Source: Sulfurovum sp.
GTDB taxonomy: Bacteria > Campylobacterota > Campylobacteria > Campylobacterales > Sulfurovaceae
Direction: 5' to 3'
Length of the DNA stretch: 64,000 nucleotides
Assembly: GCA_026990595.1 (NCBI GenBank)
Contig: JALXCZ010000001.1
Span: forward strand, 1 to 64,000
Positions 1-64,000 of this stretch are shown piece after piece. The notes under the pieces were generated by a model, which saw nothing but the letters and a program-made list of their open reading frames with translations, had not been told where the DNA came from and ran no database searches. The translations under genes and the position numbers were made by a program. Every line of letters starts with the position of its first letter. The first letter of the stretch is position 1.

Positions 1-329
1 TGCTGTGCCGCAAGGCTGCCTTCCGTGAAATGCCCGGTACACTCAAGCACGATATCGATATTCATCTCTTTCCAGGGCAGTTCGCGCGGATCATGGCTGC
101 TGACGATCGCGATCTCATGTCCGTCAATGACGAGCTTGTTCTCTTCGGTGCTAATGTCAAAATCCGCCCGTCCGTGGACTGAGTCGTATTTGAGCAGGTA
201 GGCTGCATCTTCTACACTTGAAGTATTGGCAGCGACAATTTCGCAATGTTTCGGCAGTGCGTGTATATAGTGCCTGAGTACTTGGTTTCCTATACGTCCG
301 AGTCCGTTGATAGCAATACGTTTTTTCAT
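1..329 (-). CDS. gap: Glyceraldehyde-3-phosphate dehydrogenase, N-terminal part (runs off the window start)
   Basis: Minus-strand translation begins MKKRIAINGLGRIGNQVLRHYIHALPKHCEIVAANTSS..., a GAPDH Rossmann N-terminus; start codon at 329. Confidence 0.9.
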   Translation of the reverse strand, partial: MKKRIAINGLGRIGNQVLRHYIHALPKHCEIVAANTSSVEDAAYLLKYDSVHGRADFDISTEENKLVIDGHEIAIVSSHDPRELPWKEMNIDIVLECTGHFTEGSLAAQ

Positions 330-344
330 GGGTTTTTTTCCTTT

Positions 345-1622
345 CTATTTCCAGTAATATTTGGCATCGGTGCCAAGTGCATGTTCGATTTCTATGAGAC
401 GGTTGTATTTGGCAAGGCGTTCGCTGCGCGAAGCCGAACCGCTTTTGAGGTGGCCGCTCTGCATCGCGACAGAGAAATCGGCAAGGAACGTGTCGGCCGT
501 TTCTCCCGAACGGTGGGAGAGAAACGCCCTCCAGCCGTTCTCTTCGCAGAGTCTGACCGCATCTACAGTTTCGCTGACCGTACCTATCTGGTTGAGTTTG
601 ATCAGAGAGGCATTTGCCGTGTGTTCTTTGATACCACGCGAAATGAATTTGGTATTGGTAACAAAGATGTCGTCTCCGACGACTTCGATCTTATTGCCGA
701 GTGCCGCTGTAAATTGGGCAAATCCGTCCCAATCTTCTTCAGCAAGCGGATCTTCCCAGAGGATAATAGGATATTTGTCAACCCATATTTTTGCAAGCGC
801 GATCAGTTCGGCACTGTCCATTTTGCCTGCACCGGACCATTTTAAGTCGTAATGCCCCGCTTTGTCCGTAGAAAATGAAGTAGCCGCACTGTCAATAGCA
901 ATGGAAATATCATCTCCCGGGCGGTAGCCGCTTTTTTCTATCGCTTCAACGATGAGTTCAATAGCCTCTTCATTGCTGCCAAGATTCGGGGCAAAGCCTC
1001 CTTCATCTCCTACAGAAGTAGCATAGCCTTTCTTATGCAGGAGTTTTTTCAGTGTATGAAAGGTTTCCGCTACATAGCGCAGTCCTTCAGAGAAGCTAGG
1101 CGCGCCATGTGGTACCGCCATAAACTCCTGAAAATCCACACTGTTGTCCGCATGTTCTCCTCCGTTGAGGATATTCATGCACGGTACCGGCAAACGCAAC
1201 GCTTCCGCACCGCCAAGATAGCGGTAAAGCGGCATATGATGGCTTTGTGCCGCTGCTTTTGCTGCTGCCATGGAAACCCCAAGAATTGCATTGGCACCCA
1301 AACGGCTTTTGTCGTCCGTACCGTCGAGTGCTATCATGGTACGGTCTATTTTTGCCTGTTCCGACGCATCCATACCAATGAGAGCCGGAGCGATGTTTTT
1401 GATAACATTTTCACAAGCTTTTCTTACCCCTTTGCCTCTGTAGCGTTCGGGGTCTCCGTCACGCAGTTCATGCGCTTCGTATTCTCCCGTACTGGCACCC
1501 GAAGGTACAGAAGCACTCACTTCCGTACCGTCTTCAAGACCCATCAGAACCCGTACTGTCGGATTGCCCCGTGAATCGAGGATCTCCACTGCATCTATAG
1601 ATTTTATACTGCTCTTTGACAT
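345..1622 (-). CDS. eno: Enolase
   Basis: IDAVEILDSRGNPTVRV, SGASTGEYEAHELRDGD, VGDEGGFAPNL and SHRSGETADTF motifs. Confidence 0.98.
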   Translation of the reverse strand: MSKSSIKSIDAVEILDSRGNPTVRVLMGLEDGTEVSASVPSGASTGEYEAHELRDGDPERYRGKGVRKACENVIKNIAPALIGMDASEQAKIDRTMIALDGTDDKSRLGANAILGVSMAAAKAAAQSHHMPLYRYLGGAEALRLPVPCMNILNGGEHADNSVDFQEFMAVPHGAPSFSEGLRYVAETFHTLKKLLHKKGYATSVGDEGGFAPNLGSNEEAIELIVEAIEKSGYRPGDDISIAIDSAATSFSTDKAGHYDLKWSGAGKMDSAELIALAKIWVDKYPIILWEDPLAEEDWDGFAQFTAALGNKIEVVGDDIFVTNTKFISRGIKEHTANASLIKLNQIGTVSETVDAVRLCEENGWRAFLSHRSGETADTFLADFSVAMQSGHLKSGSASRSERLAKYNRLIEIEHALGTDAKYYWK

Positions 1623-1648
1623 CTTTTATCCTTCTGTTCCGTATTTTG

Positions 1649-4066
1649 CTATTCGCCCAGTTTCTTTTCAAGTTCAACGATCTTGGGCAGTGTACTCAAC
1701 ACACTGTCCGGATTGAGGCTGATGGAGTCGATGCCGAGTTTGACGAGGTATTCAGCCACTTCGGGGTAGTCAGACGGTGCCTGTCCGCAAATGCCGCTGT
1801 GGCGTTTGTTACGCTGGGCACCATGTACGGCCATCTCTATCATCTTCAGTACCCCCGGGTCGCGCTCGTCATAGTCAAAGGCAACGATCTCGCTGTCCCT
1901 GTCCACTCCGAGTGTCAACTGTGTCAGGTCGTTCGAACCGATACTGAAACCGTCAAAGATCTGGCTGAATTCATCGATGGAAATGACATTGTTCGGAATT
2001 TCGCACATGACATAGATCTTCAGTCCGTTCTCACCCTGTTTCAAACCGTATTTTGCCATCGTATTGATGACGCGCTGCCCCTCTTCCACCCGGCGGCAGA
2101 AGGGGATCATCAGGATGACATTGTCAAAGCCCATCTCGTCACGTACCCGCTTCATCGCTGCACATTCAAGGGCAAATCCCTCTTCATAGGCCGGGTTTGC
2201 ATAGCGTGCCGCACCCCGGAAACCGATCATCGGGTTGTCTTCTGTCGGCTCGAAAAATTTCCCGCCGAGCAGAGAAGCGTATTCGTTCGATTTGAAGTCA
2301 CTCATGCGCACCACGCAGGGTTTAGGGTACACGGTGGCTGCAATGGTGGCAACACCTTCGGAGAGACGTTTGACAAAAAAGCTTTCAAAATTGTCATATC
2401 CGTCTGTCAGTTCTTCCAGTGCTTTTCTTGTGGCATCATCAGTCTTTTCCGGATGTTTCAACGCCATAGGGTGTGCTTTGATATCGTTGTTGATAATGAA
2501 TTCCATACGCGCCAGGCCGATCCCGTCCACCGGCAGAGAAGCCAGTGAGAATGCGATATCCGGGTCGCCGAGGTTCATCATGATCTCCGTTTTGGTTTTC
2601 GGCAGAGCACTGAGATCTGTCTTCTGGATCTCAAATGCCAGTTTGCCCTCATAGACATAGCCTGTTTCACCTTCTGCACAGCTCACGGTCACTTCCTGGC
2701 CGTTCTTGAGTACTTCGGTGGCATTGACAGAACCTACCACGGCAGGCAGTCCAAGCTCACGGCTGACGATCGCTGCATGACAGGTACGTCCGCCTTTGTT
2801 CGTCACGATGGCCGAAGCGATCTTCATGACCGGTTCCCAGTCCGGAGTCGTAATATCGGCAACAAGGACTTCACCCGCTTTGAAGGTATCCATTTCTTTA
2901 ACATCATTGATGATATGTACTTTTCCCGCACCGATCTTGGTACCGACGGCACGGCCGGTTGTAAGGACATCGCCATGCTCCTTAAGATGATAGAGCTTCA
3001 AAATAGAGCCGCTCTGCTGTGACTCGACGGTTTCGGGACGCGCCTGTACCATGTAAAGGTGTCCGTCACTGCCGTCTTTGGCCCATTCCATATCCATTGG
3101 CTTATGGAAACCTGCTTTCTGCGAATAATGGTTTTCCACTTTAATAGCATAGTCAGCCAGCACCATCACATCTTCGTCTGTGATGCAGAATTGCTTACGC
3201 TCATCTTTGGTAGTATCAATATTTTTGGTGTACTCAACTGCCATATTACTTATATTTGCCTCTTTGGTAAAGATCATTTTGATCGCTTTACTTCCAAGCC
3301 GTCGTTTGAGTACGGCACGGTGTCCTTTCACAAAAGTTGGTTTATGCACATAGAAACTGTCAGGATCAACACTGCCCAATACGACATTCTCTCCCAATCC
3401 CCAGGAAGCGTTGATGAACACAACATCTCTAAAACCCGTTTCTGTGTCAAGGCTAAACATTACACCACTCGCACCGATATCACTGCGTACCATTTTCATA
3501 ACCACGACAGAGAGATAGACCTTATAATAATCAAATCCGTTATCGTACTTATAGTGCAGGGAACGGTCGGTAAAATTGGAGGCAAGACAGCGCATGTAGG
3601 CATCAAGCAGTTCTTCTTCATTGTGTATATTCAAATAGGTTTCATTCTGTCCGGCAAAAGAGGCTTCGGGGGAATCTTCTGCAGTAGCTGAAGAGCGCAC
3701 AGCAACGGAAAGCGACTCACCATACTCTTTTTTAAGTTTGGCAAAATTTTGAACTATCTCATTTTTGAGATCTTCAGGGATCTTAGCCTGATACACAAGA
3801 TCTCGACAGGCTGCACCACGCTCTTGGAGCTGTTGTACATTGTCAGGATCGAGATCATCGAGCTCCGCATGTAGTTTTTCCCATAGACCATTATAATCGA
3901 GTATATATTTATATGCTGAGGAAGTCACTGCAAAACCATTGGGAACGCGTACTCCCTCTTGTATCAGATTTTGATACATCTCACCAAGTGAAGCATTTTT
4001 GCCCCCAACCTCTGCGACATCCTCGATGCCGATCTCTCTGAACCATTTAATATTTTTACGCATCAT
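1649..4066 (-). CDS. ppsA: Phosphoenolpyruvate synthase
   Basis: AEVGGKNASLGEMYQNL N-terminus, GGRTCHAAIVSRELGLPAVVG phosphohistidine domain, C-terminal PEP-binding domain. Confidence 0.97.
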   Translation of the reverse strand: MMRKNIKWFREIGIEDVAEVGGKNASLGEMYQNLIQEGVRVPNGFAVTSSAYKYILDYNGLWEKLHAELDDLDPDNVQQLQERGAACRDLVYQAKIPEDLKNEIVQNFAKLKKEYGESLSVAVRSSATAEDSPEASFAGQNETYLNIHNEEELLDAYMRCLASNFTDRSLHYKYDNGFDYYKVYLSVVVMKMVRSDIGASGVMFSLDTETGFRDVVFINASWGLGENVVLGSVDPDSFYVHKPTFVKGHRAVLKRRLGSKAIKMIFTKEANISNMAVEYTKNIDTTKDERKQFCITDEDVMVLADYAIKVENHYSQKAGFHKPMDMEWAKDGSDGHLYMVQARPETVESQQSGSILKLYHLKEHGDVLTTGRAVGTKIGAGKVHIINDVKEMDTFKAGEVLVADITTPDWEPVMKIASAIVTNKGGRTCHAAIVSRELGLPAVVGSVNATEVLKNGQEVTVSCAEGETGYVYEGKLAFEIQKTDLSALPKTKTEIMMNLGDPDIAFSLASLPVDGIGLARMEFIINNDIKAHPMALKHPEKTDDATRKALEELTDGYDNFESFFVKRLSEGVATIAATVYPKPCVVRMSDFKSNEYASLLGGKFFEPTEDNPMIGFRGAARYANPAYEEGFALECAAMKRVRDEMGFDNVILMIPFCRRVEEGQRVINTMAKYGLKQGENGLKIYVMCEIPNNVISIDEFSQIFDGFSIGSNDLTQLTLGVDRDSEIVAFDYDERDPGVLKMIEMAVHGAQRNKRHSGICGQAPSDYPEVAEYLVKLGIDSISLNPDSVLSTLPKIVELEKKLGE

Positions 4067-4165
4067 AGATCCTTTATTTTCTTAGAAAATTACTTTCTTA
4101 TTATATAGTATATACTTTTATCTGTTTACCATATGTTATACTTATAAATATCATAAGTATATCTT

Positions 4166-4783
4166 TCATCTATTCTCTTTTTTAAACTTCATATAACGTT
4201 GTGCACCCCAAACCGAAATGGCTACAAAAGCAATAAACAGCAATAAATATTCGATCTTTTTGATCTCTCCAAAAAGCTGTTCGGCTCCTGTACCGAGAAA
4301 ATATCCTATGCTCACACCTACAGCAGCCCAAAGGGTTACGCCTATTACATCAAAAAGTGTGAACTTTTTATGAGGATAGCCATATACTCCCAGTGCCAGA
4401 GGGAAAATGATCGCACCACTGTAGACAAAACGGCTGCCAAATGCCATCAAATTACCTTTTTTCTTTACATCATTAGAAAGCTTTTCAATGCTCTGTCTGA
4501 AGGAAGGAAAACGTTCCAGTACTTTACGTGTATAGGTTTTACCAAGAAAATACCAAAACTGATCTCCCACAATGGCACCAAATATGGCAACAGGCATTGT
4601 CTCAGTAACGGACAAGAAACCCAAATAGCACAAAATACCGGAAATAAGAATCATGGTAGTCCCTTCAATCATCATCCCGAAAAAGACGATCCATAAACCA
4701 TAATGTGAGACAAAAGGACTTATTTCCTGTATCATATGATCCATTTTTACACTCCATTCATTTCTATCGGTCATTTCGTACAA
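4166..4783 (-). CDS. DedA family membrane protein
   Basis: Hydrophobic protein with the DedA/SNARE-associated pattern (FGAIVGDQFWYFLGK...FGSRFVYSGAIIFPLALGV). Confidence 0.85.
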   Translation of the reverse strand: MYEMTDRNEWSVKMDHMIQEISPFVSHYGLWIVFFGMMIEGTTMILISGILCYLGFLSVTETMPVAIFGAIVGDQFWYFLGKTYTRKVLERFPSFRQSIEKLSNDVKKKGNLMAFGSRFVYSGAIIFPLALGVYGYPHKKFTLFDVIGVTLWAAVGVSIGYFLGTGAEQLFGEIKKIEYLLLFIAFVAISVWGAQRYMKFKKENR

Positions 4784-4889
4784 ACTATTCTAAAAGAATA
4801 TTTTTTTTATTTCTGCTAGCTAGCTAACATTTTTCTTTTTTCACTTCTGTTATAATCAAACAAAAATTTAATATGTAAAGGAAAATATA

Positions 4890-5591
4890 ATGCAAAACAA
4901 TAGTTATACAACACATTTAAGTAAATCTGATACCAATATATTGTTAAATTCAGTCTATCATTGGATGATGATAGGTCTACTTATATCAGGTCTGAGTGCT
5001 TTTATGGTCACACACAGTGCCACCTTACTCCATCTTCTGTTCGGTAATCCTTATATGATATGGGTTCTTTTTCTTGTAGAACTGGGATTGGTCATTGCCA
5101 TCTCTGCCGGGATCAACAAGATGGATGTCTCCACAGCAAGAGTATTGTTTATTTTGTTTTCCATCATAGACGGCATGACACTGGCAAGTATTTTTTTAAT
5201 CTACACTGAAGCATCTATCGTCACAACATTTTTTATAGCAGCCATGACTTTTGGTGTTATGAGTCTTTATGGTTATTTCACAGATACTGATCTGAGTTCA
5301 TGGGGAAACCTTCTTTTTGTAGGGCTTCTTGGTATCATTATCGCCATTATTGTAAACTTTTTTCTTCAAAGTCCAATATTTGAATGGTGGATCAGTGTGA
5401 TTGGTGTAATCATCTTTGTAGGTCTTACTGCTTATGATACCCAGAAAATCAAAGCAATGGGAGAAGCAATGGCAGGAGATGATCAGCAAAGTTTAAGCCG
5501 TGTAGCTATTGTTGGAGCACTTGCCTTGTATCTTGATTTTATCAACCTCTTTGTTATGATGCTGGAATTTTTTGGAAACAGAAGAAATTAG
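4890..5591 (+). CDS. Bax inhibitor-1/YccA family membrane protein
   Basis: Multi-TM protein with AYDTQKIKAMGEA and LYLDFINLFVMMLEFFGNRRN C-terminus typical of BI-1/YccA. Confidence 0.93.
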   Translation: MQNNSYTTHLSKSDTNILLNSVYHWMMIGLLISGLSAFMVTHSATLLHLLFGNPYMIWVLFLVELGLVIAISAGINKMDVSTARVLFILFSIIDGMTLASIFLIYTEASIVTTFFIAAMTFGVMSLYGYFTDTDLSSWGNLLFVGLLGIIIAIIVNFFLQSPIFEWWISVIGVIIFVGLTAYDTQKIKAMGEAMAGDDQQSLSRVAIVGALALYLDFINLFVMMLEFFGNRRN

Positions 5592-5640
5592 TGCTACAAT
5601 AAATGGAAAAGAAATTTAAACAAGACATGAAGGAGAGAAT

Positions 5641-6465
5641 ATGTTGAAAAAAATAGAAAAAGTACTGGTTCTGATTCAAAAAAAAGATGAAATAGAAATT
5701 CTTTTAAAAAAAGCTATTACTATTTCAAAATCAAATTCTGCAGTGTTAGAAATACTTTTTGTACATGAAGATTCTCTTTTTGCATTACCCGATTATTTTA
5801 AAGATGATGGAACGCAAAAGCTCGATAAAAAATGTGTTAAAGCAGAAATAGAAAAAACACTTTCAACTTTGGATAATAGATCTTCTTATGTCATTTTTGT
5901 TGAAGAATCAGACACTGTAGACCATGTGCTTACGCTGAACAAAGAAGAAGAAAAAACCTGTATTATCTCTTTTTATCATGATAAGACAACAGTTAAACTG
6001 GCAAAAAAAGTCTCTTCACCTCTTTTAGTAATGAAGTCTGAAGCCAAAACCTATACGCACATTCTATTTCCTGTGGATCTCAACGAGAACAATGCTGCGT
6101 TCATACACTACATCAAAACACTTTTCCCTTCAGCAACTATCACATTGCTTTATGAACCCTACTATATAACAGAAAATTATATTTTCGATACCGATCTAAC
6201 TGTCATACCTCTAGATTCCGGAGCAGATATTGAGCTGGAGCAGGAAATGTTGGAGGAGCAAAAAAAAGAATTTGAAACACTTAAAAAAGAGACGGGTCTA
6301 AGTGGAGAACTTGTTGATGAATTTGATACAGATCTTGTAGATTATATAAATACACGGAACGCTGATCTGCTTATACTACATTCTGAGAATGAAAATTTCC
6401 TTTTTGATGACACGTTGTCAAAGAAACTGCTTTCCTCAGTACACACTGATCTATTTATTTTCTAG
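5641..6465 (+). CDS. Universal stress protein-like
   Basis: Two Usp-like alpha/beta segments (KTYTHILFPVDLNENN...; NADLLILHSENE). Confidence 0.55.
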   Translation: MLKKIEKVLVLIQKKDEIEILLKKAITISKSNSAVLEILFVHEDSLFALPDYFKDDGTQKLDKKCVKAEIEKTLSTLDNRSSYVIFVEESDTVDHVLTLNKEEEKTCIISFYHDKTTVKLAKKVSSPLLVMKSEAKTYTHILFPVDLNENNAAFIHYIKTLFPSATITLLYEPYYITENYIFDTDLTVIPLDSGADIELEQEMLEEQKKEFETLKKETGLSGELVDEFDTDLVDYINTRNADLLILHSENENFLFDDTLSKKLLSSVHTDLFIF

Positions 6466-6657
6466 CCATACAAAATCACATTCTCTTTTTGTTGCTAGAA
6501 GATTTTTCAGTGCTGATATCTCTTTTTGCTAAAATATTTTATTGAGACTGATAGATGTTTAACTTGGATTTACCCTTCTAATATATACTGCCAAAAAGCA
6601 ACCTCTTAGTCATATTTTAATAAAATAAAAAACTTATTCTCAGGAGAGATATCATTC

Positions 6658-8019
6658 ATGATCAAAAAAAGTAAAAAAGTTATTGTAGCAGGACTGGTTT
6701 CTACAGTAACAGCCGCTTACCTCTTTGGAACCTTTGCTCAGGCAAAGAGTACCCCCGCTCCCTCATCAGCTAAGGAAAAACTTGAAGCCTATATCAAGTT
6801 CACTCAAATTCTCAATGTCATTGAAAAAGAGTATGTAGATGATGTCAATACAACAACCCTGGTAGATAAAGCCCTTAAAGGTCTCATGACAAATCTTGAT
6901 GCACACTCTACTTTCATGGATACCAAGTCCTACAAAGACCTTTCTGTTCAGACAAAAGGTGAATTTGGAGGATTGGGTATCTCTATCGGTATGAAGGACG
7001 GTGCATTAACTGTGATTGCACCGCTTGACGGCACTCCTGCCTTTAGAGCCGGTATCAAAGCAGGAGATATTATTTTAAAGATAGACGACAAAGCAACCAT
7101 AGGTATGAACATTGATGATTCTGTGAAATTGATGCGTGGTAAACCTAAAACAGATATCACTTTAACGATCATTAGAAAAAATGAGCCTAAGCCGCTTAAA
7201 ATAAAGATCACCAGAGATATCATCAAAATCCAATCTGTCTATGCAAAGACCATCGATGATACAATACTCTATCTGCATATTACCTCTTTTGACCAAAAAG
7301 TCGTTAAAAGTGTCAAAGAAGCTATTGCCAAACATCCTAAGACCAAAGGTATCCTCCTTGATTTAAGAAACAATCCCGGTGGATTGCTTGATCAGGCAGT
7401 CGGTCTGGTAGATCTTTTTGTAGATCATGGTGTGATCGTCAGTCAAAAAGGTCGGGTAGCTACTGAAAATGTTGCATACAAAGCAACCAAAGAGAATACC
7501 GATACAAATACACCAATCGTGACTCTTGTCAACGGCGGAAGTGCCAGTGCCAGTGAGATCGTCTCCGGGGCACTTCAGGATTTCAACCGATCCGTAACAG
7601 TGGGAGAAAATACATTTGGAAAGGGTTCTGTACAGATCGTTATGCCGGTAGGTCAGTCTGAAGCACTGAAGCTTACTGTAGCAAGATACTATCTTCCAAG
7701 TGGCAGAACCATCCAGAATGTAGGTGTTAAACCGGATATTGTGGCACACCTGAATAAAATAGAGGTACAGGAAGACCCTATTCTACTTAAAGAAAGAGAT
7801 CTTAAAAAGCATTTAGAAATAGAGTTGAAAAAGATCGATGCGAACAGTACAATTAAAATTGATAGCAATATCACAGGAAATAACACAACAAAAGAGAATA
7901 ATACTACCAAGGTTGACACTACGATCATTACAAAAGATCAGCTTATAAAAGATACGCAACTCAAAAGTGCTACAGATATTTTAAAAGCACTTATCATTAC
8001 AAACAAAGGAAAACAATAA
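6658..8019 (+). CDS. S41 family C-terminal processing peptidase with PDZ domain
   Basis: Signal-like N-terminus, PDZ ([37 protein letters not shown]), [17 protein letters not shown] catalytic region. Confidence 0.95.
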
Positions 8020-8741
8020 TGGCAGAGAAAAAGGCGTTGGTCTATGAAGGGAAAGCAAAAAAGATCTGGTCTACCGAAGATGAAGGACTCTATATTTCGG
8101 AGTTCAAGGATGACCTGACTGCTTTTAACGGTGAAAAGAGATCAAGTGAAGAGGGAAAAGGTGCACTCAATAACAAGATATCTACAGAACTTTTTAAATA
8201 CCTGAACAAAAAAGGTATACCTTCACATTTTGTAAAGATGCTTGATGATAACCATATGCTGCACAAAAAAGCCGAAGTCATACTCATTGAAGTAATCGTA
8301 AGAAATATTGCTACAGGATCTTTGAGTAGAAACCTTGGCATTGAAGACGGAAAAGTACTTCCCTTTACATTGGTAGAATTTGACTATAAAAATGATGAAC
8401 TTGGTGATCCTAAGCTCAATGATCAGCATTGTCTCATTTTGGAATTGGTAAAAGACACTTCTGAACTTGACTACATCCGCTATATGGCAAGAAGGATCAA
8501 TGATCTGCTGAAAGATTTCTATGCTCAGCGCAATCTCACACTGGTAGACTTCAAACTGGAATTCGGCAGAGATATAGATGGGAATATTATCCTGATCGAT
8601 GAACTAAGTCCAGACAACTTTAGACTCTGGGACAGCGAGAGTGGTGAAAAAATGGATAAAGACAGATTCAGACAAGGTTTAGGTGGTCTTAAAGTGGCTT
8701 ATGAAGAAGTATTGAACAGAATTTTAGGGGGAAATAAATAA
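8019..8741 (+). CDS. purC: Phosphoribosylaminoimidazole-succinocarboxamide synthase
   Basis: YEGKAKKIW...[14 protein letters not shown]...[13 protein letters not shown] motifs. Confidence 0.97.
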
Positions 8742-8980
8742 TGACAGCAACAGTAAACGTATTTTTAAAAGAAGGTGTACTTGACCCTCAAGGAAAAGCA
8801 GCACACCATGCACTTGATTCTTTAGGATTTGATGATGTAAAAGATGTACGTATTGGCAAACAGATCATTCTTCAGCTCGATACTGATGATAAAGTAAAAG
8901 CTGAGGCAGAAGTCAAAGAGATGTGCGAGACACTGCTTGCCAATACAGTAATTGAAGATTACACGATAGAGATCAACTAA
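8741..8980 (+). CDS. purS: Phosphoribosylformylglycinamidine synthase subunit PurS
   Basis: KEGVLDPQGKAAHHALDSLGF motif; sits between purC and purQ with overlapping ends. Confidence 0.95.
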   Translation: MTATVNVFLKEGVLDPQGKAAHHALDSLGFDDVKDVRIGKQIILQLDTDDKVKAEAEVKEMCETLLANTVIEDYTIEIN

Positions 8981-8981
8981 T

Positions 8982-9653
8982 ATGAAAGTAGCTGTATTAA
9001 GATTTCCAGGTACCAACTGTGAGTTTGATACCGAATATGCATTTGAAAAATTGGGACACACAACTGAACTTATATGGCATGAAGAAGCAAAACTGCCTGA
9101 AGACATTGATCTGGTTGTAATACCCGGAGGGTTTTCCTATGGTGACTACCTGCGTTCAGGCTCTATTGCACGTTTTTCACCTGTAATGAAAGCGGTAAAG
9201 ATATATGCAGACAACGGTGGGAAAGTGCTTGGTATCTGTAATGGTTTTCAGATCCTTACAGAAGCAGGATTGCTTCCGGGTGCTTTAAAACGTAACAATA
9301 ACCTACACTTCATCTCTAAACACCAAAACCTTTGTGTCATCAATAATAACAATGCATTTTTGAATCAATGTACTAAAGGGGAAGTACTCAATATTCCTAT
9401 TGCACATGCAGACGGTAACTACTATATCGATGAGGAAGGTTTTAAGAAACTTGAAGACAATGGACAGATACTGCTTCGTTATTCTGATGAAAAAGGGAAT
9501 CCGGTCGTAATTAACGGTTCTGTTACCTCTATTGCCGGCGTATGCAATGAAGCAAAAAATGTCTTTGGTCTCATGCCTCACCCTGAGCGTGCTTTAGAAG
9601 CTATTTTGGGAAGTGAAGACGGTATTCGTATGCTTAAGGGTTTTGAAGCCTGA
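8982..9653 (+). CDS. purQ: Phosphoribosylformylglycinamidine synthase subunit PurQ
   Basis: RFPGTNCEFDTEYAF, VIPGGFSYGDYLRSG, GICNGFQILTEAGLLPGAL, MPHPERA motifs. Confidence 0.97.
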   Translation: MKVAVLRFPGTNCEFDTEYAFEKLGHTTELIWHEEAKLPEDIDLVVIPGGFSYGDYLRSGSIARFSPVMKAVKIYADNGGKVLGICNGFQILTEAGLLPGALKRNNNLHFISKHQNLCVINNNNAFLNQCTKGEVLNIPIAHADGNYYIDEEGFKKLEDNGQILLRYSDEKGNPVVINGSVTSIAGVCNEAKNVFGLMPHPERALEAILGSEDGIRMLKGFEA

Positions 9654-10696
9654 TGCCACGATCTGTCTCTTTTTGGATAGTATGGGGGATATTTTTTCTA
9701 ACGACTACCCTCCTGTTTGCGCAAAATGAGTATAAATACAGTTACATGCCTAAAAAAGTCTATAAGTATCAGGTTTTTCCTGTAACACTTGTTGATACTT
9801 CAGAACACAATGATCATCCACAGTTTCAGTTTGATGCTTCAAGTTCCGTAAAACCTCTTTTTAAAACACCTCTTACTGTTAGAAACGGAAATGATACTTT
9901 TTATACCTTCTATTTTAAAGCCGCTAAAGTCGATATACGTATTCCCAGACTTTTTATTACTTCTGATACGACAGATAGTTCTCTTGATCCGAAACAAATA
10001 CCCCTTACCTTTTTAAAAAAAAGACCCAAAGCTTTTTGTAATGTACTTGCTACCAATATGAAAATAAAAAATTATCAAGTCTCAAATTATGATATAAAAA
10101 ACCATATGGTCACACTTTTACTGGAAGCCTATGAAGCCAATCTTGAGGATATTACGTTAGCAAATGTAGAGGAGAGTGGTGTTGAAAACATAAAAAGAGA
10201 GTATGCTAAAGTAACCGCAGAATTTTATGTCATACTCCCAAGAACACAAAAAGAGTTGGCATTTAACTATTTCAATACGATAAAAAAGCGTTTTATTACA
10301 CTTAATATCCCTGTTGCATTACCAAATGCTTCTGTCACAACACAATCTGATCTTAATCCAAAAGTAGATGCATTTGAAAGACTTAAACGATATGCACTCA
10401 TTTTCTTTGCACTTTTCTTTTTGGTTATGTTCTTATGGAAAAGAGATTTTTTCTATCTCGTTTTAGGGGTAGTCTCGCTCATTACGTTAATGACTTTTTA
10501 TATTCCCCATAAAAAAATATGTGTAAAACAAGGTGCCCCACTCTACATTTTACCTACACAGACCAGTACCATAAGTACAAGAATTGAGAATAAAATAGAA
10601 ACCATGCTGCTGGCTGAGCGGGGTGAATTTAAAAAAGTAGAGTATAAAAAAGGAATAATAGGATGGATCAAAAATGAAGATCTTTGCAAAAATTAG
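9653..10696 (+). CDS. Membrane protein with periplasmic beta-rich region and C-terminal SH3-like segment (BatD-like)
   Basis: Signal peptide, LALI-type TM segments near residues 245-285, C-terminal ICVKQGAPLYILPT...GEFKKVEYKKGIIGWIKNEDL resembles a bacterial SH3 domain. Confidence 0.5.
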   Translation: MPRSVSFWIVWGIFFLTTTLLFAQNEYKYSYMPKKVYKYQVFPVTLVDTSEHNDHPQFQFDASSSVKPLFKTPLTVRNGNDTFYTFYFKAAKVDIRIPRLFITSDTTDSSLDPKQIPLTFLKKRPKAFCNVLATNMKIKNYQVSNYDIKNHMVTLLLEAYEANLEDITLANVEESGVENIKREYAKVTAEFYVILPRTQKELAFNYFNTIKKRFITLNIPVALPNASVTTQSDLNPKVDAFERLKRYALIFFALFFLVMFLWKRDFFYLVLGVVSLITLMTFYIPHKKICVKQGAPLYILPTQTSTISTRIENKIETMLLAERGEFKKVEYKKGIIGWIKNEDLCKN

Positions 10697-11384
10697 ATTT
10701 TACTGGGGTGCAGCTGTTATTTCATTGAATACAGCTATACTTATGATTCCAACGATGATGCTCTTTAAAGAGAAAAAAGGTCTGATAATACACTATATCA
10801 ATAAACTTACCCTTTTTATGATGGGAGGGAAAGTCGTGCAGGAAGGTGAAATGGATCCGGATGCCGATATGTATGTGATGAATCATCAGGGTATCGTTGA
10901 TATTGTTGCCATGGAGGCTCTGCAAAATAACCATCTTCGATGGGTAGCAAAAAAAGAACTTTTTGATACCCCGTGGTTTGGCTATCTTCTACGTTACGGG
11001 GAGATGATCTCATTAAACAGAGGAAATAAGGCGGCACTCGTGAAGTTGGTAAAGGATGTCAATATCTCTAAAGAAAAACTGCATCGGGCTGTAGCAATTT
11101 TTCCTGAAGGGACAAGAGCCAAAGATCAAAGGCTTCTTCCGTTTAAACAAGGAACGAAAATCATTGCAAATAAATTAGGACTTAAAGTCCAACCAGTTGT
11201 TATCACAGGTAGCAAATGGATACTGAATGAACATGAAAGAACGGCTCACAGCGGAACAGTACATTTTAAGTTTTTACCTACGATCGATGTAAAAAACAGT
11301 CCTGAAAACTGGTTTGAGGATTTGCATACTACTATGCAAAAAGTGATAGATGAGGCACATATTAAGCATCATTGTGATCGTTAA
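10674..11384 (+). CDS. plsC: 1-acyl-sn-glycerol-3-phosphate acyltransferase
   Basis: NHQGIVDIVAM (NHx4D), FPEGTRAKDQRLLPFKQGT motifs. Confidence 0.94.
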   Translation: MKIFAKIRFYWGAAVISLNTAILMIPTMMLFKEKKGLIIHYINKLTLFMMGGKVVQEGEMDPDADMYVMNHQGIVDIVAMEALQNNHLRWVAKKELFDTPWFGYLLRYGEMISLNRGNKAALVKLVKDVNISKEKLHRAVAIFPEGTRAKDQRLLPFKQGTKIIANKLGLKVQPVVITGSKWILNEHERTAHSGTVHFKFLPTIDVKNSPENWFEDLHTTMQKVIDEAHIKHHCDR

Positions 11385-11402
11385 TTTAATAGAGGAACAA
11401 GC

Positions 11403-11663
11403 ATGTCAACACTGAATCAAGAGATAGAAAAACATATCAAAAAACTGGTACATCCACTCAAAGATGAGCATGAACTTAGAGAGGTACTTAAAACAAAACT
11501 TACAAAAAAAGAGTTAAAACTTCTCAAGGCCTGGGCAGAAATGATACCTACCAATGAGATACAGACAACACTTTCTCTGGATGAAGAGCGTTATGGAAAA
11601 CTTTCTGCCAAACTGATCAAAAAACTGAATCAGGAGAAGATCAAACAGGTACTCTGTATTTAG
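11403..11663 (+). CDS. Hypothetical protein
   Basis: Intact ORF with upstream RBS (agaggaac). Confidence 0.7.
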   Translation: MSTLNQEIEKHIKKLVHPLKDEHELREVLKTKLTKKELKLLKAWAEMIPTNEIQTTLSLDEERYGKLSAKLIKKLNQEKIKQVLCI

Positions 11664-11680
11664 TCTTCTAAAAAGACAGA

Positions 11681-12631
11681 TCATAGTTTTTCAAGGATCC
11701 TATTCCTGCCAAGCAGATACACATCAAAATCATTGGCAATGAACAGTCGCCCCGTATAATACTGTTTGAGCTCCTCATATATCATCTCTACATTAAAACG
11801 GCTATGCTTGTTATATCGGGGAGCTATATGCGTAGCAATTAGGTTTCTGACATGTTTTTTCTCTATTGTCTGGGCAAGTTTTTTTGCAGTCGTATGCAAT
11901 ACTTTTACCGGAAGATTGTCATATACTTCTTGTGTATAGGTACATTCATGCACCAGGAGATCGAGATATTCTAGGTATTTTCCAAGAACAGCCGGTTTAC
12001 TGTTGTCTCCGGCAATGATAATAGATCTTCCCAATATAGGTTCAAGCATAAACTCTTTGGGATCAAGCTGCTTTCCCTGAAACATAATGCCCCTTCCCTT
12101 TTTCAATTCAGCGTAAAGGGGTGACGGTTTCAGTCCTATGGCTCTTAGTTTCTCTTCATTGAGTTTGTTGCTTATGTCATTCTCCTTCATATAAAAAGCA
12201 AAACTTTCTACGGAGTGTACTAGAGGTAGTACTTTTAATGAAAATTTATCAAATGTCAAAGTTTCCTCTACTTCATATTCAATGACTTCAAGTACATATC
12301 CCAGATGTTCGAACGAAATATCAAGCACACACTCAATAAATTTTTTGATCCCTTTTGGACCGTAAATACGCAAAGGTCTGAATGCTTTATCCAGCATCTT
12401 GGTGGACAGTAGCCCCGGCAATCCGTAATAGTGGTCACCATGAAGATGGGTGATGAAAATGGAATCAAGTTTGCCAATGGAGAGTCTGCTCCGCATGATT
12501 TGATGCTGTGTCGCTTCCCCACAGTCAAAAAGATACCACTTGCTATCCTGCTCAAATTCCATTCCGAGTGCAGAGACATTTCTCTCTTTTGTAGGTTTTC
12601 CTGCACTTGTTCCCAAAAATATTAGTTTCAA
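11681..12631 (-). CDS. rnz: Ribonuclease Z
   Basis: FLGTSAGKPTKERNVSA, FITHLHGDHYYGLPGLLST, VHECTYT, ATHIAPRY motifs. Confidence 0.96.
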   Translation of the reverse strand: MKLIFLGTSAGKPTKERNVSALGMEFEQDSKWYLFDCGEATQHQIMRSRLSIGKLDSIFITHLHGDHYYGLPGLLSTKMLDKAFRPLRIYGPKGIKKFIECVLDISFEHLGYVLEVIEYEVEETLTFDKFSLKVLPLVHSVESFAFYMKENDISNKLNEEKLRAIGLKPSPLYAELKKGRGIMFQGKQLDPKEFMLEPILGRSIIIAGDNSKPAVLGKYLEYLDLLVHECTYTQEVYDNLPVKVLHTTAKKLAQTIEKKHVRNLIATHIAPRYNKHSRFNVEMIYEELKQYYTGRLFIANDFDVYLLGRNRILEKL

Positions 12632-13620
12632 ACTTTTTGTACTTTATACTTTTCTAGAGCATTGAACTCTTTGCCAAATTTTAAGAGTTCACTGTTTATC
12701 TGATATTTCTTAAAAGCAACATTTTCTATTTTTTGACGACTGAAGCCCCCAGCGTTATAGCAGACTACAGAACTTTTCTCTCCCTCAAGTAATCCGTCTA
12801 TGGCATGTGTCACGAACTTAAATGCCATGAGACGATCATACACTGTCGGGTTTCCTCCTCTCTGGATATGCCCAAGTACCGTGACACGTGATTCAATACC
12901 TACTTCATCTTCAAACCACTTTGCTGTCTGTTCTGAGTCTTGTAAAGATTCGGAAACAATAGCAATGAAATATGCCCTACCTTCTTCCTTTTGTTTTTTA
13001 AAATGCTTTTTATACCTGTTAAGATCATAAGGGATCTCCGGTATAAGGCACATCTCAGCACCGCATGTCAGTGCCGAGACCAGTGCTAGATACCCACACT
13101 CCCTCCCCATAGTCTCAATCACAAAAGCCCGACCAAATGAAGACGCTGTATCCCGTATAGCATCTATGGCAGTTCTAATAATATTCAGTGCCGTATCGAC
13201 TCCAAGACAATACTCCGTTCCTGCAATATCATTGTCTATGGTAGAAGGTATGCCGCTAAATCCTATATCTTCACTCTCATCACTGAGTTTCTGCATCCCT
13301 TTAAATGAACCGTCACCACCCAGTACGATCAGATACTCTATGCCGTGTGATCTTAGATTATTCAGTGCCAGTTCACGGTATTTCTGCTCTAAAAAACGTT
13401 TTGACCGTGCTGTGTATATCTTTGTACCACCACGTGAAATAATACCTGCAACATCACTGTAGCTAGCTCTATATATCTTATTGTCTATCAATCCTTCAAA
13501 GCCATGCTCAACAAAATAAGGGGTGAGTCCTTTATCAAAACTGTATTCAACAAAACGTTTCAATGCCGCATTCATTCCTGAAACATCACCGCCGGAACAC
13601 AAAATGGCTATATTCCTCAT
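12628..13620 (-). CDS. pfkA: 6-phosphofructokinase
   Basis: CSGGDVSGMNAALK, GGDGSFKG, PSTIDNDIAGTEYCLGVDTALN, ETMGRECGYLA, LGHIQRGGNPTVYDR motifs. Confidence 0.96.
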   Translation of the reverse strand: MRNIAILCSGGDVSGMNAALKRFVEYSFDKGLTPYFVEHGFEGLIDNKIYRASYSDVAGIISRGGTKIYTARSKRFLEQKYRELALNNLRSHGIEYLIVLGGDGSFKGMQKLSDESEDIGFSGIPSTIDNDIAGTEYCLGVDTALNIIRTAIDAIRDTASSFGRAFVIETMGRECGYLALVSALTCGAEMCLIPEIPYDLNRYKKHFKKQKEEGRAYFIAIVSESLQDSEQTAKWFEDEVGIESRVTVLGHIQRGGNPTVYDRLMAFKFVTHAIDGLLEGEKSSVVCYNAGGFSRQKIENVAFKKYQINSELLKFGKEFNALEKYKVQKV

Positions 13621-13783
13621 TCTATACCTTTCTTAATATGATTTCAATTTTCTTACTATGAATAATTATAACACTACACACGTTCAAAAACAAGTAAGGT
13701 CTGATAAAAGATATCCTATAGTAGCTTGACTTCACTAAACAAAATAGTATATGATTGATAATATAACCTTTAAAGGAGAAAAT

Positions 13784-14125
13784 ATGGGCACTTATACAGA
13801 AAAACTTGATGAGATCAAAACACTCATAGAAAAATTGCAAAAAGAATCCCCAAAACAAACAGCAGCATTTAACCAGTTTATGATGAGTGTTGAAAAACCG
13901 GGAGCACTGGGTAGCAAAGATAAAGATCTTATCAATGTGGCACTTGCCATTGCTGCTCAATGTGAATGGTGTATTGCACTACATATCAAAGGTGCACTTT
14001 CCCATGGTGCCAGCCGAGAAGAAGTGATCGATGCAGCGATGCAGGCAGTGCTGATGCATGGCGGACCGGCACTGATGTATATGATCCCTGTTGAAAAAGC
14101 ATTGGATGAATTTTCAAACACATAA
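13784..14125 (+). CDS. Carboxymuconolactone decarboxylase/AhpD-like protein
   Basis: INVALAIAAQCEWCIALHIKGALSHGASREEVIDA (CxxC...H). Start moved from 13751 to the ATG at 13784, which follows aaaggag. Confidence 0.9.
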   Translation: MGTYTEKLDEIKTLIEKLQKESPKQTAAFNQFMMSVEKPGALGSKDKDLINVALAIAAQCEWCIALHIKGALSHGASREEVIDAAMQAVLMHGGPALMYMIPVEKALDEFSNT

Positions 14126-14150
14126 TATACCGCTAAAATACGTTTTTGGC

Positions 14151-15011
14151 TTAGGCCTTTAGATATTCATCTGCCATATAGCTGCTTCGGGTATAGGGTG
14201 AGCTTTTGATATAGCGGAAGCCCATTGCCATTCCTTTGTCCCGAAAATAGTCAAAACGCTCCGGCGGCACAAATTCGACCACTTCGGTATACTCTTTGGA
14301 AGGCGCAAGATACTGACCGATACTCAGCAGTTTGCAGTCATGCTCCAGCAGATCGTGCAGCAGTGCTGTGACTTCTTCTTCTTTTTCTCCGAGACCAAGC
14401 ATAATGCCGCTTTTTGTCATAATATCCGGATTGAGCAGGGAAAGCTTTTTAAGGACACGCAAAGAGCGTTCGTATTTGGCACCTTTGCGAATGTGGTAAA
14501 GCCGGGGCACAGTTTCAAGATTGTGACCGATGAGCTCGGCACCGCTGTGTGCAATGGTCTTCAAAGCCGCCTCTTTCTCCTGCATATCTGGGATCAGCAG
14601 TTCTACCACGATCGTATCATCCATCTGTTTAATAGCCTGCACAGTTTGGGCGAAATGCGCAGCACCGCCGTCAGGCAGGTCATCCCGTGTCGGACTGGTG
14701 ATCACGACATGACGCAGCCCCATCGCTTCAACGGACTGGGCAACATGTCCGGGTTCTTCCGGGTCCGGCGGCAGCGGTATCTCTTTGGAGACACTGCAGA
14801 AAGTACACTGCCGGGTACACTGCTTCCCCAAGATCAGAAAAGTAGCCTGTTTCTTTGAAAAACATTCACCGATATTGGGGCACATCGCCTCCTGGCAAAC
14901 GGTATGCAGCCTGCCTTTTGCAATAATCGCTTCAACCTCGCGCAAACTGCTCAGGGTGATCTTCTTTCTCAGCCATTCAGGTTTGGAGAATGTTATCTTC
15001 TGCGTGGACAT
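14151..15011 (-). CDS. lipA: Lipoyl synthase
   Basis: CPNIGECFSKKQATFLILGKQCTRQCTFCSV (double CxnC radical SAM) motifs. Internal MSTQKITF chosen as start over the 15104 ORF start. Confidence 0.96.
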   Translation of the reverse strand: MSTQKITFSKPEWLRKKITLSSLREVEAIIAKGRLHTVCQEAMCPNIGECFSKKQATFLILGKQCTRQCTFCSVSKEIPLPPDPEEPGHVAQSVEAMGLRHVVITSPTRDDLPDGGAAHFAQTVQAIKQMDDTIVVELLIPDMQEKEAALKTIAHSGAELIGHNLETVPRLYHIRKGAKYERSLRVLKKLSLLNPDIMTKSGIMLGLGEKEEEVTALLHDLLEHDCKLLSIGQYLAPSKEYTEVVEFVPPERFDYFRDKGMAMGFRYIKSSPYTRSSYMADEYLKA

Positions 15012-15771
15012 TCCATGCCTCCTTCGTATATTTGTCATTAAAAAGTTTGACGGCAAGCGCATATTCGTCTTTGCGCAGTGGTTCGTCATACAATACAGTC
15101 TCATATGTTTCGCAAAAAGCCTGTTTAAGCGATTCTGTCAATGTTTCCGCATCCATACCGATACCCAGTTTTTCAAAGGTCACACTCCTTTCAAAGCCTG
15201 TTTCCTGCCTAAACAGTGTTTCAAACCGTTCTGCATCGATACTCAGCGGGACACTCCCGTGCTGCAGCAGCGCATTGCGGGTATGCCGCTGGGCATTCCC
15301 TCCGATCTTTTTGCCGTCAATGACAATATCATATGCTTCCGTTCCGGCAAGACAGACATCGGTATGCTCCAGTGTACACTTTTTCTGCTGTGCAAAATTT
15401 GCATCCAATCCTGCCTGACGGTAAAGTGTCAGAAGAAAACGGCAGAGATAGCGGTAGTTTTCTTTGACACCCTTCTCTTTCACCCATGCTCCCGGAACGA
15501 TCAGCGTATAGGAGATATCACTGCCGTGCACAAGAATACCGCCTCCGGTCATACGCCGTGCATACGGTATTTTCAACGATTTAACCTTTTCCAGATGCAG
15601 CACTTCTTCAGGACGGGAAAAACGTCCGAAACTGAGCGAAGGTACTTCCCATCCATAAAGACGCAGAATAGGAGCATCCCCTTTTTTGAAAGAACGCAGC
15701 AGTGCTTCATCTACAGCCATATTCCATTCTGCTGAACCCGGTCCATTTCCGATATAACGCCATTTTACCAT
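14977..15771 (-). CDS. lplA: Lipoate-protein ligase A family
   Basis: MAVDEALL, PILRLYGWEVPSLSFGR, ARRMTGGGILVHGSDISYT, GKKIGGNAQRHTRNALLQHGSVPL motifs. Confidence 0.93.
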   Translation of the reverse strand: MVKWRYIGNGPGSAEWNMAVDEALLRSFKKGDAPILRLYGWEVPSLSFGRFSRPEEVLHLEKVKSLKIPYARRMTGGGILVHGSDISYTLIVPGAWVKEKGVKENYRYLCRFLLTLYRQAGLDANFAQQKKCTLEHTDVCLAGTEAYDIVIDGKKIGGNAQRHTRNALLQHGSVPLSIDAERFETLFRQETGFERSVTFEKLGIGMDAETLTESLKQAFCETYETVLYDEPLRKDEYALAVKLFNDKYTKEAWNVHAEDNILQT

Positions 15772-15914
15772 TTTATATCTGCTCTTTTCTCTTTGCTTTA
15801 CGCCATATTAACCATTTTGGATTATACTGTGAAAAGATAAATGGGATGAGATGGTTTTACCAAAGTCAATAAATATTCTCAAATAGGACAATACGATAAG
15901 AAGGAGAAGTAAAA

Positions 15915-16886
15915 ATGAACAAACTGCTCGCGGAAGAGATCTATTATGACATGGTACTGGGGCGTACTTTTGAACTGGCGGCAAAAGAACACTATATGGG
16001 CGGTGATATTGCCGGTTTCCTGCATCTCGATATCGGACAGGAAGGCTTCAGTGTTGCAGCAATGAAAGCATTTGACAAAGGTGATGTCTTTACGACGTAC
16101 CGTGAACATGTCATGGCCATCGCACGGGGTATGGATCCCAAAGATGTCATGGCGGAACTTTTCGGAAAAGCTGCCGGTATAAGCCGCGGCAGAGGCGGGT
16201 CGATGCACCTCTTCGACCCTTCCCATTTCTTTTACGGCGGCGATGCTATTGTAGGCGGACAGATACCCAATGCGGTTGGCTGCGCCTATGCACGCAAATA
16301 CCAGGGCCGTGAAGACGGCGTCATGGTGGTCTTTGGCGACGGAGCCACCAATGGCGGTGCCTTTTTTGAATCGATCAACAATGCAAGTACCCAGAAACTT
16401 CCGCTGCTGTTTCTGTGTGAGAACAACGGGTATGCCATAGGCACGAAGATCACCAGAGTCGCACCGTTTGAAAAACAGGCCAAAAAGGCGGAACCCTACA
16501 TGATCACCAGAGAGGTGGACGGTATGGATGCCCTTGCGGTCTATGAATCAGTCCGAGAGGCACAGTCACTCATACAGGATGGACACGGACCGGTGTTCCT
16601 CGAAGCGATGACCTGCCGCTATGAAGGACACTCTGTTGCCGATGCCAATACCTATCGCAGCAAGGAAGAGATGCAGATATGCAAAGGAAAAGACAGCATT
16701 GACAGAATGGAACAGCTACTTCTTTCCCAATACGGTATCACACCTGATGCCATAAAGACCATACAGAAACGCGCACAGAACTGTGTGGACGAAGCGGTCG
16801 CTTTCGCTGCATCGGCAGTAGAACCGGAGCTTGCCGAACTCTATGAAGATATTTTTGCTGAAAGGAAAAACCATGCTGTATCGTGA
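15915..16886 (+). CDS. pdhA: Pyruvate dehydrogenase E1 component subunit alpha
   Basis: TYREHVMAIARGMDPK, GRGGSMH, GDGATNGGAFFESINNAS, ENNGYAIGT (TPP-binding) motifs. Confidence 0.96.
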   Translation: MNKLLAEEIYYDMVLGRTFELAAKEHYMGGDIAGFLHLDIGQEGFSVAAMKAFDKGDVFTTYREHVMAIARGMDPKDVMAELFGKAAGISRGRGGSMHLFDPSHFFYGGDAIVGGQIPNAVGCAYARKYQGREDGVMVVFGDGATNGGAFFESINNASTQKLPLLFLCENNGYAIGTKITRVAPFEKQAKKAEPYMITREVDGMDALAVYESVREAQSLIQDGHGPVFLEAMTCRYEGHSVADANTYRSKEEMQICKGKDSIDRMEQLLLSQYGITPDAIKTIQKRAQNCVDEAVAFAASAVEPELAELYEDIFAERKNHAVS

Positions 16887-17850
16887 GGCACTGAACAAAG
16901 CTATCGACAAAACCATGGAAATGGATGAAACCGTTGTGGTACTGGGTGAAGATGTGGGACTCTACGGCGGCAGTTACCGGGTCACGGAAGGACTGGTCGC
17001 CAAATACGGCGAAAGACGTCTTATTGACACCCCTATTGCCGAACTTTCCATTGTCGGAAATGCGGTAGGCATGGCTATCGGCGGTCTGCGTCCGGTTGCG
17101 GAGATCATGACAGCCAATTTCGGTCTGCTTGCCTTCGATCAGATCATCAACCATATGGCGAAATACCGTTATATGAGCGCAGGGAAGATCACCCTGCCTA
17201 TGGTAGTACGCTTTCCCCAGGGTGTCAGCCGGCAGCTTGCGGCACAGCACTCGGAAAGTTATGAACAGATGCTCAGTGCTGTACCCGGTCTGACCGTACT
17301 GGCAGCGAGTGACGTCAACTATGCCTATCATGCATTGCAGTTTGCCATTATGAGTGATGATCCTATTATTTTTATCGAGCATGAGCTACTCTACAATAAA
17401 AAAGGCGATATTGACTTTGAAACCGCTATCGATCCTCTCAAGGCACGTGTTGTCAAAGAGGGTCAGGATATGACGATCGTCAGCTATCTCAAAATGCTTG
17501 ACGATGTGATGGAAGCGGTTCCCGAAATAGAAAAGCAGCTTGGCAAAAGCTGTGAAGTGATCGACCTCTGTTCGCTCAATCCGATCGATTACGAGACGCT
17601 GGAAACTTCCCTGAAAAAGACCGGTGCCATTGTCGTGGTGGAAGAAGACCACAAAACAGGCGGTTTCGGTTCACAGATCGTAAGCTGGGCCGCGGAAGAA
17701 ATGTTCTACAGCCTCGACGCACCACCGCTGCGTCTTGCCGGAGAAGATGTACCTATTCCTTATAACCGTACACTTGAGCTTGCTTCTATTCCCACACCGG
17801 AAAAGATTGCAGAAAAGATCATGGCATGGGGGAATAAGAATGGATTATAA
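16873..17850 (+). CDS. pdhB: Pyruvate dehydrogenase E1 component subunit beta
   Basis: MLYREALNKAIDKTMEMDETVVVLGEDVGLYGG...; start at 16873 (internal M of the 16831 ORF). Confidence 0.96.
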   Translation: MLYREALNKAIDKTMEMDETVVVLGEDVGLYGGSYRVTEGLVAKYGERRLIDTPIAELSIVGNAVGMAIGGLRPVAEIMTANFGLLAFDQIINHMAKYRYMSAGKITLPMVVRFPQGVSRQLAAQHSESYEQMLSAVPGLTVLAASDVNYAYHALQFAIMSDDPIIFIEHELLYNKKGDIDFETAIDPLKARVVKEGQDMTIVSYLKMLDDVMEAVPEIEKQLGKSCEVIDLCSLNPIDYETLETSLKKTGAIVVVEEDHKTGGFGSQIVSWAAEEMFYSLDAPPLRLAGEDVPIPYNRTLELASIPTPEKIAEKIMAWGNKNGL

Positions 17851-19168
17851 AGTAGTCATGCCCCGTCTCTCCGACTCAATGGATGAGGGAGAACTTGTTG
17901 AATGGAAGATCAAACCCGGAGATACAGTTAAAAACGGTGATGTCATTGCCGAAGTCGAGAGTGACAAGGCGGTCATTGAGATACAGTCATTTAAAAGTGG
18001 TGTGGTCAAAAAAATTCTGGTCAAAGAGGGAACAACCGTATCTGTAGGAACAACAATAGCTCTGATAGATACAGATAGCACTTCAACAGGAGAAGTACCT
18101 GAGAATAAAAAACAGGGAGTACCAGCAAAAGAGCAGACAGAGAGACACACAGAGGTATCCATACCAAAGCCTCAAGTACAGAACAGCCCTCAGCTCGGGG
18201 AAACAGATAAGACTGCTTCTCCATCAGTTTCTACAGCAGATCTCAATCCTATTGATATACTGCTGGGTACCACCGATACAGAACCTTCTTCCTTTACTGG
18301 AGGAGAGTCATCTCCTCGTGCACGTGTAGAGGCGAAAAAATATGGACTCAATATCAAACAGCTTCAAAAAGAAAAAAAACTTCCACTCCCAGTACATGTA
18401 TCCGATATTAAACGTTATTATATGCAGCGTTATTTTACACCAAAAGCATTGAAACTCATAAGCCTTTATCATTTATCAATAGATATGTTTGAAGCGGGGA
18501 AAAAACATAATGAAGCTGATATAAAAGCTTACATTGAATCCCATGATATCCCATTGGAAAAGCCACTTACTATCTCCCAAAAATCCATAATCGCTATGCT
18601 TAGTGAATCTGTAAAAAAACCGGTCTATCACATGACAGATTATCTCGATACCGCATTACTGAACCAATATGCAACAAAAGAACTTACTGTCACAGTCTGG
18701 CTGCTGAAACTTATATCGGAAGCTATGATGCAGCATGATAATTTTCGTATGACATGGGGAACAAATACGATACAACTCTGGCCCAATGCCAACATTTCTC
18801 TTGCCATGGCTGATGGAGAATTACTCTATATGCTCGTCTTTAAAGAGCTAAACAAAAAAGAAGTTACACAGATCGCAGAAGAACTTAAGACCTTCAAGAC
18901 AAAGATCAAAGCACGAAAACTGACAAAAGAAGATCTTACCGGCTCAACCTTCGGCATCTCCAATTTGGGAATGACAGGCATTAGACAGTTTGATGCCATG
19001 ATCAACAGGAATGACTGTGGTATCGCTGCGATAGGAAGTGAAAGTAACGGGAACTTAGCCATAACACTGACAATCGATCATCGCATTGTCAACGGATATC
19101 AGGCGGCATTGTTTATGCAAACATTGAAAGATCTTGCTATAGATCCCAAGAGTTTTAAGGAGCAATAA
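17840..19168 (+). CDS. pdhC: Pyruvate dehydrogenase E2 (dihydrolipoamide acetyltransferase)
   Basis: Lipoyl domain (VESDKAVIEIQSFKSG), E3-binding-like domain (SPRARVEAKKYGLNIKQL), CAT domain with TIDHRIVNG; start at 17840. Confidence 0.94.
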   Translation: MDYKVVMPRLSDSMDEGELVEWKIKPGDTVKNGDVIAEVESDKAVIEIQSFKSGVVKKILVKEGTTVSVGTTIALIDTDSTSTGEVPENKKQGVPAKEQTERHTEVSIPKPQVQNSPQLGETDKTASPSVSTADLNPIDILLGTTDTEPSSFTGGESSPRARVEAKKYGLNIKQLQKEKKLPLPVHVSDIKRYYMQRYFTPKALKLISLYHLSIDMFEAGKKHNEADIKAYIESHDIPLEKPLTISQKSIIAMLSESVKKPVYHMTDYLDTALLNQYATKELTVTVWLLKLISEAMMQHDNFRMTWGTNTIQLWPNANISLAMADGELLYMLVFKELNKKEVTQIAEELKTFKTKIKARKLTKEDLTGSTFGISNLGMTGIRQFDAMINRNDCGIAAIGSESNGNLAITLTIDHRIVNGYQAALFMQTLKDLAIDPKSFKEQ

Positions 19169-20484
19169 TGTATGACCTGCTTTATATCGGTGGAGGGCTC
19201 AACTATGCCGGAGCTGTCATTGCGGCAAAAAACGGCTTTAAAGTGGCACTCATTGAAAAAGAGATGGCTCATCTTGGTGGAACCTGTCTGCATAAAGGCT
19301 GCATTCCTTCCAAGATGTTTCTGCATTATGCCAATATACTTCGAGAGAGCCAAAACGCGTATTTTAGAGGTACACTGACATTCAATATGGAAACACTTGT
19401 GAGAAAAAAAAACGAACTATGCAAAAGTGCCAACAAAGCAGTCATAGATCAATGCAGAGATATCGATCTTATTGAGGGGGAGGGAAAACTTATTGCCCCG
19501 CACAAAGTAGAAGTGAAAGGGAAAATCTATGAAGCAAAGCATATCATCATAGGTACCGGTTCTTCTGCATTCATACCTAAGGGGATAGCGTATGATGCCG
19601 AGGAGATCATTACCAGTGATGAAGTACTTGAAATGAAGCATCTTCCCAAAACGATCGCTATTTACGGTGACGGTGCCATCGGACGGGAAATGGCAAGTTT
19701 TTTTCTCTCTGCCGGTGTAAGGGTGACACTTATATCTAGGCATGAAGGCTTACTCAAAGGGGCACACCCGCTTATTGTGAACAGTATGAGAAAACAGTTG
19801 GAAACACTTGGCATGGAGCACCTTAGAAACCACCCTGTTATTAAAGCCAAGAGTACCCAGAGAGGTGTGCACATCACCTTCGAAGACGGCAGCAGCAGAT
19901 ACTTTGAAAAACTACTCGTTGCTACAGGACGCACACCCAATACCGGTGTCATCGGGACAGACGCGGTCAAAGTGGGAAAAGGCATTGTGACAGATGATGA
20001 TTTTGAAACGACACTTTCCGGGCACTATGCCATCGGAGACTGCAACGGCAAGCTGCAGCTTGCCCATGCAGCGCGTGCCGAAGCACTTTATGTCACACAG
20101 AAAATTCTGGGCAGAACACCGCACAGGCTGAATCTTTCGCATGTCGTAAAATTCATGCATACTCTTCCGATGAGCTATGCGTGGGTCGGTGAGACACGGC
20201 ACACACTTAAAAAACGCAATGCTGATTTCAAAGAGAGCGTGATGCCTCTAAACCGTTTTACCGCCTCGCTTTTTCATGATGCTGTACACGGCATGATGAT
20301 CACCTATGCCGACGGGGAAGGCTTCATTCTGGGTGCGGAAATACTTGCACCCAATGCTGAAGAGCTCATTGCTCCTGTAGCAATAGCACTTGCCGGAGAA
20401 ATGGATGCTCCACTAGCACAGCGTACCATTATGGCACATCCTACTTTCAGTGAGGCACTTGAAAGAAGCTGGTTTCAATTATAA
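19168..20484 (+). CDS. lpdA: Dihydrolipoyl dehydrogenase (E3)
   Basis: GGTCLHKGCIPSKMFLH redox motif, NAD domain IYGDGAIGREMASFF, HPTFSEALE C-terminus. Confidence 0.95.
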   Translation: MYDLLYIGGGLNYAGAVIAAKNGFKVALIEKEMAHLGGTCLHKGCIPSKMFLHYANILRESQNAYFRGTLTFNMETLVRKKNELCKSANKAVIDQCRDIDLIEGEGKLIAPHKVEVKGKIYEAKHIIIGTGSSAFIPKGIAYDAEEIITSDEVLEMKHLPKTIAIYGDGAIGREMASFFLSAGVRVTLISRHEGLLKGAHPLIVNSMRKQLETLGMEHLRNHPVIKAKSTQRGVHITFEDGSSRYFEKLLVATGRTPNTGVIGTDAVKVGKGIVTDDDFETTLSGHYAIGDCNGKLQLAHAARAEALYVTQKILGRTPHRLNLSHVVKFMHTLPMSYAWVGETRHTLKKRNADFKESVMPLNRFTASLFHDAVHGMMITYADGEGFILGAEILAPNAEELIAPVAIALAGEMDAPLAQRTIMAHPTFSEALERSWFQL

Positions 20485-20549
20485 ACTTAGAGGTATAATT
20501 ATATTATAGTTCCGGATTCAATTAATTTACTAAATATAAAGGAAAATTT

Positions 20550-21467
20550 ATGAAAAAAAAATCAGAAAAACAGTATCAATTCCCCTGGCAACAACCAAAA
20601 TCTACACTGGAAGATCCCAATGCAGAAAAACTCATAAAAGAGATCATGAAAAACCCAAGCTATCAGCTTCTTGAAGAGAATATCTCTTTTATCAATTCCA
20701 ATGAAGCACGAGGTATAAGGCTTCAGCTTGATTACCTCAGAGCGGAAGCAAAATTACGTGAAGAGCATATAGACCATACTATCGTTGTTTTTGGAAGCGC
20801 TAGGATAATTGAGCATGACACTGCATTGAAACATGTAAAAGAATTGGAAAAAGATTTAGAAAAATCAGTACAATCAGAAACACTCCTTTCTCAATTCCGT
20901 ATTGCAGAGCGTATGCTTGAAAAAAGTACTTATTACAATGAAGCAAGGGAATTTGGAAAGCTTGTAGGGTTAAGCGGAAAGGGACCAAATGACAGCCGCG
21001 TCACACTTATGACCGGAGGAGGTCCAGGTATTATGGAAGCAGCCAATCGTGGTGCTTTTGATGTAGGAGCAAAAAGTATAGGACTGAACATCGAACTCCC
21101 ACATGAGCAGTTCCCCAATCCGTACATTACACCGGATCTTTGTTTTCAGTTCCATTACTTTGCCATACGCAAACTGCATTTTCTGCAACGTGCAAAGGCA
21201 CTGGTAGTTTTCCCGGGAGGATTTGGTACATTAGATGAACTGACCGATATCCTTACTTTGATACAGACACACAAAACACCTCCTATTCCGGTCGTACTGG
21301 TATCAGGAAATTATTGGAATAAAGTCATTGATTTCAATTTTTTGGCTGACGAAGGGGTGATCGCTCCAGGCGATCTTAATATCTTTATGTTTGCAGAGAG
21401 CGCACACGAAGCATGGGGAAAAATTAGAGAATGGTACAAAGACAACGAAATACATGCACTTCTTTGA
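20550..21467 (+). CDS. LOG family (TIGR00730-type) protein
   Basis: GGGPGIMEAANRGAFD and FPGGFGTLDELTDILTLIQT motifs. Confidence 0.92.
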   Translation: MKKKSEKQYQFPWQQPKSTLEDPNAEKLIKEIMKNPSYQLLEENISFINSNEARGIRLQLDYLRAEAKLREEHIDHTIVVFGSARIIEHDTALKHVKELEKDLEKSVQSETLLSQFRIAERMLEKSTYYNEAREFGKLVGLSGKGPNDSRVTLMTGGGPGIMEAANRGAFDVGAKSIGLNIELPHEQFPNPYITPDLCFQFHYFAIRKLHFLQRAKALVVFPGGFGTLDELTDILTLIQTHKTPPIPVVLVSGNYWNKVIDFNFLADEGVIAPGDLNIFMFAESAHEAWGKIREWYKDNEIHALL

Positions 21468-21525
21468 GCTATTCTAAAGAAAAGTTATGATAGATTAGGT
21501 TAAATAAGAGTAAAAAGGTCCCATT

Positions 21526-22665
21526 TTGGAAGTAACACACTTTTTTGAAGCACTCTGGCAGTTGAGTATTGCCATGGCTCCCTACATTCTTTTTGGTCTT
21601 CTATTTGCCGGTATTTTGCATGAGTTGGTACCCGACAGTATCGTTACCAAACATTTAGGGAAAGACAATGTCTCTTCCGTGGTAAAGTCCACACTCTTTG
21701 GTATTCCCCTACCAGTCTGTTCCTGCGGGGTCATTCCTTTGGCTACTTCTATTAAAAAATCAGGTGCAAGCAAAGGTGCAACACTCTCCTTTCTTATCTC
21801 TACACCTATTACAGGTGTTGACTCAATACTGGCAACTTACGGAATATTCGGATGGATATTCACACTGTATCGTGTTGTAACATCCATGATCATTGCTATG
21901 CTTGCAGGTATTCTGACAAATATTTTTGATAAAGATACCTCACCTACTTCAGCAGGCTCAGTAACCAATCAAACATTGAGAGTTGATACAGGATCTACCT
22001 CTACAGTGGGATTTTCTACATTTAAACCTGTAGGAACATCTTCTATATCTGCTCTAAACACACAAGCAAAAGACAATGACAAGAGTTCAAAAAAATTTTC
22101 ATTTCTTACTGCGTTGAAGTATGCTTTTATCACACTGCTTGGCGACATTGCCAAACCTCTTTTTTGGGGGCTACTTTTAGGTGCGCTCATCACCGTGGCT
22201 ATCCCTGAAAATCTGGCAGAACTTCTAAAAGAGAATACTTGGCTGAGTTACCTTATTGTCATTGCCATTGCTGTACCGATGTATGTCTGTGCTACGGCTT
22301 CACTTCCCATAGCTGCGGGGCTTATGCTCTCCGGGGTCAGTGCCGGTGCTGCTTTTGTATTTCTCTCTGCAGGACCTGCAACCAATACCGTCACTATCGG
22401 AGTTGTGAAAAAAATGTTGGGCTCAAAATCACTCTTCATCTATTTAGGAAGTATTATTCTTGGAAGTATGCTCTTTGGATTGGGACTGGACTACATTTTT
22501 GACAGTACAAATATTGACCCCACTTCACTCATTCATATGAACGAAGAAGCAGGTATAATAGACACACTCTCCTCCATAATATTATGGGGATTGGTATTGT
22601 GGTTTATGGTAAAGCCCTATTTCAAAAAGAAAGATGAATGCAGCAGTGGAAATTGCTGCTCCTAA
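21526..22665 (+). CDS. Permease, SO_0444/DUF318-like family efflux transporter
   Basis: TTG start; GIPLPVCSCGVIPLATSIKKSGASKGATLSFLISTPITGVDSI motif and C-terminal CSSGNCCS. Confidence 0.88.
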   Translation: MEVTHFFEALWQLSIAMAPYILFGLLFAGILHELVPDSIVTKHLGKDNVSSVVKSTLFGIPLPVCSCGVIPLATSIKKSGASKGATLSFLISTPITGVDSILATYGIFGWIFTLYRVVTSMIIAMLAGILTNIFDKDTSPTSAGSVTNQTLRVDTGSTSTVGFSTFKPVGTSSISALNTQAKDNDKSSKKFSFLTALKYAFITLLGDIAKPLFWGLLLGALITVAIPENLAELLKENTWLSYLIVIAIAVPMYVCATASLPIAAGLMLSGVSAGAAFVFLSAGPATNTVTIGVVKKMLGSKSLFIYLGSIILGSMLFGLGLDYIFDSTNIDPTSLIHMNEEAGIIDTLSSIILWGLVLWFMVKPYFKKKDECSSGNCCS

Positions 22666-22678
22666 TCCTTTATTTGTG

Positions 22679-23401
22679 TTAACTCATTTCATGCACATCG
22701 GTATGCAGTGTCATTTTTTTAATGGTACTGTTATTTTCTTGCTTGCTTCCTGAGTTTGTCGAAGGATCTTTTGTCTCTTTACTCTCCTGAGTTTTTTTCT
22801 TTTCACTTCCTGAAACTGTTGAAGGATTTTTCATGATCTTAGGAATATCTTTCTTAGGCTTCACAGCCTTGGCTCCTGAGCCTGTCAAAAGATTCTTAGC
22901 AATACTCACCACAAGCTTTCCGTTTTTATATTCTGTTTTGATCGTACTTTCATCTGCATCCTGCGGAAGTGTCATACTTTGTTGATACATTCGAACAGAG
23001 CGGGATTGGCTTACCATATTGCCCGTTTTGTTTTTTTGCTCTTCTACAACCTTCGCGGTAATGGACATCACACCGTTTTGTGTATTAATATCGATATGAT
23101 TCTCTTTACTCTCCGGAATATTCGTTACAAGCTCGTAATGGTCTCCTTTATCTGAAAGTTGATTCTGTACAGCCATTTTATATGTACCCAAAGGACTTAC
23201 CAAACCGGAAGAACGCTGCTGTATACGATGATTCATACGATTGAACATTTTGTCCATATTTTGCTGCATTTGCATCATCTCTTTAAAAATATCATCTCCG
23301 AACGGATCATTGAAGAATGGATCGTTAAAAGGATCGTTTGCATGCAGTGAAAGTGTTGCGACTAAGGGCAACAGTAAAAGTGAAAATCTTTTTGTGAACA
23401 T
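22679..23401 (-). CDS. Exported Hsp20/alpha-crystallin-like protein
   Basis: Signal peptide (MFTKRFSLLLLPLVATLSLHA), alpha-crystallin-like segment (YELVTNIPESKENHIDINTQNGVMSITAK...RSVRMYQQSMTLPQDADESTIKTEYKNGKLVVSIAK). Confidence 0.82.
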   Translation of the reverse strand: MFTKRFSLLLLPLVATLSLHANDPFNDPFFNDPFGDDIFKEMMQMQQNMDKMFNRMNHRIQQRSSGLVSPLGTYKMAVQNQLSDKGDHYELVTNIPESKENHIDINTQNGVMSITAKVVEEQKNKTGNMVSQSRSVRMYQQSMTLPQDADESTIKTEYKNGKLVVSIAKNLLTGSGAKAVKPKKDIPKIMKNPSTVSGSEKKKTQESKETKDPSTNSGSKQENNSTIKKMTLHTDVHEMS

Positions 23402-23458
23402 TTTGTGCTCCTTATATTTTAGATACTCAAATTATAAGGCAACTAGTTTAACCATTTT

Positions 23459-25144
23459 TTAACGTATGATCAAATCATCCATATCAAGCTCTGATACACT
23501 CTTCTTGCCCATTACAGCTAAAAGTGAGCGTACACCGTGCAGAAGTTCATGGTGGTAGTTGGCTACATGCTTGGATTTTTGCTCTACAAGATACTTGCTC
23601 CGTTTGGCTTCATCCATGGTAGCAAGCCCTACAGGACAGTTTCTTCCCCCTGCTCCACTGCACTCTCTGGCCCGTATGCATCCCGCTGAGATCATGAATC
23701 CTCTGGCAATGTTCACGAAGTCCGCACCGTAACAGAGCAGTTCCACCACATCATCGGGAGTTAACACCTTTTCTGCTGCAATGACTTTGATCTTTCCTTT
23801 AAGCCCATACGTATCCAAAATTTCAGTGACAAGTTTCAGTGACTCACGAATAGGTAATCCTATTTTGCTCATCATCTCAAGAGGTGCTGTTGCCGAACCG
23901 CCGTCACCACCATCAATGGTGATAAAATCCGCTATACTCTCTCCTTTCTCTCTCCTCTCTTTAAATGCTTTGGCATAGAGTTCAAAATCTTCCTTATCGG
24001 AGATAACGATCTTAAAGCCTACCGGTTTTCCGGAAAGTTCCTGCAACTCGGAGATAAAGTCAAAAAATGTATCCATATCGGTTGCATAGGGAAAACGGTT
24101 TGGACTGATAAGGTCTTTATGTGCAGGGATACCTCTATAATAGGCGATATCATCACTTACTTTGGCTGCAAGAAGTTTACCTCCTGTCTGCTTTGCTCCC
24201 TGTGCCAGTTTGATCTCCGTCATACGACAAAAGCGCATTACCTTTTGATAGCGTTGTGCATCAAATACTCCCTTATTATCTCTTACTCCATAAAGTCCGC
24301 TTCCCATTTGAAAAGTAATATCCGGCAATCCGGCAGGAACATCTGTAGGGTAAAGTTCCAGGGGTTTGCTCCAATCGATCCTGAAATAGACCAGTTTACT
24401 TCGGTCAAATATGAAGGACCCTCTGTCTTTCTGACGTACTACCATTTTTCTATAGATCCGTCCTGCCACCTCTTTATTGGTAAAAAATTTCATAATTCGG
24501 TAAATGCTTTTTGCAAATTGTGTTCCCTCTTTCATTTCCAAATATGCTGAATTACAATCCGTACAATGCAATGTTGTCAGAAAATTTGAAGTAAGCCCTC
24601 CCTCCCCTGTATTAATGGGAAATTTCCCTTTAAACGCACCTTTGGCAAAAGCACGTGTCCCCTCGGGAGAGATCGCTCCATCACTCATAGCTGAGCGTCC
24701 TATAATACTTTTACTGACATACGGCTCTCTTCTTTCTCTCCCGAATGTGACTGAAAAATTACTCTGTACTTCATCTTCCTCTTTCACAAAATTGGCATGT
24801 TTAAAAAGGGTTTTTTGATTGCCGTAGGGTTTAGTGGGAGAAAAGGAGAGATAAGGACTTTTCTTTGCAGCTACTTTATTGATCCAGTCCAGTTTTTCAA
24901 AAGAATTATAGAATGTCTCATCTCCAAAATACTGACGCATAGGGTTACGAAGCATATAGAAAAGGTATCGCATACGCCCTACAAGTGGGTAGTTTATGAG
25001 AAGCTGGTTTTTTCTTTGCACAAACCGATCATAGATCGCAACAGCGATCATGATCACTCCTATGGTCACAATAAAAAGTTTTATCAGTATGCTCCAGTCA
25101 GAGGAGAGTACAGAGAAATAAGCCAGTAGATTTTCTTTATTCAT
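23459..25144 (-). CDS. FMN-binding glutamate synthase family protein
   Basis: ISPNRFPYATDMDTFFDFISEL...ITIDGGDGGSATAPLEMMSKIGLP...RNCPVGLAT glutamate synthase domain; start at internal MNKENLL. Confidence 0.93.
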   Translation of the reverse strand: MNKENLLAYFSVLSSDWSILIKLFIVTIGVIMIAVAIYDRFVQRKNQLLINYPLVGRMRYLFYMLRNPMRQYFGDETFYNSFEKLDWINKVAAKKSPYLSFSPTKPYGNQKTLFKHANFVKEEDEVQSNFSVTFGRERREPYVSKSIIGRSAMSDGAISPEGTRAFAKGAFKGKFPINTGEGGLTSNFLTTLHCTDCNSAYLEMKEGTQFAKSIYRIMKFFTNKEVAGRIYRKMVVRQKDRGSFIFDRSKLVYFRIDWSKPLELYPTDVPAGLPDITFQMGSGLYGVRDNKGVFDAQRYQKVMRFCRMTEIKLAQGAKQTGGKLLAAKVSDDIAYYRGIPAHKDLISPNRFPYATDMDTFFDFISELQELSGKPVGFKIVISDKEDFELYAKAFKERREKGESIADFITIDGGDGGSATAPLEMMSKIGLPIRESLKLVTEILDTYGLKGKIKVIAAEKVLTPDDVVELLCYGADFVNIARGFMISAGCIRARECSGAGGRNCPVGLATMDEAKRSKYLVEQKSKHVANYHHELLHGVRSLLAVMGKKSVSELDMDDLIIR

Positions 25145-25580
25145 CTTTTCCCTCCCCAAATAAAAGTCTGTCCATACTGTACTTCCCTGCGCCAAAACTG
25201 GCAAAGAGCATAAGGAAAATAAAATAATAAAGCGGTATCTCTATACCGTTTTGTGCAACAGAAAAACCATGTCCTGCATGCACAAAAAGTATAGCACCAA
25301 GCATCACAAAACCAAGTAAAATGGAAATATAGCGTGTAAAAAGCCCCAAAATAAGCAAAATGATCCCCATGGTCTCAATACCTGAAACCAGATAGGCAGT
25401 GAGCGTAGGAAAAGGAATAGAAATACTTCCAAACCATTTTGCTGTACCTTCAAGATCATTTATCTTGACAAGTGCAGGTACGGCAAAACCATACGCAATA
25501 ACCAACCGGCTCAATAACAGTACAATATTCTTCGGATAAGAGAACAGTATACGGCACTCACCTAAAAAATTCTTCATCAC
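25137..25580 (-). CDS. DoxX family membrane protein
   Basis: Four-TM protein with DoxX pattern (VPALVKINDLEGTAKWFGSISIPFPTLTAYLVSGIETMGIILLILG). Confidence 0.88.
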   Translation of the reverse strand: MMKNFLGECRILFSYPKNIVLLLSRLVIAYGFAVPALVKINDLEGTAKWFGSISIPFPTLTAYLVSGIETMGIILLILGLFTRYISILLGFVMLGAILFVHAGHGFSVAQNGIEIPLYYFIFLMLFASFGAGKYSMDRLLFGEGKDE

Positions 25581-25657
25581 ACATCCTTTGCACGATCATT
25601 ACATAGACTTATTATAGAATTTTCAGTGTGTAATGATTATGTAATAAGGAACATCCT

Positions 25658-26545
25658 ATGAAAAGCGTTATTTTAGTATTTATATTTTCTTCTACTTTAC
25701 TCTTCGGACAGGCAAAAGTATGGCTGCAAATTTTGGGATCAGGGGGTCCTGAAAGTGGAGACAAACGTGCTTCTACCGGTTATATTGTATGGATAAACGG
25801 AAAAAGTCGTATTCTTGTTGACTTTGGCGGTGGAGCATCACTTCGTTTTGAAGAGGTGAATGCCAAAATACCTAACCTTGATGTCATATTATTGACACAC
25901 TTGCATGTAGACCACACAGCAGACCTCCCTGCACTGCTTAAATCTGCATTTTTTACCAGAGCCTCAGGAAATTTACTCTTATATGGACCAAAAGAAAACA
26001 ACTATATGCCAAGTACAGAAGACTTTATACGGAGACTCTTTGAAGATGGTAAAGGTGCATGGCAGTATTTAGGTGACCATTTAGATGGCTCTGCAAGACT
26101 TCAGATCAAAGCATATGATATCGATGATTCTCGTAAAGTAAAAGAGATCTATAGAGAAGGTGATATCCATATATTTGCAGTCTCCGTACACCACGGATCT
26201 ATCCCTGCTTTGGCATACAGAGTCAATATAGGCAGCAAAAGTATTACATTCTCCGGAGATATGAATGGAGACTACCATACCTTAGAGACTTTGGCAAAAG
26301 ATACAGATATTTTAGTCGCACACAACGCCGTACCCAAAGGAGCCACAGGGGTGGCAGCCAACCTTCATATGACACCTGGCATCATAGGGAAGATAGCACA
26401 AAAAGCACACCCAAAAAGAGTGGTACTCTCACATAGAATGTTAAGAACACTTGGGAGAGAAAAAGTAACACTCCACGAAATACATAAATACTATAAAGGT
26501 TCAGTCAAGTTTGCCAATGACAAAAGTTTATACAGGATAAAATAA
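25658..26545 (+). CDS. Exported MBL-fold metallo-hydrolase
   Basis: Signal peptide; LLTHLHVDHTADLPAL, SGDMNGD, VLSHRM motifs. Confidence 0.93.
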   Translation: MKSVILVFIFSSTLLFGQAKVWLQILGSGGPESGDKRASTGYIVWINGKSRILVDFGGGASLRFEEVNAKIPNLDVILLTHLHVDHTADLPALLKSAFFTRASGNLLLYGPKENNYMPSTEDFIRRLFEDGKGAWQYLGDHLDGSARLQIKAYDIDDSRKVKEIYREGDIHIFAVSVHHGSIPALAYRVNIGSKSITFSGDMNGDYHTLETLAKDTDILVAHNAVPKGATGVAANLHMTPGIIGKIAQKAHPKRVVLSHRMLRTLGREKVTLHEIHKYYKGSVKFANDKSLYRIK

Positions 26546-26563
26546 TTATAATATTAAATAGTA

Positions 26564-26794
26564 TTATACCTTTTTATCGCTGTTCTCCATTTTAAACCGA
26601 CACGATCCCAATGTAACAGTTTTACCCCTTTTTATTTCATTTAGAATATAGCGCAGTGTCCCTTCAGCATCTGTTTCAGGCATCTCTTCCTCTATTATTT
26701 TTAACGCCTCTTTGGTGGTAGTTTTTGTCCACTTTTTTTCATAGATATATTGTGTCACCATTGTCATGGGTTCATACAAGTCCCAATTCTGCAA
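26564..26794 (-). CDS. Hypothetical protein
   Basis: Small ORF overlapping the upstream 26772 ORF by 23 bp in apparent operon. Confidence 0.6.
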   Translation of the reverse strand: MQNWDLYEPMTMVTQYIYEKKWTKTTTKEALKIIEEEMPETDAEGTLRYILNEIKRGKTVTLGSCRFKMENSDKKV

Positions 26795-26966
26795 AAATAG
26801 GCTCTACTTCCATCCACCAATTCTCAAGTTTCAAGATCACATCACTTACAGCATTCTCTTCTTCTTTCCACTCTTTGATCTTCTCTATAATAAGCGGTTT
26901 ATGCTCTTCAGCGATCTTATCTGATTTTTTAATATGTTCTATGGCTTTTTCTATTTTTTGTTTCAT
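26772..26966 (-). CDS. Hypothetical protein, charged and helical
   Basis: 64-aa ORF with coding-like composition, followed by an overlapping ORF. Confidence 0.6.
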   Translation of the reverse strand: MKQKIEKAIEHIKKSDKIAEEHKPLIIEKIKEWKEEENAVSDVILKLENWWMEVEPIFAELGLV

Positions 26967-27029
26967 CTCTATATCCTTTTGTTAGTCTAATTTTGTTAGT
27001 ATAAATCATACCATAAAAAGGGCATATTG

Positions 27030-28202
27030 ATGAACAAATTGCTAAAAGGTTTTATTAAGAACGATTCAACACCAGGTATTTTATTGATCATAGTAACAAT
27101 TTTTGCACTGTTTTTGCAAAACAGTCCCCTTTCTACATTTTATATGAGTTTTTTACATACTCCTGTCGAAATACGTTTTGGTCAGCTGCATATTGCCAAA
27201 CCTCTCCTCCTCTGGGTCAATGACGGATTAATGGCTATCTTCTTCTTTGTTATCGGACTGGAAGTAAAACGTGAAGTAATGGAGGGGCATCTCTCTTCCC
27301 TCTCACAAGTTACACTGCCAGGTATCGCTGCTTTAGGAGGTATGATAGTTCCTGCCCTTGTTTTTGTAGCTTTCAATAATGGTGCAGAGTTTGCCATGAA
27401 CGGTTGGGCCATACCAACGGCTACCGATATTGCTTTTGCTTTGGGTATCTTATCACTGCTTGGAAACCGTGTCCCTGTTTCTCTGAAAATATTTCTCATG
27501 GCACTGGCGATCATAGATGACCTTGGTGCCATTGTCATCATTGCCATATTCTACACTTCCGAACTCTCTACAATGTCCATCGCTATTGCTCTTGGAGCAC
27601 TGGTAATCCTTTTTATTATGAACCGTATGCAGGTTGCCAGACAAGCTGCCTATATTTTAGTGGGCATTGTACTCTGGGTCTCTGTACTGAAATCCGGTGT
27701 ACACGCTACGCTTGCAGGTGTGGCTCTTGCTTTTATGATCCCTATGCACTCTAAAGACGAAAATGGAAAACCCTTCTCCATAGCATACAATATGGAACAC
27801 AATCTACACTACTGGGTGGCCTTTTTCATTCTCCCGCTTTTTGCTTTTGTGAATGCAGGTGTCGACCTTAGAGGCATTTCTTTTGAAGAAATGGGTGGTT
27901 CTGTACCACTGGGTATTATGGCTGGGCTTTTCATAGGAAAGCAGGTAGGCGTCTTTGGCTTCTCATGGGTAGCTATAAAACTCGGTATCGCCTCTTTGCC
28001 AAAAGAAGCAACATGGATAACCCTTTACGGTGTAGCTGTGCTTACCGGTATAGGTTTTACGATGAGTCTTTTTGTAGACACACTTGCCTATGATGATACA
28101 AAAATATTTCATTTTGCCGACAAGCTGGCTATCCTGCTTGGTTCACTCTTTTCCGGATTAGCCGGATACTCTGTTTTAAAGATAGCTACAAAGAAAGTAT
28201 AG
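27030..28202 (+). CDS. nhaA: Na+/H+ antiporter NhaA
   Basis: VNDGLMAIFFFVIGLEVKREVMEGHLSS, GWAIPTATDIAFALGIL, ALAIIDDLGAIVIIA motifs. Confidence 0.97.
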   Translation: MNKLLKGFIKNDSTPGILLIIVTIFALFLQNSPLSTFYMSFLHTPVEIRFGQLHIAKPLLLWVNDGLMAIFFFVIGLEVKREVMEGHLSSLSQVTLPGIAALGGMIVPALVFVAFNNGAEFAMNGWAIPTATDIAFALGILSLLGNRVPVSLKIFLMALAIIDDLGAIVIIAIFYTSELSTMSIAIALGALVILFIMNRMQVARQAAYILVGIVLWVSVLKSGVHATLAGVALAFMIPMHSKDENGKPFSIAYNMEHNLHYWVAFFILPLFAFVNAGVDLRGISFEEMGGSVPLGIMAGLFIGKQVGVFGFSWVAIKLGIASLPKEATWITLYGVAVLTGIGFTMSLFVDTLAYDDTKIFHFADKLAILLGSLFSGLAGYSVLKIATKKV

Positions 28203-28317
28203 TTTTTCTCTTTCCATAAAACAAAAAGCACCATTACGCTATAATCGCGACAATATATAGGGGTAAAGTGTTTTGTTTTTGTAAAAAAATCACATACCTT
28301 ACTTTATAAGGATAGAA

Positions 28318-30984
28318 ATGAGCGAAACAGTAGAGAAAAAAGCAGGCTATAACCCAAAAGAAGTGGAAGACAGGTACTACAAACTTTGTGAAGCACGTGG
28401 GTATTTTGAGATAGACGGAAACAAGAGTATTCAGGAAGAGGGGAAGAACTTCTCCATCATGATGCCTCCGCCCAACGTCACAGGAAGCCTACACATCGGA
28501 CATGCCCTTACTTTTACACTACAGGACATTATTACTCGTTACAAGCGTATGGATGGGTTTAAGACACTTTGGCAGCCCGGTACTGACCATGCAGGTATAG
28601 CGACACAGAACATTGTTGAAAAACAACTTCTGGCAGAGGGTACGACCAAAGAGGAAATAGGACGAGAAAAGTTTTTAGAGCGCGCCTGGCTTCAGAAGGA
28701 GACTTCAGGCGGGAATATCGTTCACCAGATGCGAAAACTGGGTGTAACACCTGCCTGGAAACGTGAACGCTTCACTATGGATGAAGGACTGAAAGAAGCA
28801 GTTAAAGAAGCTTTTGTTTCACTTTACAATGAAGGGCATATCACACAAAATACCTACATGGTGAACTGGTGTACCCATGACGGCGCACTTTCTGACATTG
28901 AAGTAGAGCATGAAGAGGTCAACGGCAAATTCTATCATATGATCTATAAATTTGCTGACGGAAGCGGAGAGGTAGAGGTAGCAACAACCAGACCGGAAAC
29001 ATACTTCGGAGATACTGCCATCATGGTACATCCTGATGATCCGCGCTATAAAGATATTGTCGGTAAAGAGATTCTGCTTCCGCTTACCGACAGAAAGATC
29101 AAAGTCATCACTGATGAGTATGTAGACAGGGAATTTGGTACAGGTGTGGTAAAAGTCACACCTGCACATGACCAAAATGACTACGAAGTAGGGAAAAGAC
29201 ACAACCTCGAAATTGTGAAGGTATTCGATGAAAAAGGTATTTTAAATGAGTATTGTGGGGAATTTGCCGGACTTGAGCGTCTTGAGGCACGTCCTGCCAT
29301 CGTCAAAGCACTTGAAAATGCCGGACATATCGTCAAAATAGAAGACCATGTGCATCAGGTAGGTCACTGCTACCGCTGTAAAAATATTGTGGAGCCTTTT
29401 ATTTCCAAGCAGTGGTTCTTAGATTCTGAAGTGGCACAAGCATCTATTAGAAAGACCAAAGAAGAGACCAAAGAACGTGCTGCACATGGAGGAAGCCTCT
29501 TTCACCCTGCACACTGGATAAACTCCTACACAGCATGGATGGATGAACTGCGTCCATGGTGTATCTCCCGTCAGTTGTGGTGGGGACATCGTATTCCGGT
29601 CTTTACCTGTGATGACTGCGGACACCAGTGGGCAGACAAAGCAGACCATCCCGAAGCTTGTCCACAATGTGACTCCGGGCATATAACACAAGACCCTGAT
29701 GTACTCGATACATGGTTCTCTTCTGCCTTATGGGCAATGTCACCCCTTGGCTGGGGGAACAACGGTAAATTACATGCACTCTATAATGATACCGATATGG
29801 AAGATTTCTATCCGAACTCTCTGCTTATTACCGGCTTTGATATTATGTTCTTCTGGGTAGCACGTATGATGATGATGAGTGAACATTTTACCGGTGAACT
29901 GCCGTTCAAAGACATTTACATGCATGCACTTGTGCGTGATGAACATGGAGCGAAGATGTCCAAGTCCAAAGGGAATGTCATCGATCCGCTTGATATGGTT
30001 GAAGAGCACTCTGCGGACATTATCCGCTTTACCCTTGCCTATTTGGCGGTACAGGGGCGTGATATTAAACTTGGGGCTAAGAACCTTGAACAGTTCAGAA
30101 ACTTCACGAACAAGCTTTACAATGCAACAAATTACCTACAGCTTAATGTGGATACGTTTAAAGACTTAAAAGAGATTGAGGTAAAAACACCACTGGGCCG
30201 CTATATGCAAAGCAGACTTGCTTTAGCTGTTAAAGAAGTACGTGAGAGCTTGGAGACTTACAAATTCAATGAATCTGCAAGAATTCTTTACAACTTTGTC
30301 TGGAATGAATTCTGTGACTGGGGGATCGAGTACTCCAAAGCAGATAGAGAGAGTGTGGCAGAGTTGGGCGCTATTTTTAAAGAGACGTTAAAAATGGTTT
30401 CTCCATTCATGCCGTTCATCTCTGACCATCTTTACCACAAACTAAGCGGTACTATCCTTGAAGAAGGAGAGTCACTCATGGTGATGCACTTTCCTAAAGA
30501 GATAAGCACAGATGAAGAGGCTGAAAAGATGTTTGCCATCATTGAAGAATCCATTACTGCCCTGCGCCGTGCAAAAGTCATCATCGACATGGGGAACTCC
30601 AAAATAGACAAAGCGTACATCAAACTGGATGATGGTGTGAACATTGATACTGCTATGGCCAAACCGTTCATTCAAAAGCTTGCAAAAGTAGATGAGATAG
30701 AATTTGTCGATGCAAAAGTATCTGACAGTATTACTGATGTGTCTGATAATTTGGAAGTCTATCTGCCTACCGGAGAGATAGATATGACCCCTATTATCAA
30801 CAAGCTTACACGCCAAAAAGAGAAACTTGAAAAAGAGATAGTCAAACTTAACGGTATGCTGAACAATGAACGTTTCGTAGCCAATGCCCCTGAAGCTGTC
30901 ATTGCCGAAAACAGACAGGCACTCGAAGATGCACAGAACAAAATGGCAAAAGTAAGCACAGAGCTTGAAGGGTTCGGTGCCTGA
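28318..30984 (+). CDS. valS: Valine-tRNA ligase
   Basis: PPPNVTGSLHIGHAL (HIGH), KMSKSKGNVIDP (KMSKS), C-terminal coiled coil. Confidence 0.98.
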   Translation: MSETVEKKAGYNPKEVEDRYYKLCEARGYFEIDGNKSIQEEGKNFSIMMPPPNVTGSLHIGHALTFTLQDIITRYKRMDGFKTLWQPGTDHAGIATQNIVEKQLLAEGTTKEEIGREKFLERAWLQKETSGGNIVHQMRKLGVTPAWKRERFTMDEGLKEAVKEAFVSLYNEGHITQNTYMVNWCTHDGALSDIEVEHEEVNGKFYHMIYKFADGSGEVEVATTRPETYFGDTAIMVHPDDPRYKDIVGKEILLPLTDRKIKVITDEYVDREFGTGVVKVTPAHDQNDYEVGKRHNLEIVKVFDEKGILNEYCGEFAGLERLEARPAIVKALENAGHIVKIEDHVHQVGHCYRCKNIVEPFISKQWFLDSEVAQASIRKTKEETKERAAHGGSLFHPAHWINSYTAWMDELRPWCISRQLWWGHRIPVFTCDDCGHQWADKADHPEACPQCDSGHITQDPDVLDTWFSSALWAMSPLGWGNNGKLHALYNDTDMEDFYPNSLLITGFDIMFFWVARMMMMSEHFTGELPFKDIYMHALVRDEHGAKMSKSKGNVIDPLDMVEEHSADIIRFTLAYLAVQGRDIKLGAKNLEQFRNFTNKLYNATNYLQLNVDTFKDLKEIEVKTPLGRYMQSRLALAVKEVRESLETYKFNESARILYNFVWNEFCDWGIEYSKADRESVAELGAIFKETLKMVSPFMPFISDHLYHKLSGTILEEGESLMVMHFPKEISTDEEAEKMFAIIEESITALRRAKVIIDMGNSKIDKAYIKLDDGVNIDTAMAKPFIQKLAKVDEIEFVDAKVSDSITDVSDNLEVYLPTGEIDMTPIINKLTRQKEKLEKEIVKLNGMLNNERFVANAPEAVIAENRQALEDAQNKMAKVSTELEGFGA

Positions 30985-31568
30985 TGCAACGCACTATAAA
31001 AGAGGCATACGACGCCCTTATTACCAAAAAATATGACCAAGCATTTACACTTTATAGCCAACTGGTAGAAGAGAAAGAGCCGACAAGTTTTTACTATCTT
31101 GGCTTTCTCCATTTTAGAGGTTTTGGTGTGCCACAGGACTCTAAAAAAGCCTTTAGCTACTATCTCGAAGCAGCCACCAGAGAAGTCCCTGTCGCACAGT
31201 TTGAAGTGGCACTTATGCTTGAAAACGGCGAAGGGTGCGAACAGAATTTTTCAGAAGCTGCATTCTGGTACGAAGAAGCTGCAAAACGCGGAAATATTGA
31301 TGCATTCAATAACCTTGCAGCTATGTTCAAAGAGGGACGCGGTGTAGAGCAGGACTATAAAAAAGCCTATGTACTCTTTAAAAAAGCCGCCATAGAGGGA
31401 AATGCCTCTGCACAGTTCAACCTTGGAGCACTCTATGATATGGGCTTAGGTTGCGAAGAAGACAAAGAGAAAGCCATAGAGTGGTGTAGAAAAGCATCTT
31501 TCCAAGGACACCAAAAGGCCAAAGAGATCATGATGCGGATGCAGAATGACGGACAGGTGGTCTTTTAA
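30984..31568 (+). CDS. Sel1-like repeat (TPR) protein
   Basis: Tandem Sel1 repeats: ALMLENGEGCEQNFSEAAFWYEEAAKRGN, AAMFKEGRGVEQDYKKAYVLFKKAAIEGN, GALYDMGLGCEEDKEKAIEWCRKASFQGH. Confidence 0.93.
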   Translation: MQRTIKEAYDALITKKYDQAFTLYSQLVEEKEPTSFYYLGFLHFRGFGVPQDSKKAFSYYLEAATREVPVAQFEVALMLENGEGCEQNFSEAAFWYEEAAKRGNIDAFNNLAAMFKEGRGVEQDYKKAYVLFKKAAIEGNASAQFNLGALYDMGLGCEEDKEKAIEWCRKASFQGHQKAKEIMMRMQNDGQVVF

Positions 31569-33877
31569 CGTTTCCGTAAATACTTTTTAGCAAAGCTGTC
31601 TGCTTCTATAGGTTTTCCAAAAAGAAATCCCTGATAGATAAGATCTTTATCTATCTCCTCAAGCAGCTCCTTTTGTTTCTCCTCCTCTATACCTTCTACT
31701 ACAATATGATAATGAAACTGTCTTCCGATCGCAAGTATTGTTTTGATCAAAGTAATATCATCTGGTCTGTATTGAATGTCTTTGACAAATTCTCTATCTA
31801 TTTTCAATGTATCGAAAGAGAGTTTTTTCAGATAGGAGAGAGAAGAATATCCTATACCAAAATCATCGATCGCACATTTGATCCCCTCTTTGCGTAAAGC
31901 GTCTATCACATCTTGCGTATCTTCAAAATTATCAATGATCGATCTTTCTGTAATCTCTATCATAATGTCACTGGTTTCCAAACCATACTTTCTAAGTTTA
32001 ACAAGGAATTCAATAACAAAATGATTGACCAGTAACTGTTTAGCATCTATATTGATAGAGATATAATTTAATTTCCAGATATCCTCTTTTTTCAATCGTG
32101 ATATATATTTGCATATCTCTTCGATAAGCCACCATGTCATATCAGAAATAAGACCTGTTTCAATGGCTATTGGAATAAATTCATTTGGTAGTAACAACCC
32201 TTGTTCCGGGTGTTCCCAACGTAAAAGACATTCAGCTGCGACCACACTTTTATTCTCATCATCCTCCATAGTAACCAATGGTTGTAAATAGAGTTGAAGC
32301 TGATTCATTTTGGGTGCAGATGCAAGATCATGCTGTAGTAAAAAAAGTTTTTTTCGTTCTTTATCCAATTGTGTATCATAATAGGAAGTATGGTCATTCC
32401 CTGTTTTTTTTGCCTGATACATTGCAATATCTGCATGACGTATGATCTCTTCAATATCAAAAGTATCAGGTTCAATCGCTACGATCCCGATACTTGTATG
32501 AATGGACAAATTCATATCATTCACAAGAAAAGGCATGGAAAATACTTTTTGTATCCGTTCAATACACGCTTGTGCTGCATAGTGTGTCTCTATCAAATTC
32601 TCTGCAATAAAAGGAGAAACCAAAATAAATTCATCACCACCGAACCTGCTTGCAATACACTCTTTTTTTACAAATTTCGTTAATCTGTTCGCTATGGCAA
32701 TAAGCAGTTCATCCCCGGCTTTATGACCCAGAGAATCGTTGATATGTTTAAATTTATTAAGGTCAAGATAAAAAAGCAGGGAGTAAAAACTTTTATGCTG
32801 CTTTTTTTGCATAAAAGCGCTTATATACTCTGTCAGTCCTCTTCTGTTCAAAAGTGACGTAAGAAGATCATGTTTGGCAAGAAATTCCAATTCTTCTATA
32901 GCAGTATGCTCTCTAGTCTTGTCATCAATGATCCCTATACCACCCAGGACATTCCCCTGATCATCATTGAATGCAAAACAGATGATCTCTGCCCAGAGAT
33001 CAAGTCCCTGTATGGAATGGTAGGGACCTGTATAGACCTGAGAACCGTGATGCAATGCTTTTTTCATAGTATCCAGTACCCTTGAATCAGGTAAAGTAGT
33101 CAGATCAAGTCCTATGATCTGATCTTTTGTTGTCTGAAGAAGTTTAAGCAATGCGTCATTCCCATCTATGATATGCAAATTAAAATCATAGGAGAATATG
33201 GCCAGCGGTGCTTCTTCAACAAAATGATAAAGCAGGTTCTGTTTCTCCTGCAGTGCTTTTTTTACAGTAAATATCTGTGCTTCCTGCCGGATGATCTTAC
33301 GATGCTGTTTTACTCCTTGTACAACCACGATTATTTTAGTAACAATATAGATAATGATCAGAAATGCTATGATCAGATAAAGTTCCGTACCTTGCATCAA
33401 TACAATGAGAAGAAGAGGAAGCATAATAGTTAAGACGTATCCTATAGCTATACGATAATCAGGAGCCAATGCTGTACCTGAACCTCCGGAGAGCCCAAGC
33501 AAGACAATAACAATAAAAAGCTGATGCTGCACACTGTCATCATAAGGAATGACCATAAGTGCCAATGCAGCAAAAAAGGCACCAGTCAAAAATGTCGGTA
33601 CTGCAAAATTTGCATACCATGTTTTAAGGGAATGTTTTTTAGGGTTTTTTCTGAACGAAACAGCAGAAAAAAGTCTATATGTAACCAGCATTAGAAGGAG
33701 AAGATTCCATACAATGATCTCTAAACCAAGTACTGGATAAATAAAATAGGAGATAACAATACTTAAGACGATCACCACCAATAGACTTTTTTCAGACATG
33801 GCATAAAGGTTTGAAACCATTTTATAGTCTATTGGCAACAATGTTTTTAATTGTGTGATCTTCTCCAAAATACTCAT
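31565..33877 (-). CDS. Membrane PAS-GGDEF-EAL protein
   Basis: N-terminal TM segments, PAS, RFGGDEFILVS, AECLLRWEHPEQGLLLPNEFIPIAIETGLI, IDDFGIGYSSLSYLKKL. Confidence 0.94.
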   Translation of the reverse strand: MSILEKITQLKTLLPIDYKMVSNLYAMSEKSLLVVIVLSIVISYFIYPVLGLEIIVWNLLLLMLVTYRLFSAVSFRKNPKKHSLKTWYANFAVPTFLTGAFFAALALMVIPYDDSVQHQLFIVIVLLGLSGGSGTALAPDYRIAIGYVLTIMLPLLLIVLMQGTELYLIIAFLIIIYIVTKIIVVVQGVKQHRKIIRQEAQIFTVKKALQEKQNLLYHFVEEAPLAIFSYDFNLHIIDGNDALLKLLQTTKDQIIGLDLTTLPDSRVLDTMKKALHHGSQVYTGPYHSIQGLDLWAEIICFAFNDDQGNVLGGIGIIDDKTREHTAIEELEFLAKHDLLTSLLNRRGLTEYISAFMQKKQHKSFYSLLFYLDLNKFKHINDSLGHKAGDELLIAIANRLTKFVKKECIASRFGGDEFILVSPFIAENLIETHYAAQACIERIQKVFSMPFLVNDMNLSIHTSIGIVAIEPDTFDIEEIIRHADIAMYQAKKTGNDHTSYYDTQLDKERKKLFLLQHDLASAPKMNQLQLYLQPLVTMEDDENKSVVAAECLLRWEHPEQGLLLPNEFIPIAIETGLISDMTWWLIEEICKYISRLKKEDIWKLNYISINIDAKQLLVNHFVIEFLVKLRKYGLETSDIMIEITERSIIDNFEDTQDVIDALRKEGIKCAIDDFGIGYSSLSYLKKLSFDTLKIDREFVKDIQYRPDDITLIKTILAIGRQFHYHIVVEGIEEEKQKELLEEIDKDLIYQGFLFGKPIEADSFAKKYLRKR

Positions 33878-33908
33878 AATACATTATACTGTGTATTCTC
33901 TGATTATT

Positions 33909-35177
33909 TCATAGTTCATCTCCTGTTTTAAGGATATCCAGCCCAAAACGTTCCCTTAAATTTTGTATCTCTTTGCTTAATTTTTGATGGATCATATCAC
34001 TTTCAAACTCTATCAGAGAAAGTGTTTTTCTATGGTTGGAGATAAAATTTGAAACATTGAGTGTCAATTTAACAGCACCTTTACAAGAACATGCTATTTC
34101 CTTGTACATCTGTGTGACTATCTCTTTAAATACCATTTCACTGAAAAGACGGTCAACCGTAATACTCTGTTTTACTTTCACGCCATACTCATAATTGATC
34201 TTCAGATAATAGGTGGTAGGATTTGCCTCGATCGTCATAACCATATAGGTAATATGCCTTGCCATGATCATTATACGGCGTTTGATCTCATCGGCATCAT
34301 AGATGGCATCGAATGTCCGGCTGATACCGATAGATTTACGCTCTCTCCGTTCCTCTATTCCCTCATTGTCACTGCCTGTTACCCTGTTATATATCTGTAT
34401 ACCGGGTTTTTTCCAGGAGTAAAGAAGAGACTTGTATCGTTTCACATCGCCCAATGTAGAAATATAATGTTCTTCCAGTCTTTTTTGGAACCCTTTGCCT
34501 ATGCCCGGAAATGCTTTAATAGGTATCTCTTCAATATAGGCATTTATATCTTTTACCTCATAGACTCCGTATGGTTTAGCTGATTCTGTAGCGAGTTTTG
34601 CTATCCACTTTGCTTTAGAGATGCCTATGGAGACGGGGATGTCAAAATGTTGCAGTATTTTTGCCTGTAACATCTTGGCAAAATCATATACCTCTTCATC
34701 CTTGATCCATCCGCTTACATCTGCAAAGAACTCATCTATACTGTACTGCTCTACCAAAGGTATGTGTGCCCTCATAAAAGCATGCATTCTATGTGAAAGT
34801 GTATGATAAAGCGGATAATTTGACGGTACTACCACCATTTCAGGACAAAGCTGCAATGCCAGTGCAATCGGCATTGCCGTCTTTACACCACAGGCTCTTG
34901 CTTCATAACTGGCAGTGGTAATAATGCCTAGTATCTTCTTGCGCCCATCCAAGTTATCTACAAAATAGGATTCAAATGTTTTTTTTCGTTCACTGTAAAA
35001 GACAGGCGTTACAAATGCTCCACTGTTATCATTGATCAGCTTGATATTGGTTCTTTTTCTGTTAAATATCTCCAGATTACTCCGGGAACCCACTGCCATA
35101 GGGATACTTTTTAAAGAATGATCCACACTGCGTTCGGCTGAGGCAAAAAAACTGTCTATATCTATATGAAGGAACAT
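33909..35177 (-). CDS. Y-family DNA polymerase (DinB/Pol IV-like)
   Basis: MFLHIDIDSFFASAE, SYEARACGVKTAMP, YSIDEFFADVSG motifs. Confidence 0.93.
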   Translation of the reverse strand: MFLHIDIDSFFASAERSVDHSLKSIPMAVGSRSNLEIFNRKRTNIKLINDNSGAFVTPVFYSERKKTFESYFVDNLDGRKKILGIITTASYEARACGVKTAMPIALALQLCPEMVVVPSNYPLYHTLSHRMHAFMRAHIPLVEQYSIDEFFADVSGWIKDEEVYDFAKMLQAKILQHFDIPVSIGISKAKWIAKLATESAKPYGVYEVKDINAYIEEIPIKAFPGIGKGFQKRLEEHYISTLGDVKRYKSLLYSWKKPGIQIYNRVTGSDNEGIEERRERKSIGISRTFDAIYDADEIKRRIMIMARHITYMVMTIEANPTTYYLKINYEYGVKVKQSITVDRLFSEMVFKEIVTQMYKEIACSCKGAVKLTLNVSNFISNHRKTLSLIEFESDMIHQKLSKEIQNLRERFGLDILKTGDEL

Positions 35178-35289
35178 AGTAGAAGTATAGTGTAATAAAG
35201 AGGAACATGTAAAAAATGTGTCATATTGTCATACTATCGGTAAGTTGGTAGCAATTTGGAGGTTATTTATTAAAATATGTATATTAAAG

Positions 35290-35380
35290 TGGCGGACAAG
35301 GAGGGATTCGAACCCTCGGTAAGTTTGCACCTACACGCCCTTAGCAGGGGCGCGGATTCAGCCAGCTCTCCCACTTGTCC
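35290..35380 (-). tRNA. tRNA-Ser(GCT)
   Basis: Minus strand GGACAAGTGGGAGAGCTGGCTGAATCCGCGCCCCTGCTAAGGGCG...GGTTCGAATCCCTCCTTGTCCGCCA: 7-bp acceptor stem, anticodon loop CTGCTAA, long variable arm, encoded CCA. Confidence 0.96.
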
Positions 35381-35429
35381 ATTGTTGTTTTGTGGGTGAG
35401 ATTATAATGCATTTGGCTTAAATGAAAGC

Positions 35430-36650
35430 TTAAACGATACAGTTTTCTCCACGCTTTTCCAGCTTTTTCAATATTACCCTGTTTTTCCCGTTATTTTTTG
35501 CCTTATAGAGTGCTTTGTCTGCTCTCTGAAGCAGGCTGTTGGCATCATCGCAATCACACTGCCCTCTCCATGCAAGCCCAAAACTTGCTGTTAAATGTCC
35601 AATATGTTTAAATGTATGTTCATCTAGCATTTTGCGTAATGTTTCTGTACGATCCATGGCTCTTTGCAGATCATCCATCTTTAGGACCAGAAGAAACTCT
35701 TCCCCTCCCCATCTGGCAATAAGATCATCCTGACGAATATTTTTTTTGAGCAAAAAGGCGAACTCTTTGAGTACATCATCTCCTACTGTATGTCCGTAAT
35801 TATCATTGACCGCTTTAAAATCATCAATATCCACTACAATCAATGCAAAATTATTTTCTTCTTTCAATAACTGTTCCAATCTTAGATCAAAATATTTCTT
35901 CCTGTATACACTGGTCAGAGCATCCACTTCTACTTCTGCTTCCAAACTTTTTTTCTTTTCATAAATATCAGTAACTCTGGAGAGCGTAAAAAGTCTATGA
36001 GTCTCTTCTATTGCTGTTGACTGCATAATAAAAGTATCATTGCCGATATTAAGATTGATCTCACTGCCTCTGATATGTTTATGCAGTTCATTATAACTTT
36101 TAATGTTTTTATTGACATAGGGGTAGAGTTTCAATGCTTTTGCTTTGATCTCATCCAGATTCTCTGCATGAAAGTAATGAAGAAAAGTCTGATTTGCAAA
36201 TTCAATTCTATCATCTGAATTTGTAACAAAAAGCAGTGAATTCTGTGCATCAATGATCTTCTGCAACGCATGATAAAGCAGTGTAGTCTCGTTACTGTAC
36301 TGCAAAAGCTGCTGTTGTGCCTGTGTCATTTTTGTAATATTCTGAAGTAAGACCAATGCAATGTCATGATTATAATGGTCAAGAGAAATATTCATATAAT
36401 AACCGTTTTTCTGAATGGTCTTAAATGTATATGTGAAATCTTTTTTTTCAAATACTTCCTTTAATTTCTCCTCAAAACCTAAAAATTCCGGCATATGCAT
36501 TAAAACATCATCCCCTTCATAAGGCACATTTTCCATATATTTAAGTACCCCCACAGAAGTATTTACCACCTTAAGATCTCTGTCGATCAGCAGATACTCA
36601 AAAATATTCTTGGAAAGTATCGTATTGAGTATTATCTGTATATTAGTCAT
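35430..36650 (-). CDS. PAS-domain diguanylate cyclase (GGDEF)
   Basis: Two PAS-like regions, RWGGEEFLLVL. ATG at 36650 follows aaggag and overlaps the end of the GTPase gene. Confidence 0.9.
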   Translation of the reverse strand: MTNIQIILNTILSKNIFEYLLIDRDLKVVNTSVGVLKYMENVPYEGDDVLMHMPEFLGFEEKLKEVFEKKDFTYTFKTIQKNGYYMNISLDHYNHDIALVLLQNITKMTQAQQQLLQYSNETTLLYHALQKIIDAQNSLLFVTNSDDRIEFANQTFLHYFHAENLDEIKAKALKLYPYVNKNIKSYNELHKHIRGSEINLNIGNDTFIMQSTAIEETHRLFTLSRVTDIYEKKKSLEAEVEVDALTSVYRKKYFDLRLEQLLKEENNFALIVVDIDDFKAVNDNYGHTVGDDVLKEFAFLLKKNIRQDDLIARWGGEEFLLVLKMDDLQRAMDRTETLRKMLDEHTFKHIGHLTASFGLAWRGQCDCDDANSLLQRADKALYKAKNNGKNRVILKKLEKRGENCIV

Positions 36651-37122
36651 TGAATATCTCCTTCGCAAGTGCAATGAACATTTTCTCTACATTGATATCG
36701 TTTTTAGCGGAAGTAAGAAAAACATTCTCTATATTCTGCAAAGATTTTATCTGATCCAATTTAAGCAGGTCTGATTTGTTATAGGCTATCACATAGGATC
36801 CATTCGGATTGATCTGTTTAAATACTTCCATATGTTCATCCAGATTCTTTATAGTTTCAAAACGGCTTACATCTCCAACCAAGATAGCTCCTGATGCACC
36901 GCCGTAATAGGTTTTCGGAATAGATTTCTGGGGTGTTGCACCTTCAAGATCCCAAATAAGAAGTTCACACTCTTCATCATTCAAGAGAATCTTTTTCTTG
37001 GATATCTTGACTCCTATAGTAGTAAGATATCTGTCATCAAAAGTATTATCCACATATCTTCTGATAAGACTAGTCTTGCCGACATTGAAGTCACCGATGA
37101 GTAATATTTTTTTTCTAATCAT
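36643..37122 (-). CDS. Rab/Ras-like small GTPase
   Basis: G1 GDFNVGKTS, G2 YLTTIGVKI, G3 WDLEGATP, G4 YNKSDL, G5 TSAK. Confidence 0.92.
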   Translation of the reverse strand: MIRKKILLIGDFNVGKTSLIRRYVDNTFDDRYLTTIGVKISKKKILLNDEECELLIWDLEGATPQKSIPKTYYGGASGAILVGDVSRFETIKNLDEHMEVFKQINPNGSYVIAYNKSDLLKLDQIKSLQNIENVFLTSAKNDINVEKMFIALAKEIFND

Positions 37123-39043
37123 TGATTGTTTTCTTTATAGTATTTATTATCTTTTTCTGATCAATCTTGAATCTTATTTTGATTCGTCTTGAAGCTTCTT
37201 GGTCTTCTACTGCATTTACAATAATGGGGTTTTCATTGGCAAAACCTTTTGCTTTCAGTATCTTATAAAGATGAAATCTTTTCGAAACACCTAACCCGGA
37301 CAAATACTCTTTAATTCTCCATGCTCTCTGCTCTGAGAGTTTTTTATTGAAAGTGTAATTCCCGCTACTATCGGTGTAGCCTTCTATCACGATCTCTTTT
37401 ATAAAAGGAGCGATCTTCTCATTGCCCATTAATATCTCAATGTATTGTTTGAAATTCTCTTTAAGCAGTTGCAATGATTCTTTCCTTGGAAGCGTCTCTC
37501 CTACTTTAAACAGTTTTCTGTTTTTAAAATCTAAAGAGCCGTCTTCTTTATGAAAAACATCACTGTTCTTAAACACTTGTGCTAATTTTTTCAAAATATA
37601 CACTTTTATCCCAGTAGTATTTTCTATATGATCCAATTGCTTTTGCAATTTGTCATATCGGGATGTAAATCTGTTCAGTTTTTTTTCCAACAGATCAATC
37701 TTTTTTTGAAATACTGCTACCTTATCAGAGAGCTCACTTTCAAATCTTGTTATTGCTTTATCTTGCTGACGTGAAAGTCTCTTGTCTACTTCTTCCAAAG
37801 GCATATGTAACTCATTTATAAGATGCTCACCTGTCTCTTTAAAAATAATATTTTTAATCGTATAAAAATCATTCATCGATGAGATATTTCCAAAAACATG
37901 TAATTTATCATTTATACGTTTTATATGTACATTTTGGTCTGTCTTTTCAAAAACACGCTTCTCTAAACAATATAAGGAATAATACTGATCTCCCAAATAC
38001 AAAAGATATCCCAAAAAAAGTATACCCACCACGATCAATAGCATTTTTGCGGGGTTCTTTCCTTGACCATTTTTACTAGATCCCAAACGCTTAATTTTTT
38101 TGTTCTTTGGCTGCGTATGTAAAAAAGTATGCATCTTTTGAGAGATATCTTTGACCTCTTCAGTGCTGTCGTCTCCATCAAAGTGTTGAAAGAATCTACT
38201 GTATTTCTTTACCAGCTTTGCAAAAAACTCATTAATGCATAATCGTTGTTCATGATCAGGTTCAGAATCCAAAAATGCAATAATATAGACAGAACCTGCA
38301 CTCTCAATGTAAAGGGTCTCGTTCCCGTAACTTACTATCTGTACTTCGGATGACTTTGCATCCTCATTGTTCTTGATCCAGTCATTCACAAAATCCTTGA
38401 TGGCACTTGCCATGGAAGCAACCATATGAGGATCATCGATCTCCTGATCTTCCAAATGTGCCTCTGCGATGAGAAGCCCACTCTCTTTATGAATAACAAA
38501 AAGGGAAGAGATCACTGCATTACTGCTCTCTTCAAGTAAGAGTTCAGTTTCACTAACTCCACTCACTTTGGATTTAAATTTACGTTTGTATCTGTCAAAA
38601 GAGAGACCGTCTTCTATCTTTTCATTGATATTATCCATCATCTCTTTAATAGCTTGTGTCACATACTTTGAGATCATTCCACCCATGATCGGATAGAGAG
38701 CATCAACCATTTTATCTTTGTTCTGCTCTATCTCTTTGGAGATAGCCGGAGAAATAACACTTTGCAGTGATCGGCTAAGTGCAGGAAGATCTTTTTGGGA
38801 ACTTTGAAGAATGATCTGTGCAAGATGTCTGGAGAGCAGTTCAATGGTTCTGCTCTCTTTTTCCTGTAATTTTTGCAACAGTATATCATCAAAAAGCGGC
38901 AAGAGCTTTTGGGAGATCGTTGCCTCATCATAGGCTTCAAACTCCAAACTTTTAAGTTTTGATTCTAGTTTTTTTAACTGTTCAAGTTCATCACTAAGAA
39001 GAAGTGTCTTTAGCTGATGTAACTCTGAAGTATTATTTTCCAG
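37115..39043 (-). CDS. OmpA-family C-terminal domain protein with one TM helix and an N-terminal cytoplasmic roadblock/LC7-like region
   Basis: TM (MLLIVVGILFLGYLLYLGDQYY), C-terminal IEGYTDSSGNYTFNKKLSEQRAWRIKEYL OmpA motif, central SSLFVIHKESGLLIAEAHLE...LYIESAGSVYIIAFLD. Start extended from TTG 38947 to a probable CTG at 39043 preceded by AGAGGAAAA. Confidence 0.8.
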   Translation of the reverse strand: MENNTSELHQLKTLLLSDELEQLKKLESKLKSLEFEAYDEATISQKLLPLFDDILLQKLQEKESRTIELLSRHLAQIILQSSQKDLPALSRSLQSVISPAISKEIEQNKDKMVDALYPIMGGMISKYVTQAIKEMMDNINEKIEDGLSFDRYKRKFKSKVSGVSETELLLEESSNAVISSLFVIHKESGLLIAEAHLEDQEIDDPHMVASMASAIKDFVNDWIKNNEDAKSSEVQIVSYGNETLYIESAGSVYIIAFLDSEPDHEQRLCINEFFAKLVKKYSRFFQHFDGDDSTEEVKDISQKMHTFLHTQPKNKKIKRLGSSKNGQGKNPAKMLLIVVGILFLGYLLYLGDQYYSLYCLEKRVFEKTDQNVHIKRINDKLHVFGNISSMNDFYTIKNIIFKETGEHLINELHMPLEEVDKRLSRQQDKAITRFESELSDKVAVFQKKIDLLEKKLNRFTSRYDKLQKQLDHIENTTGIKVYILKKLAQVFKNSDVFHKEDGSLDFKNRKLFKVGETLPRKESLQLLKENFKQYIEILMGNEKIAPFIKEIVIEGYTDSSGNYTFNKKLSEQRAWRIKEYLSGLGVSKRFHLYKILKAKGFANENPIIVNAVEDQEASRRIKIRFKIDQKKIINTIKKTIND

Positions 39044-39581
39044 ACGTCTTTTCCTCTGTAAGCAGGGCTGACATATCCGTACCCTGGATCTTCATAGCAA
39101 CATCCAAAAGCATCTGAGCCATAGCATCACGGGAGAGTTTGTCATCAGCGAGTTTTACAAGTCCTGATTCTACAGCAGTTTGGATCTCTGCTTTCATCGC
39201 CTGTATATTTTCAACCATCTTGCGGTTTTCATCTGCAGTATTTTCTTTCATTATCTTGAGCTTTGTTGCAAACTCATCTTTTTGATTAGTAAGTTGATCA
39301 TGCAGCGTCTCATCTGTTGTATCGATGAGCTCTTTGAGTTTACTTCTCTCTTTCTGTGTAGATGCTGCCAGATTATCGATTTTCTTTTCAAGTGCTTCCA
39401 GAGAACGTTCAGTCTCTTTTTGCAGTTTGTCATAGGACGCACTGAATGCTTTCGTGATCTTTTCTTCTACTGCCTGCAGTGTCGTATTAAGCTGATTGAA
39501 TTTCTCTTCAAATTCTTTGATCTGAGAACCGAAAATAAGATCTCTTATCTGATCTACATTGTTTGCATTTTTTTCTGACAT
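39033..39581 (-). CDS. Coiled-coil hypothetical protein
   Basis: Heptad-rich 182-aa ORF; stop codon overlaps the probable start of the OmpA-like gene. Confidence 0.85.
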   Translation of the reverse strand: MSEKNANNVDQIRDLIFGSQIKEFEEKFNQLNTTLQAVEEKITKAFSASYDKLQKETERSLEALEKKIDNLAASTQKERSKLKELIDTTDETLHDQLTNQKDEFATKLKIMKENTADENRKMVENIQAMKAEIQTAVESGLVKLADDKLSRDAMAQMLLDVAMKIQGTDMSALLTEEKTSGK

Positions 39582-39919
39582 AGTGCCTCTTTTTTTAAAA
39601 TTTTAGCAGCTAACAACACTATCGAAAGTAAGAAGGGAGGGGGAACATATAGATGATTTTAGGAAGCTTTCACTTCATTCTCTATTGGCAGTCTGGCAGA
39701 CTTAATGATGATTTCATCAAGTCCCATAACTTTCTGTCCTTACCTCACGATAAGTTTAGCATTTACAATAGATTATTATATAATTATTTTATACAGTATT
39801 GGCTTAGTGCGGTAATATCCCGACTAATGCTAACTCATGCTTTTTTATTGTATGATTTTAAAAAATATTTAACCTAGATTATGCAATAGAATTGCATAAT
39901 CCAGATTTAAGGAAATCAC

Positions 39920-40042
39920 ATGTTTCAAAAACTGGCACCGCTACTCATTCTGGTCATGTTTGCTATAGGTGCATACTTTATGGTGAAAAGTATGCACAAT
40001 CTTACCAATATGACTCAAAATAAAAATGAAGTCAAAAAGTAG
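39920..40042 (+). CDS. Small single-TM protein (40 aa)
   Basis: ATG after taaggaaatcac; [40 protein letters not shown]. Not in the ORF track because of length; overlaps the pyrF 3' end convergently. Confidence 0.55.
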
Positions 40043-40724
40043 AGATCACTTTTAGTATCTTCTCTACTTTTGCCTGTGGGGCGGCATCTTTATAAATAGG
40101 TCTGCCAACCACTGGATAGTCCACCCCCTCTTTGGCTGCCAGTTCAAGTGTAGCCACACGCTGTTGGTCACCTGCATCCTCCCCGAATGGACGAATGCCC
40201 GGGCAGAGTGTCAAAAACTGTTTTGAGGTAGCATTTTTGATCGCCCTGCTTTCAAAGGTAGAACAGACCACACCGTCCAAACCGTTTTCGTAGGACATTT
40301 TTGCAAACTGTTCTGCTTTTTCATTAATGCTTTTTTCATACACTCTCTGGAAGCCTGCTTCATCAAAAGAAGTAAGAGCAGTTACAGCCAGTACCAATGG
40401 ACGGTTTTTGTAACTATCAAGTCTTTCCATTACTGTTTTCATAGCTACTGAACCTGCACTTGCATGGATATTGAACATATCAATACCCAATTTGGTTATC
40501 TCTTCTGCTGCATCTGCCATGGTGTGGGGAATATCGTAGAGTTTCAGATCAAGGAATATCTTAAAATCAGGGTTAATGGCTTTCAGTGCTTCTATAAAAG
40601 ATTTACCATCACGAATGTAGGCTCTAAAGCCTACCTTCATCCAAATATTATAGTTTTTGAGTGACTCGGCAAGAGCCAGATTCTCTGCTTCTGAAGGCAG
40701 ATCAAGTGCAACACACAATTCCAT
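40032..40724 (-). CDS. pyrF: Orotidine 5'-phosphate decarboxylase
   Basis: [47 protein letters not shown]; start at internal MELCVAL. Confidence 0.97.
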
Positions 40725-40740
40725 AAAATTCCTTTTTCCT

Positions 40741-40817
40741 CTCGTTCCCATCGTCCCCTATGGAAACGAACCTTATGTAAATCTACAGGCATTCCCATCA
40801 AGATAAATAGGAACGAG
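40741..40817. repeat. Two decayed REP-like elements (CTCGTTCCCA...GAACGAG type)
   Basis: CTCGTTCCCATCGTCCCCTATGGAAACGAA and GGCATTCCCATC...ATAGGAACGAG resemble the intact hairpin at 43931-43969. Confidence 0.5.
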
Positions 40818-40880
40818 TTTGTGTTAAATAAATATTGGTATAATTATACTTTAAATAAACTACAAAAGGACTAAACGAAT

Positions 40881-41405
40881 ATGTTCGGTAAACAATCAAA
40901 AAGATACGACATCCCTCAAGATGTAATGGAAACATACCAATATGCTAAATTTAATACAAATAAAGGAACGATCTGGGCAAAGCTTTACCCAGATGATGCA
41001 CCTAACACCGTAGCGAATTTTGCACACCTGGCAAATGAAGGGTTTTACAACAACCTCAAATTTCACAGAGTGATCCCCGGCTTCATGGCTCAGGGCGGAT
41101 GCCCGCATTCAGGACCTGGCGGCAACCCTGCTATGGCGGGAACAGGCGGGCCGGACTGGCAGATAGACTGCGAAACAGACACCAGTACACAGCCGCACAG
41201 ACGTGGTACACTCTCTATGGCACATGCCGGACCGAACACAGGTGGAAGCCAGTTCTTCATCACCTTTGTACCGACTCCGCACCTAGATGGTGTGCACACA
41301 GTATTTGGTGCTATAGAGGAAGATGATACAGATTCTTTTATGGTATTAGATCAGATTGAACAAAATGATGATATTGAGTCTATTGAGATTGTAGCTTCCA
41401 AATAA
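40881..41405 (+). CDS. Peptidyl-prolyl cis-trans isomerase, cyclophilin type
   Basis: FHRVIPGFMAQGGCPHSGPGGNPAMAGTGGPDW...HAGPNTGGSQFFITFVPTPHLDGVHTVFG. Confidence 0.96.
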   Translation: MFGKQSKRYDIPQDVMETYQYAKFNTNKGTIWAKLYPDDAPNTVANFAHLANEGFYNNLKFHRVIPGFMAQGGCPHSGPGGNPAMAGTGGPDWQIDCETDTSTQPHRRGTLSMAHAGPNTGGSQFFITFVPTPHLDGVHTVFGAIEEDDTDSFMVLDQIEQNDDIESIEIVASK

Positions 41406-41481
41406 GTTACGTTTTATTTGCTTAATTTCCTATTTATTTTGATTGAGGCGTTGTTTCTCTCTTCATTTTTTTAGAAAAAAC

Positions 41482-41540
41482 GAAGCAAAAAAGCGTCGAC
41501 CCTCTCGAATCGCTTTGCTTTCAAGGGCGTTCGGGTCGAC
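41482..41540 (+). promoter_or_regulatory. Interlocked inverted repeats upstream of nadE (possible pseudoknot or leader structure)
   Basis: GTCGACCC(41495-41502)/GGGTCGAC(41533-41540) interlocks with AAGCAAAAAAGCG/CGCTTTGCTT. Confidence 0.4.
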
Positions 41541-41563
41541 ATTATTAATTAATAGGAGTATTG

Positions 41564-43459
41564 ATGTTTGGATATTATAGAGTTGCATCAGCAGTAAACA
41601 AAACCACCGTAGGCAATCCTGCCAAAAATGCTGAAGAAATACTCACACTTATCAAAGAAGCACATACTAAAGAGGTTTCTGTCATTGTATTTCCAGAGCT
41701 GACGCTTACAGGATACACTGCCAGTGATCTTCTTATGAATCAGACACTCATTACTTCTCAAAATAACTCTTTTGAATATATATTAAAAAATATGGAAACT
41801 ATCAATACCATTGCTATTCTTGGGCTAGCAGTATTTGAAGCAGATAGACTCTACAACTGTGCTGCTGTCATTCAGAACGGAAAAGTGCTGGGTGTCGTAC
41901 CCAAATCCTACCTGCCCAACAAAAAAGAGTTCTATGAAAAACGTCAGTTCACCTCTGGTCGTGACATTGTAAGATCGACAATCCAACTGCTTGAAGAAGA
42001 AGTACCGTTTGGGGTAGACCTGCTCTTTACAGACAAAGCCGACATGACCTTTGGTGTAGAGCTATGTGAAGACCTCTGGGCAGTGACACCTCCTAGCAAC
42101 CACATGGCAAGCAACGGAGCCAACCTACTTTTTAATCTCTCTGCCAGCAATGAACTCATAGGAAAGCATGAGTACCGTGAAGAGTTGGTACGCACACAGA
42201 GTGCCCGATGTATGGCGTCATATGTCTATAGCTCTGCAGGTGTAGGAGAGAGTACGACCGATACTGTCTTTGGTGGGCATGCTATCATCTCTGAGTATGG
42301 TTCTACGTTGGTTCAAAATGAGCGTTTTCGTATGGATAGTCATCTCATTACAGCAGATGTAGACTTAGAGAGACTTCGTTGGCTTCGCCTGAATGAGTCT
42401 AGTTACTGTGATGGTAGACGCAAAAAGGTACGCACAGTTAAGGTAGATACTCTTCCAAGCATCTCCAAAATAGAACGTGACATCAACCCTGTGCCATTCG
42501 TACCTTCACGCTATGCAGACAAAAAGGACCGCTGTGACGAGATAGTCCATATCCAAGCCCACGGACTCATCAAGCGTATGCGTCATGCACACATCAAAAA
42601 AGCTGTTATCGGCATTAGCGGAGGACTTGACTCCACCCTTGCCCTGCTCTCTACACATAGAGCCTTTGAGATGATGGGGTGGGATGTTAAAGAGATCATC
42701 GCTGTAACAATGCCAGGTTTTGGAACAACTACCCGCACCAGGTCTAATGCTGTACAACTTTGCGAAGCGTTAGGAGTAACATTAAAGACTGTAGACATCA
42801 CGGACATCTCTCTAAAAGAGTTTGAAGCCATAGAGCATGACAGAGACGAGCACAGTTTAACCTATGAGAATGTGCAAGCTAGAGCAAGAACTTCAATATT
42901 AATGAATATGTCCAATAAGGAAGGTGGGCTTGTCATCGGTACAGGTGATTTGAGCGAGATAGCTCTTGGCTGGAGCACCTACAACGGTGACCATATGAGT
43001 ATGTACGCCCTAAACTCTGGCATACCAAAGACACTCATACAGTACGTCATAGAGTACTATAAAAGTAATGAGAAAATAGCCGATATTATAGATGATATCC
43101 TGGCTACCCCTATCAGCCCGGAATTACTTCCTGCAAATGATGATGAAATAGCCCAGGAGACAGAAAGCATCGTAGGTCCCTATGAGTTGCACGACTTCTT
43201 TTTGTACCACTTCATCAAGTACGGAGCCAAGCCAAGTAAAATCCTACACTTAGCGACCATAGCGTTTGATACTAAATACGATGAAGAGATTATAAACAAA
43301 TGGCTGAAAGTGTTTTTAAAGCGTTTCTTCACCCAACAGTTCAAACGTTCATGTATGCCGGATGGCCCTAAGGTAGGTACAATTTCTTTGAGTCCTAGAG
43401 CAGATTGGAAGATGGCTAGTGATGTGGACTTTGAGACGTGGTTGGAAGGCTTAGAGTGA
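41564..43459 (+). CDS. nadE: Glutamine-dependent NAD+ synthetase
   Basis: Nitrilase domain (VFPELTLTGY, GVELCEDLW) plus synthetase GISGGLDSTLALL and GTGDLSEIALGW; ATG 41564 after taggag. Confidence 0.96.
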   Translation: MFGYYRVASAVNKTTVGNPAKNAEEILTLIKEAHTKEVSVIVFPELTLTGYTASDLLMNQTLITSQNNSFEYILKNMETINTIAILGLAVFEADRLYNCAAVIQNGKVLGVVPKSYLPNKKEFYEKRQFTSGRDIVRSTIQLLEEEVPFGVDLLFTDKADMTFGVELCEDLWAVTPPSNHMASNGANLLFNLSASNELIGKHEYREELVRTQSARCMASYVYSSAGVGESTTDTVFGGHAIISEYGSTLVQNERFRMDSHLITADVDLERLRWLRLNESSYCDGRRKKVRTVKVDTLPSISKIERDINPVPFVPSRYADKKDRCDEIVHIQAHGLIKRMRHAHIKKAVIGISGGLDSTLALLSTHRAFEMMGWDVKEIIAVTMPGFGTTTRTRSNAVQLCEALGVTLKTVDITDISLKEFEAIEHDRDEHSLTYENVQARARTSILMNMSNKEGGLVIGTGDLSEIALGWSTYNGDHMSMYALNSGIPKTLIQYVIEYYKSNEKIADIIDDILATPISPELLPANDDEIAQETESIVGPYELHDFFLYHFIKYGAKPSKILHLATIAFDTKYDEEIINKWLKVFLKRFFTQQFKRSCMPDGPKVGTISLSPRADWKMASDVDFETWLEGLE

Positions 43460-43749
43460 TTATATATTTGCAATATGCAATAGGTATCTATCTAATTTTA
43501 CTTTTACTATTGGTTCCTATTTCTGTTGCAAATGGAGATTCAACAGATAAGCTTTTAAAACCATTACCTCTTGCAGTTTCGCTTATTCTTCTATATTATG
43601 GGTTTCATCTTATTGTTAATAAGAAAATTGCTGGAAATGCACTATATAAAATGGATTTATCCATGACTCCATACTGGGTGCCATTTTTACTAGGTTCACT
43701 TTGTATTGTTGTTGGTTTTAAACTTTTATATGAAGGCTATATAAAATAG
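43456..43749 (+). CDS. Small membrane protein
   Basis: Three hydrophobic segments; probable GTG start overlapping the nadE stop. Confidence 0.55.
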   Translation: MIIYLQYAIGIYLILLLLLVPISVANGDSTDKLLKPLPLAVSLILLYYGFHLIVNKKIAGNALYKMDLSMTPYWVPFLLGSLCIVVGFKLLYEGYIK

Positions 43750-43853
43750 TATTTATTTTTCCTGCTTCACAATTAATAATGAATAAACCGTAGGGTATTG
43801 TACCCTTACAACACCAAAACTTCAAATACCATACCATAATGTTTTCTTTTTCT

Positions 43854-43878
43854 GGTTCCCACGTTGTACGTGGTAACC
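43854..43878. repeat. REP-like hairpin
   Basis: GGTTCCCACGTTGTACGTGGTAACC. Confidence 0.6.
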
Positions 43879-43930
43879 CATATTTCAATTTTAATAAAAA
43901 ACAATAACTTATTTTAGTGAATATATTGCT

Positions 43931-43969
43931 GTATGCATTCCCACGCACAGCGTGGGAACGAGAGCATAC
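43931..43969. repeat. REP-like hairpin
   Basis: GTATGCATTCCCACGCACAGCGTGGGAACGAGAGCATAC: 9-bp stem plus outer GTATGC/GCATAC. Confidence 0.7.
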
Positions 43970-44124
43970 CATACAATAATATTTCACCATTATAACGTTT
44001 GAAAACCTACCTTGCGGGTATTTACAGATAAATTCTGTACATATCTAAAAAATTCATCCAAATTAAAGAGACTAATAAGCACTATTGATCTATCATTAGC
44101 TTATAAAAATCATAAGGCAAATGA

Positions 44125-44757
44125 ATGCGTAAAATGTTCAGGCTGGGTACATCTCCAACCATAGGTACACTCATACTTCCCGGTGAACCACTCATCAAAA
44201 TAGGTGAACGGCTGGATGCTACCATTAAACTGACCATTGAGCCTTGTGACAAGATCATCGCTGGTGTGAAGAACAAAACCTATGAGCTGGGACTGATAGA
44301 GTCTCCTATTTTTGATGATGAACTGGTGTATAAAGAGTGGATGGAAGATGAGATGGTAGTCTGTTCACTTAAACCACTGCCTGAAAATTTGGATGAAGAG
44401 GATCTTAGTCACTGTACACTGCTTTGCCGAAATACAAACTCTCCTACCCGCGTATTTATCAATGATTTTTTCAATAAAGTAAACCTCTCTTATGAAACAT
44501 TCTATTCCTTATCAGAAATAGACAATGCCTCAGCAGCCATACAGGGCATTAAATGGTCAAAGCCAAATAAAGAGCACCCCACAGTAGCCATTGTCTCCGA
44601 ACTTGCTATAGAAGAAGAACTAAAGAAAGATACACTGCATCGTTCTCGCATCAAAGGTAAACCAATGAAACGAAAGTTCTATCTTATCTATGACAGATCA
44701 GAGGGAACCCCTCCTTATGTGGAAGATATTATCACCTATCTTCAGGAGGAACAGTAA
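44125..44757 (+). CDS. Stand-alone LysR-type substrate-binding domain protein (no HTH)
   Basis: FRLGTSPTIGTLILPGEPLIKIGERLDATIKLTIEPCDKIIAGVKNKTYELGLIESPI fits the LysR effector-binding domain. Upstream DNA encodes no HTH. Confidence 0.7.
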   Translation: MRKMFRLGTSPTIGTLILPGEPLIKIGERLDATIKLTIEPCDKIIAGVKNKTYELGLIESPIFDDELVYKEWMEDEMVVCSLKPLPENLDEEDLSHCTLLCRNTNSPTRVFINDFFNKVNLSYETFYSLSEIDNASAAIQGIKWSKPNKEHPTVAIVSELAIEEELKKDTLHRSRIKGKPMKRKFYLIYDRSEGTPPYVEDIITYLQEEQ

Positions 44758-44823
44758 TCCAAGCCAAGATAGTGTAAGATATACATAGATAAAAATGCTA
44801 TTGACAGATAAGGGATCACATCC

Positions 44824-45483
44824 ATGAAACAGAATGCACCGCTAAAACACTTCACACAAACCGCACTTCAGGGACTCTTCGGGCTTCTTCCGGTAGTGAT
44901 CATCGTTGTACTGATACTCTGGCTTTACGGGAAAATAGACCTTTTGGTAAACTGGGCATTCAGGCTCGTAGGATTCGCACCGCAGAAGCATGAGTTTCTA
45001 TGGTTCCTTCTGGTTATTATTGTTTTTATATTCCTGCTTTACATTATTGGTCACCTGATGAAAACCAGACTTGCAGGATTTTTGGAATCCCTGCTTGAGA
45101 AGATACCCGGCTACTCCACCATTAAGGACATTATAGGTATCTTCAACTCATCCAAAGAGGGGGAAAACCAGGTACTTGTCGTTGCCATACGGGGCTTTGC
45201 CGCGGAAGGGTACAATATAGGACTTATGTACTCACAAAAGGAGAGCATCATCAAAGACCACTACACGGTCACACTCTCCATGTCCCCTATACCCAACGGC
45301 GGATATATGTTTGAGGTACATAAGGACAACATCTATGTCATAGACACAGCCACTTTTGATGATAACCTCCAATACCTGCTCTCTATGGGTGTAAAGAGTT
45401 TTGCCCAGATCGTACAGATGGAGCCTAAACCTTTGGAAGAATTGGTACTGTTAACCCAGTGGTTAACCAAACACCAAAAATAG
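44824..45483 (+). CDS. DUF502 family membrane protein
   Basis: GLFGLLPVVIIVVLILWLYGKID, IPGYSTIKDIIGIFNSS, TVTLSMSPIPNGGYMFEV pattern. Confidence 0.88.
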   Translation: MKQNAPLKHFTQTALQGLFGLLPVVIIVVLILWLYGKIDLLVNWAFRLVGFAPQKHEFLWFLLVIIVFIFLLYIIGHLMKTRLAGFLESLLEKIPGYSTIKDIIGIFNSSKEGENQVLVVAIRGFAAEGYNIGLMYSQKESIIKDHYTVTLSMSPIPNGGYMFEVHKDNIYVIDTATFDDNLQYLLSMGVKSFAQIVQMEPKPLEELVLLTQWLTKHQK

Positions 45484-45554
45484 GCAATCAAAAAGTGCTA
45501 TAATAAAATAAAGGGTATCTCCAATAACTCTAAAGATAATACAAAGGAGCACTT

Positions 45555-46031
45555 ATGAAAAAAGAATTAAAAGAGATCATTGAAGAGTCTAAGAAGTCAC
45601 TTGAAAAAGCTGAAGAAAAAATAGAAGGACTGAGTGAAGATCTTACAGACGATGCCAAAGCCTTCTGGGGTGATCTGAAAGAGCGTTTTACGCAAGTTAA
45701 CGAAAAACTTAAAGATGCCTATCATGAGTTTGATGATGAATCCGAACTCCAAGCCAATCTCAGTATGATGGAAGCACGTGAGAAATTGGAAAAAGTCAAA
45801 CATACAGCAGAGAACTTCGCACTGAAAGCCTCTAACAAGACCAAAGACACTCTTGACATTGCAGCACTTAAAGCACATTTAGCAAAAATGGAAACTGAAG
45901 ACAAGTGGGAAGAGACAAAAAAAGAGCTCTCTCACAAGTATGCCCAGTCTAAAGTGGATGTAGAAAGACTGGCCAAAAAAGCCGGTCAGGAGATTAATGA
46001 TATTTTCCTCAAACTGACAGAGATCGTATAA
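45555..46031 (+). CDS. Coiled-coil hypothetical protein
   Basis: Charged helical repeats, strong RBS aaggagc. Confidence 0.8.
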   Translation: MKKELKEIIEESKKSLEKAEEKIEGLSEDLTDDAKAFWGDLKERFTQVNEKLKDAYHEFDDESELQANLSMMEAREKLEKVKHTAENFALKASNKTKDTLDIAALKAHLAKMETEDKWEETKKELSHKYAQSKVDVERLAKKAGQEINDIFLKLTEIV

Positions 46032-46636
46032 TGTATTACCTGTCTAAATGGCTTTTTATCAGTTTGATCCTGTTTGCGTTTAGCGGTTGTGCTACATCGA
46101 ACCTGAGTTACAATAACCGTTATGTAACATTGCAAACAGACAAAAAATTTGTACAACTTGACGGTAGACTCATCAGAGTACACAGTGAGGGTTTTGGCAG
46201 CCTCTACCTTACACAGAAAGTACTGCGTTTGGCAGAGGGGAACATTGTTGTTTATGAAGATGCACAGACCGATTCACTCTATGAGTTTGAACCAGGTATT
46301 ACAAGAAGTATAAAGGTTATCTTTGATTCCAGACGTACTGCTATTATTTATGCCAAAAACCATCTTTTTGCTTATCAACTTCTGTTACAAAATGGCAGAG
46401 TACTTAATGTCATCGCCCAACAGGATTACTCACAGCGTCTTAGAATACTTTATGGCATGAGCTCTGCACAACTTGATAAAATACTCAAAGCTTTAGATCC
46501 GAATGCACGTCATGCCTACTATAGAAATGTGATCACCCTGCATAAAGCAGACAGTGCCATATTGAGTAAGTGGAATGTACAGAAAGTACATTTTTATCCT
46601 CTTGTCTCACCGCTTCCAAAGTTGGGAGCGATATAG
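46031..46636 (+). CDS. Lipoprotein, hypothetical
   Basis: Lipobox LFAFSGC; overlaps the preceding stop. Confidence 0.8.
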   Translation: MYYLSKWLFISLILFAFSGCATSNLSYNNRYVTLQTDKKFVQLDGRLIRVHSEGFGSLYLTQKVLRLAEGNIVVYEDAQTDSLYEFEPGITRSIKVIFDSRRTAIIYAKNHLFAYQLLLQNGRVLNVIAQQDYSQRLRILYGMSSAQLDKILKALDPNARHAYYRNVITLHKADSAILSKWNVQKVHFYPLVSPLPKLGAI

Positions 46637-46685
46637 TACTTCTTTGAGAAGTGCTATTTAACTATAATTACTATAAAATCCTCTT

Positions 46686-47186
46686 ATGCAAAAAAACCTG
46701 CCTTATCTAGCCATCGCCATTGTTCTGCTTTATGCACTCTACAATGCCAAATTCCACAGTGTACAAAAAATCCTACCAAAAATAAATATCAATTATAGCA
46801 AGCACATCAAAGAGCATGGACATGTAAGCCATACGCAAGAGGAACTTGCGAGAATACAGACTCCCCAATATCTCAAAAACTATATTATCGGTGTTATTAA
46901 TCATGGTTCCAACCAGTTTAATTTTCCAGGAGGAGAGATGGAAGGTGGGTTTGCCTCTGCCAAAGATGCCCCAAAGATCGCCTGTTATGTGATGACATTC
47001 TCAGGGAAAAAGTGTAAGAAGTCCTATCCAAATGATGCAGCCATGTTCTACTCCAGTATCTGTGCCGGATGCCACGGTGATGACGGTAAAGGGTTGAACG
47101 GATCTTACCCTGACCTGACACAGAAAAAACTTCTGGGTATTCAAAAAAGAGAAAACTTTTTAAAAAGTATCTTGAAAACTCCCTGA
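46686..47186 (+). CDS. c-type cytochrome
   Basis: CAGCHGDDGKGLNGSYPDL heme site; N-terminal membrane segment. Confidence 0.88.
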   Translation: MQKNLPYLAIAIVLLYALYNAKFHSVQKILPKININYSKHIKEHGHVSHTQEELARIQTPQYLKNYIIGVINHGSNQFNFPGGEMEGGFASAKDAPKIACYVMTFSGKKCKKSYPNDAAMFYSSICAGCHGDDGKGLNGSYPDLTQKKLLGIQKRENFLKSILKTP

Positions 47187-47279
47187 AGTAACATTCAACT
47201 CACACTATTGTTTTATACTATTCTTGTGATGATTCACAAAAGAATGCTCTTGAGCGTTCCATAAAACAAGGAGATAACG

Positions 47280-47876
47280 ATGAAAATAATAAAAACTTCA
47301 GCCGCTGCATTGCTGCTTATGTCTACACTCGCTGTAGCAGGTGGTGACATTGCACCGGTCGAGCCGGAAATTACAACACCTGAGGTAGCAGTGACAACCC
47401 CTGCATTAACAGGATTTTATGCAGGTTTAGGATACACCTATATGAAAATGGACAATGCAGGTGCCGCAGGTGATGTCAATGGAAACGGCATTACACTGCT
47501 TGGCGGATACAACTTCCATAAATATCTTGCTGTTGAAGGAAGATATTCAACAACGTTGGGTGATTTGAGTGTAGATAACGGTGCAGATGCCGGGGATCTT
47601 TCAAATATAGCACTCTACTTAAAACCCCAGTACACTATAAACAGATTTAAGCTTTACGGACTTCTCGGATACGGTCAGGTAACCTATGACAACGGTACAA
47701 CCGACTATTCGGAAAACGGTTTCCAATATGGTGCAGGTGTAGGTATTATGGCTACAGACAACATTGATGTCTATGTGGATTACACCAGACTGTATGACGA
47801 TGACGGTTTTGACGGTTTAGCAAATAAAAACATAACTGTTGATGCAGTCAATGTGGGCGTGAACTACAACTTTTAA
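47280..47876 (+). CDS. Outer-membrane beta-barrel protein
   Basis: Signal peptide, alternating beta-barrel pattern ending in aromatic (VGVNYNF). Confidence 0.88.
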   Translation: MKIIKTSAAALLLMSTLAVAGGDIAPVEPEITTPEVAVTTPALTGFYAGLGYTYMKMDNAGAAGDVNGNGITLLGGYNFHKYLAVEGRYSTTLGDLSVDNGADAGDLSNIALYLKPQYTINRFKLYGLLGYGQVTYDNGTTDYSENGFQYGAGVGIMATDNIDVYVDYTRLYDDDGFDGLANKNITVDAVNVGVNYNF

Positions 47877-47900
47877 GGTCTTCCTCCTCCTTTCTTTACT

Positions 47901-47932
47901 GATATTCCCATTCTGGCATGAATGGGAATATC
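47901..47932. repeat. 13-bp perfect inverted repeat
   Basis: GATATTCCCATTC-tggcat-GAATGGGAATATC downstream of the beta-barrel gene. Confidence 0.65.
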
Positions 47933-48283
47933 ATGCTATAATCCCTAAAATTCATCACTGGGTAACTATGCATAAGCCACTACTTTTCTTTTTTACATAC
48001 CGTCTTGTGGGACATTTTGCTATACAGAACAAGATCATGTTCACTAATGAAAAAGCACTGATAAGCACAGGAAATGAAAATACTATCTTCTTCTGGATGT
48101 TAAAAAATAATTAATTTTTTTATCAAATAAGCTTAACTCGAAAAAAAGAAGGTACAATTGTCTTGATGAAAGATGAGGTTCGAGTTCATCTCTCGTGTGT
48201 TATGTGTGTGTGTAAAACTCTGCAAGACCCCGAAAGACTCTCTTCTTAAATTTTCACAAATTTAAATTACCAAAGGTATAACA

Positions 48284-48502
48284 ATGGCAGAATTAGTAAA
48301 TGGAACAGTAAAATGGTTCAACGATGAAAAAGGTTACGGATTTATCCAACAGAACGATGGTGGAAGCGATGTATTCGTACATTTCCGTCAAGTAAACAAT
48401 GACAATGGTGGTCGTGTAACACTTGCAGAAGGTCAAGCTGTAACATTCGAGATCGGTGAAGGTCAAAAAGGTCCTCAAGCTGAAAACGTGACTCCACTTT
48501 AG
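48284..48502 (+). CDS. Cold-shock domain protein
   Basis: [29 protein letters not shown] (RNP1/RNP2). Confidence 0.97.
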
Positions 48503-48549
48503 TAGTGAGTCTTTTGCAGGCATCCCGCCTGCAAACCATATTTCCCCTC

Positions 48550-49983
48550 TTAATAATTTATTTTCAACTCTTTATCATAACTTATCTCAAACAAGACTTC
48601 TATTTTTTTAGTCTCATTCGCACCTAATATTATTTTCATCTCTATCTTTCCATTTTTTAACATCTTGTAGTCTATTTTTTTATCAGAATTTATACTTAAA
48701 AGTTTTACTTTTATCTCATCTGTAGTTGAAGCCGGTATACGATCGACCAGTGTCAGAGTTTTAGATCTGTCAGACTTATTGGTAAGAGTAAGTACAAAAC
48801 CATCTTTTTTACGGGCTGTTCCTCCAAATATCCCTGTTTCACGTTCTTTTTGTACGATCGGTTTACGCAGGATCTTTATATCTTCTTCCACTGTGGTATA
48901 GAGATAATATTTCCCATGATAATACTCCCCTGTCGCATTCTCATTGATCACTTTCTCACCCTCTTTTATTTTCCATTTGTTGGAATCTATCTGAAATTTC
49001 GGTTTGAAAGAGCAGACATGGAAGGCTTTGCTGTTTGCATAGGGATAGGCACGAACTTCACACTCTAAAGGTACTTTCCATTGAAGTACCTGCACATCCA
49101 AAGGTACACCCGTAGAAGGCAGTGTAAGATTCTTTATCTTATACTCTCTTGCATCTTCATAGGAAGCTACAGGTGCAGTGGGCTGCTGACTTCCTGCTAC
49201 ACTCTCCTCAGCCATCATTGCCATATCAAGCATGACTTCTTTGCCATTCATCATTTTTTTTGATTTATATACTCTTTTTGGCACAGGAACATACTTGCTT
49301 ACGATCCATGGATTAAAATGTAGAGGATTGACATATTGATGTGCCGAACGATAATAGAACATTGCTCTGTCTGTTTCTATGTCGATCCCGCTTCTATTAA
49401 CAATACTAAGATTTTGTATTACCGTAATCTCTTTCTCTTCTATATCTGCTTCATAATTGGTGGAGAAAAAGATATATCCTCTGGGAATAGTAAGTTCCAA
49501 TGCTTTTTTACATGTTTTGACAGTCTGTAGTGCCTGCCTGGTAGGTGCCTGTTTTTGAAAATCCCTCTGCTTTATCATGACCTCTTTATTGAGCATAGCT
49601 TCTTTTTGAGAAAGTTTTGCCTGCTCTTCTCCCACCTGCTTTGCTGTTTCTATAAAATTAGCGGCATCAAAAGAGGTAGGTTTGGGGAGTGAAATGAGTT
49701 GATTTAATACTTTTATATTTGATTGCACCACCCTAAGTTCCTGCTCTGAATTTTTTACTGTACTTAAAAGCTTACAAAGTCTCTTGCCTTCAGGACAGCT
49801 AGAGAGGGTAGAAAGTGGCACTGCATTTCCTTCACATTTTGCTTTTATCCCTTGGGCAAAGCCGATATAATTTTCTTTAGGCATAGTGGTGTAAATGGTT
49901 TGATCCTGATAAACAGCAAGAGAAGAAGCAAAACTTGCACTTCCTCCCAAAAGTAATAATAGTAGTGATCTTGAAAGTATCAT
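48550..49983 (-). CDS. DUF4139 domain-containing exported protein
   Basis: Signal peptide, N-terminal coiled coil, LTLTNKSDRSKTLTLVDRIPAS..., typical DUF4139 C-terminus. Confidence 0.82.
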   Translation of the reverse strand: MILSRSLLLLLLGGSASFASSLAVYQDQTIYTTMPKENYIGFAQGIKAKCEGNAVPLSTLSSCPEGKRLCKLLSTVKNSEQELRVVQSNIKVLNQLISLPKPTSFDAANFIETAKQVGEEQAKLSQKEAMLNKEVMIKQRDFQKQAPTRQALQTVKTCKKALELTIPRGYIFFSTNYEADIEEKEITVIQNLSIVNRSGIDIETDRAMFYYRSAHQYVNPLHFNPWIVSKYVPVPKRVYKSKKMMNGKEVMLDMAMMAEESVAGSQQPTAPVASYEDAREYKIKNLTLPSTGVPLDVQVLQWKVPLECEVRAYPYANSKAFHVCSFKPKFQIDSNKWKIKEGEKVINENATGEYYHGKYYLYTTVEEDIKILRKPIVQKERETGIFGGTARKKDGFVLTLTNKSDRSKTLTLVDRIPASTTDEIKVKLLSINSDKKIDYKMLKNGKIEMKIILGANETKKIEVLFEISYDKELKINY

Positions 49984-50044
49984 AAGTTGTCCTTTATTCC
50001 AAACTAGGACAATTATAACAAATTAATCGTGTAGGATTTGTTTT

Positions 50045-50425
50045 TTATTCTGTAGTGTTTGTTTCTTTCGATTGCGAGAGATAGACTCTGTTTTTTTCCT
50101 GTAGATAATCATAGATCGCTTTGACCTCTTCCTCTGTAAGGTAGTAGCGAGGCATGATCTTATGGTAGCTATTAACTGCATGGATCATTGCCTGCAGAGA
50201 CTCTTTACGAATATCTGAACCTTTGATCGCCTGTTTTCCGTGAATATCACGAAATTCAACAATGGTCGTACCCTCACCACTATCTCCGTGACATTGTAAA
50301 CAGCTCACACCCCGAGGATTCTGGTACAGCATTTCACCATATTCATAATGTGAAATAAAATCTTCATCTGCATAAATAAATATTGGACTAAGAAGTGAGC
50401 ATAATAGTAATATCTGTTTTATCAC
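50045..50425 (-). CDS. Periplasmic c-type cytochrome
   Basis: Signal peptide; GVSCLQCHGDSGEGT; distal Met region KIMPRYYLTEEEVKAIYDYLQ. Confidence 0.92.
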   Translation of the reverse strand: MIKQILLLCSLLSPIFIYADEDFISHYEYGEMLYQNPRGVSCLQCHGDSGEGTTIVEFRDIHGKQAIKGSDIRKESLQAMIHAVNSYHKIMPRYYLTEEEVKAIYDYLQEKNRVYLSQSKETNTTE

Positions 50426-50489
50426 GATTCTATTTACCTTGCCTAAACTATTTTCGATATAATACCCTTAAAAATTTAAAGAGAGTATT

Positions 50490-51335
50490 ATGCAACTCAT
50501 AGATGGTAAAACCTTAGCCCAAAAAGTACATACATCTGTAGCCAATGAAGTAGAACAGTTAAAACAGGAAAAGAATATTGTTCCAGGACTGGCAGTCATC
50601 CTTGTGGGGGATGATCCGGCAAGCCATGCCTACGTCAAAATGAAAGCAAAAGCCTGTGAAAAAGTAGGATTTTACTCTATCTCTCACAATATGCCTGACA
50701 CGATCTCTCAGGAAGAGATCATTGCAACCATTGAAATGATGAATGCCAATCCTCGTATAGACGGTATTTTGGTGCAGCTCCCTTTACCAAAACATGTCGA
50801 TACAGACAAAATACTTGAAGTGATAGATCCTAAAAAAGATGTGGATGGCTTTCACGCTTATAATGTAGGTCGTCTGGTCACGGGACTTGACAGCTTCGTT
50901 GCATGTACCCCGCTTGGTGTCATGAAAATGTTCGAAGAATATAACATTGATCTTGAGGGAAAAGATGTTTGCGTAGTAGGTGCCAGTAACATCGTAGGCA
51001 AGCCGATGGCTGCTTTACTGCTCAATGCCAATGCCACGGTAACTGTGACGCATATTTTCACCAAAGACCTTAAAGCCCATACAAGCAAAGCCGACATTGT
51101 AGTGGTAGGTGTGGGTGTCCCAGGACTCATTAAAGAAGATATGATCAAGGACGGAGCAATCGTCATTGATATAGGTATCAACCGTATAGAAAATGGTTCT
51201 TTGGTAGGTGATGTAGACTTTAAACATGTATCACCAAAATGTTCTTACATCACACCGGTACCGGGTGGTGTAGGACCCATGACCATTGCAATGCTTTTAA
51301 GCAACACCCTTAAAGCTGCAAAGACAAGAGCATAA
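50490..51335 (+). CDS. folD: Methylenetetrahydrofolate dehydrogenase/cyclohydrolase
   Basis: VGDDPASHAYVKMKAKACEKVGF, DGILVQLPLPKH, PVPGGVGPMTIAMLLSNT. Confidence 0.98.
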   Translation: MQLIDGKTLAQKVHTSVANEVEQLKQEKNIVPGLAVILVGDDPASHAYVKMKAKACEKVGFYSISHNMPDTISQEEIIATIEMMNANPRIDGILVQLPLPKHVDTDKILEVIDPKKDVDGFHAYNVGRLVTGLDSFVACTPLGVMKMFEEYNIDLEGKDVCVVGASNIVGKPMAALLLNANATVTVTHIFTKDLKAHTSKADIVVVGVGVPGLIKEDMIKDGAIVIDIGINRIENGSLVGDVDFKHVSPKCSYITPVPGGVGPMTIAMLLSNTLKAAKTRA

Positions 51336-51336
51336 T

Positions 51337-52314
51337 ATGAAAAAAATAGCAAACCACCTCTACAGATTTTCCAGTTCATGGACAGGAACGGTCATCATCG
51401 TACTTTTTCTCATATTCTTTGTCGCACAGTCTTTTGTCATTCCAAGTGGATCAATGAAAAGAACAGAGCTCATTGGTGATTTCCTTTTCGCCAAAAAATT
51501 CTCATACGGTATCCCCATCCCTCATTTACCTTGGCTTGAGTTACCTCTTCTGCCTGACTTTAACGGTAACGGTCATCTCATAGAAGGTCCAAGACCGCAA
51601 AGAGAAGACATTGTCATTTTCCGTTACCCTAAAAATCCAAAAGTGCACTATGTCAAACGTTGTGTTGCTGTGGGTGGAGATGAACTACTCTACGCTGACA
51701 AAAAACTGCTGATCCATTTTCATGATCTTACTGACGAAAAGAGCATCAAGTCCAAATACTCTCATGCAAAGATCGTTACACTAAGAGATAAACTCTGGGT
51801 TGAAAACCCTTATATGAATAAATATCCGGGTATTCAGTATGTTCCTGAAGGACACAACATTTTCGAAGTACTCTTACAATATTATATTTATAATAAAAAA
51901 ATAGATGTCATACCTATTATGGTTGACGGACTGGATGCACCTGTTTACTCTATAGACGGAAAACCAATCAATGCACTCTACGCAAAAGTGGAAAAAGACC
52001 ATTTCTACATGATGGGAGACAACCGTGACAACTCCAATGACAGCCGTTTTTGGGGTTCTGTGCCCTATTCACTCATTGTGGGTAAACCCTGGCTCATCTA
52101 CATGAGTTTAGAACACCGTTCATACGATCGTGTCTTTAAAGGCGATCAATACGGCAGTGGCAGAGACCATGCAGGACTCAAACGTGTCTGCGGCGATGTA
52201 GCCATAGACTCCAAAGCCTGTGAAAAACTCTGGGACAGACAACGCTTTACTGTACGTTGGGGACGTGTGGGAAGACGTATTAATTCTTTAGAACTTGAAA
52301 AACCGATCCAGTAA
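51337..52314 (+). CDS. lepB: Signal peptidase I
   Basis: FVIPSGSMKRTELIGDFLFAKKF, VHYVKRCVAVGGD, MMGDNRDNSNDSRFWGSVP. Confidence 0.96.
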   Translation: MKKIANHLYRFSSSWTGTVIIVLFLIFFVAQSFVIPSGSMKRTELIGDFLFAKKFSYGIPIPHLPWLELPLLPDFNGNGHLIEGPRPQREDIVIFRYPKNPKVHYVKRCVAVGGDELLYADKKLLIHFHDLTDEKSIKSKYSHAKIVTLRDKLWVENPYMNKYPGIQYVPEGHNIFEVLLQYYIYNKKIDVIPIMVDGLDAPVYSIDGKPINALYAKVEKDHFYMMGDNRDNSNDSRFWGSVPYSLIVGKPWLIYMSLEHRSYDRVFKGDQYGSGRDHAGLKRVCGDVAIDSKACEKLWDRQRFTVRWGRVGRRINSLELEKPIQ

Positions 52315-52958
52315 TGAATGAAATAGAGATTACAAAGATCATTACAATGGTCATTGCCCTGGCAATCTCCATTATCGGTCATGAGATCATGCACGGATGG
52401 GTTGCTTACAAATATGGTGACACCACTGCCAAAAGCCTTGGACGCCTTAAGCTAAACCCACTTGTACATATTGACCCTGTAGGTACCATTCTTGTTCCTG
52501 CCATGCTCTTTTTTTCGGGTGCACCCTTCATATTCGGCTGGGCAAAACCTGTGCCTATCAACATCAACACTGTCATTCGTAACGGTGGAACAAAGGCAGC
52601 TGTTGCCGTCTCTCTTGCAGGTATTACCTACAATTTTGCACTGGCAGCTCTCTGTGCAGCTATTTTCCCTCTGTTTGCACATCCTACATCGGCAGTGCAG
52701 GCTTTCATCGCACTTTTTTTATATCAGAGTATTGTGATCAACGTACTTCTGGGGGTATTCAACCTCTGGCCTATCCCGCCGCTTGACGGCGCAAATGCCA
52801 TACGTTACCTTGCAGAGGGGATGCATTGGCGTTCTTTTGTAGCCTTTTATGATAAAATATATCCCTATGGTATGTTACTTCTTGTTGCCGTGCTCTTTAC
52901 GCCTTTGGCAGATTACTTTTTTGAGCCTGTATCATGGATCATCAATTGGTTACTTTAA
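52314..52958 (+). CDS. Site-2 protease family (M50) metalloprotease
   Basis: IIGHEIMHGWVAYKYGD (HExxH) and FNLWPIPPLDGANAIRYL motifs. Confidence 0.93.
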   Translation: MNEIEITKIITMVIALAISIIGHEIMHGWVAYKYGDTTAKSLGRLKLNPLVHIDPVGTILVPAMLFFSGAPFIFGWAKPVPININTVIRNGGTKAAVAVSLAGITYNFALAALCAAIFPLFAHPTSAVQAFIALFLYQSIVINVLLGVFNLWPIPPLDGANAIRYLAEGMHWRSFVAFYDKIYPYGMLLLVAVLFTPLADYFFEPVSWIINWLL

Positions 52959-52988
52959 AAATTAAAACTTAACAAAAGGAAATAGAAA

Positions 52989-53456
52989 ATGTCAAATAAA
53001 AAAAAGTTCTACATTGCAACAGATCATGCCGGATATGCAGTCAAAGCCTATGTAAAAGATATCGTCAAAAATCTGGGACATGAGATCATTGACCTTGGTC
53101 CCGACTCTGCAGACAGGGTGGACTACCCGGATTATGCAAAAAAATGTACTGAAGCAGTCATTACCGACAAAGGTAGCTTCGGCATTCTCATTTGTGGCAC
53201 AGGAATTGGAATGAGTATTGCGGCAAACAAAGTATCTGGTATTCGTGCTGGACTCTGCCATGACCACTACACCGCAAAACTCACCCGTCAACACAACGAT
53301 GCAAATATTCTTTGCTTCGGTGAGCGTGTCGTAGGCAAAGGGGTCATAGAAGATATGATAGAAGCCTTCGCAAACACAGAATTTGAAGGCGGCAGACATG
53401 CCGGACGTGTAGCCAAAATAGAAGCAGGCTGCACCTTCGGTGCGGATTTGGGGTAG
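52989..53456 (+). CDS. rpiB: Ribose-5-phosphate isomerase B
   Basis: ATDHAGYAVKAYVK, GILICGTGIGMSIAANKVSGIRAGLCHD. Confidence 0.96.
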   Translation: MSNKKKFYIATDHAGYAVKAYVKDIVKNLGHEIIDLGPDSADRVDYPDYAKKCTEAVITDKGSFGILICGTGIGMSIAANKVSGIRAGLCHDHYTAKLTRQHNDANILCFGERVVGKGVIEDMIEAFANTEFEGGRHAGRVAKIEAGCTFGADLG

Positions 53457-53464
53457 ATACTTTA

Positions 53465-54433
53465 CTACATATCTAAAGGACTAGCCACCCTTCCCTTGTT
53501 CATCTCAGCTACCACATGGGTATAGATCATAGTCGTTTCTACTGATTTGTGTCCCAACAACTCCTGAATGCTTCTAAGATCAATACCGCTTTGCAAAAGA
53601 TGTGTAGCATAGGAGTGTCTAAATATGTGAGAAGTCACACGTTTGTGTACTTGTGCTTTTATGGCAGCCTGCTTAATGTTTCTGCCTAAAGTCTTTTCAT
53701 GAATATGATGTCGTCTTATCACTTCACTTCTAGGGTCTTTGGCTACATTTTTCATAGGGAACAAGAACTGCCATTTGGTTTCAAATTTTGCATTAGGATA
53801 TTTGCGTTCCAGTGCGTATGGCATATAGACACTTCCATATCCATCTGCTATATCTTTTTTATGAAGTTCCTCAACCACACCTGCTTGTACCTTTAGACGT
53901 TGTTTTATGACTTGTGGTAGTGGAACGGTTCTGTCTTTTAAACTCTTACTATCCCATATATAAACCTTGTCAAATCCAAAGTCTATATCTTTTATGCGTA
54001 TGCTTAAAGCTTCACTCATACGAAGTCCGCAACCGTACATAAGATATACTATAAGCTGATAGGTTCCCATAAGATTATCTATGACCTTTTTTACCTCTTC
54101 TTTGGTCAGTACCTGTGGGATGTGTTTTCTCTCTTGTGCTCTAAGTGCCTGAATGTTCCATTCACTCATATCTACCCCTAACACCTCTTTATATAAAAAG
54201 AGTAATGCAGAAAATGCTTGATTCTGTGTTGATGGAGATACTTTTCTTTCAACTGCTAGATGCGTTAAGAATGCTTCTATCTCAGGTTTTGCCATCTCTA
54301 TAGGATGTTTTTTGTTGTGGTAAAAAATGTAGTGTTTTATCCATCCGACATAAGACTTTTCAGTTTTTATACTGTAGTGCTTCACTCGTATTTTGTCACG
54401 AACGATATCGAGTAGTTTTTTCTTTATTTGCAT
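53465..54433 (-). CDS. intI: Integron integrase
   Basis: Tyrosine recombinase residues [36 protein letters not shown], plus the IntI-specific insertion [35 protein letters not shown] 54433 follows ggagg. Confidence 0.96.
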
Positions 54434-54454
54434 CTTTTCCTCCTTGTAATAGTA

Positions 54455-54690
54455 GGACAAATGTCCTCTATTGCTAGAAATCAACAATTAGAGGAACACT
54501 TTGTCCAAATAACGGCTTGTATCTGACTAAAAGGACATAAGCAATTTTTATAATTATAGGCTTTTTCAAAAGAAAGTAGTAAAAATCTTTCAAATTGTCA
54601 TATTTTTAGCGATAGCAAGACATTTTTGATATACTACTAATATGAAAAATAAGACAATAGTGGGACATTATGTTCCTCTAATAAATAGTT
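54455..54690 (+). promoter_or_regulatory. Candidate attI region with three related repeats
   Basis: Repeats at 54455-54473 (+), 54485-54506 (-) and 54663-54683 (+), sharing GGACA(N)4-5GT(T)CCTCTA. GTTGTAT core at 54688-54694 is complementary to the ATACAAC of attC1. Confidence 0.7.
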
Positions 54691-54750
54691 GTATACTCAT
54701 GAGTAATAAATATGCTAAAATAACGAAATAAATTACACACTGGAATCCAA

Positions 54751-55992
54751 ATGGAACAATTAAATGTAAAAAAGTTTTTAATTATTAAAAATTCTAAATT
54801 TGATATTGGAAGAATTAATATTATTATTGGACCACAAGCAAATGGTAAAAGTCTTTTAGTCAAGCTTTTGTATTTATTCAGAGAAACTATAAGTGAATCT
54901 TTTTTAATGTCTGTCAAAAATAATGAATTACAAAGTGCCTTTGTAAAACGTATTGAAACATCTTTTGAAAAATATTTTCCAAAATATACATGGAAAGATA
55001 AAGATATTGAAATCACTTATATTCGTGATAATATAGAAATAAAAATTATAAAAACAGCATCTCAAAGAACAATAAAAATTGAATTATCAAAATTTATTAC
55101 TACTTCTTTTACATCTCTTAAAAGTAATTATAGAAAATTTATGCGAGAGAAAGAAAAAGAAGATGAATATATATTTGATGATTTTTGGGAATTTAAAAAT
55201 CAATTTATTGATAATAATAAAGAAATGTCAAGATATTTTTCTGAATCAGTTTTTATTCCAGCAAGTAGATCTTTTTTTGCTAATTTGCAAAAAAATATTT
55301 TTTCTTTTTTAGCAGAAAATATTGATATTGATCCTTTTATGAAAGAATTTGGTTCAAAATATGAACTTGCAAAAAAGATTTATTCCGACACAAGATTTAA
55401 TGAAAATATTTTTGAAAAAAATGATTCACATATTAAAATTAAAAATATAGTTGAAAATATATTAAATGGTAAATATCAATATAAGAATAAACAAGATTGG
55501 ATTGAATCTAAAGGTGAAGAAATAAATCTGGCAAATGCTTCTTCTGGACAACAAGAGTCACTTCCTATGCTATTGATTTTATCTATTTTTCCATTTTTAA
55601 ATAAAGAAAATCAGAATATGTATTTTATTGAAGAGCCTGAAGCCCATTTATTTCCTACCTCTCAAAAACATATTATTTCTCTTATCGGTTTAATGTACAA
55701 CTACAATCAAAATAATGTAATTACAACACATAGTCCTTATATCTTAACGGCATTAAATAATTTATTATTAGCTTATGATGTAAAACATGAAAAAGGTGAA
55801 CAAGCAATAGAAAATATTATTGACAAAGAATTTTGCATAAATTATGAAGATATAAAAGCATATACTATATCTGATGGTAAACTGACTAGTATAATGGATA
55901 AAGAAGAAAGATTAATTGGCATGAATGTTATTGACTCTGTATCGGAAGACTTTAGCACTACTTTTGATTCACTTCTCGCACTACAAGATTAA
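54751..55992 (+). CDS. Integron cassette 1: OLD/AAA_15-like ABC-type ATPase
   Basis: Walker A GPQANGKSLL, signature-like ANASSGQQESLP, Walker B MYFIEEPEAHLFP, H-loop VITTHSPYIL. Confidence 0.9.
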   Translation: MEQLNVKKFLIIKNSKFDIGRINIIIGPQANGKSLLVKLLYLFRETISESFLMSVKNNELQSAFVKRIETSFEKYFPKYTWKDKDIEITYIRDNIEIKIIKTASQRTIKIELSKFITTSFTSLKSNYRKFMREKEKEDEYIFDDFWEFKNQFIDNNKEMSRYFSESVFIPASRSFFANLQKNIFSFLAENIDIDPFMKEFGSKYELAKKIYSDTRFNENIFEKNDSHIKIKNIVENILNGKYQYKNKQDWIESKGEEINLANASSGQQESLPMLLILSIFPFLNKENQNMYFIEEPEAHLFPTSQKHIISLIGLMYNYNQNNVITTHSPYILTALNNLLLAYDVKHEKGEQAIENIIDKEFCINYEDIKAYTISDGKLTSIMDKEERLIGMNVIDSVSEDFSTTFDSLLALQD

Positions 55993-55994
55993 TC

Positions 55995-56417
55995 ATGATA
56001 AATAATTGTAATACATATACTAACAACAAATTAATTTCAGTAAGTGAAAATAGAAGAATTTTCAAAATAATAAATACTTCTACTTTTTATGTTAATAAAG
56101 TTGTGGTTGATGATTGCTATATTAAAGTCGGAGAGAGATGTGATTATCTTTTTGAAATAATAAATAATAATACTGTTAAAAAAGTTTTTTATGTTGAACT
56201 CAAAGGAAGCAATATTACTCATGCAGTAGAACAATTAAAAACAACTATTACGTACTGTAAAAGTATTCATAGTGCAGCTGTGTTAAAGCAGTGTTATATT
56301 GTTGCTTCCAAATTTCCAAGTGCTGGTCCTTCCTCTCAAGCATTAAAGAAAAAGTTTAAAAGAGAAAATAAAATACAACTTTTTATAGATACCAAAATAA
56401 AAGAAATTGCTATATAA
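55995..56417 (+). CDS. Integron cassette 1: putative PD-(D/E)XK nuclease-like protein
   Basis: Starts 2 bp after the ATPase stop; ERCDYLFEI...KVFYVELKGSNITHAVEQLKTTI matches D...ExK spacing of this fold. Confidence 0.6.
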   Translation: MINNCNTYTNNKLISVSENRRIFKIINTSTFYVNKVVVDDCYIKVGERCDYLFEIINNNTVKKVFYVELKGSNITHAVEQLKTTITYCKSIHSAAVLKQCYIVASKFPSAGPSSQALKKKFKRENKIQLFIDTKIKEIAI

Positions 56418-56420
56418 AAT

Positions 56421-56488
56421 ATACAACAAAACATAGGAACACAATAAATTACCTAGCGGCAATTTATGGTTCTATTCAGTCGTTATAC
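56421..56488 (+). repeat. attC1 site
   Basis: ATACAAC...ACAATAAATTACCTAGCGGCAATTTATGGT...GTTATAC: imperfect palindrome with R''/R' boxes. Confidence 0.9.
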
Positions 56489-56546
56489 AGCCACACAAAC
56501 TTTCTTAAAATTTTACAATTTAATATAAAAATGATATACTTCTTAT

Positions 56547-56810
56547 ATGAAATATGAATATGACAGTAACAAAAGCTTATCAAATAAGCAAAAACATGGT
56601 ATTGATTTTGAAGAAGTAAAGCTTCTTTGGGATGATGATAGAATGATTGAAATTTTAACATCTTACGAAGATGAAGAAAGATTTATCAATATTGGAAAAA
56701 TTAGTAGCAAGTTTTACACTGTTGTGACAACTATTCGTGAGAAAGAGAAGATTAGAATTATTTCTGCACGAAGAGCAAGAAAAAAGGAGATTGAACTTTA
56801 TGAAAGCTGA
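56547..56810 (+). CDS. brnT: Integron cassette 2: BrnT family toxin
   Basis: YEYDSNKSLSNKQKHGIDFEE...EERFINIGK...IRIISARRARKKEIELYE. Confidence 0.93.
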   Translation: MKYEYDSNKSLSNKQKHGIDFEEVKLLWDDDRMIEILTSYEDEERFINIGKISSKFYTVVTTIREKEKIRIISARRARKKEIELYES

Positions 56811-57045
56811 AGAATTTGATAAAATATTTGATGATAATGAAGAAGATATAATTGAATATCTTGATTTATCAACAATAAGAAGACCAAACTTAGAACCAAA
56901 AAGAATTAATATTGACTTTCCAACTTGGATGGTTAAAAAACTTGATGAAGAGGCACAACATATTGGAGTAAGTCGTCAAGCTATAATTAAAACTTGGTTA
57001 GCTGATAAACTTATGCAAAACGAACATCACAAAGTAGCTGTATAA
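56800..57045 (+). CDS. brnA: Integron cassette 2: BrnA family antitoxin
   Basis: RHH-like C-terminus KRINIDFPTWMVKKLDEEAQHIGVSRQAIIKTWLADKL; start at internal MKAEEFDK overlapping brnT. Confidence 0.9.
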   Translation: MKAEEFDKIFDDNEEDIIEYLDLSTIRRPNLEPKRINIDFPTWMVKKLDEEAQHIGVSRQAIIKTWLADKLMQNEHHKVAV

Positions 57046-57107
57046 CAAAACAGCGTAGCCAATAAATTACCTAGCGGTAGCTTATTGGTTATCTTTGACC
57101 GTTATAC
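57040..57107 (+). repeat. attC2 site
   Basis: GTATAAC...GCCAATAAATTACCTAGCGGTAGCTTATTGGT...GTTATAC. Confidence 0.92.
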
Positions 57108-57150
57108 CCAAAATCAAATATGCTATAATACAAGAAAAAAAGGAAAGTTC

Positions 57151-57339
57151 ATGGTAGCCGTAAAACAAGAAGCACAAGAGATGATACAAAACCTGCCTGA
57201 TAACTGTACTTATGAAGATATTCAGTACCACCTTTATGTTGTAGAAAAAATAAAAAATGGCATTACTCGTGCAGAAAATGGTGAAGTATCATCACACCAA
57301 GATGCAAAAGCAAGAATGGCTAAATGGCTTTCAAACTAG
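57151..57339 (+). CDS. Integron cassette 3: putative antitoxin
   Basis: MVAVKQEAQEMIQNLPDNCTYEDIQYHLYVVEKIKNGITRAENGEVSSHQDAKARMAKWLSN; precedes and overlaps a ParE/RelE toxin. Confidence 0.85.
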   Translation: MVAVKQEAQEMIQNLPDNCTYEDIQYHLYVVEKIKNGITRAENGEVSSHQDAKARMAKWLSN

Positions 57340-57644
57340 CGTGGTCAGAAGAGGCACTTGAAGATATAGAATCTATCGCCACCTACATAGAAAAAGATTC
57401 CCCAACTTATGCAAAGTCAGTAGTTTCAAAGTTTTTTGAAAAAGCAGAAATCTTACAAGAATTTTCAGAACTAGGTAGAAAAGTTCCTGAGTTTAATGAC
57501 TCAACAATTCGAGAAATTTTTGTTTACAGTTACAGACTTATATATAAGCTGGAACAGCAAGATATTTTATTTGTAGCTGTAGTTCACGGTAAAAGACTTC
57601 TTGAAAATCATCATCAAAGTATAACAAATCAGAGTAGCCAATAA
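57324..57644 (+). CDS. Integron cassette 3: RelE/ParE family toxin
   Basis: LAWSEEALEDIESIATYIEKDSPTYAKSVV...LGRKVPEF...REIFVYSYRLIYKL...VAVVHGKRLL. Confidence 0.93.
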   Translation: MAFKLAWSEEALEDIESIATYIEKDSPTYAKSVVSKFFEKAEILQEFSELGRKVPEFNDSTIREIFVYSYRLIYKLEQQDILFVAVVHGKRLLENHHQSITNQSSQ

Positions 57645-57685
57645 ATTACCTAGCGGCAATTTATGGCTACCTGCAGTCGTTAGAT
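57619..57685 (+). repeat. attC3 site
   Basis: GTATAAC...AGCCAATAAATTACCTAGCGGCAATTTATGGCT...GTTAGAT. Confidence 0.93.
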
Positions 57686-57739
57686 CACTATTGAAATATT
57701 ACAGAAAATGTAGTATAATGTATCTACAAAAGGATACAA

Positions 57740-57967
57740 ATGAAAAAAGCAATAAATATCCGTATGGATGAAACACTACTTACTGATTTAGACTCTTATG
57801 CTCAGGAACTTGAACGTTCTCGTACATATATTATTGAGAAAGCTGTAAGTACATATTTTGATACATTAGATGAAATGATTTCAGACAAAAGAATTGATGA
57901 ACTTAAAAGTGGAAAAACAGAAGTATATTCACTAGAAGAAGTGGCTAAAAAACTTGGACTTAACTAA
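57740..57967 (+). CDS. Integron cassette 4: ribbon-helix-helix antitoxin
   Basis: INIRMDETLLTDLDSYAQELERSRTYIIEKAVSTYFD. Confidence 0.9.
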   Translation: MKKAINIRMDETLLTDLDSYAQELERSRTYIIEKAVSTYFDTLDEMISDKRIDELKSGKTEVYSLEEVAKKLGLN

Positions 57968-58218
57968 TGTTTAGAGTTATAGTTCCAAAAGCTACTTTTA
58001 AAGAACTTGAAAAAATAGACTCTGTAAACCAACAACTCATATTTACAAAAATCAAAGATTTAGAAGCAGGAATTTTTACTTCAGACAAAGCTCTTAAAGG
58101 CAAACACAAAGGTAAGTTTAGAAAAAGAGCAGGAAATTATAGAATAATATATTTGAAAGAGAATGATATTTTAGTGATTACACTCATTAGAATTGCACAT
58201 AGAAAAGAAGTTTACTGA
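57967..58218 (+). CDS. Integron cassette 4: RelE family toxin
   Basis: FKELEKIDSVNQQLIFTKIKDLEAG...LKGKHKGKFRKRAGNYRIIYLKENDILVITLIRIAHRKEVY. Confidence 0.94.
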   Translation: MFRVIVPKATFKELEKIDSVNQQLIFTKIKDLEAGIFTSDKALKGKHKGKFRKRAGNYRIIYLKENDILVITLIRIAHRKEVY

Positions 58219-58220
58219 AA

Positions 58221-58288
58221 GTCTAACAAAACAGAGGAGCCAATAAATTACCTAGCGGCAATTTATCGGCTATCTTCAGTCATTGCAT
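58221..58288 (+). repeat. attC4 site
   Basis: GTCTAAC...AGCCAATAAATTACCTAGCGGCAATTTATCGGCT...ATTGCAT (R' degenerate). Confidence 0.88.
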
Positions 58289-58577
58289 GCACCCGCGGAA
58301 CGGGAGCGCACCCGTTGCAGAGTTGAACTATAACATTAAGTTCGTTTTTCTTTTTTGCAGTCCTGTCTCTTTTTTAAAAAAAAGACGCAAAAACTCAGGA
58401 AAAAAGAGAACAAACTTTCTTGAAAATTTGAATATGCCTATTTTATCAATGGGTAAATTTAATGATACTATCTTCCACGTAAAGACAATAAATAGAAAAG
58501 AGAGTCAAAGCTCGTTTAAATTTTCAAATCATCAAAAAATTTGTTATAATGGTGATAAATTAAAAAAGGTCGAAAAA

Positions 58578-58811
58578 ATGCAATTGTCAATAGATTTAAA
58601 AACTAAAGATATTATTTCATTAATTTCACAAATGTCTCTTAATGAACTTGAAAAAGTAAAAAATAGCTTAGTTGAAAGAGAGTTATATTTTAAAAAGTTT
58701 AAAAAAGACAATGTTGAAGATATTATAGATGATTTCAAAAAAGAAAATTATTCGGATGACTTTTTAACTGATTTAGAAAAAGGGTTAAAAAAGAGTTCAA
58801 TTTATAAATGA
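58578..58811 (+). CDS. Integron cassette 5: putative antitoxin
   Basis: MQLSIDLKTKDIISLISQMSLNELEKVKNSLVEREL...; ATG 58578 lies after a TTGTTATAATGG promoter-like box; overlaps the toxin gene. Confidence 0.75.
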   Translation: MQLSIDLKTKDIISLISQMSLNELEKVKNSLVERELYFKKFKKDNVEDIIDDFKKENYSDDFLTDLEKGLKKSSIYK

Positions 58812-59056
58812 AAATCAAGAGAATAAGAGATGATTTAGAGGATTATCTCAAAAAGCACAATCTTTCAAAGAAGTATGAAAAAGCAAAAAAACTTTTTGAA
58901 AATGACCCTTTTTATCCTTCCTTAAATACTGAATTATTAGAGCCAAAAGACAGATTGATTTACTCATTCAGATTGGATAAAAAATATAGAGCATTATTTA
59001 TCTACATTGGAGAAAATGAGATAGAAATCATAGCTTTTACCAACCATTATAAGTGA
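58808..59056 (+). CDS. Integron cassette 5: RelE/YafQ-like toxin
   Basis: KIKRIRDDLEDYLKKHNLSKKYEKAKKLFENDPFYPSLNTELLEPKDRLIYSFRLDKKYRALFIYIGENEIEIIAFTNHYK. Confidence 0.85.
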   Translation: MKIKRIRDDLEDYLKKHNLSKKYEKAKKLFENDPFYPSLNTELLEPKDRLIYSFRLDKKYRALFIYIGENEIEIIAFTNHYK

Positions 59057-59058
59057 AG

Positions 59059-59128
59059 ATATAACAACTACATGGAGAGAAATAAGTAACCCTATCGGGT
59101 AACTTATTTCTCATGACAAAGATTAGAT
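59059..59128 (+). repeat. Divergent terminal attC-like site (attC5)
   Basis: ATATAAC then GAGAAATAAGTAACCC-tatc-GGGTAACTTATTTCTC (16-bp inverted repeat, one mismatch) then GATTAGAT. Confidence 0.65.
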
Positions 59129-59299
59129 TTGAGATAAACTACATATAGGAAATTGGATTTTTGACACAAAAGCATCTGTAAAAAAACATAAAGAATTTGC
59201 AAAAATCTATAGTAGATTAGAGGGAATTCAAACCAACAACCTTCAAACAACCTATGCTACAATAAACCAAAACAGACAGATCAACCCGAAGGAAACATC

Positions 59300-59860
59300 A
59301 TGACACTCACCCCTGAAGATAAAACCATTATACTGGACAGTATCCGAGACATCCCAGACTTCCCGAAACCGGGCATCATCTTTAAAGACATCACCACCAT
59401 GCTCAATAATCCAAAAGCCCTTACAACACTGATGGATCATCTCACAGAGCGTTATTTGGGTTATGACCTTGATTTTATTGCAGGTATCGATGCTAGAGGC
59501 TTCATCTTTGGTTCCATTTTGGCAGACAGGCTGGGTGTAGGATTTGTGCCTGTACGTAAAAAAGGGAAGCTCCCCTACACTACCGTCGCTGAGAAATACA
59601 GCCTTGAGTATGGCTTTGATGAAGTAGAGATACACATAGACGCCTTTGGTGAGAACGGATGCTGCACGACAGGCGATCCTTCCAAAGTACTTCTTATAGA
59701 TGATCTCATTGCTACAGGCGGTACAGCAAAAGCTGCTGCAAACCTCATAGACAAGGTAGGTGCAAAGTGTGTTGAAGCCTGTTTCATTATGGAGCTTGGT
59801 TTCCTGAAAGGTCGTGAAGGGTTTAATGCCCCTGTCTATTCTGTGTTGGAGATAGATTAA
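59300..59860 (+). CDS. apt: Adenine phosphoribosyltransferase
   Basis: [51 protein letters not shown]. Confidence 0.97.
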
Positions 59861-59923
59861 AATCACCTAATACACAAGCAGTGCACAGAACCATGATATG
59901 CTCCCAAAAGAAGGAGTCTAATC

Positions 59924-60388
59924 ATGTTCAAAAAAACCATTCTCATACTTTTATTTCTTTTTACCGGTACACTCTTTGCCGGTCATGCCATCTACAAAGT
60001 CTCTATAAATGAAGACTTTCCTACTGCACTGCATACACTCAAAAAAACACTGGAACAACAAAACCTTTACATTATCTCAAAAGCAGATATAAGTGGTACT
60101 CTCAAGCGTATGAAAAACAAACTGGGTACAGAGTACAACAAACGAAACTACAGTAAAGTGCAAAGCATCATCTTCTGTAATCCATTTTATGCAAATGAAG
60201 TACTGAATCTTGATCCCGATATGATGGCACTGTGTCCTCTCAAGATCATGCTGATGGAAAAAAATGACAGAACTACAGCACTCTTCGTTCTACCCACAGC
60301 CCTTGCGAAAAGATCAAAAGCAAGAAAAGTATTGGCAGAAGTTGAGAAAAAAGTAAAAAAAGCACTTAAAAAAGCCGGTTTTAAATAG
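59924..60388 (+). CDS. Exported DUF302-like protein
   Basis: Signal peptide; NEDFPTALHTLKKTLEQQNLYIISKADISGTLK...IIFCNPFYANEVLNLDPDMMALCPLKIML. Confidence 0.8.
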   Translation: MFKKTILILLFLFTGTLFAGHAIYKVSINEDFPTALHTLKKTLEQQNLYIISKADISGTLKRMKNKLGTEYNKRNYSKVQSIIFCNPFYANEVLNLDPDMMALCPLKIMLMEKNDRTTALFVLPTALAKRSKARKVLAEVEKKVKKALKKAGFK

Positions 60389-60919
60389 ATGATATACAGA
60401 AGGTCATTACTGTTACTCTCTACTTTATTATTGATGGGATGTGCAACCAATACCGCTACCCCCGTAACTGATGGAACCAAAACACTCTATAAAGGTGAAG
60501 CACTCTTGCTTGTTGCCATTGACGGTACGCAAACACGGGGTGTCAGGTTCATTGAGATCGCGTCAAATGAAGCAAGCCAAGGGTATGAGATCTATTTTCA
60601 CGACAAAAAACCAACCAAAGGCTTCATAGGTATAAAAATACCTGCCCCCAGTACGAATGTCTATGTCAAAGAGTACTCTTTAAGCGGACATTACGGCTGT
60701 AGCAGAGGCAAAGCCGGTTATGGTTCAGGAAGCAAACACATAGCAACAGTAGTACGTGGAAAAACCTATTTTCTGGGTACTGTCAATACCAGTATGAATA
60801 CAATGTATAATGAAATGCCAAAAGCACTCATCTCTGAAGCCAAGTCAAAATACAACTATAAGGTACATAGCAAAGATATAATAAAAAGTACAACATTTAA
60901 AAGCAATATTTCACTGTAG
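60389..60919 (+). CDS. Lipoprotein, hypothetical
   Basis: Lipobox LLLMGCATNT; starts directly after the preceding stop. Confidence 0.8.
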   Translation: MIYRRSLLLLSTLLLMGCATNTATPVTDGTKTLYKGEALLLVAIDGTQTRGVRFIEIASNEASQGYEIYFHDKKPTKGFIGIKIPAPSTNVYVKEYSLSGHYGCSRGKAGYGSGSKHIATVVRGKTYFLGTVNTSMNTMYNEMPKALISEAKSKYNYKVHSKDIIKSTTFKSNISL

Positions 60920-60981
60920 GTTTACCCCTCCCTAACCTCCTCTTCGCTATAATCTATCCAATTTACATATAAGAGAAAACC

Positions 60982-62208
60982 ATGGATCTACATAAAGAGA
61001 TATATATCCCAAAACCAAGCCCTTTTGACCCTGATACACTGGGACATTTTGGTAAATTTGGCGGGCGTTTCGTACCCGAAACTCTCATGCCGGCACTTGA
61101 GCAGCTTAGAGTGGACTATGAATCTGTACGCTTTGACAAAGATTTTTGGTCAGAAGTAGACTACTACTACAAGAACTATGTAGGTCGCCCTTCTGCACTC
61201 TATTTTGCAGAAAACCTTTCCAAAGAACTGGATGCAAAGATCTACCTTAAAAGAGAAGACCTCAATCATACAGGTGCACACAAGATCAACCACTGTGTCG
61301 CTCAGGCTGTTCTTGCCAAAAGACTGGGGAAGAAGAAGATCATTGCTGAGACAGGTGCCGGACAGCACGGTGTGGCTACAGCAACAGTTGCTGCGCTGTT
61401 TGGACTGGAATGTGAAGTATTCATGGGTGCCAAAGATGTGGCACGTCAGGAACTCAATGTTTTCCGTATGAAACTGCTTGGTGCAAAAGTACATGCCGTA
61501 GAGTCGGGGAGCAAGACACTTAAAGATGCTATGAATGATGCCATACGCCACTGGGTAACCCATGCAAGAGATACCTACTACCTCATAGGTACAGTTGCCG
61601 GTCCTCATCCCTACCCTATGATGGTACGTGACATCCAGTCAATCATCGGATGGGAAGCCAAAGCACAACTTGATATAGTCGAAGGATGTCTGCCTGACAA
61701 AGTTATTGCCTGCATTGGTGGTGGCTCCAATGCCATGGGTATATTCAGCCACTTTTTAGAAGACAAAAGTGTAGAATGTATCGGTATTGAGGCTGGTGGG
61801 GAAGGACTTGAGTGTAAACACGGATGTTCCTTGGAAAAAGGAAGCCCCGGTGTACTGCACGGACAGCTTTCTTACCTCCTCCAGGATGAAGACGGGCAGA
61901 TACAGGAAGCCCACTCCATCTCAGCAGGACTCGACTACCCAGGCATTGGACCTGAACACGCATTTCTTAAAGATGAGGGTATCGTTACCTATAATCACAT
62001 TACTGATGATGAAGCGATGGATGCCTTCGTATGGCTAAGTCAGGCAGAGGGGATCATACCTGCGTTCGAAAGTTCACATGCCGTTGCCTACCTAAAGAAG
62101 ATGAATCCTGAAGATGTAAAAGGATTAACTATATTGGTCAACCTTTCAGGACGAGGTGATAAAGATATGATACAGGCCCAGGATATATTGGCTGAGCAGT
62201 TTAAATAA
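60982..62208 (+). CDS. trpB: Tryptophan synthase beta chain
   Basis: [56 protein letters not shown]. Confidence 0.97.
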
Positions 62209-62225
62209 AAACCAAAGGATTATAA

Positions 62226-63701
62226 ATGAATTTTGAATTAACCGTATTACCCGTAGCTGATATATCTGGTGAGTTGGAAGTTATTATCGTTGTAGATACT
62301 AACCTTAAACACCGTTTTGTGCAAGACAAAAAACTATTGAAAAAAGCCGGTTTTTCGTGCGGACAGGATGAAACCTGTCTTCTTATAGAAAAAAACCGAC
62401 TCTATGTGGGTGCAGGTTCATTAAAAAGTACAGACATCAGACGTGCCGCTGCCAATGCACTCAAAGCACTTAAAGGTACAAAGTATAAGTCTATCAAAGT
62501 AGCAACTTATACCAACAAAGGATGCACCTATACACTTAGAGCAATGATAGAAGGTTTTATTCTTGGCGGATATAGCTTTGAAACCTATAAAAGTAAAAAA
62601 AATAAAAGTAGGATCAAAGAGATTTCTGTCTCTTTGGAAGAATATTCTGAACTCACACTAGATATAGAAAAAGCTGCAGAGCAAGTACATAAAGCACAGA
62701 TCATCGCTGATGCTACCAACTTTACACGGGACATTGTCAATACTACACCCGATGACTGCTACCCAGATGTTATGGCAAGTATTGCAGAAGGTATGGCTGA
62801 AGATGTGGGACTTGAATGTACAGTACTCAAACCGAAGCAACTGAGACGTGAGAAGATGGAGACACTTCTTGCTGTGGCACGTGCAAGTCGTCATAATCCG
62901 AGGGTTATCCACCTTACACATAAACCAAAAAATGCCAAACACAAGATTACACTTGTGGGTAAAGGTCTTACCTATGATTCAGGTGGGCTAAGCCTCAAAC
63001 CTGCGGACTACATGGTGACAATGAAATCAGATAAAAGTGGTGGCTCTGCAGTTCTAGGCATTATGAAAGCTGTGGCTGAACTTGACTTACCTATAGAAGT
63101 ACATGGTTTTGTAGGAGCAGTAGAAAATATGATAGGTGGTGATGCCTATAAGCCAGATGACGTACTTGTGGCTAAAAATGGGAAAACAATTGAAATACGC
63201 AATACAGATGCAGAAGGGCGTTTGGTCCTAGCTGATGTATTGTGCTATGCACAACAAGAGGTCAAAGCAGATTATATCTTCGACTTTGCAACACTTACGG
63301 GGGCTTCTGTAGTGGCTGTAGGACATTATACATCTTCTATTATGGGGAACAACAAAGAGATACAGAATCTTGTGGTCAGAGAGGCTCAAAATGCGGGGGA
63401 ATTAGCCACAGCATTGGATTTCAACGACTACCTTAAAAAAACTATTAAGTCTGAAATAGCGGATGTCTGCAATATTTCAAATACACGTTATGGTGGGGCT
63501 ATTACCGCAGGTCAGTTCCTCTCAGAATTTATAGACAAAAAGCATATAGACAGATGGGCACATATTGACATTGCCGGGCCTGCTTTTGTAGAACATCCCT
63601 GGGGAGAAAATCCTCATGGTGCTTCCGGTGCAGGAGTGAGGATGATGGTAAAACTACTTGAAAAACTTGCACAGGAAAAAGAAATACATCAAAAAGGATA
63701 G
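62226..63701 (+). CDS. pepA: Leucyl aminopeptidase (M17)
   Basis: GKGLTYDSGGLSLKPADYMVTMKSDKSGG, NTDAEGRLVLADVL. Confidence 0.96.
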   Translation: MNFELTVLPVADISGELEVIIVVDTNLKHRFVQDKKLLKKAGFSCGQDETCLLIEKNRLYVGAGSLKSTDIRRAAANALKALKGTKYKSIKVATYTNKGCTYTLRAMIEGFILGGYSFETYKSKKNKSRIKEISVSLEEYSELTLDIEKAAEQVHKAQIIADATNFTRDIVNTTPDDCYPDVMASIAEGMAEDVGLECTVLKPKQLRREKMETLLAVARASRHNPRVIHLTHKPKNAKHKITLVGKGLTYDSGGLSLKPADYMVTMKSDKSGGSAVLGIMKAVAELDLPIEVHGFVGAVENMIGGDAYKPDDVLVAKNGKTIEIRNTDAEGRLVLADVLCYAQQEVKADYIFDFATLTGASVVAVGHYTSSIMGNNKEIQNLVVREAQNAGELATALDFNDYLKKTIKSEIADVCNISNTRYGGAITAGQFLSEFIDKKHIDRWAHIDIAGPAFVEHPWGENPHGASGAGVRMMVKLLEKLAQEKEIHQKG

Positions 63702-63704
63702 CAC

Positions 63705-64000
63705 ATGAAACGAACGATACTTCCAATATTTTTACTTTTGGCATTGACTGCGTGCGAGGAAAGAAATACCCTTTCTGTCCCTACTCCCAAGCCACTACCG
63801 GCAGATGAAATAGTAACAGAACAACCCAAAACCACTGAGAGTATAAATACAGTTAAAACACCTGCTGTCAAGACTCCAAAAGTTACAAAAGAAGCAAAAA
63901 AACCTGTAGTTGTTCAAACCTATACACAAAGTAAAAGCAAACAAGAGATATTCTCCGGCGGGATCATGACAGATGGCTTAGACATAGGAACTATTCGTCT
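63705..64000 (+). CDS. Lipoprotein, N-terminal part (runs off the window end)
   Basis: MKRTILPIFLLLALTACEERNTLSVPTPKPLPADE...; lipobox LTAC; open to the end. Confidence 0.75.
   Translation, partial: MKRTILPIFLLLALTACEERNTLSVPTPKPLPADEIVTEQPKTTESINTVKTPAVKTPKVTKEAKKPVVVQTYTQSKSKQEIFSGGIMTDGLDIGTIR

Follow-up and report, generated by a model that had tools for sequence, protein, structure and literature searches.

An integron cassette of Sulfurovum carries an OLD-type ATPase and small nuclease-like gene pair of the WonAB / PDC-M29 class, a likely anti-phage system

We found that the first cassette of a chromosomal integron in Sulfurovum sp. holds two adjacent genes, for an ATPase (A) and a small nuclease-like protein (B). 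In our judgement this cassette quite likely encodes an anti-phage system with two components, which falls in the 'OLD-ABC ATPase + novel REase' class that includes WonAB, and the pair would work in an analogous way. A probable anti-phage role had been proposed from the letters of the DNA, and it is supported by the match of both proteins to a defence-candidate family and by their likeness to WonAB. The pair is not a new kind of system but a further example of a described class, found in an unusual vehicle; what is new is apparently its carriage as an integron cassette in Campylobacterota.

The window, that is, the whole stretch of DNA that was analysed, comprises 64,000 nt of Sulfurovum sp. 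(Campylobacterota; Campylobacteria; Campylobacterales; Sulfurovaceae), positions 1-64,000 of the forward strand of contig JALXCZ010000001.1 (assembly GCA_026990595.1). The features that matter here are the following:

53465..54487 (-), integron integrase IntI, ~339 aa; TIGR02249 integrase_gron, 415.7 bits against a cut-off of 265
54668..54690 (+), putative attI, ATGTTCC...AATAAATAGTT; segment conserved in related genomes
54689..56482 (+), integron cassette 1, ~1794 bp, holding both genes; bounded by the attI junction and the R' of the first attC (GTTATAC at 56482)
54751..55992 (+), gene A, OLD-type ABC ATPase, WonA-like / PDC-M29A, 413 aa; identified by PADLOC, Pfam and structure model
55995..56417 (+), gene B, predicted small PD-(D/E)XK-like nuclease, WonB-like / PDC-M29B, 140 aa; identified by PADLOC, alignment and structure model
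56420..56488 (+), attC closing cassette 1; core AATAAATTACCTAGCGG with terminal inverted repeat, bottom-strand hairpin

Both genes lie in the first cassette of an integron

The intI frame is intact, lies upstream of the cassette array and is divergent from it, and IntI homologues at E<=1e-40 were found in 22 of the 81 genomes of the window's family. The segment ATGTTCCTTGAATAAATAGTT is kept upstream of intI in three related genomes (L075, L077 and L079) and occurs in a variant form in a fourth (L072); beyond the GTT of the putative attI, the sequences of the related genomes diverge at once. Since the conservation beside intI stops there, we placed the attI junction at the end of AAATAGTT, and the recombination point is expected at G|TT (54688|54689). 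The array has four near-identical attC-like sites, where none is expected by chance, all of which form bottom-strand hairpins over a shared core; the bottom strand of the one that closes cassette 1 folds into a single hairpin of -22.8 kcal/mol. In the whole genome, the attC core is found at these four sites and at one more on another contig (C12, 3180-3199; L097), a lone match that is possibly a fragment of a second array or a stray cassette. Cassette 1 therefore has the attI and attC boundaries and the accompanying integrase of an integron cassette, and the earlier claim that both genes travel in a single one is borne out by IntI, by the four attC-like sites and by the attI-like segment that ends at the boundary. 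The first cassette position in an integron is normally the best expressed, so that the gene pair, standing directly after attI, would be expected to be the best expressed of this integron's cassettes.

The remaining cassettes are of another kind. Cassette 2 (56547-57045) codes for the toxin BrnT (1.6e-25) and an antitoxin like CopG/BrnA. In cassettes 3 and 4 (57151-57644 and 57740-58218) a small partner gene precedes that of a ParE-type toxin; the partner in cassette 3 (57151-57336) matched no Pfam family. Past the last attC lies another small pair (58287-59056) with a HigB/YoeB-like toxin as its last gene, for which the matches were weak, below cut-off, and which has no closing attC of the array's type.

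An OLD-type ATPase followed by a small PD-(D/E)XK-like protein

Both open reading frames agree with the sequence-only reading in their coordinates, their lengths and the 2-bp gap between them, and the motifs that it named in A and B are not due to chance, given the Pfam scores above cut-off, the conservation in alignments and the adjacency of the two genes in many phyla. Protein A has a Walker A motif GPQANGKS (K33), a signature SSGQQE (264-269), a Walker B motif FIEEPEAHLFP (E294/E295) and an H-loop TTHSP (H327), whose residues are invariant or nearly so in a 27-member alignment. It exceeds the Pfam cut-offs for AAA_15 (60.5 bits, cut-off 32.1) and AAA_21 (45.1, cut-off 27), and its profile matches include OLD, PtuA and AriA. 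The nearest structures to its model (pLDDT 88.5, pTM 0.89), by Foldseek, are the PtuA proteins of retron-Eco7 and Septu; Rad50 ranks lower. A is thus an OLD-type ABC ATPase by its Walker A, signature, Walker B and H-loop, with a fold of the PtuA/Rad50 type.

Protein B, with a calculated mass of 16.1 kDa, contains the motifs CDYLFEI (D50) and VELKG (E68, K70), and D39, C49, D50, E68, L69, K70, G71 and Q80 are invariant in a 27-member alignment. Its AlphaFold2 model is confident (pLDDT 91.5, pTM 0.87) and has a strand (51-57) after D50, a strand (60-70) that bears E68 and K70, a helix (74-88) with Q80, and then a strand (97-104) and a helix (112-125). In this model D50, E68-x-K70 and Q80 are placed as they are in PD-(D/E)XK enzymes, and the topology is PD-(D/E)XK-like. 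The structural matches are weak: the first in the PDB, by Foldseek, is EcoT38I, a restriction enzyme (E 0.03, prob 0.91, TM 0.35), and the second among viral models is annotated as a restriction endonuclease (prob 0.99, with weak scores). Such scores would fit a divergent form of this fold. The sequence profile of B found no match among solved structures, and no family of Pfam or NCBIfam was matched above cut-off, all matches being lower. Taken from the invariant D/ExK/Q pattern and the topology of the confident model, the earlier description of the partner as PD-(D/E)XK-like holds, and B can be regarded as a small downstream protein with a predicted variant of this fold. The broader picture of an OLD-like ATPase with a small nuclease-like partner is likewise supported by the AAA_15/AAA_21 matches, the PtuA-like fold of A and the model of B.

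Relationship to known defence systems

The best PADLOC matches of the two genes, which lie 2 bp apart, were PDC-M29A for A (4.4e-22) and PDC-M29B for B (5e-10), judged by E-value and not by PADLOC's own cut-offs. PDC-M29 is a computational candidate system of adjacent genes in the same size range as the window pair, and the modest score of B marks our pair as a divergent member; the name PDC-M29 was not found in the literature that we searched. The tested member of the class is WonAB, from the WASA-1 prophage of V. cholerae (records AWB73975.1 and AWB73976.1), which consists of an OLD-type ABC ATPase and a 16.1-kDa PD-(D/E)XK nuclease; the WonAB authors regard the system as a close relative of the 'OLD-ABC ATPase + novel REase' operon and point to a similarity with PD-T4-4 (PMC12137116). 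Both of its genes are required, WonB is toxic only with active WonA, residues K34, R182, E300 and H333 of WonA and K71 of WonB are essential, and its effect is that translation stops while genomic DNA stays intact (PMC12137116).

Judged by motif and spacing, the counterparts of these essential residues are K33, R173, E295 and H327 in A and K70 in B, all of them invariant or nearly so in the 27-member alignments. The A protein of Undibacterium has a numbering near-identical to that of WonA (K34, R182, E304, H337). WonAB and the window pair are alike in gene order, in the kinds of protein, in the 16.1-kDa mass of B and in near-identical essential positions, whereas WonAB is prophage-borne, with a tested activity and effect on translation, and the window pair is integron-borne, with a predicted activity. 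We infer the kinship from residue spacing, size, gene order and the description given by the WonAB authors, not from sequence alignment. The 'OLD-ABC ATPase + novel REase' operon itself goes back to Krishnan et al. 2020, which PMC12137116 and PMC12409358 both cite; in so far as these sources report it, the class is said to encompass all detected WonAB homologues, its reference pair is from Anaerovibrio (SHI83489.1 and SHI83462.1), and its two-gene layout and kinds of protein are, by description only, those of the window pair. The sequence-only reading had called the system undescribed. This did not hold, since the pair is in PADLOC as PDC-M29A/B and its class, with a tested member, is described in PMC12137116. 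A match to an already named system, which that reading had itself put forward as grounds for giving it up, turned up in part: as a candidate system (PDC-M29) and as a validated relative (WonAB).

PD-T4-4 (Vassallo et al. 2022, PMC9519451) combines an AAA_15-type ATPase with a small protein that has a CDFI...EIK...Q core. When B was compared by profile with PD-T4-4_B-like proteins of the same phylum, the D...ExK...Q core aligned exactly (probability 92%, E 7.5e-7). The B protein of PD-T4-4, of ~190 aa, is only remotely similar to window B, which did not match the PD-T4-4_B model; the PD-T4-4-like ATPases seen have SSSVRS/SSATKS where A has SSGQQE, and the window's own genome gave no match to PDLC04037. 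PD-T4-4 is best read as a more distant relative of the window pair than WonAB. Pairs of a PD-T4-4-like ATPase and a ~190-aa nuclease (L060 to L068) were seen in 9 of 299 genomes of the phylum, one of them in the window's genus.

Septu and retron PtuAB, PARIS AriAB and Gabija GajA have an OLD-like ATPase fold related to that of A, but their nucleases, whether partners or fused, are HNH or TOPRIM proteins, whereas window B is small and PD-(D/E)XK-like. B had no HNH match and no TOPRIM/DUF4435 match in PADLOC or Pfam, so it is neither the HNH partner PtuB of Septu nor the TOPRIM/DUF4435 partner AriB of PARIS, in agreement with what had been read from its motifs.

The two genes are conserved and diverge together

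A search of genome contigs with an alignment of three B sequences recovered 28 loci that span about ten phyla and include Desulfobacterales, methanotrophs, Cyanobacteria, Bacteroidota, Ignavibacteriales, Acidobacteria, Calditrichia, Cloacimonadota and Nitrospirae. A 14-member alignment proved too diverse as a query, and short peptide patterns from a single protein found no relatives in viral or genome contigs; viral contigs yielded none by alignment search either. In all 28 loci, B is directly preceded by a match to an A-type ATPase (in L033 by no more than a 54-aa fragment; in L050 it is B itself that runs off the contig), mostly at a spacing of -4 to +6 bp. The pairwise identities of A and B are strongly correlated (Mantel r 0.89, 0 of 2000 permutations). 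The PDC-M29B model recognised 20 of the 27 B sequences. In L011, L012, L026 and L027, 519-aa proteins that seemed to be fusions were rejected as chance matches; we take them to be RNase Y.

B is rare in the window's phylum, as matches were found in 12 of 398 genomes, of which those in L011 and L012 are due to chance. Across 369 genomes of the class of Undibacterium, searched for copies closer to WonAB, there were no copies beyond the starting genome and one weak match. The A protein of the window shares 48% identity with a Desulfobacterales copy but 36% with the copy in L035, a genome from the window's family; such a pattern would be expected if the genes move horizontally. Apart from one short and weak match in L044, no integrase gene was found near the other homologues, so the gene family is not generally carried by integrons.

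Of 140 proteins encoded near the homologues, a few hit restriction, GajB/Gabija, MADS or other defence models, against one match, a MotB/ZorB cross-match, among 53 control proteins. The commonest neighbour families are metabolic, and the defence families, a minority, lend weak support to a defence role of the pair. In three Methylobacter loci (L034, L036 and L042) the operon is flanked by metabolic-looking genes of like size and order, which suggests that it sits at a common chromosomal site and not in a defence island. A homologous ATPase with a small protein was also seen within a run of glycosyltransferase genes in a plasmid record of Bacteroides finegoldii (L014, 3848-5411).

Proposed mechanism and alternatives

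By analogy with WonAB, A would dimerise around two ATP sites and serve, through its ATPase cycle, as both infection sensor and gate. B, as a nuclease with D50, E68 and K70, would bind A and stay inactive until A is triggered; once activated, it would cleave an essential nucleic acid, more likely rRNA or tRNA than the chromosome if it resembles WonB. Translation and growth would then halt before phage assembly, and the infected cell would be sacrificed.

The main rival to a translation-targeting B keeps the same two-protein defence architecture and has B cut DNA, that of the phage and possibly of the host. DNA cutting has been proposed for the nucleases, HNH or TOPRIM, of Septu and Gabija; the best structural neighbours of A are the PtuA proteins of Septu and retron-Eco7, and the core of B resembles restriction endonucleases and aligns with PD-T4-4_B. 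Vassallo et al. (PMC9519451) found 11 systems that have a component for binding or cleaving DNA, and 7 of them gave direct immunity. The closest tested relative, WonB, leaves genomic DNA intact and stops translation, and we consider DNA cleavage by B rather unlikely, though to be taken seriously.

Toxin-antitoxin modules are common stabilisers of integrons, and the other cassettes of this array are such modules (BrnT/BrnA and two of ParE type), which could suggest that B is a toxin and A its antitoxin, serving cassette stability with no role in defence. However, a 413-aa ATPase that keeps all its catalytic motifs is no ordinary antitoxin, the ATPase of WonAB is needed for toxicity instead of neutralising it, and both A and B match a defence-candidate family, so that we regard this explanation as very improbable. 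A degenerate or silent passenger without function, which AT-rich and foreign-looking genes within an integron might suggest, is the least credible reading: both frames are intact, all catalytic residues are present and the first cassette is normally the best expressed.

What the finding means

The preferred reading, an ATPase-gated defence pair that acts as WonAB does, adds an integron cassette of Campylobacterota to the settings in which the WonAB / PDC-M29 class is found. A stronger version, in which the pair belongs to an integron-mobilised lineage of the class with a trigger or target unlike that of WonAB and is the first shown case of the class moving as a single cassette, seems doubtful to us. 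As the pair is conserved as a unit over about ten phyla, what was a PADLOC candidate can be treated as a family whose catalytic residues are clear. Its carriage by an integron lends further weight to the idea that anti-phage genes are stored in chromosomal integrons, an idea found in the titles of Darracq et al. and Kieffer et al., both cited in PMC13092281.
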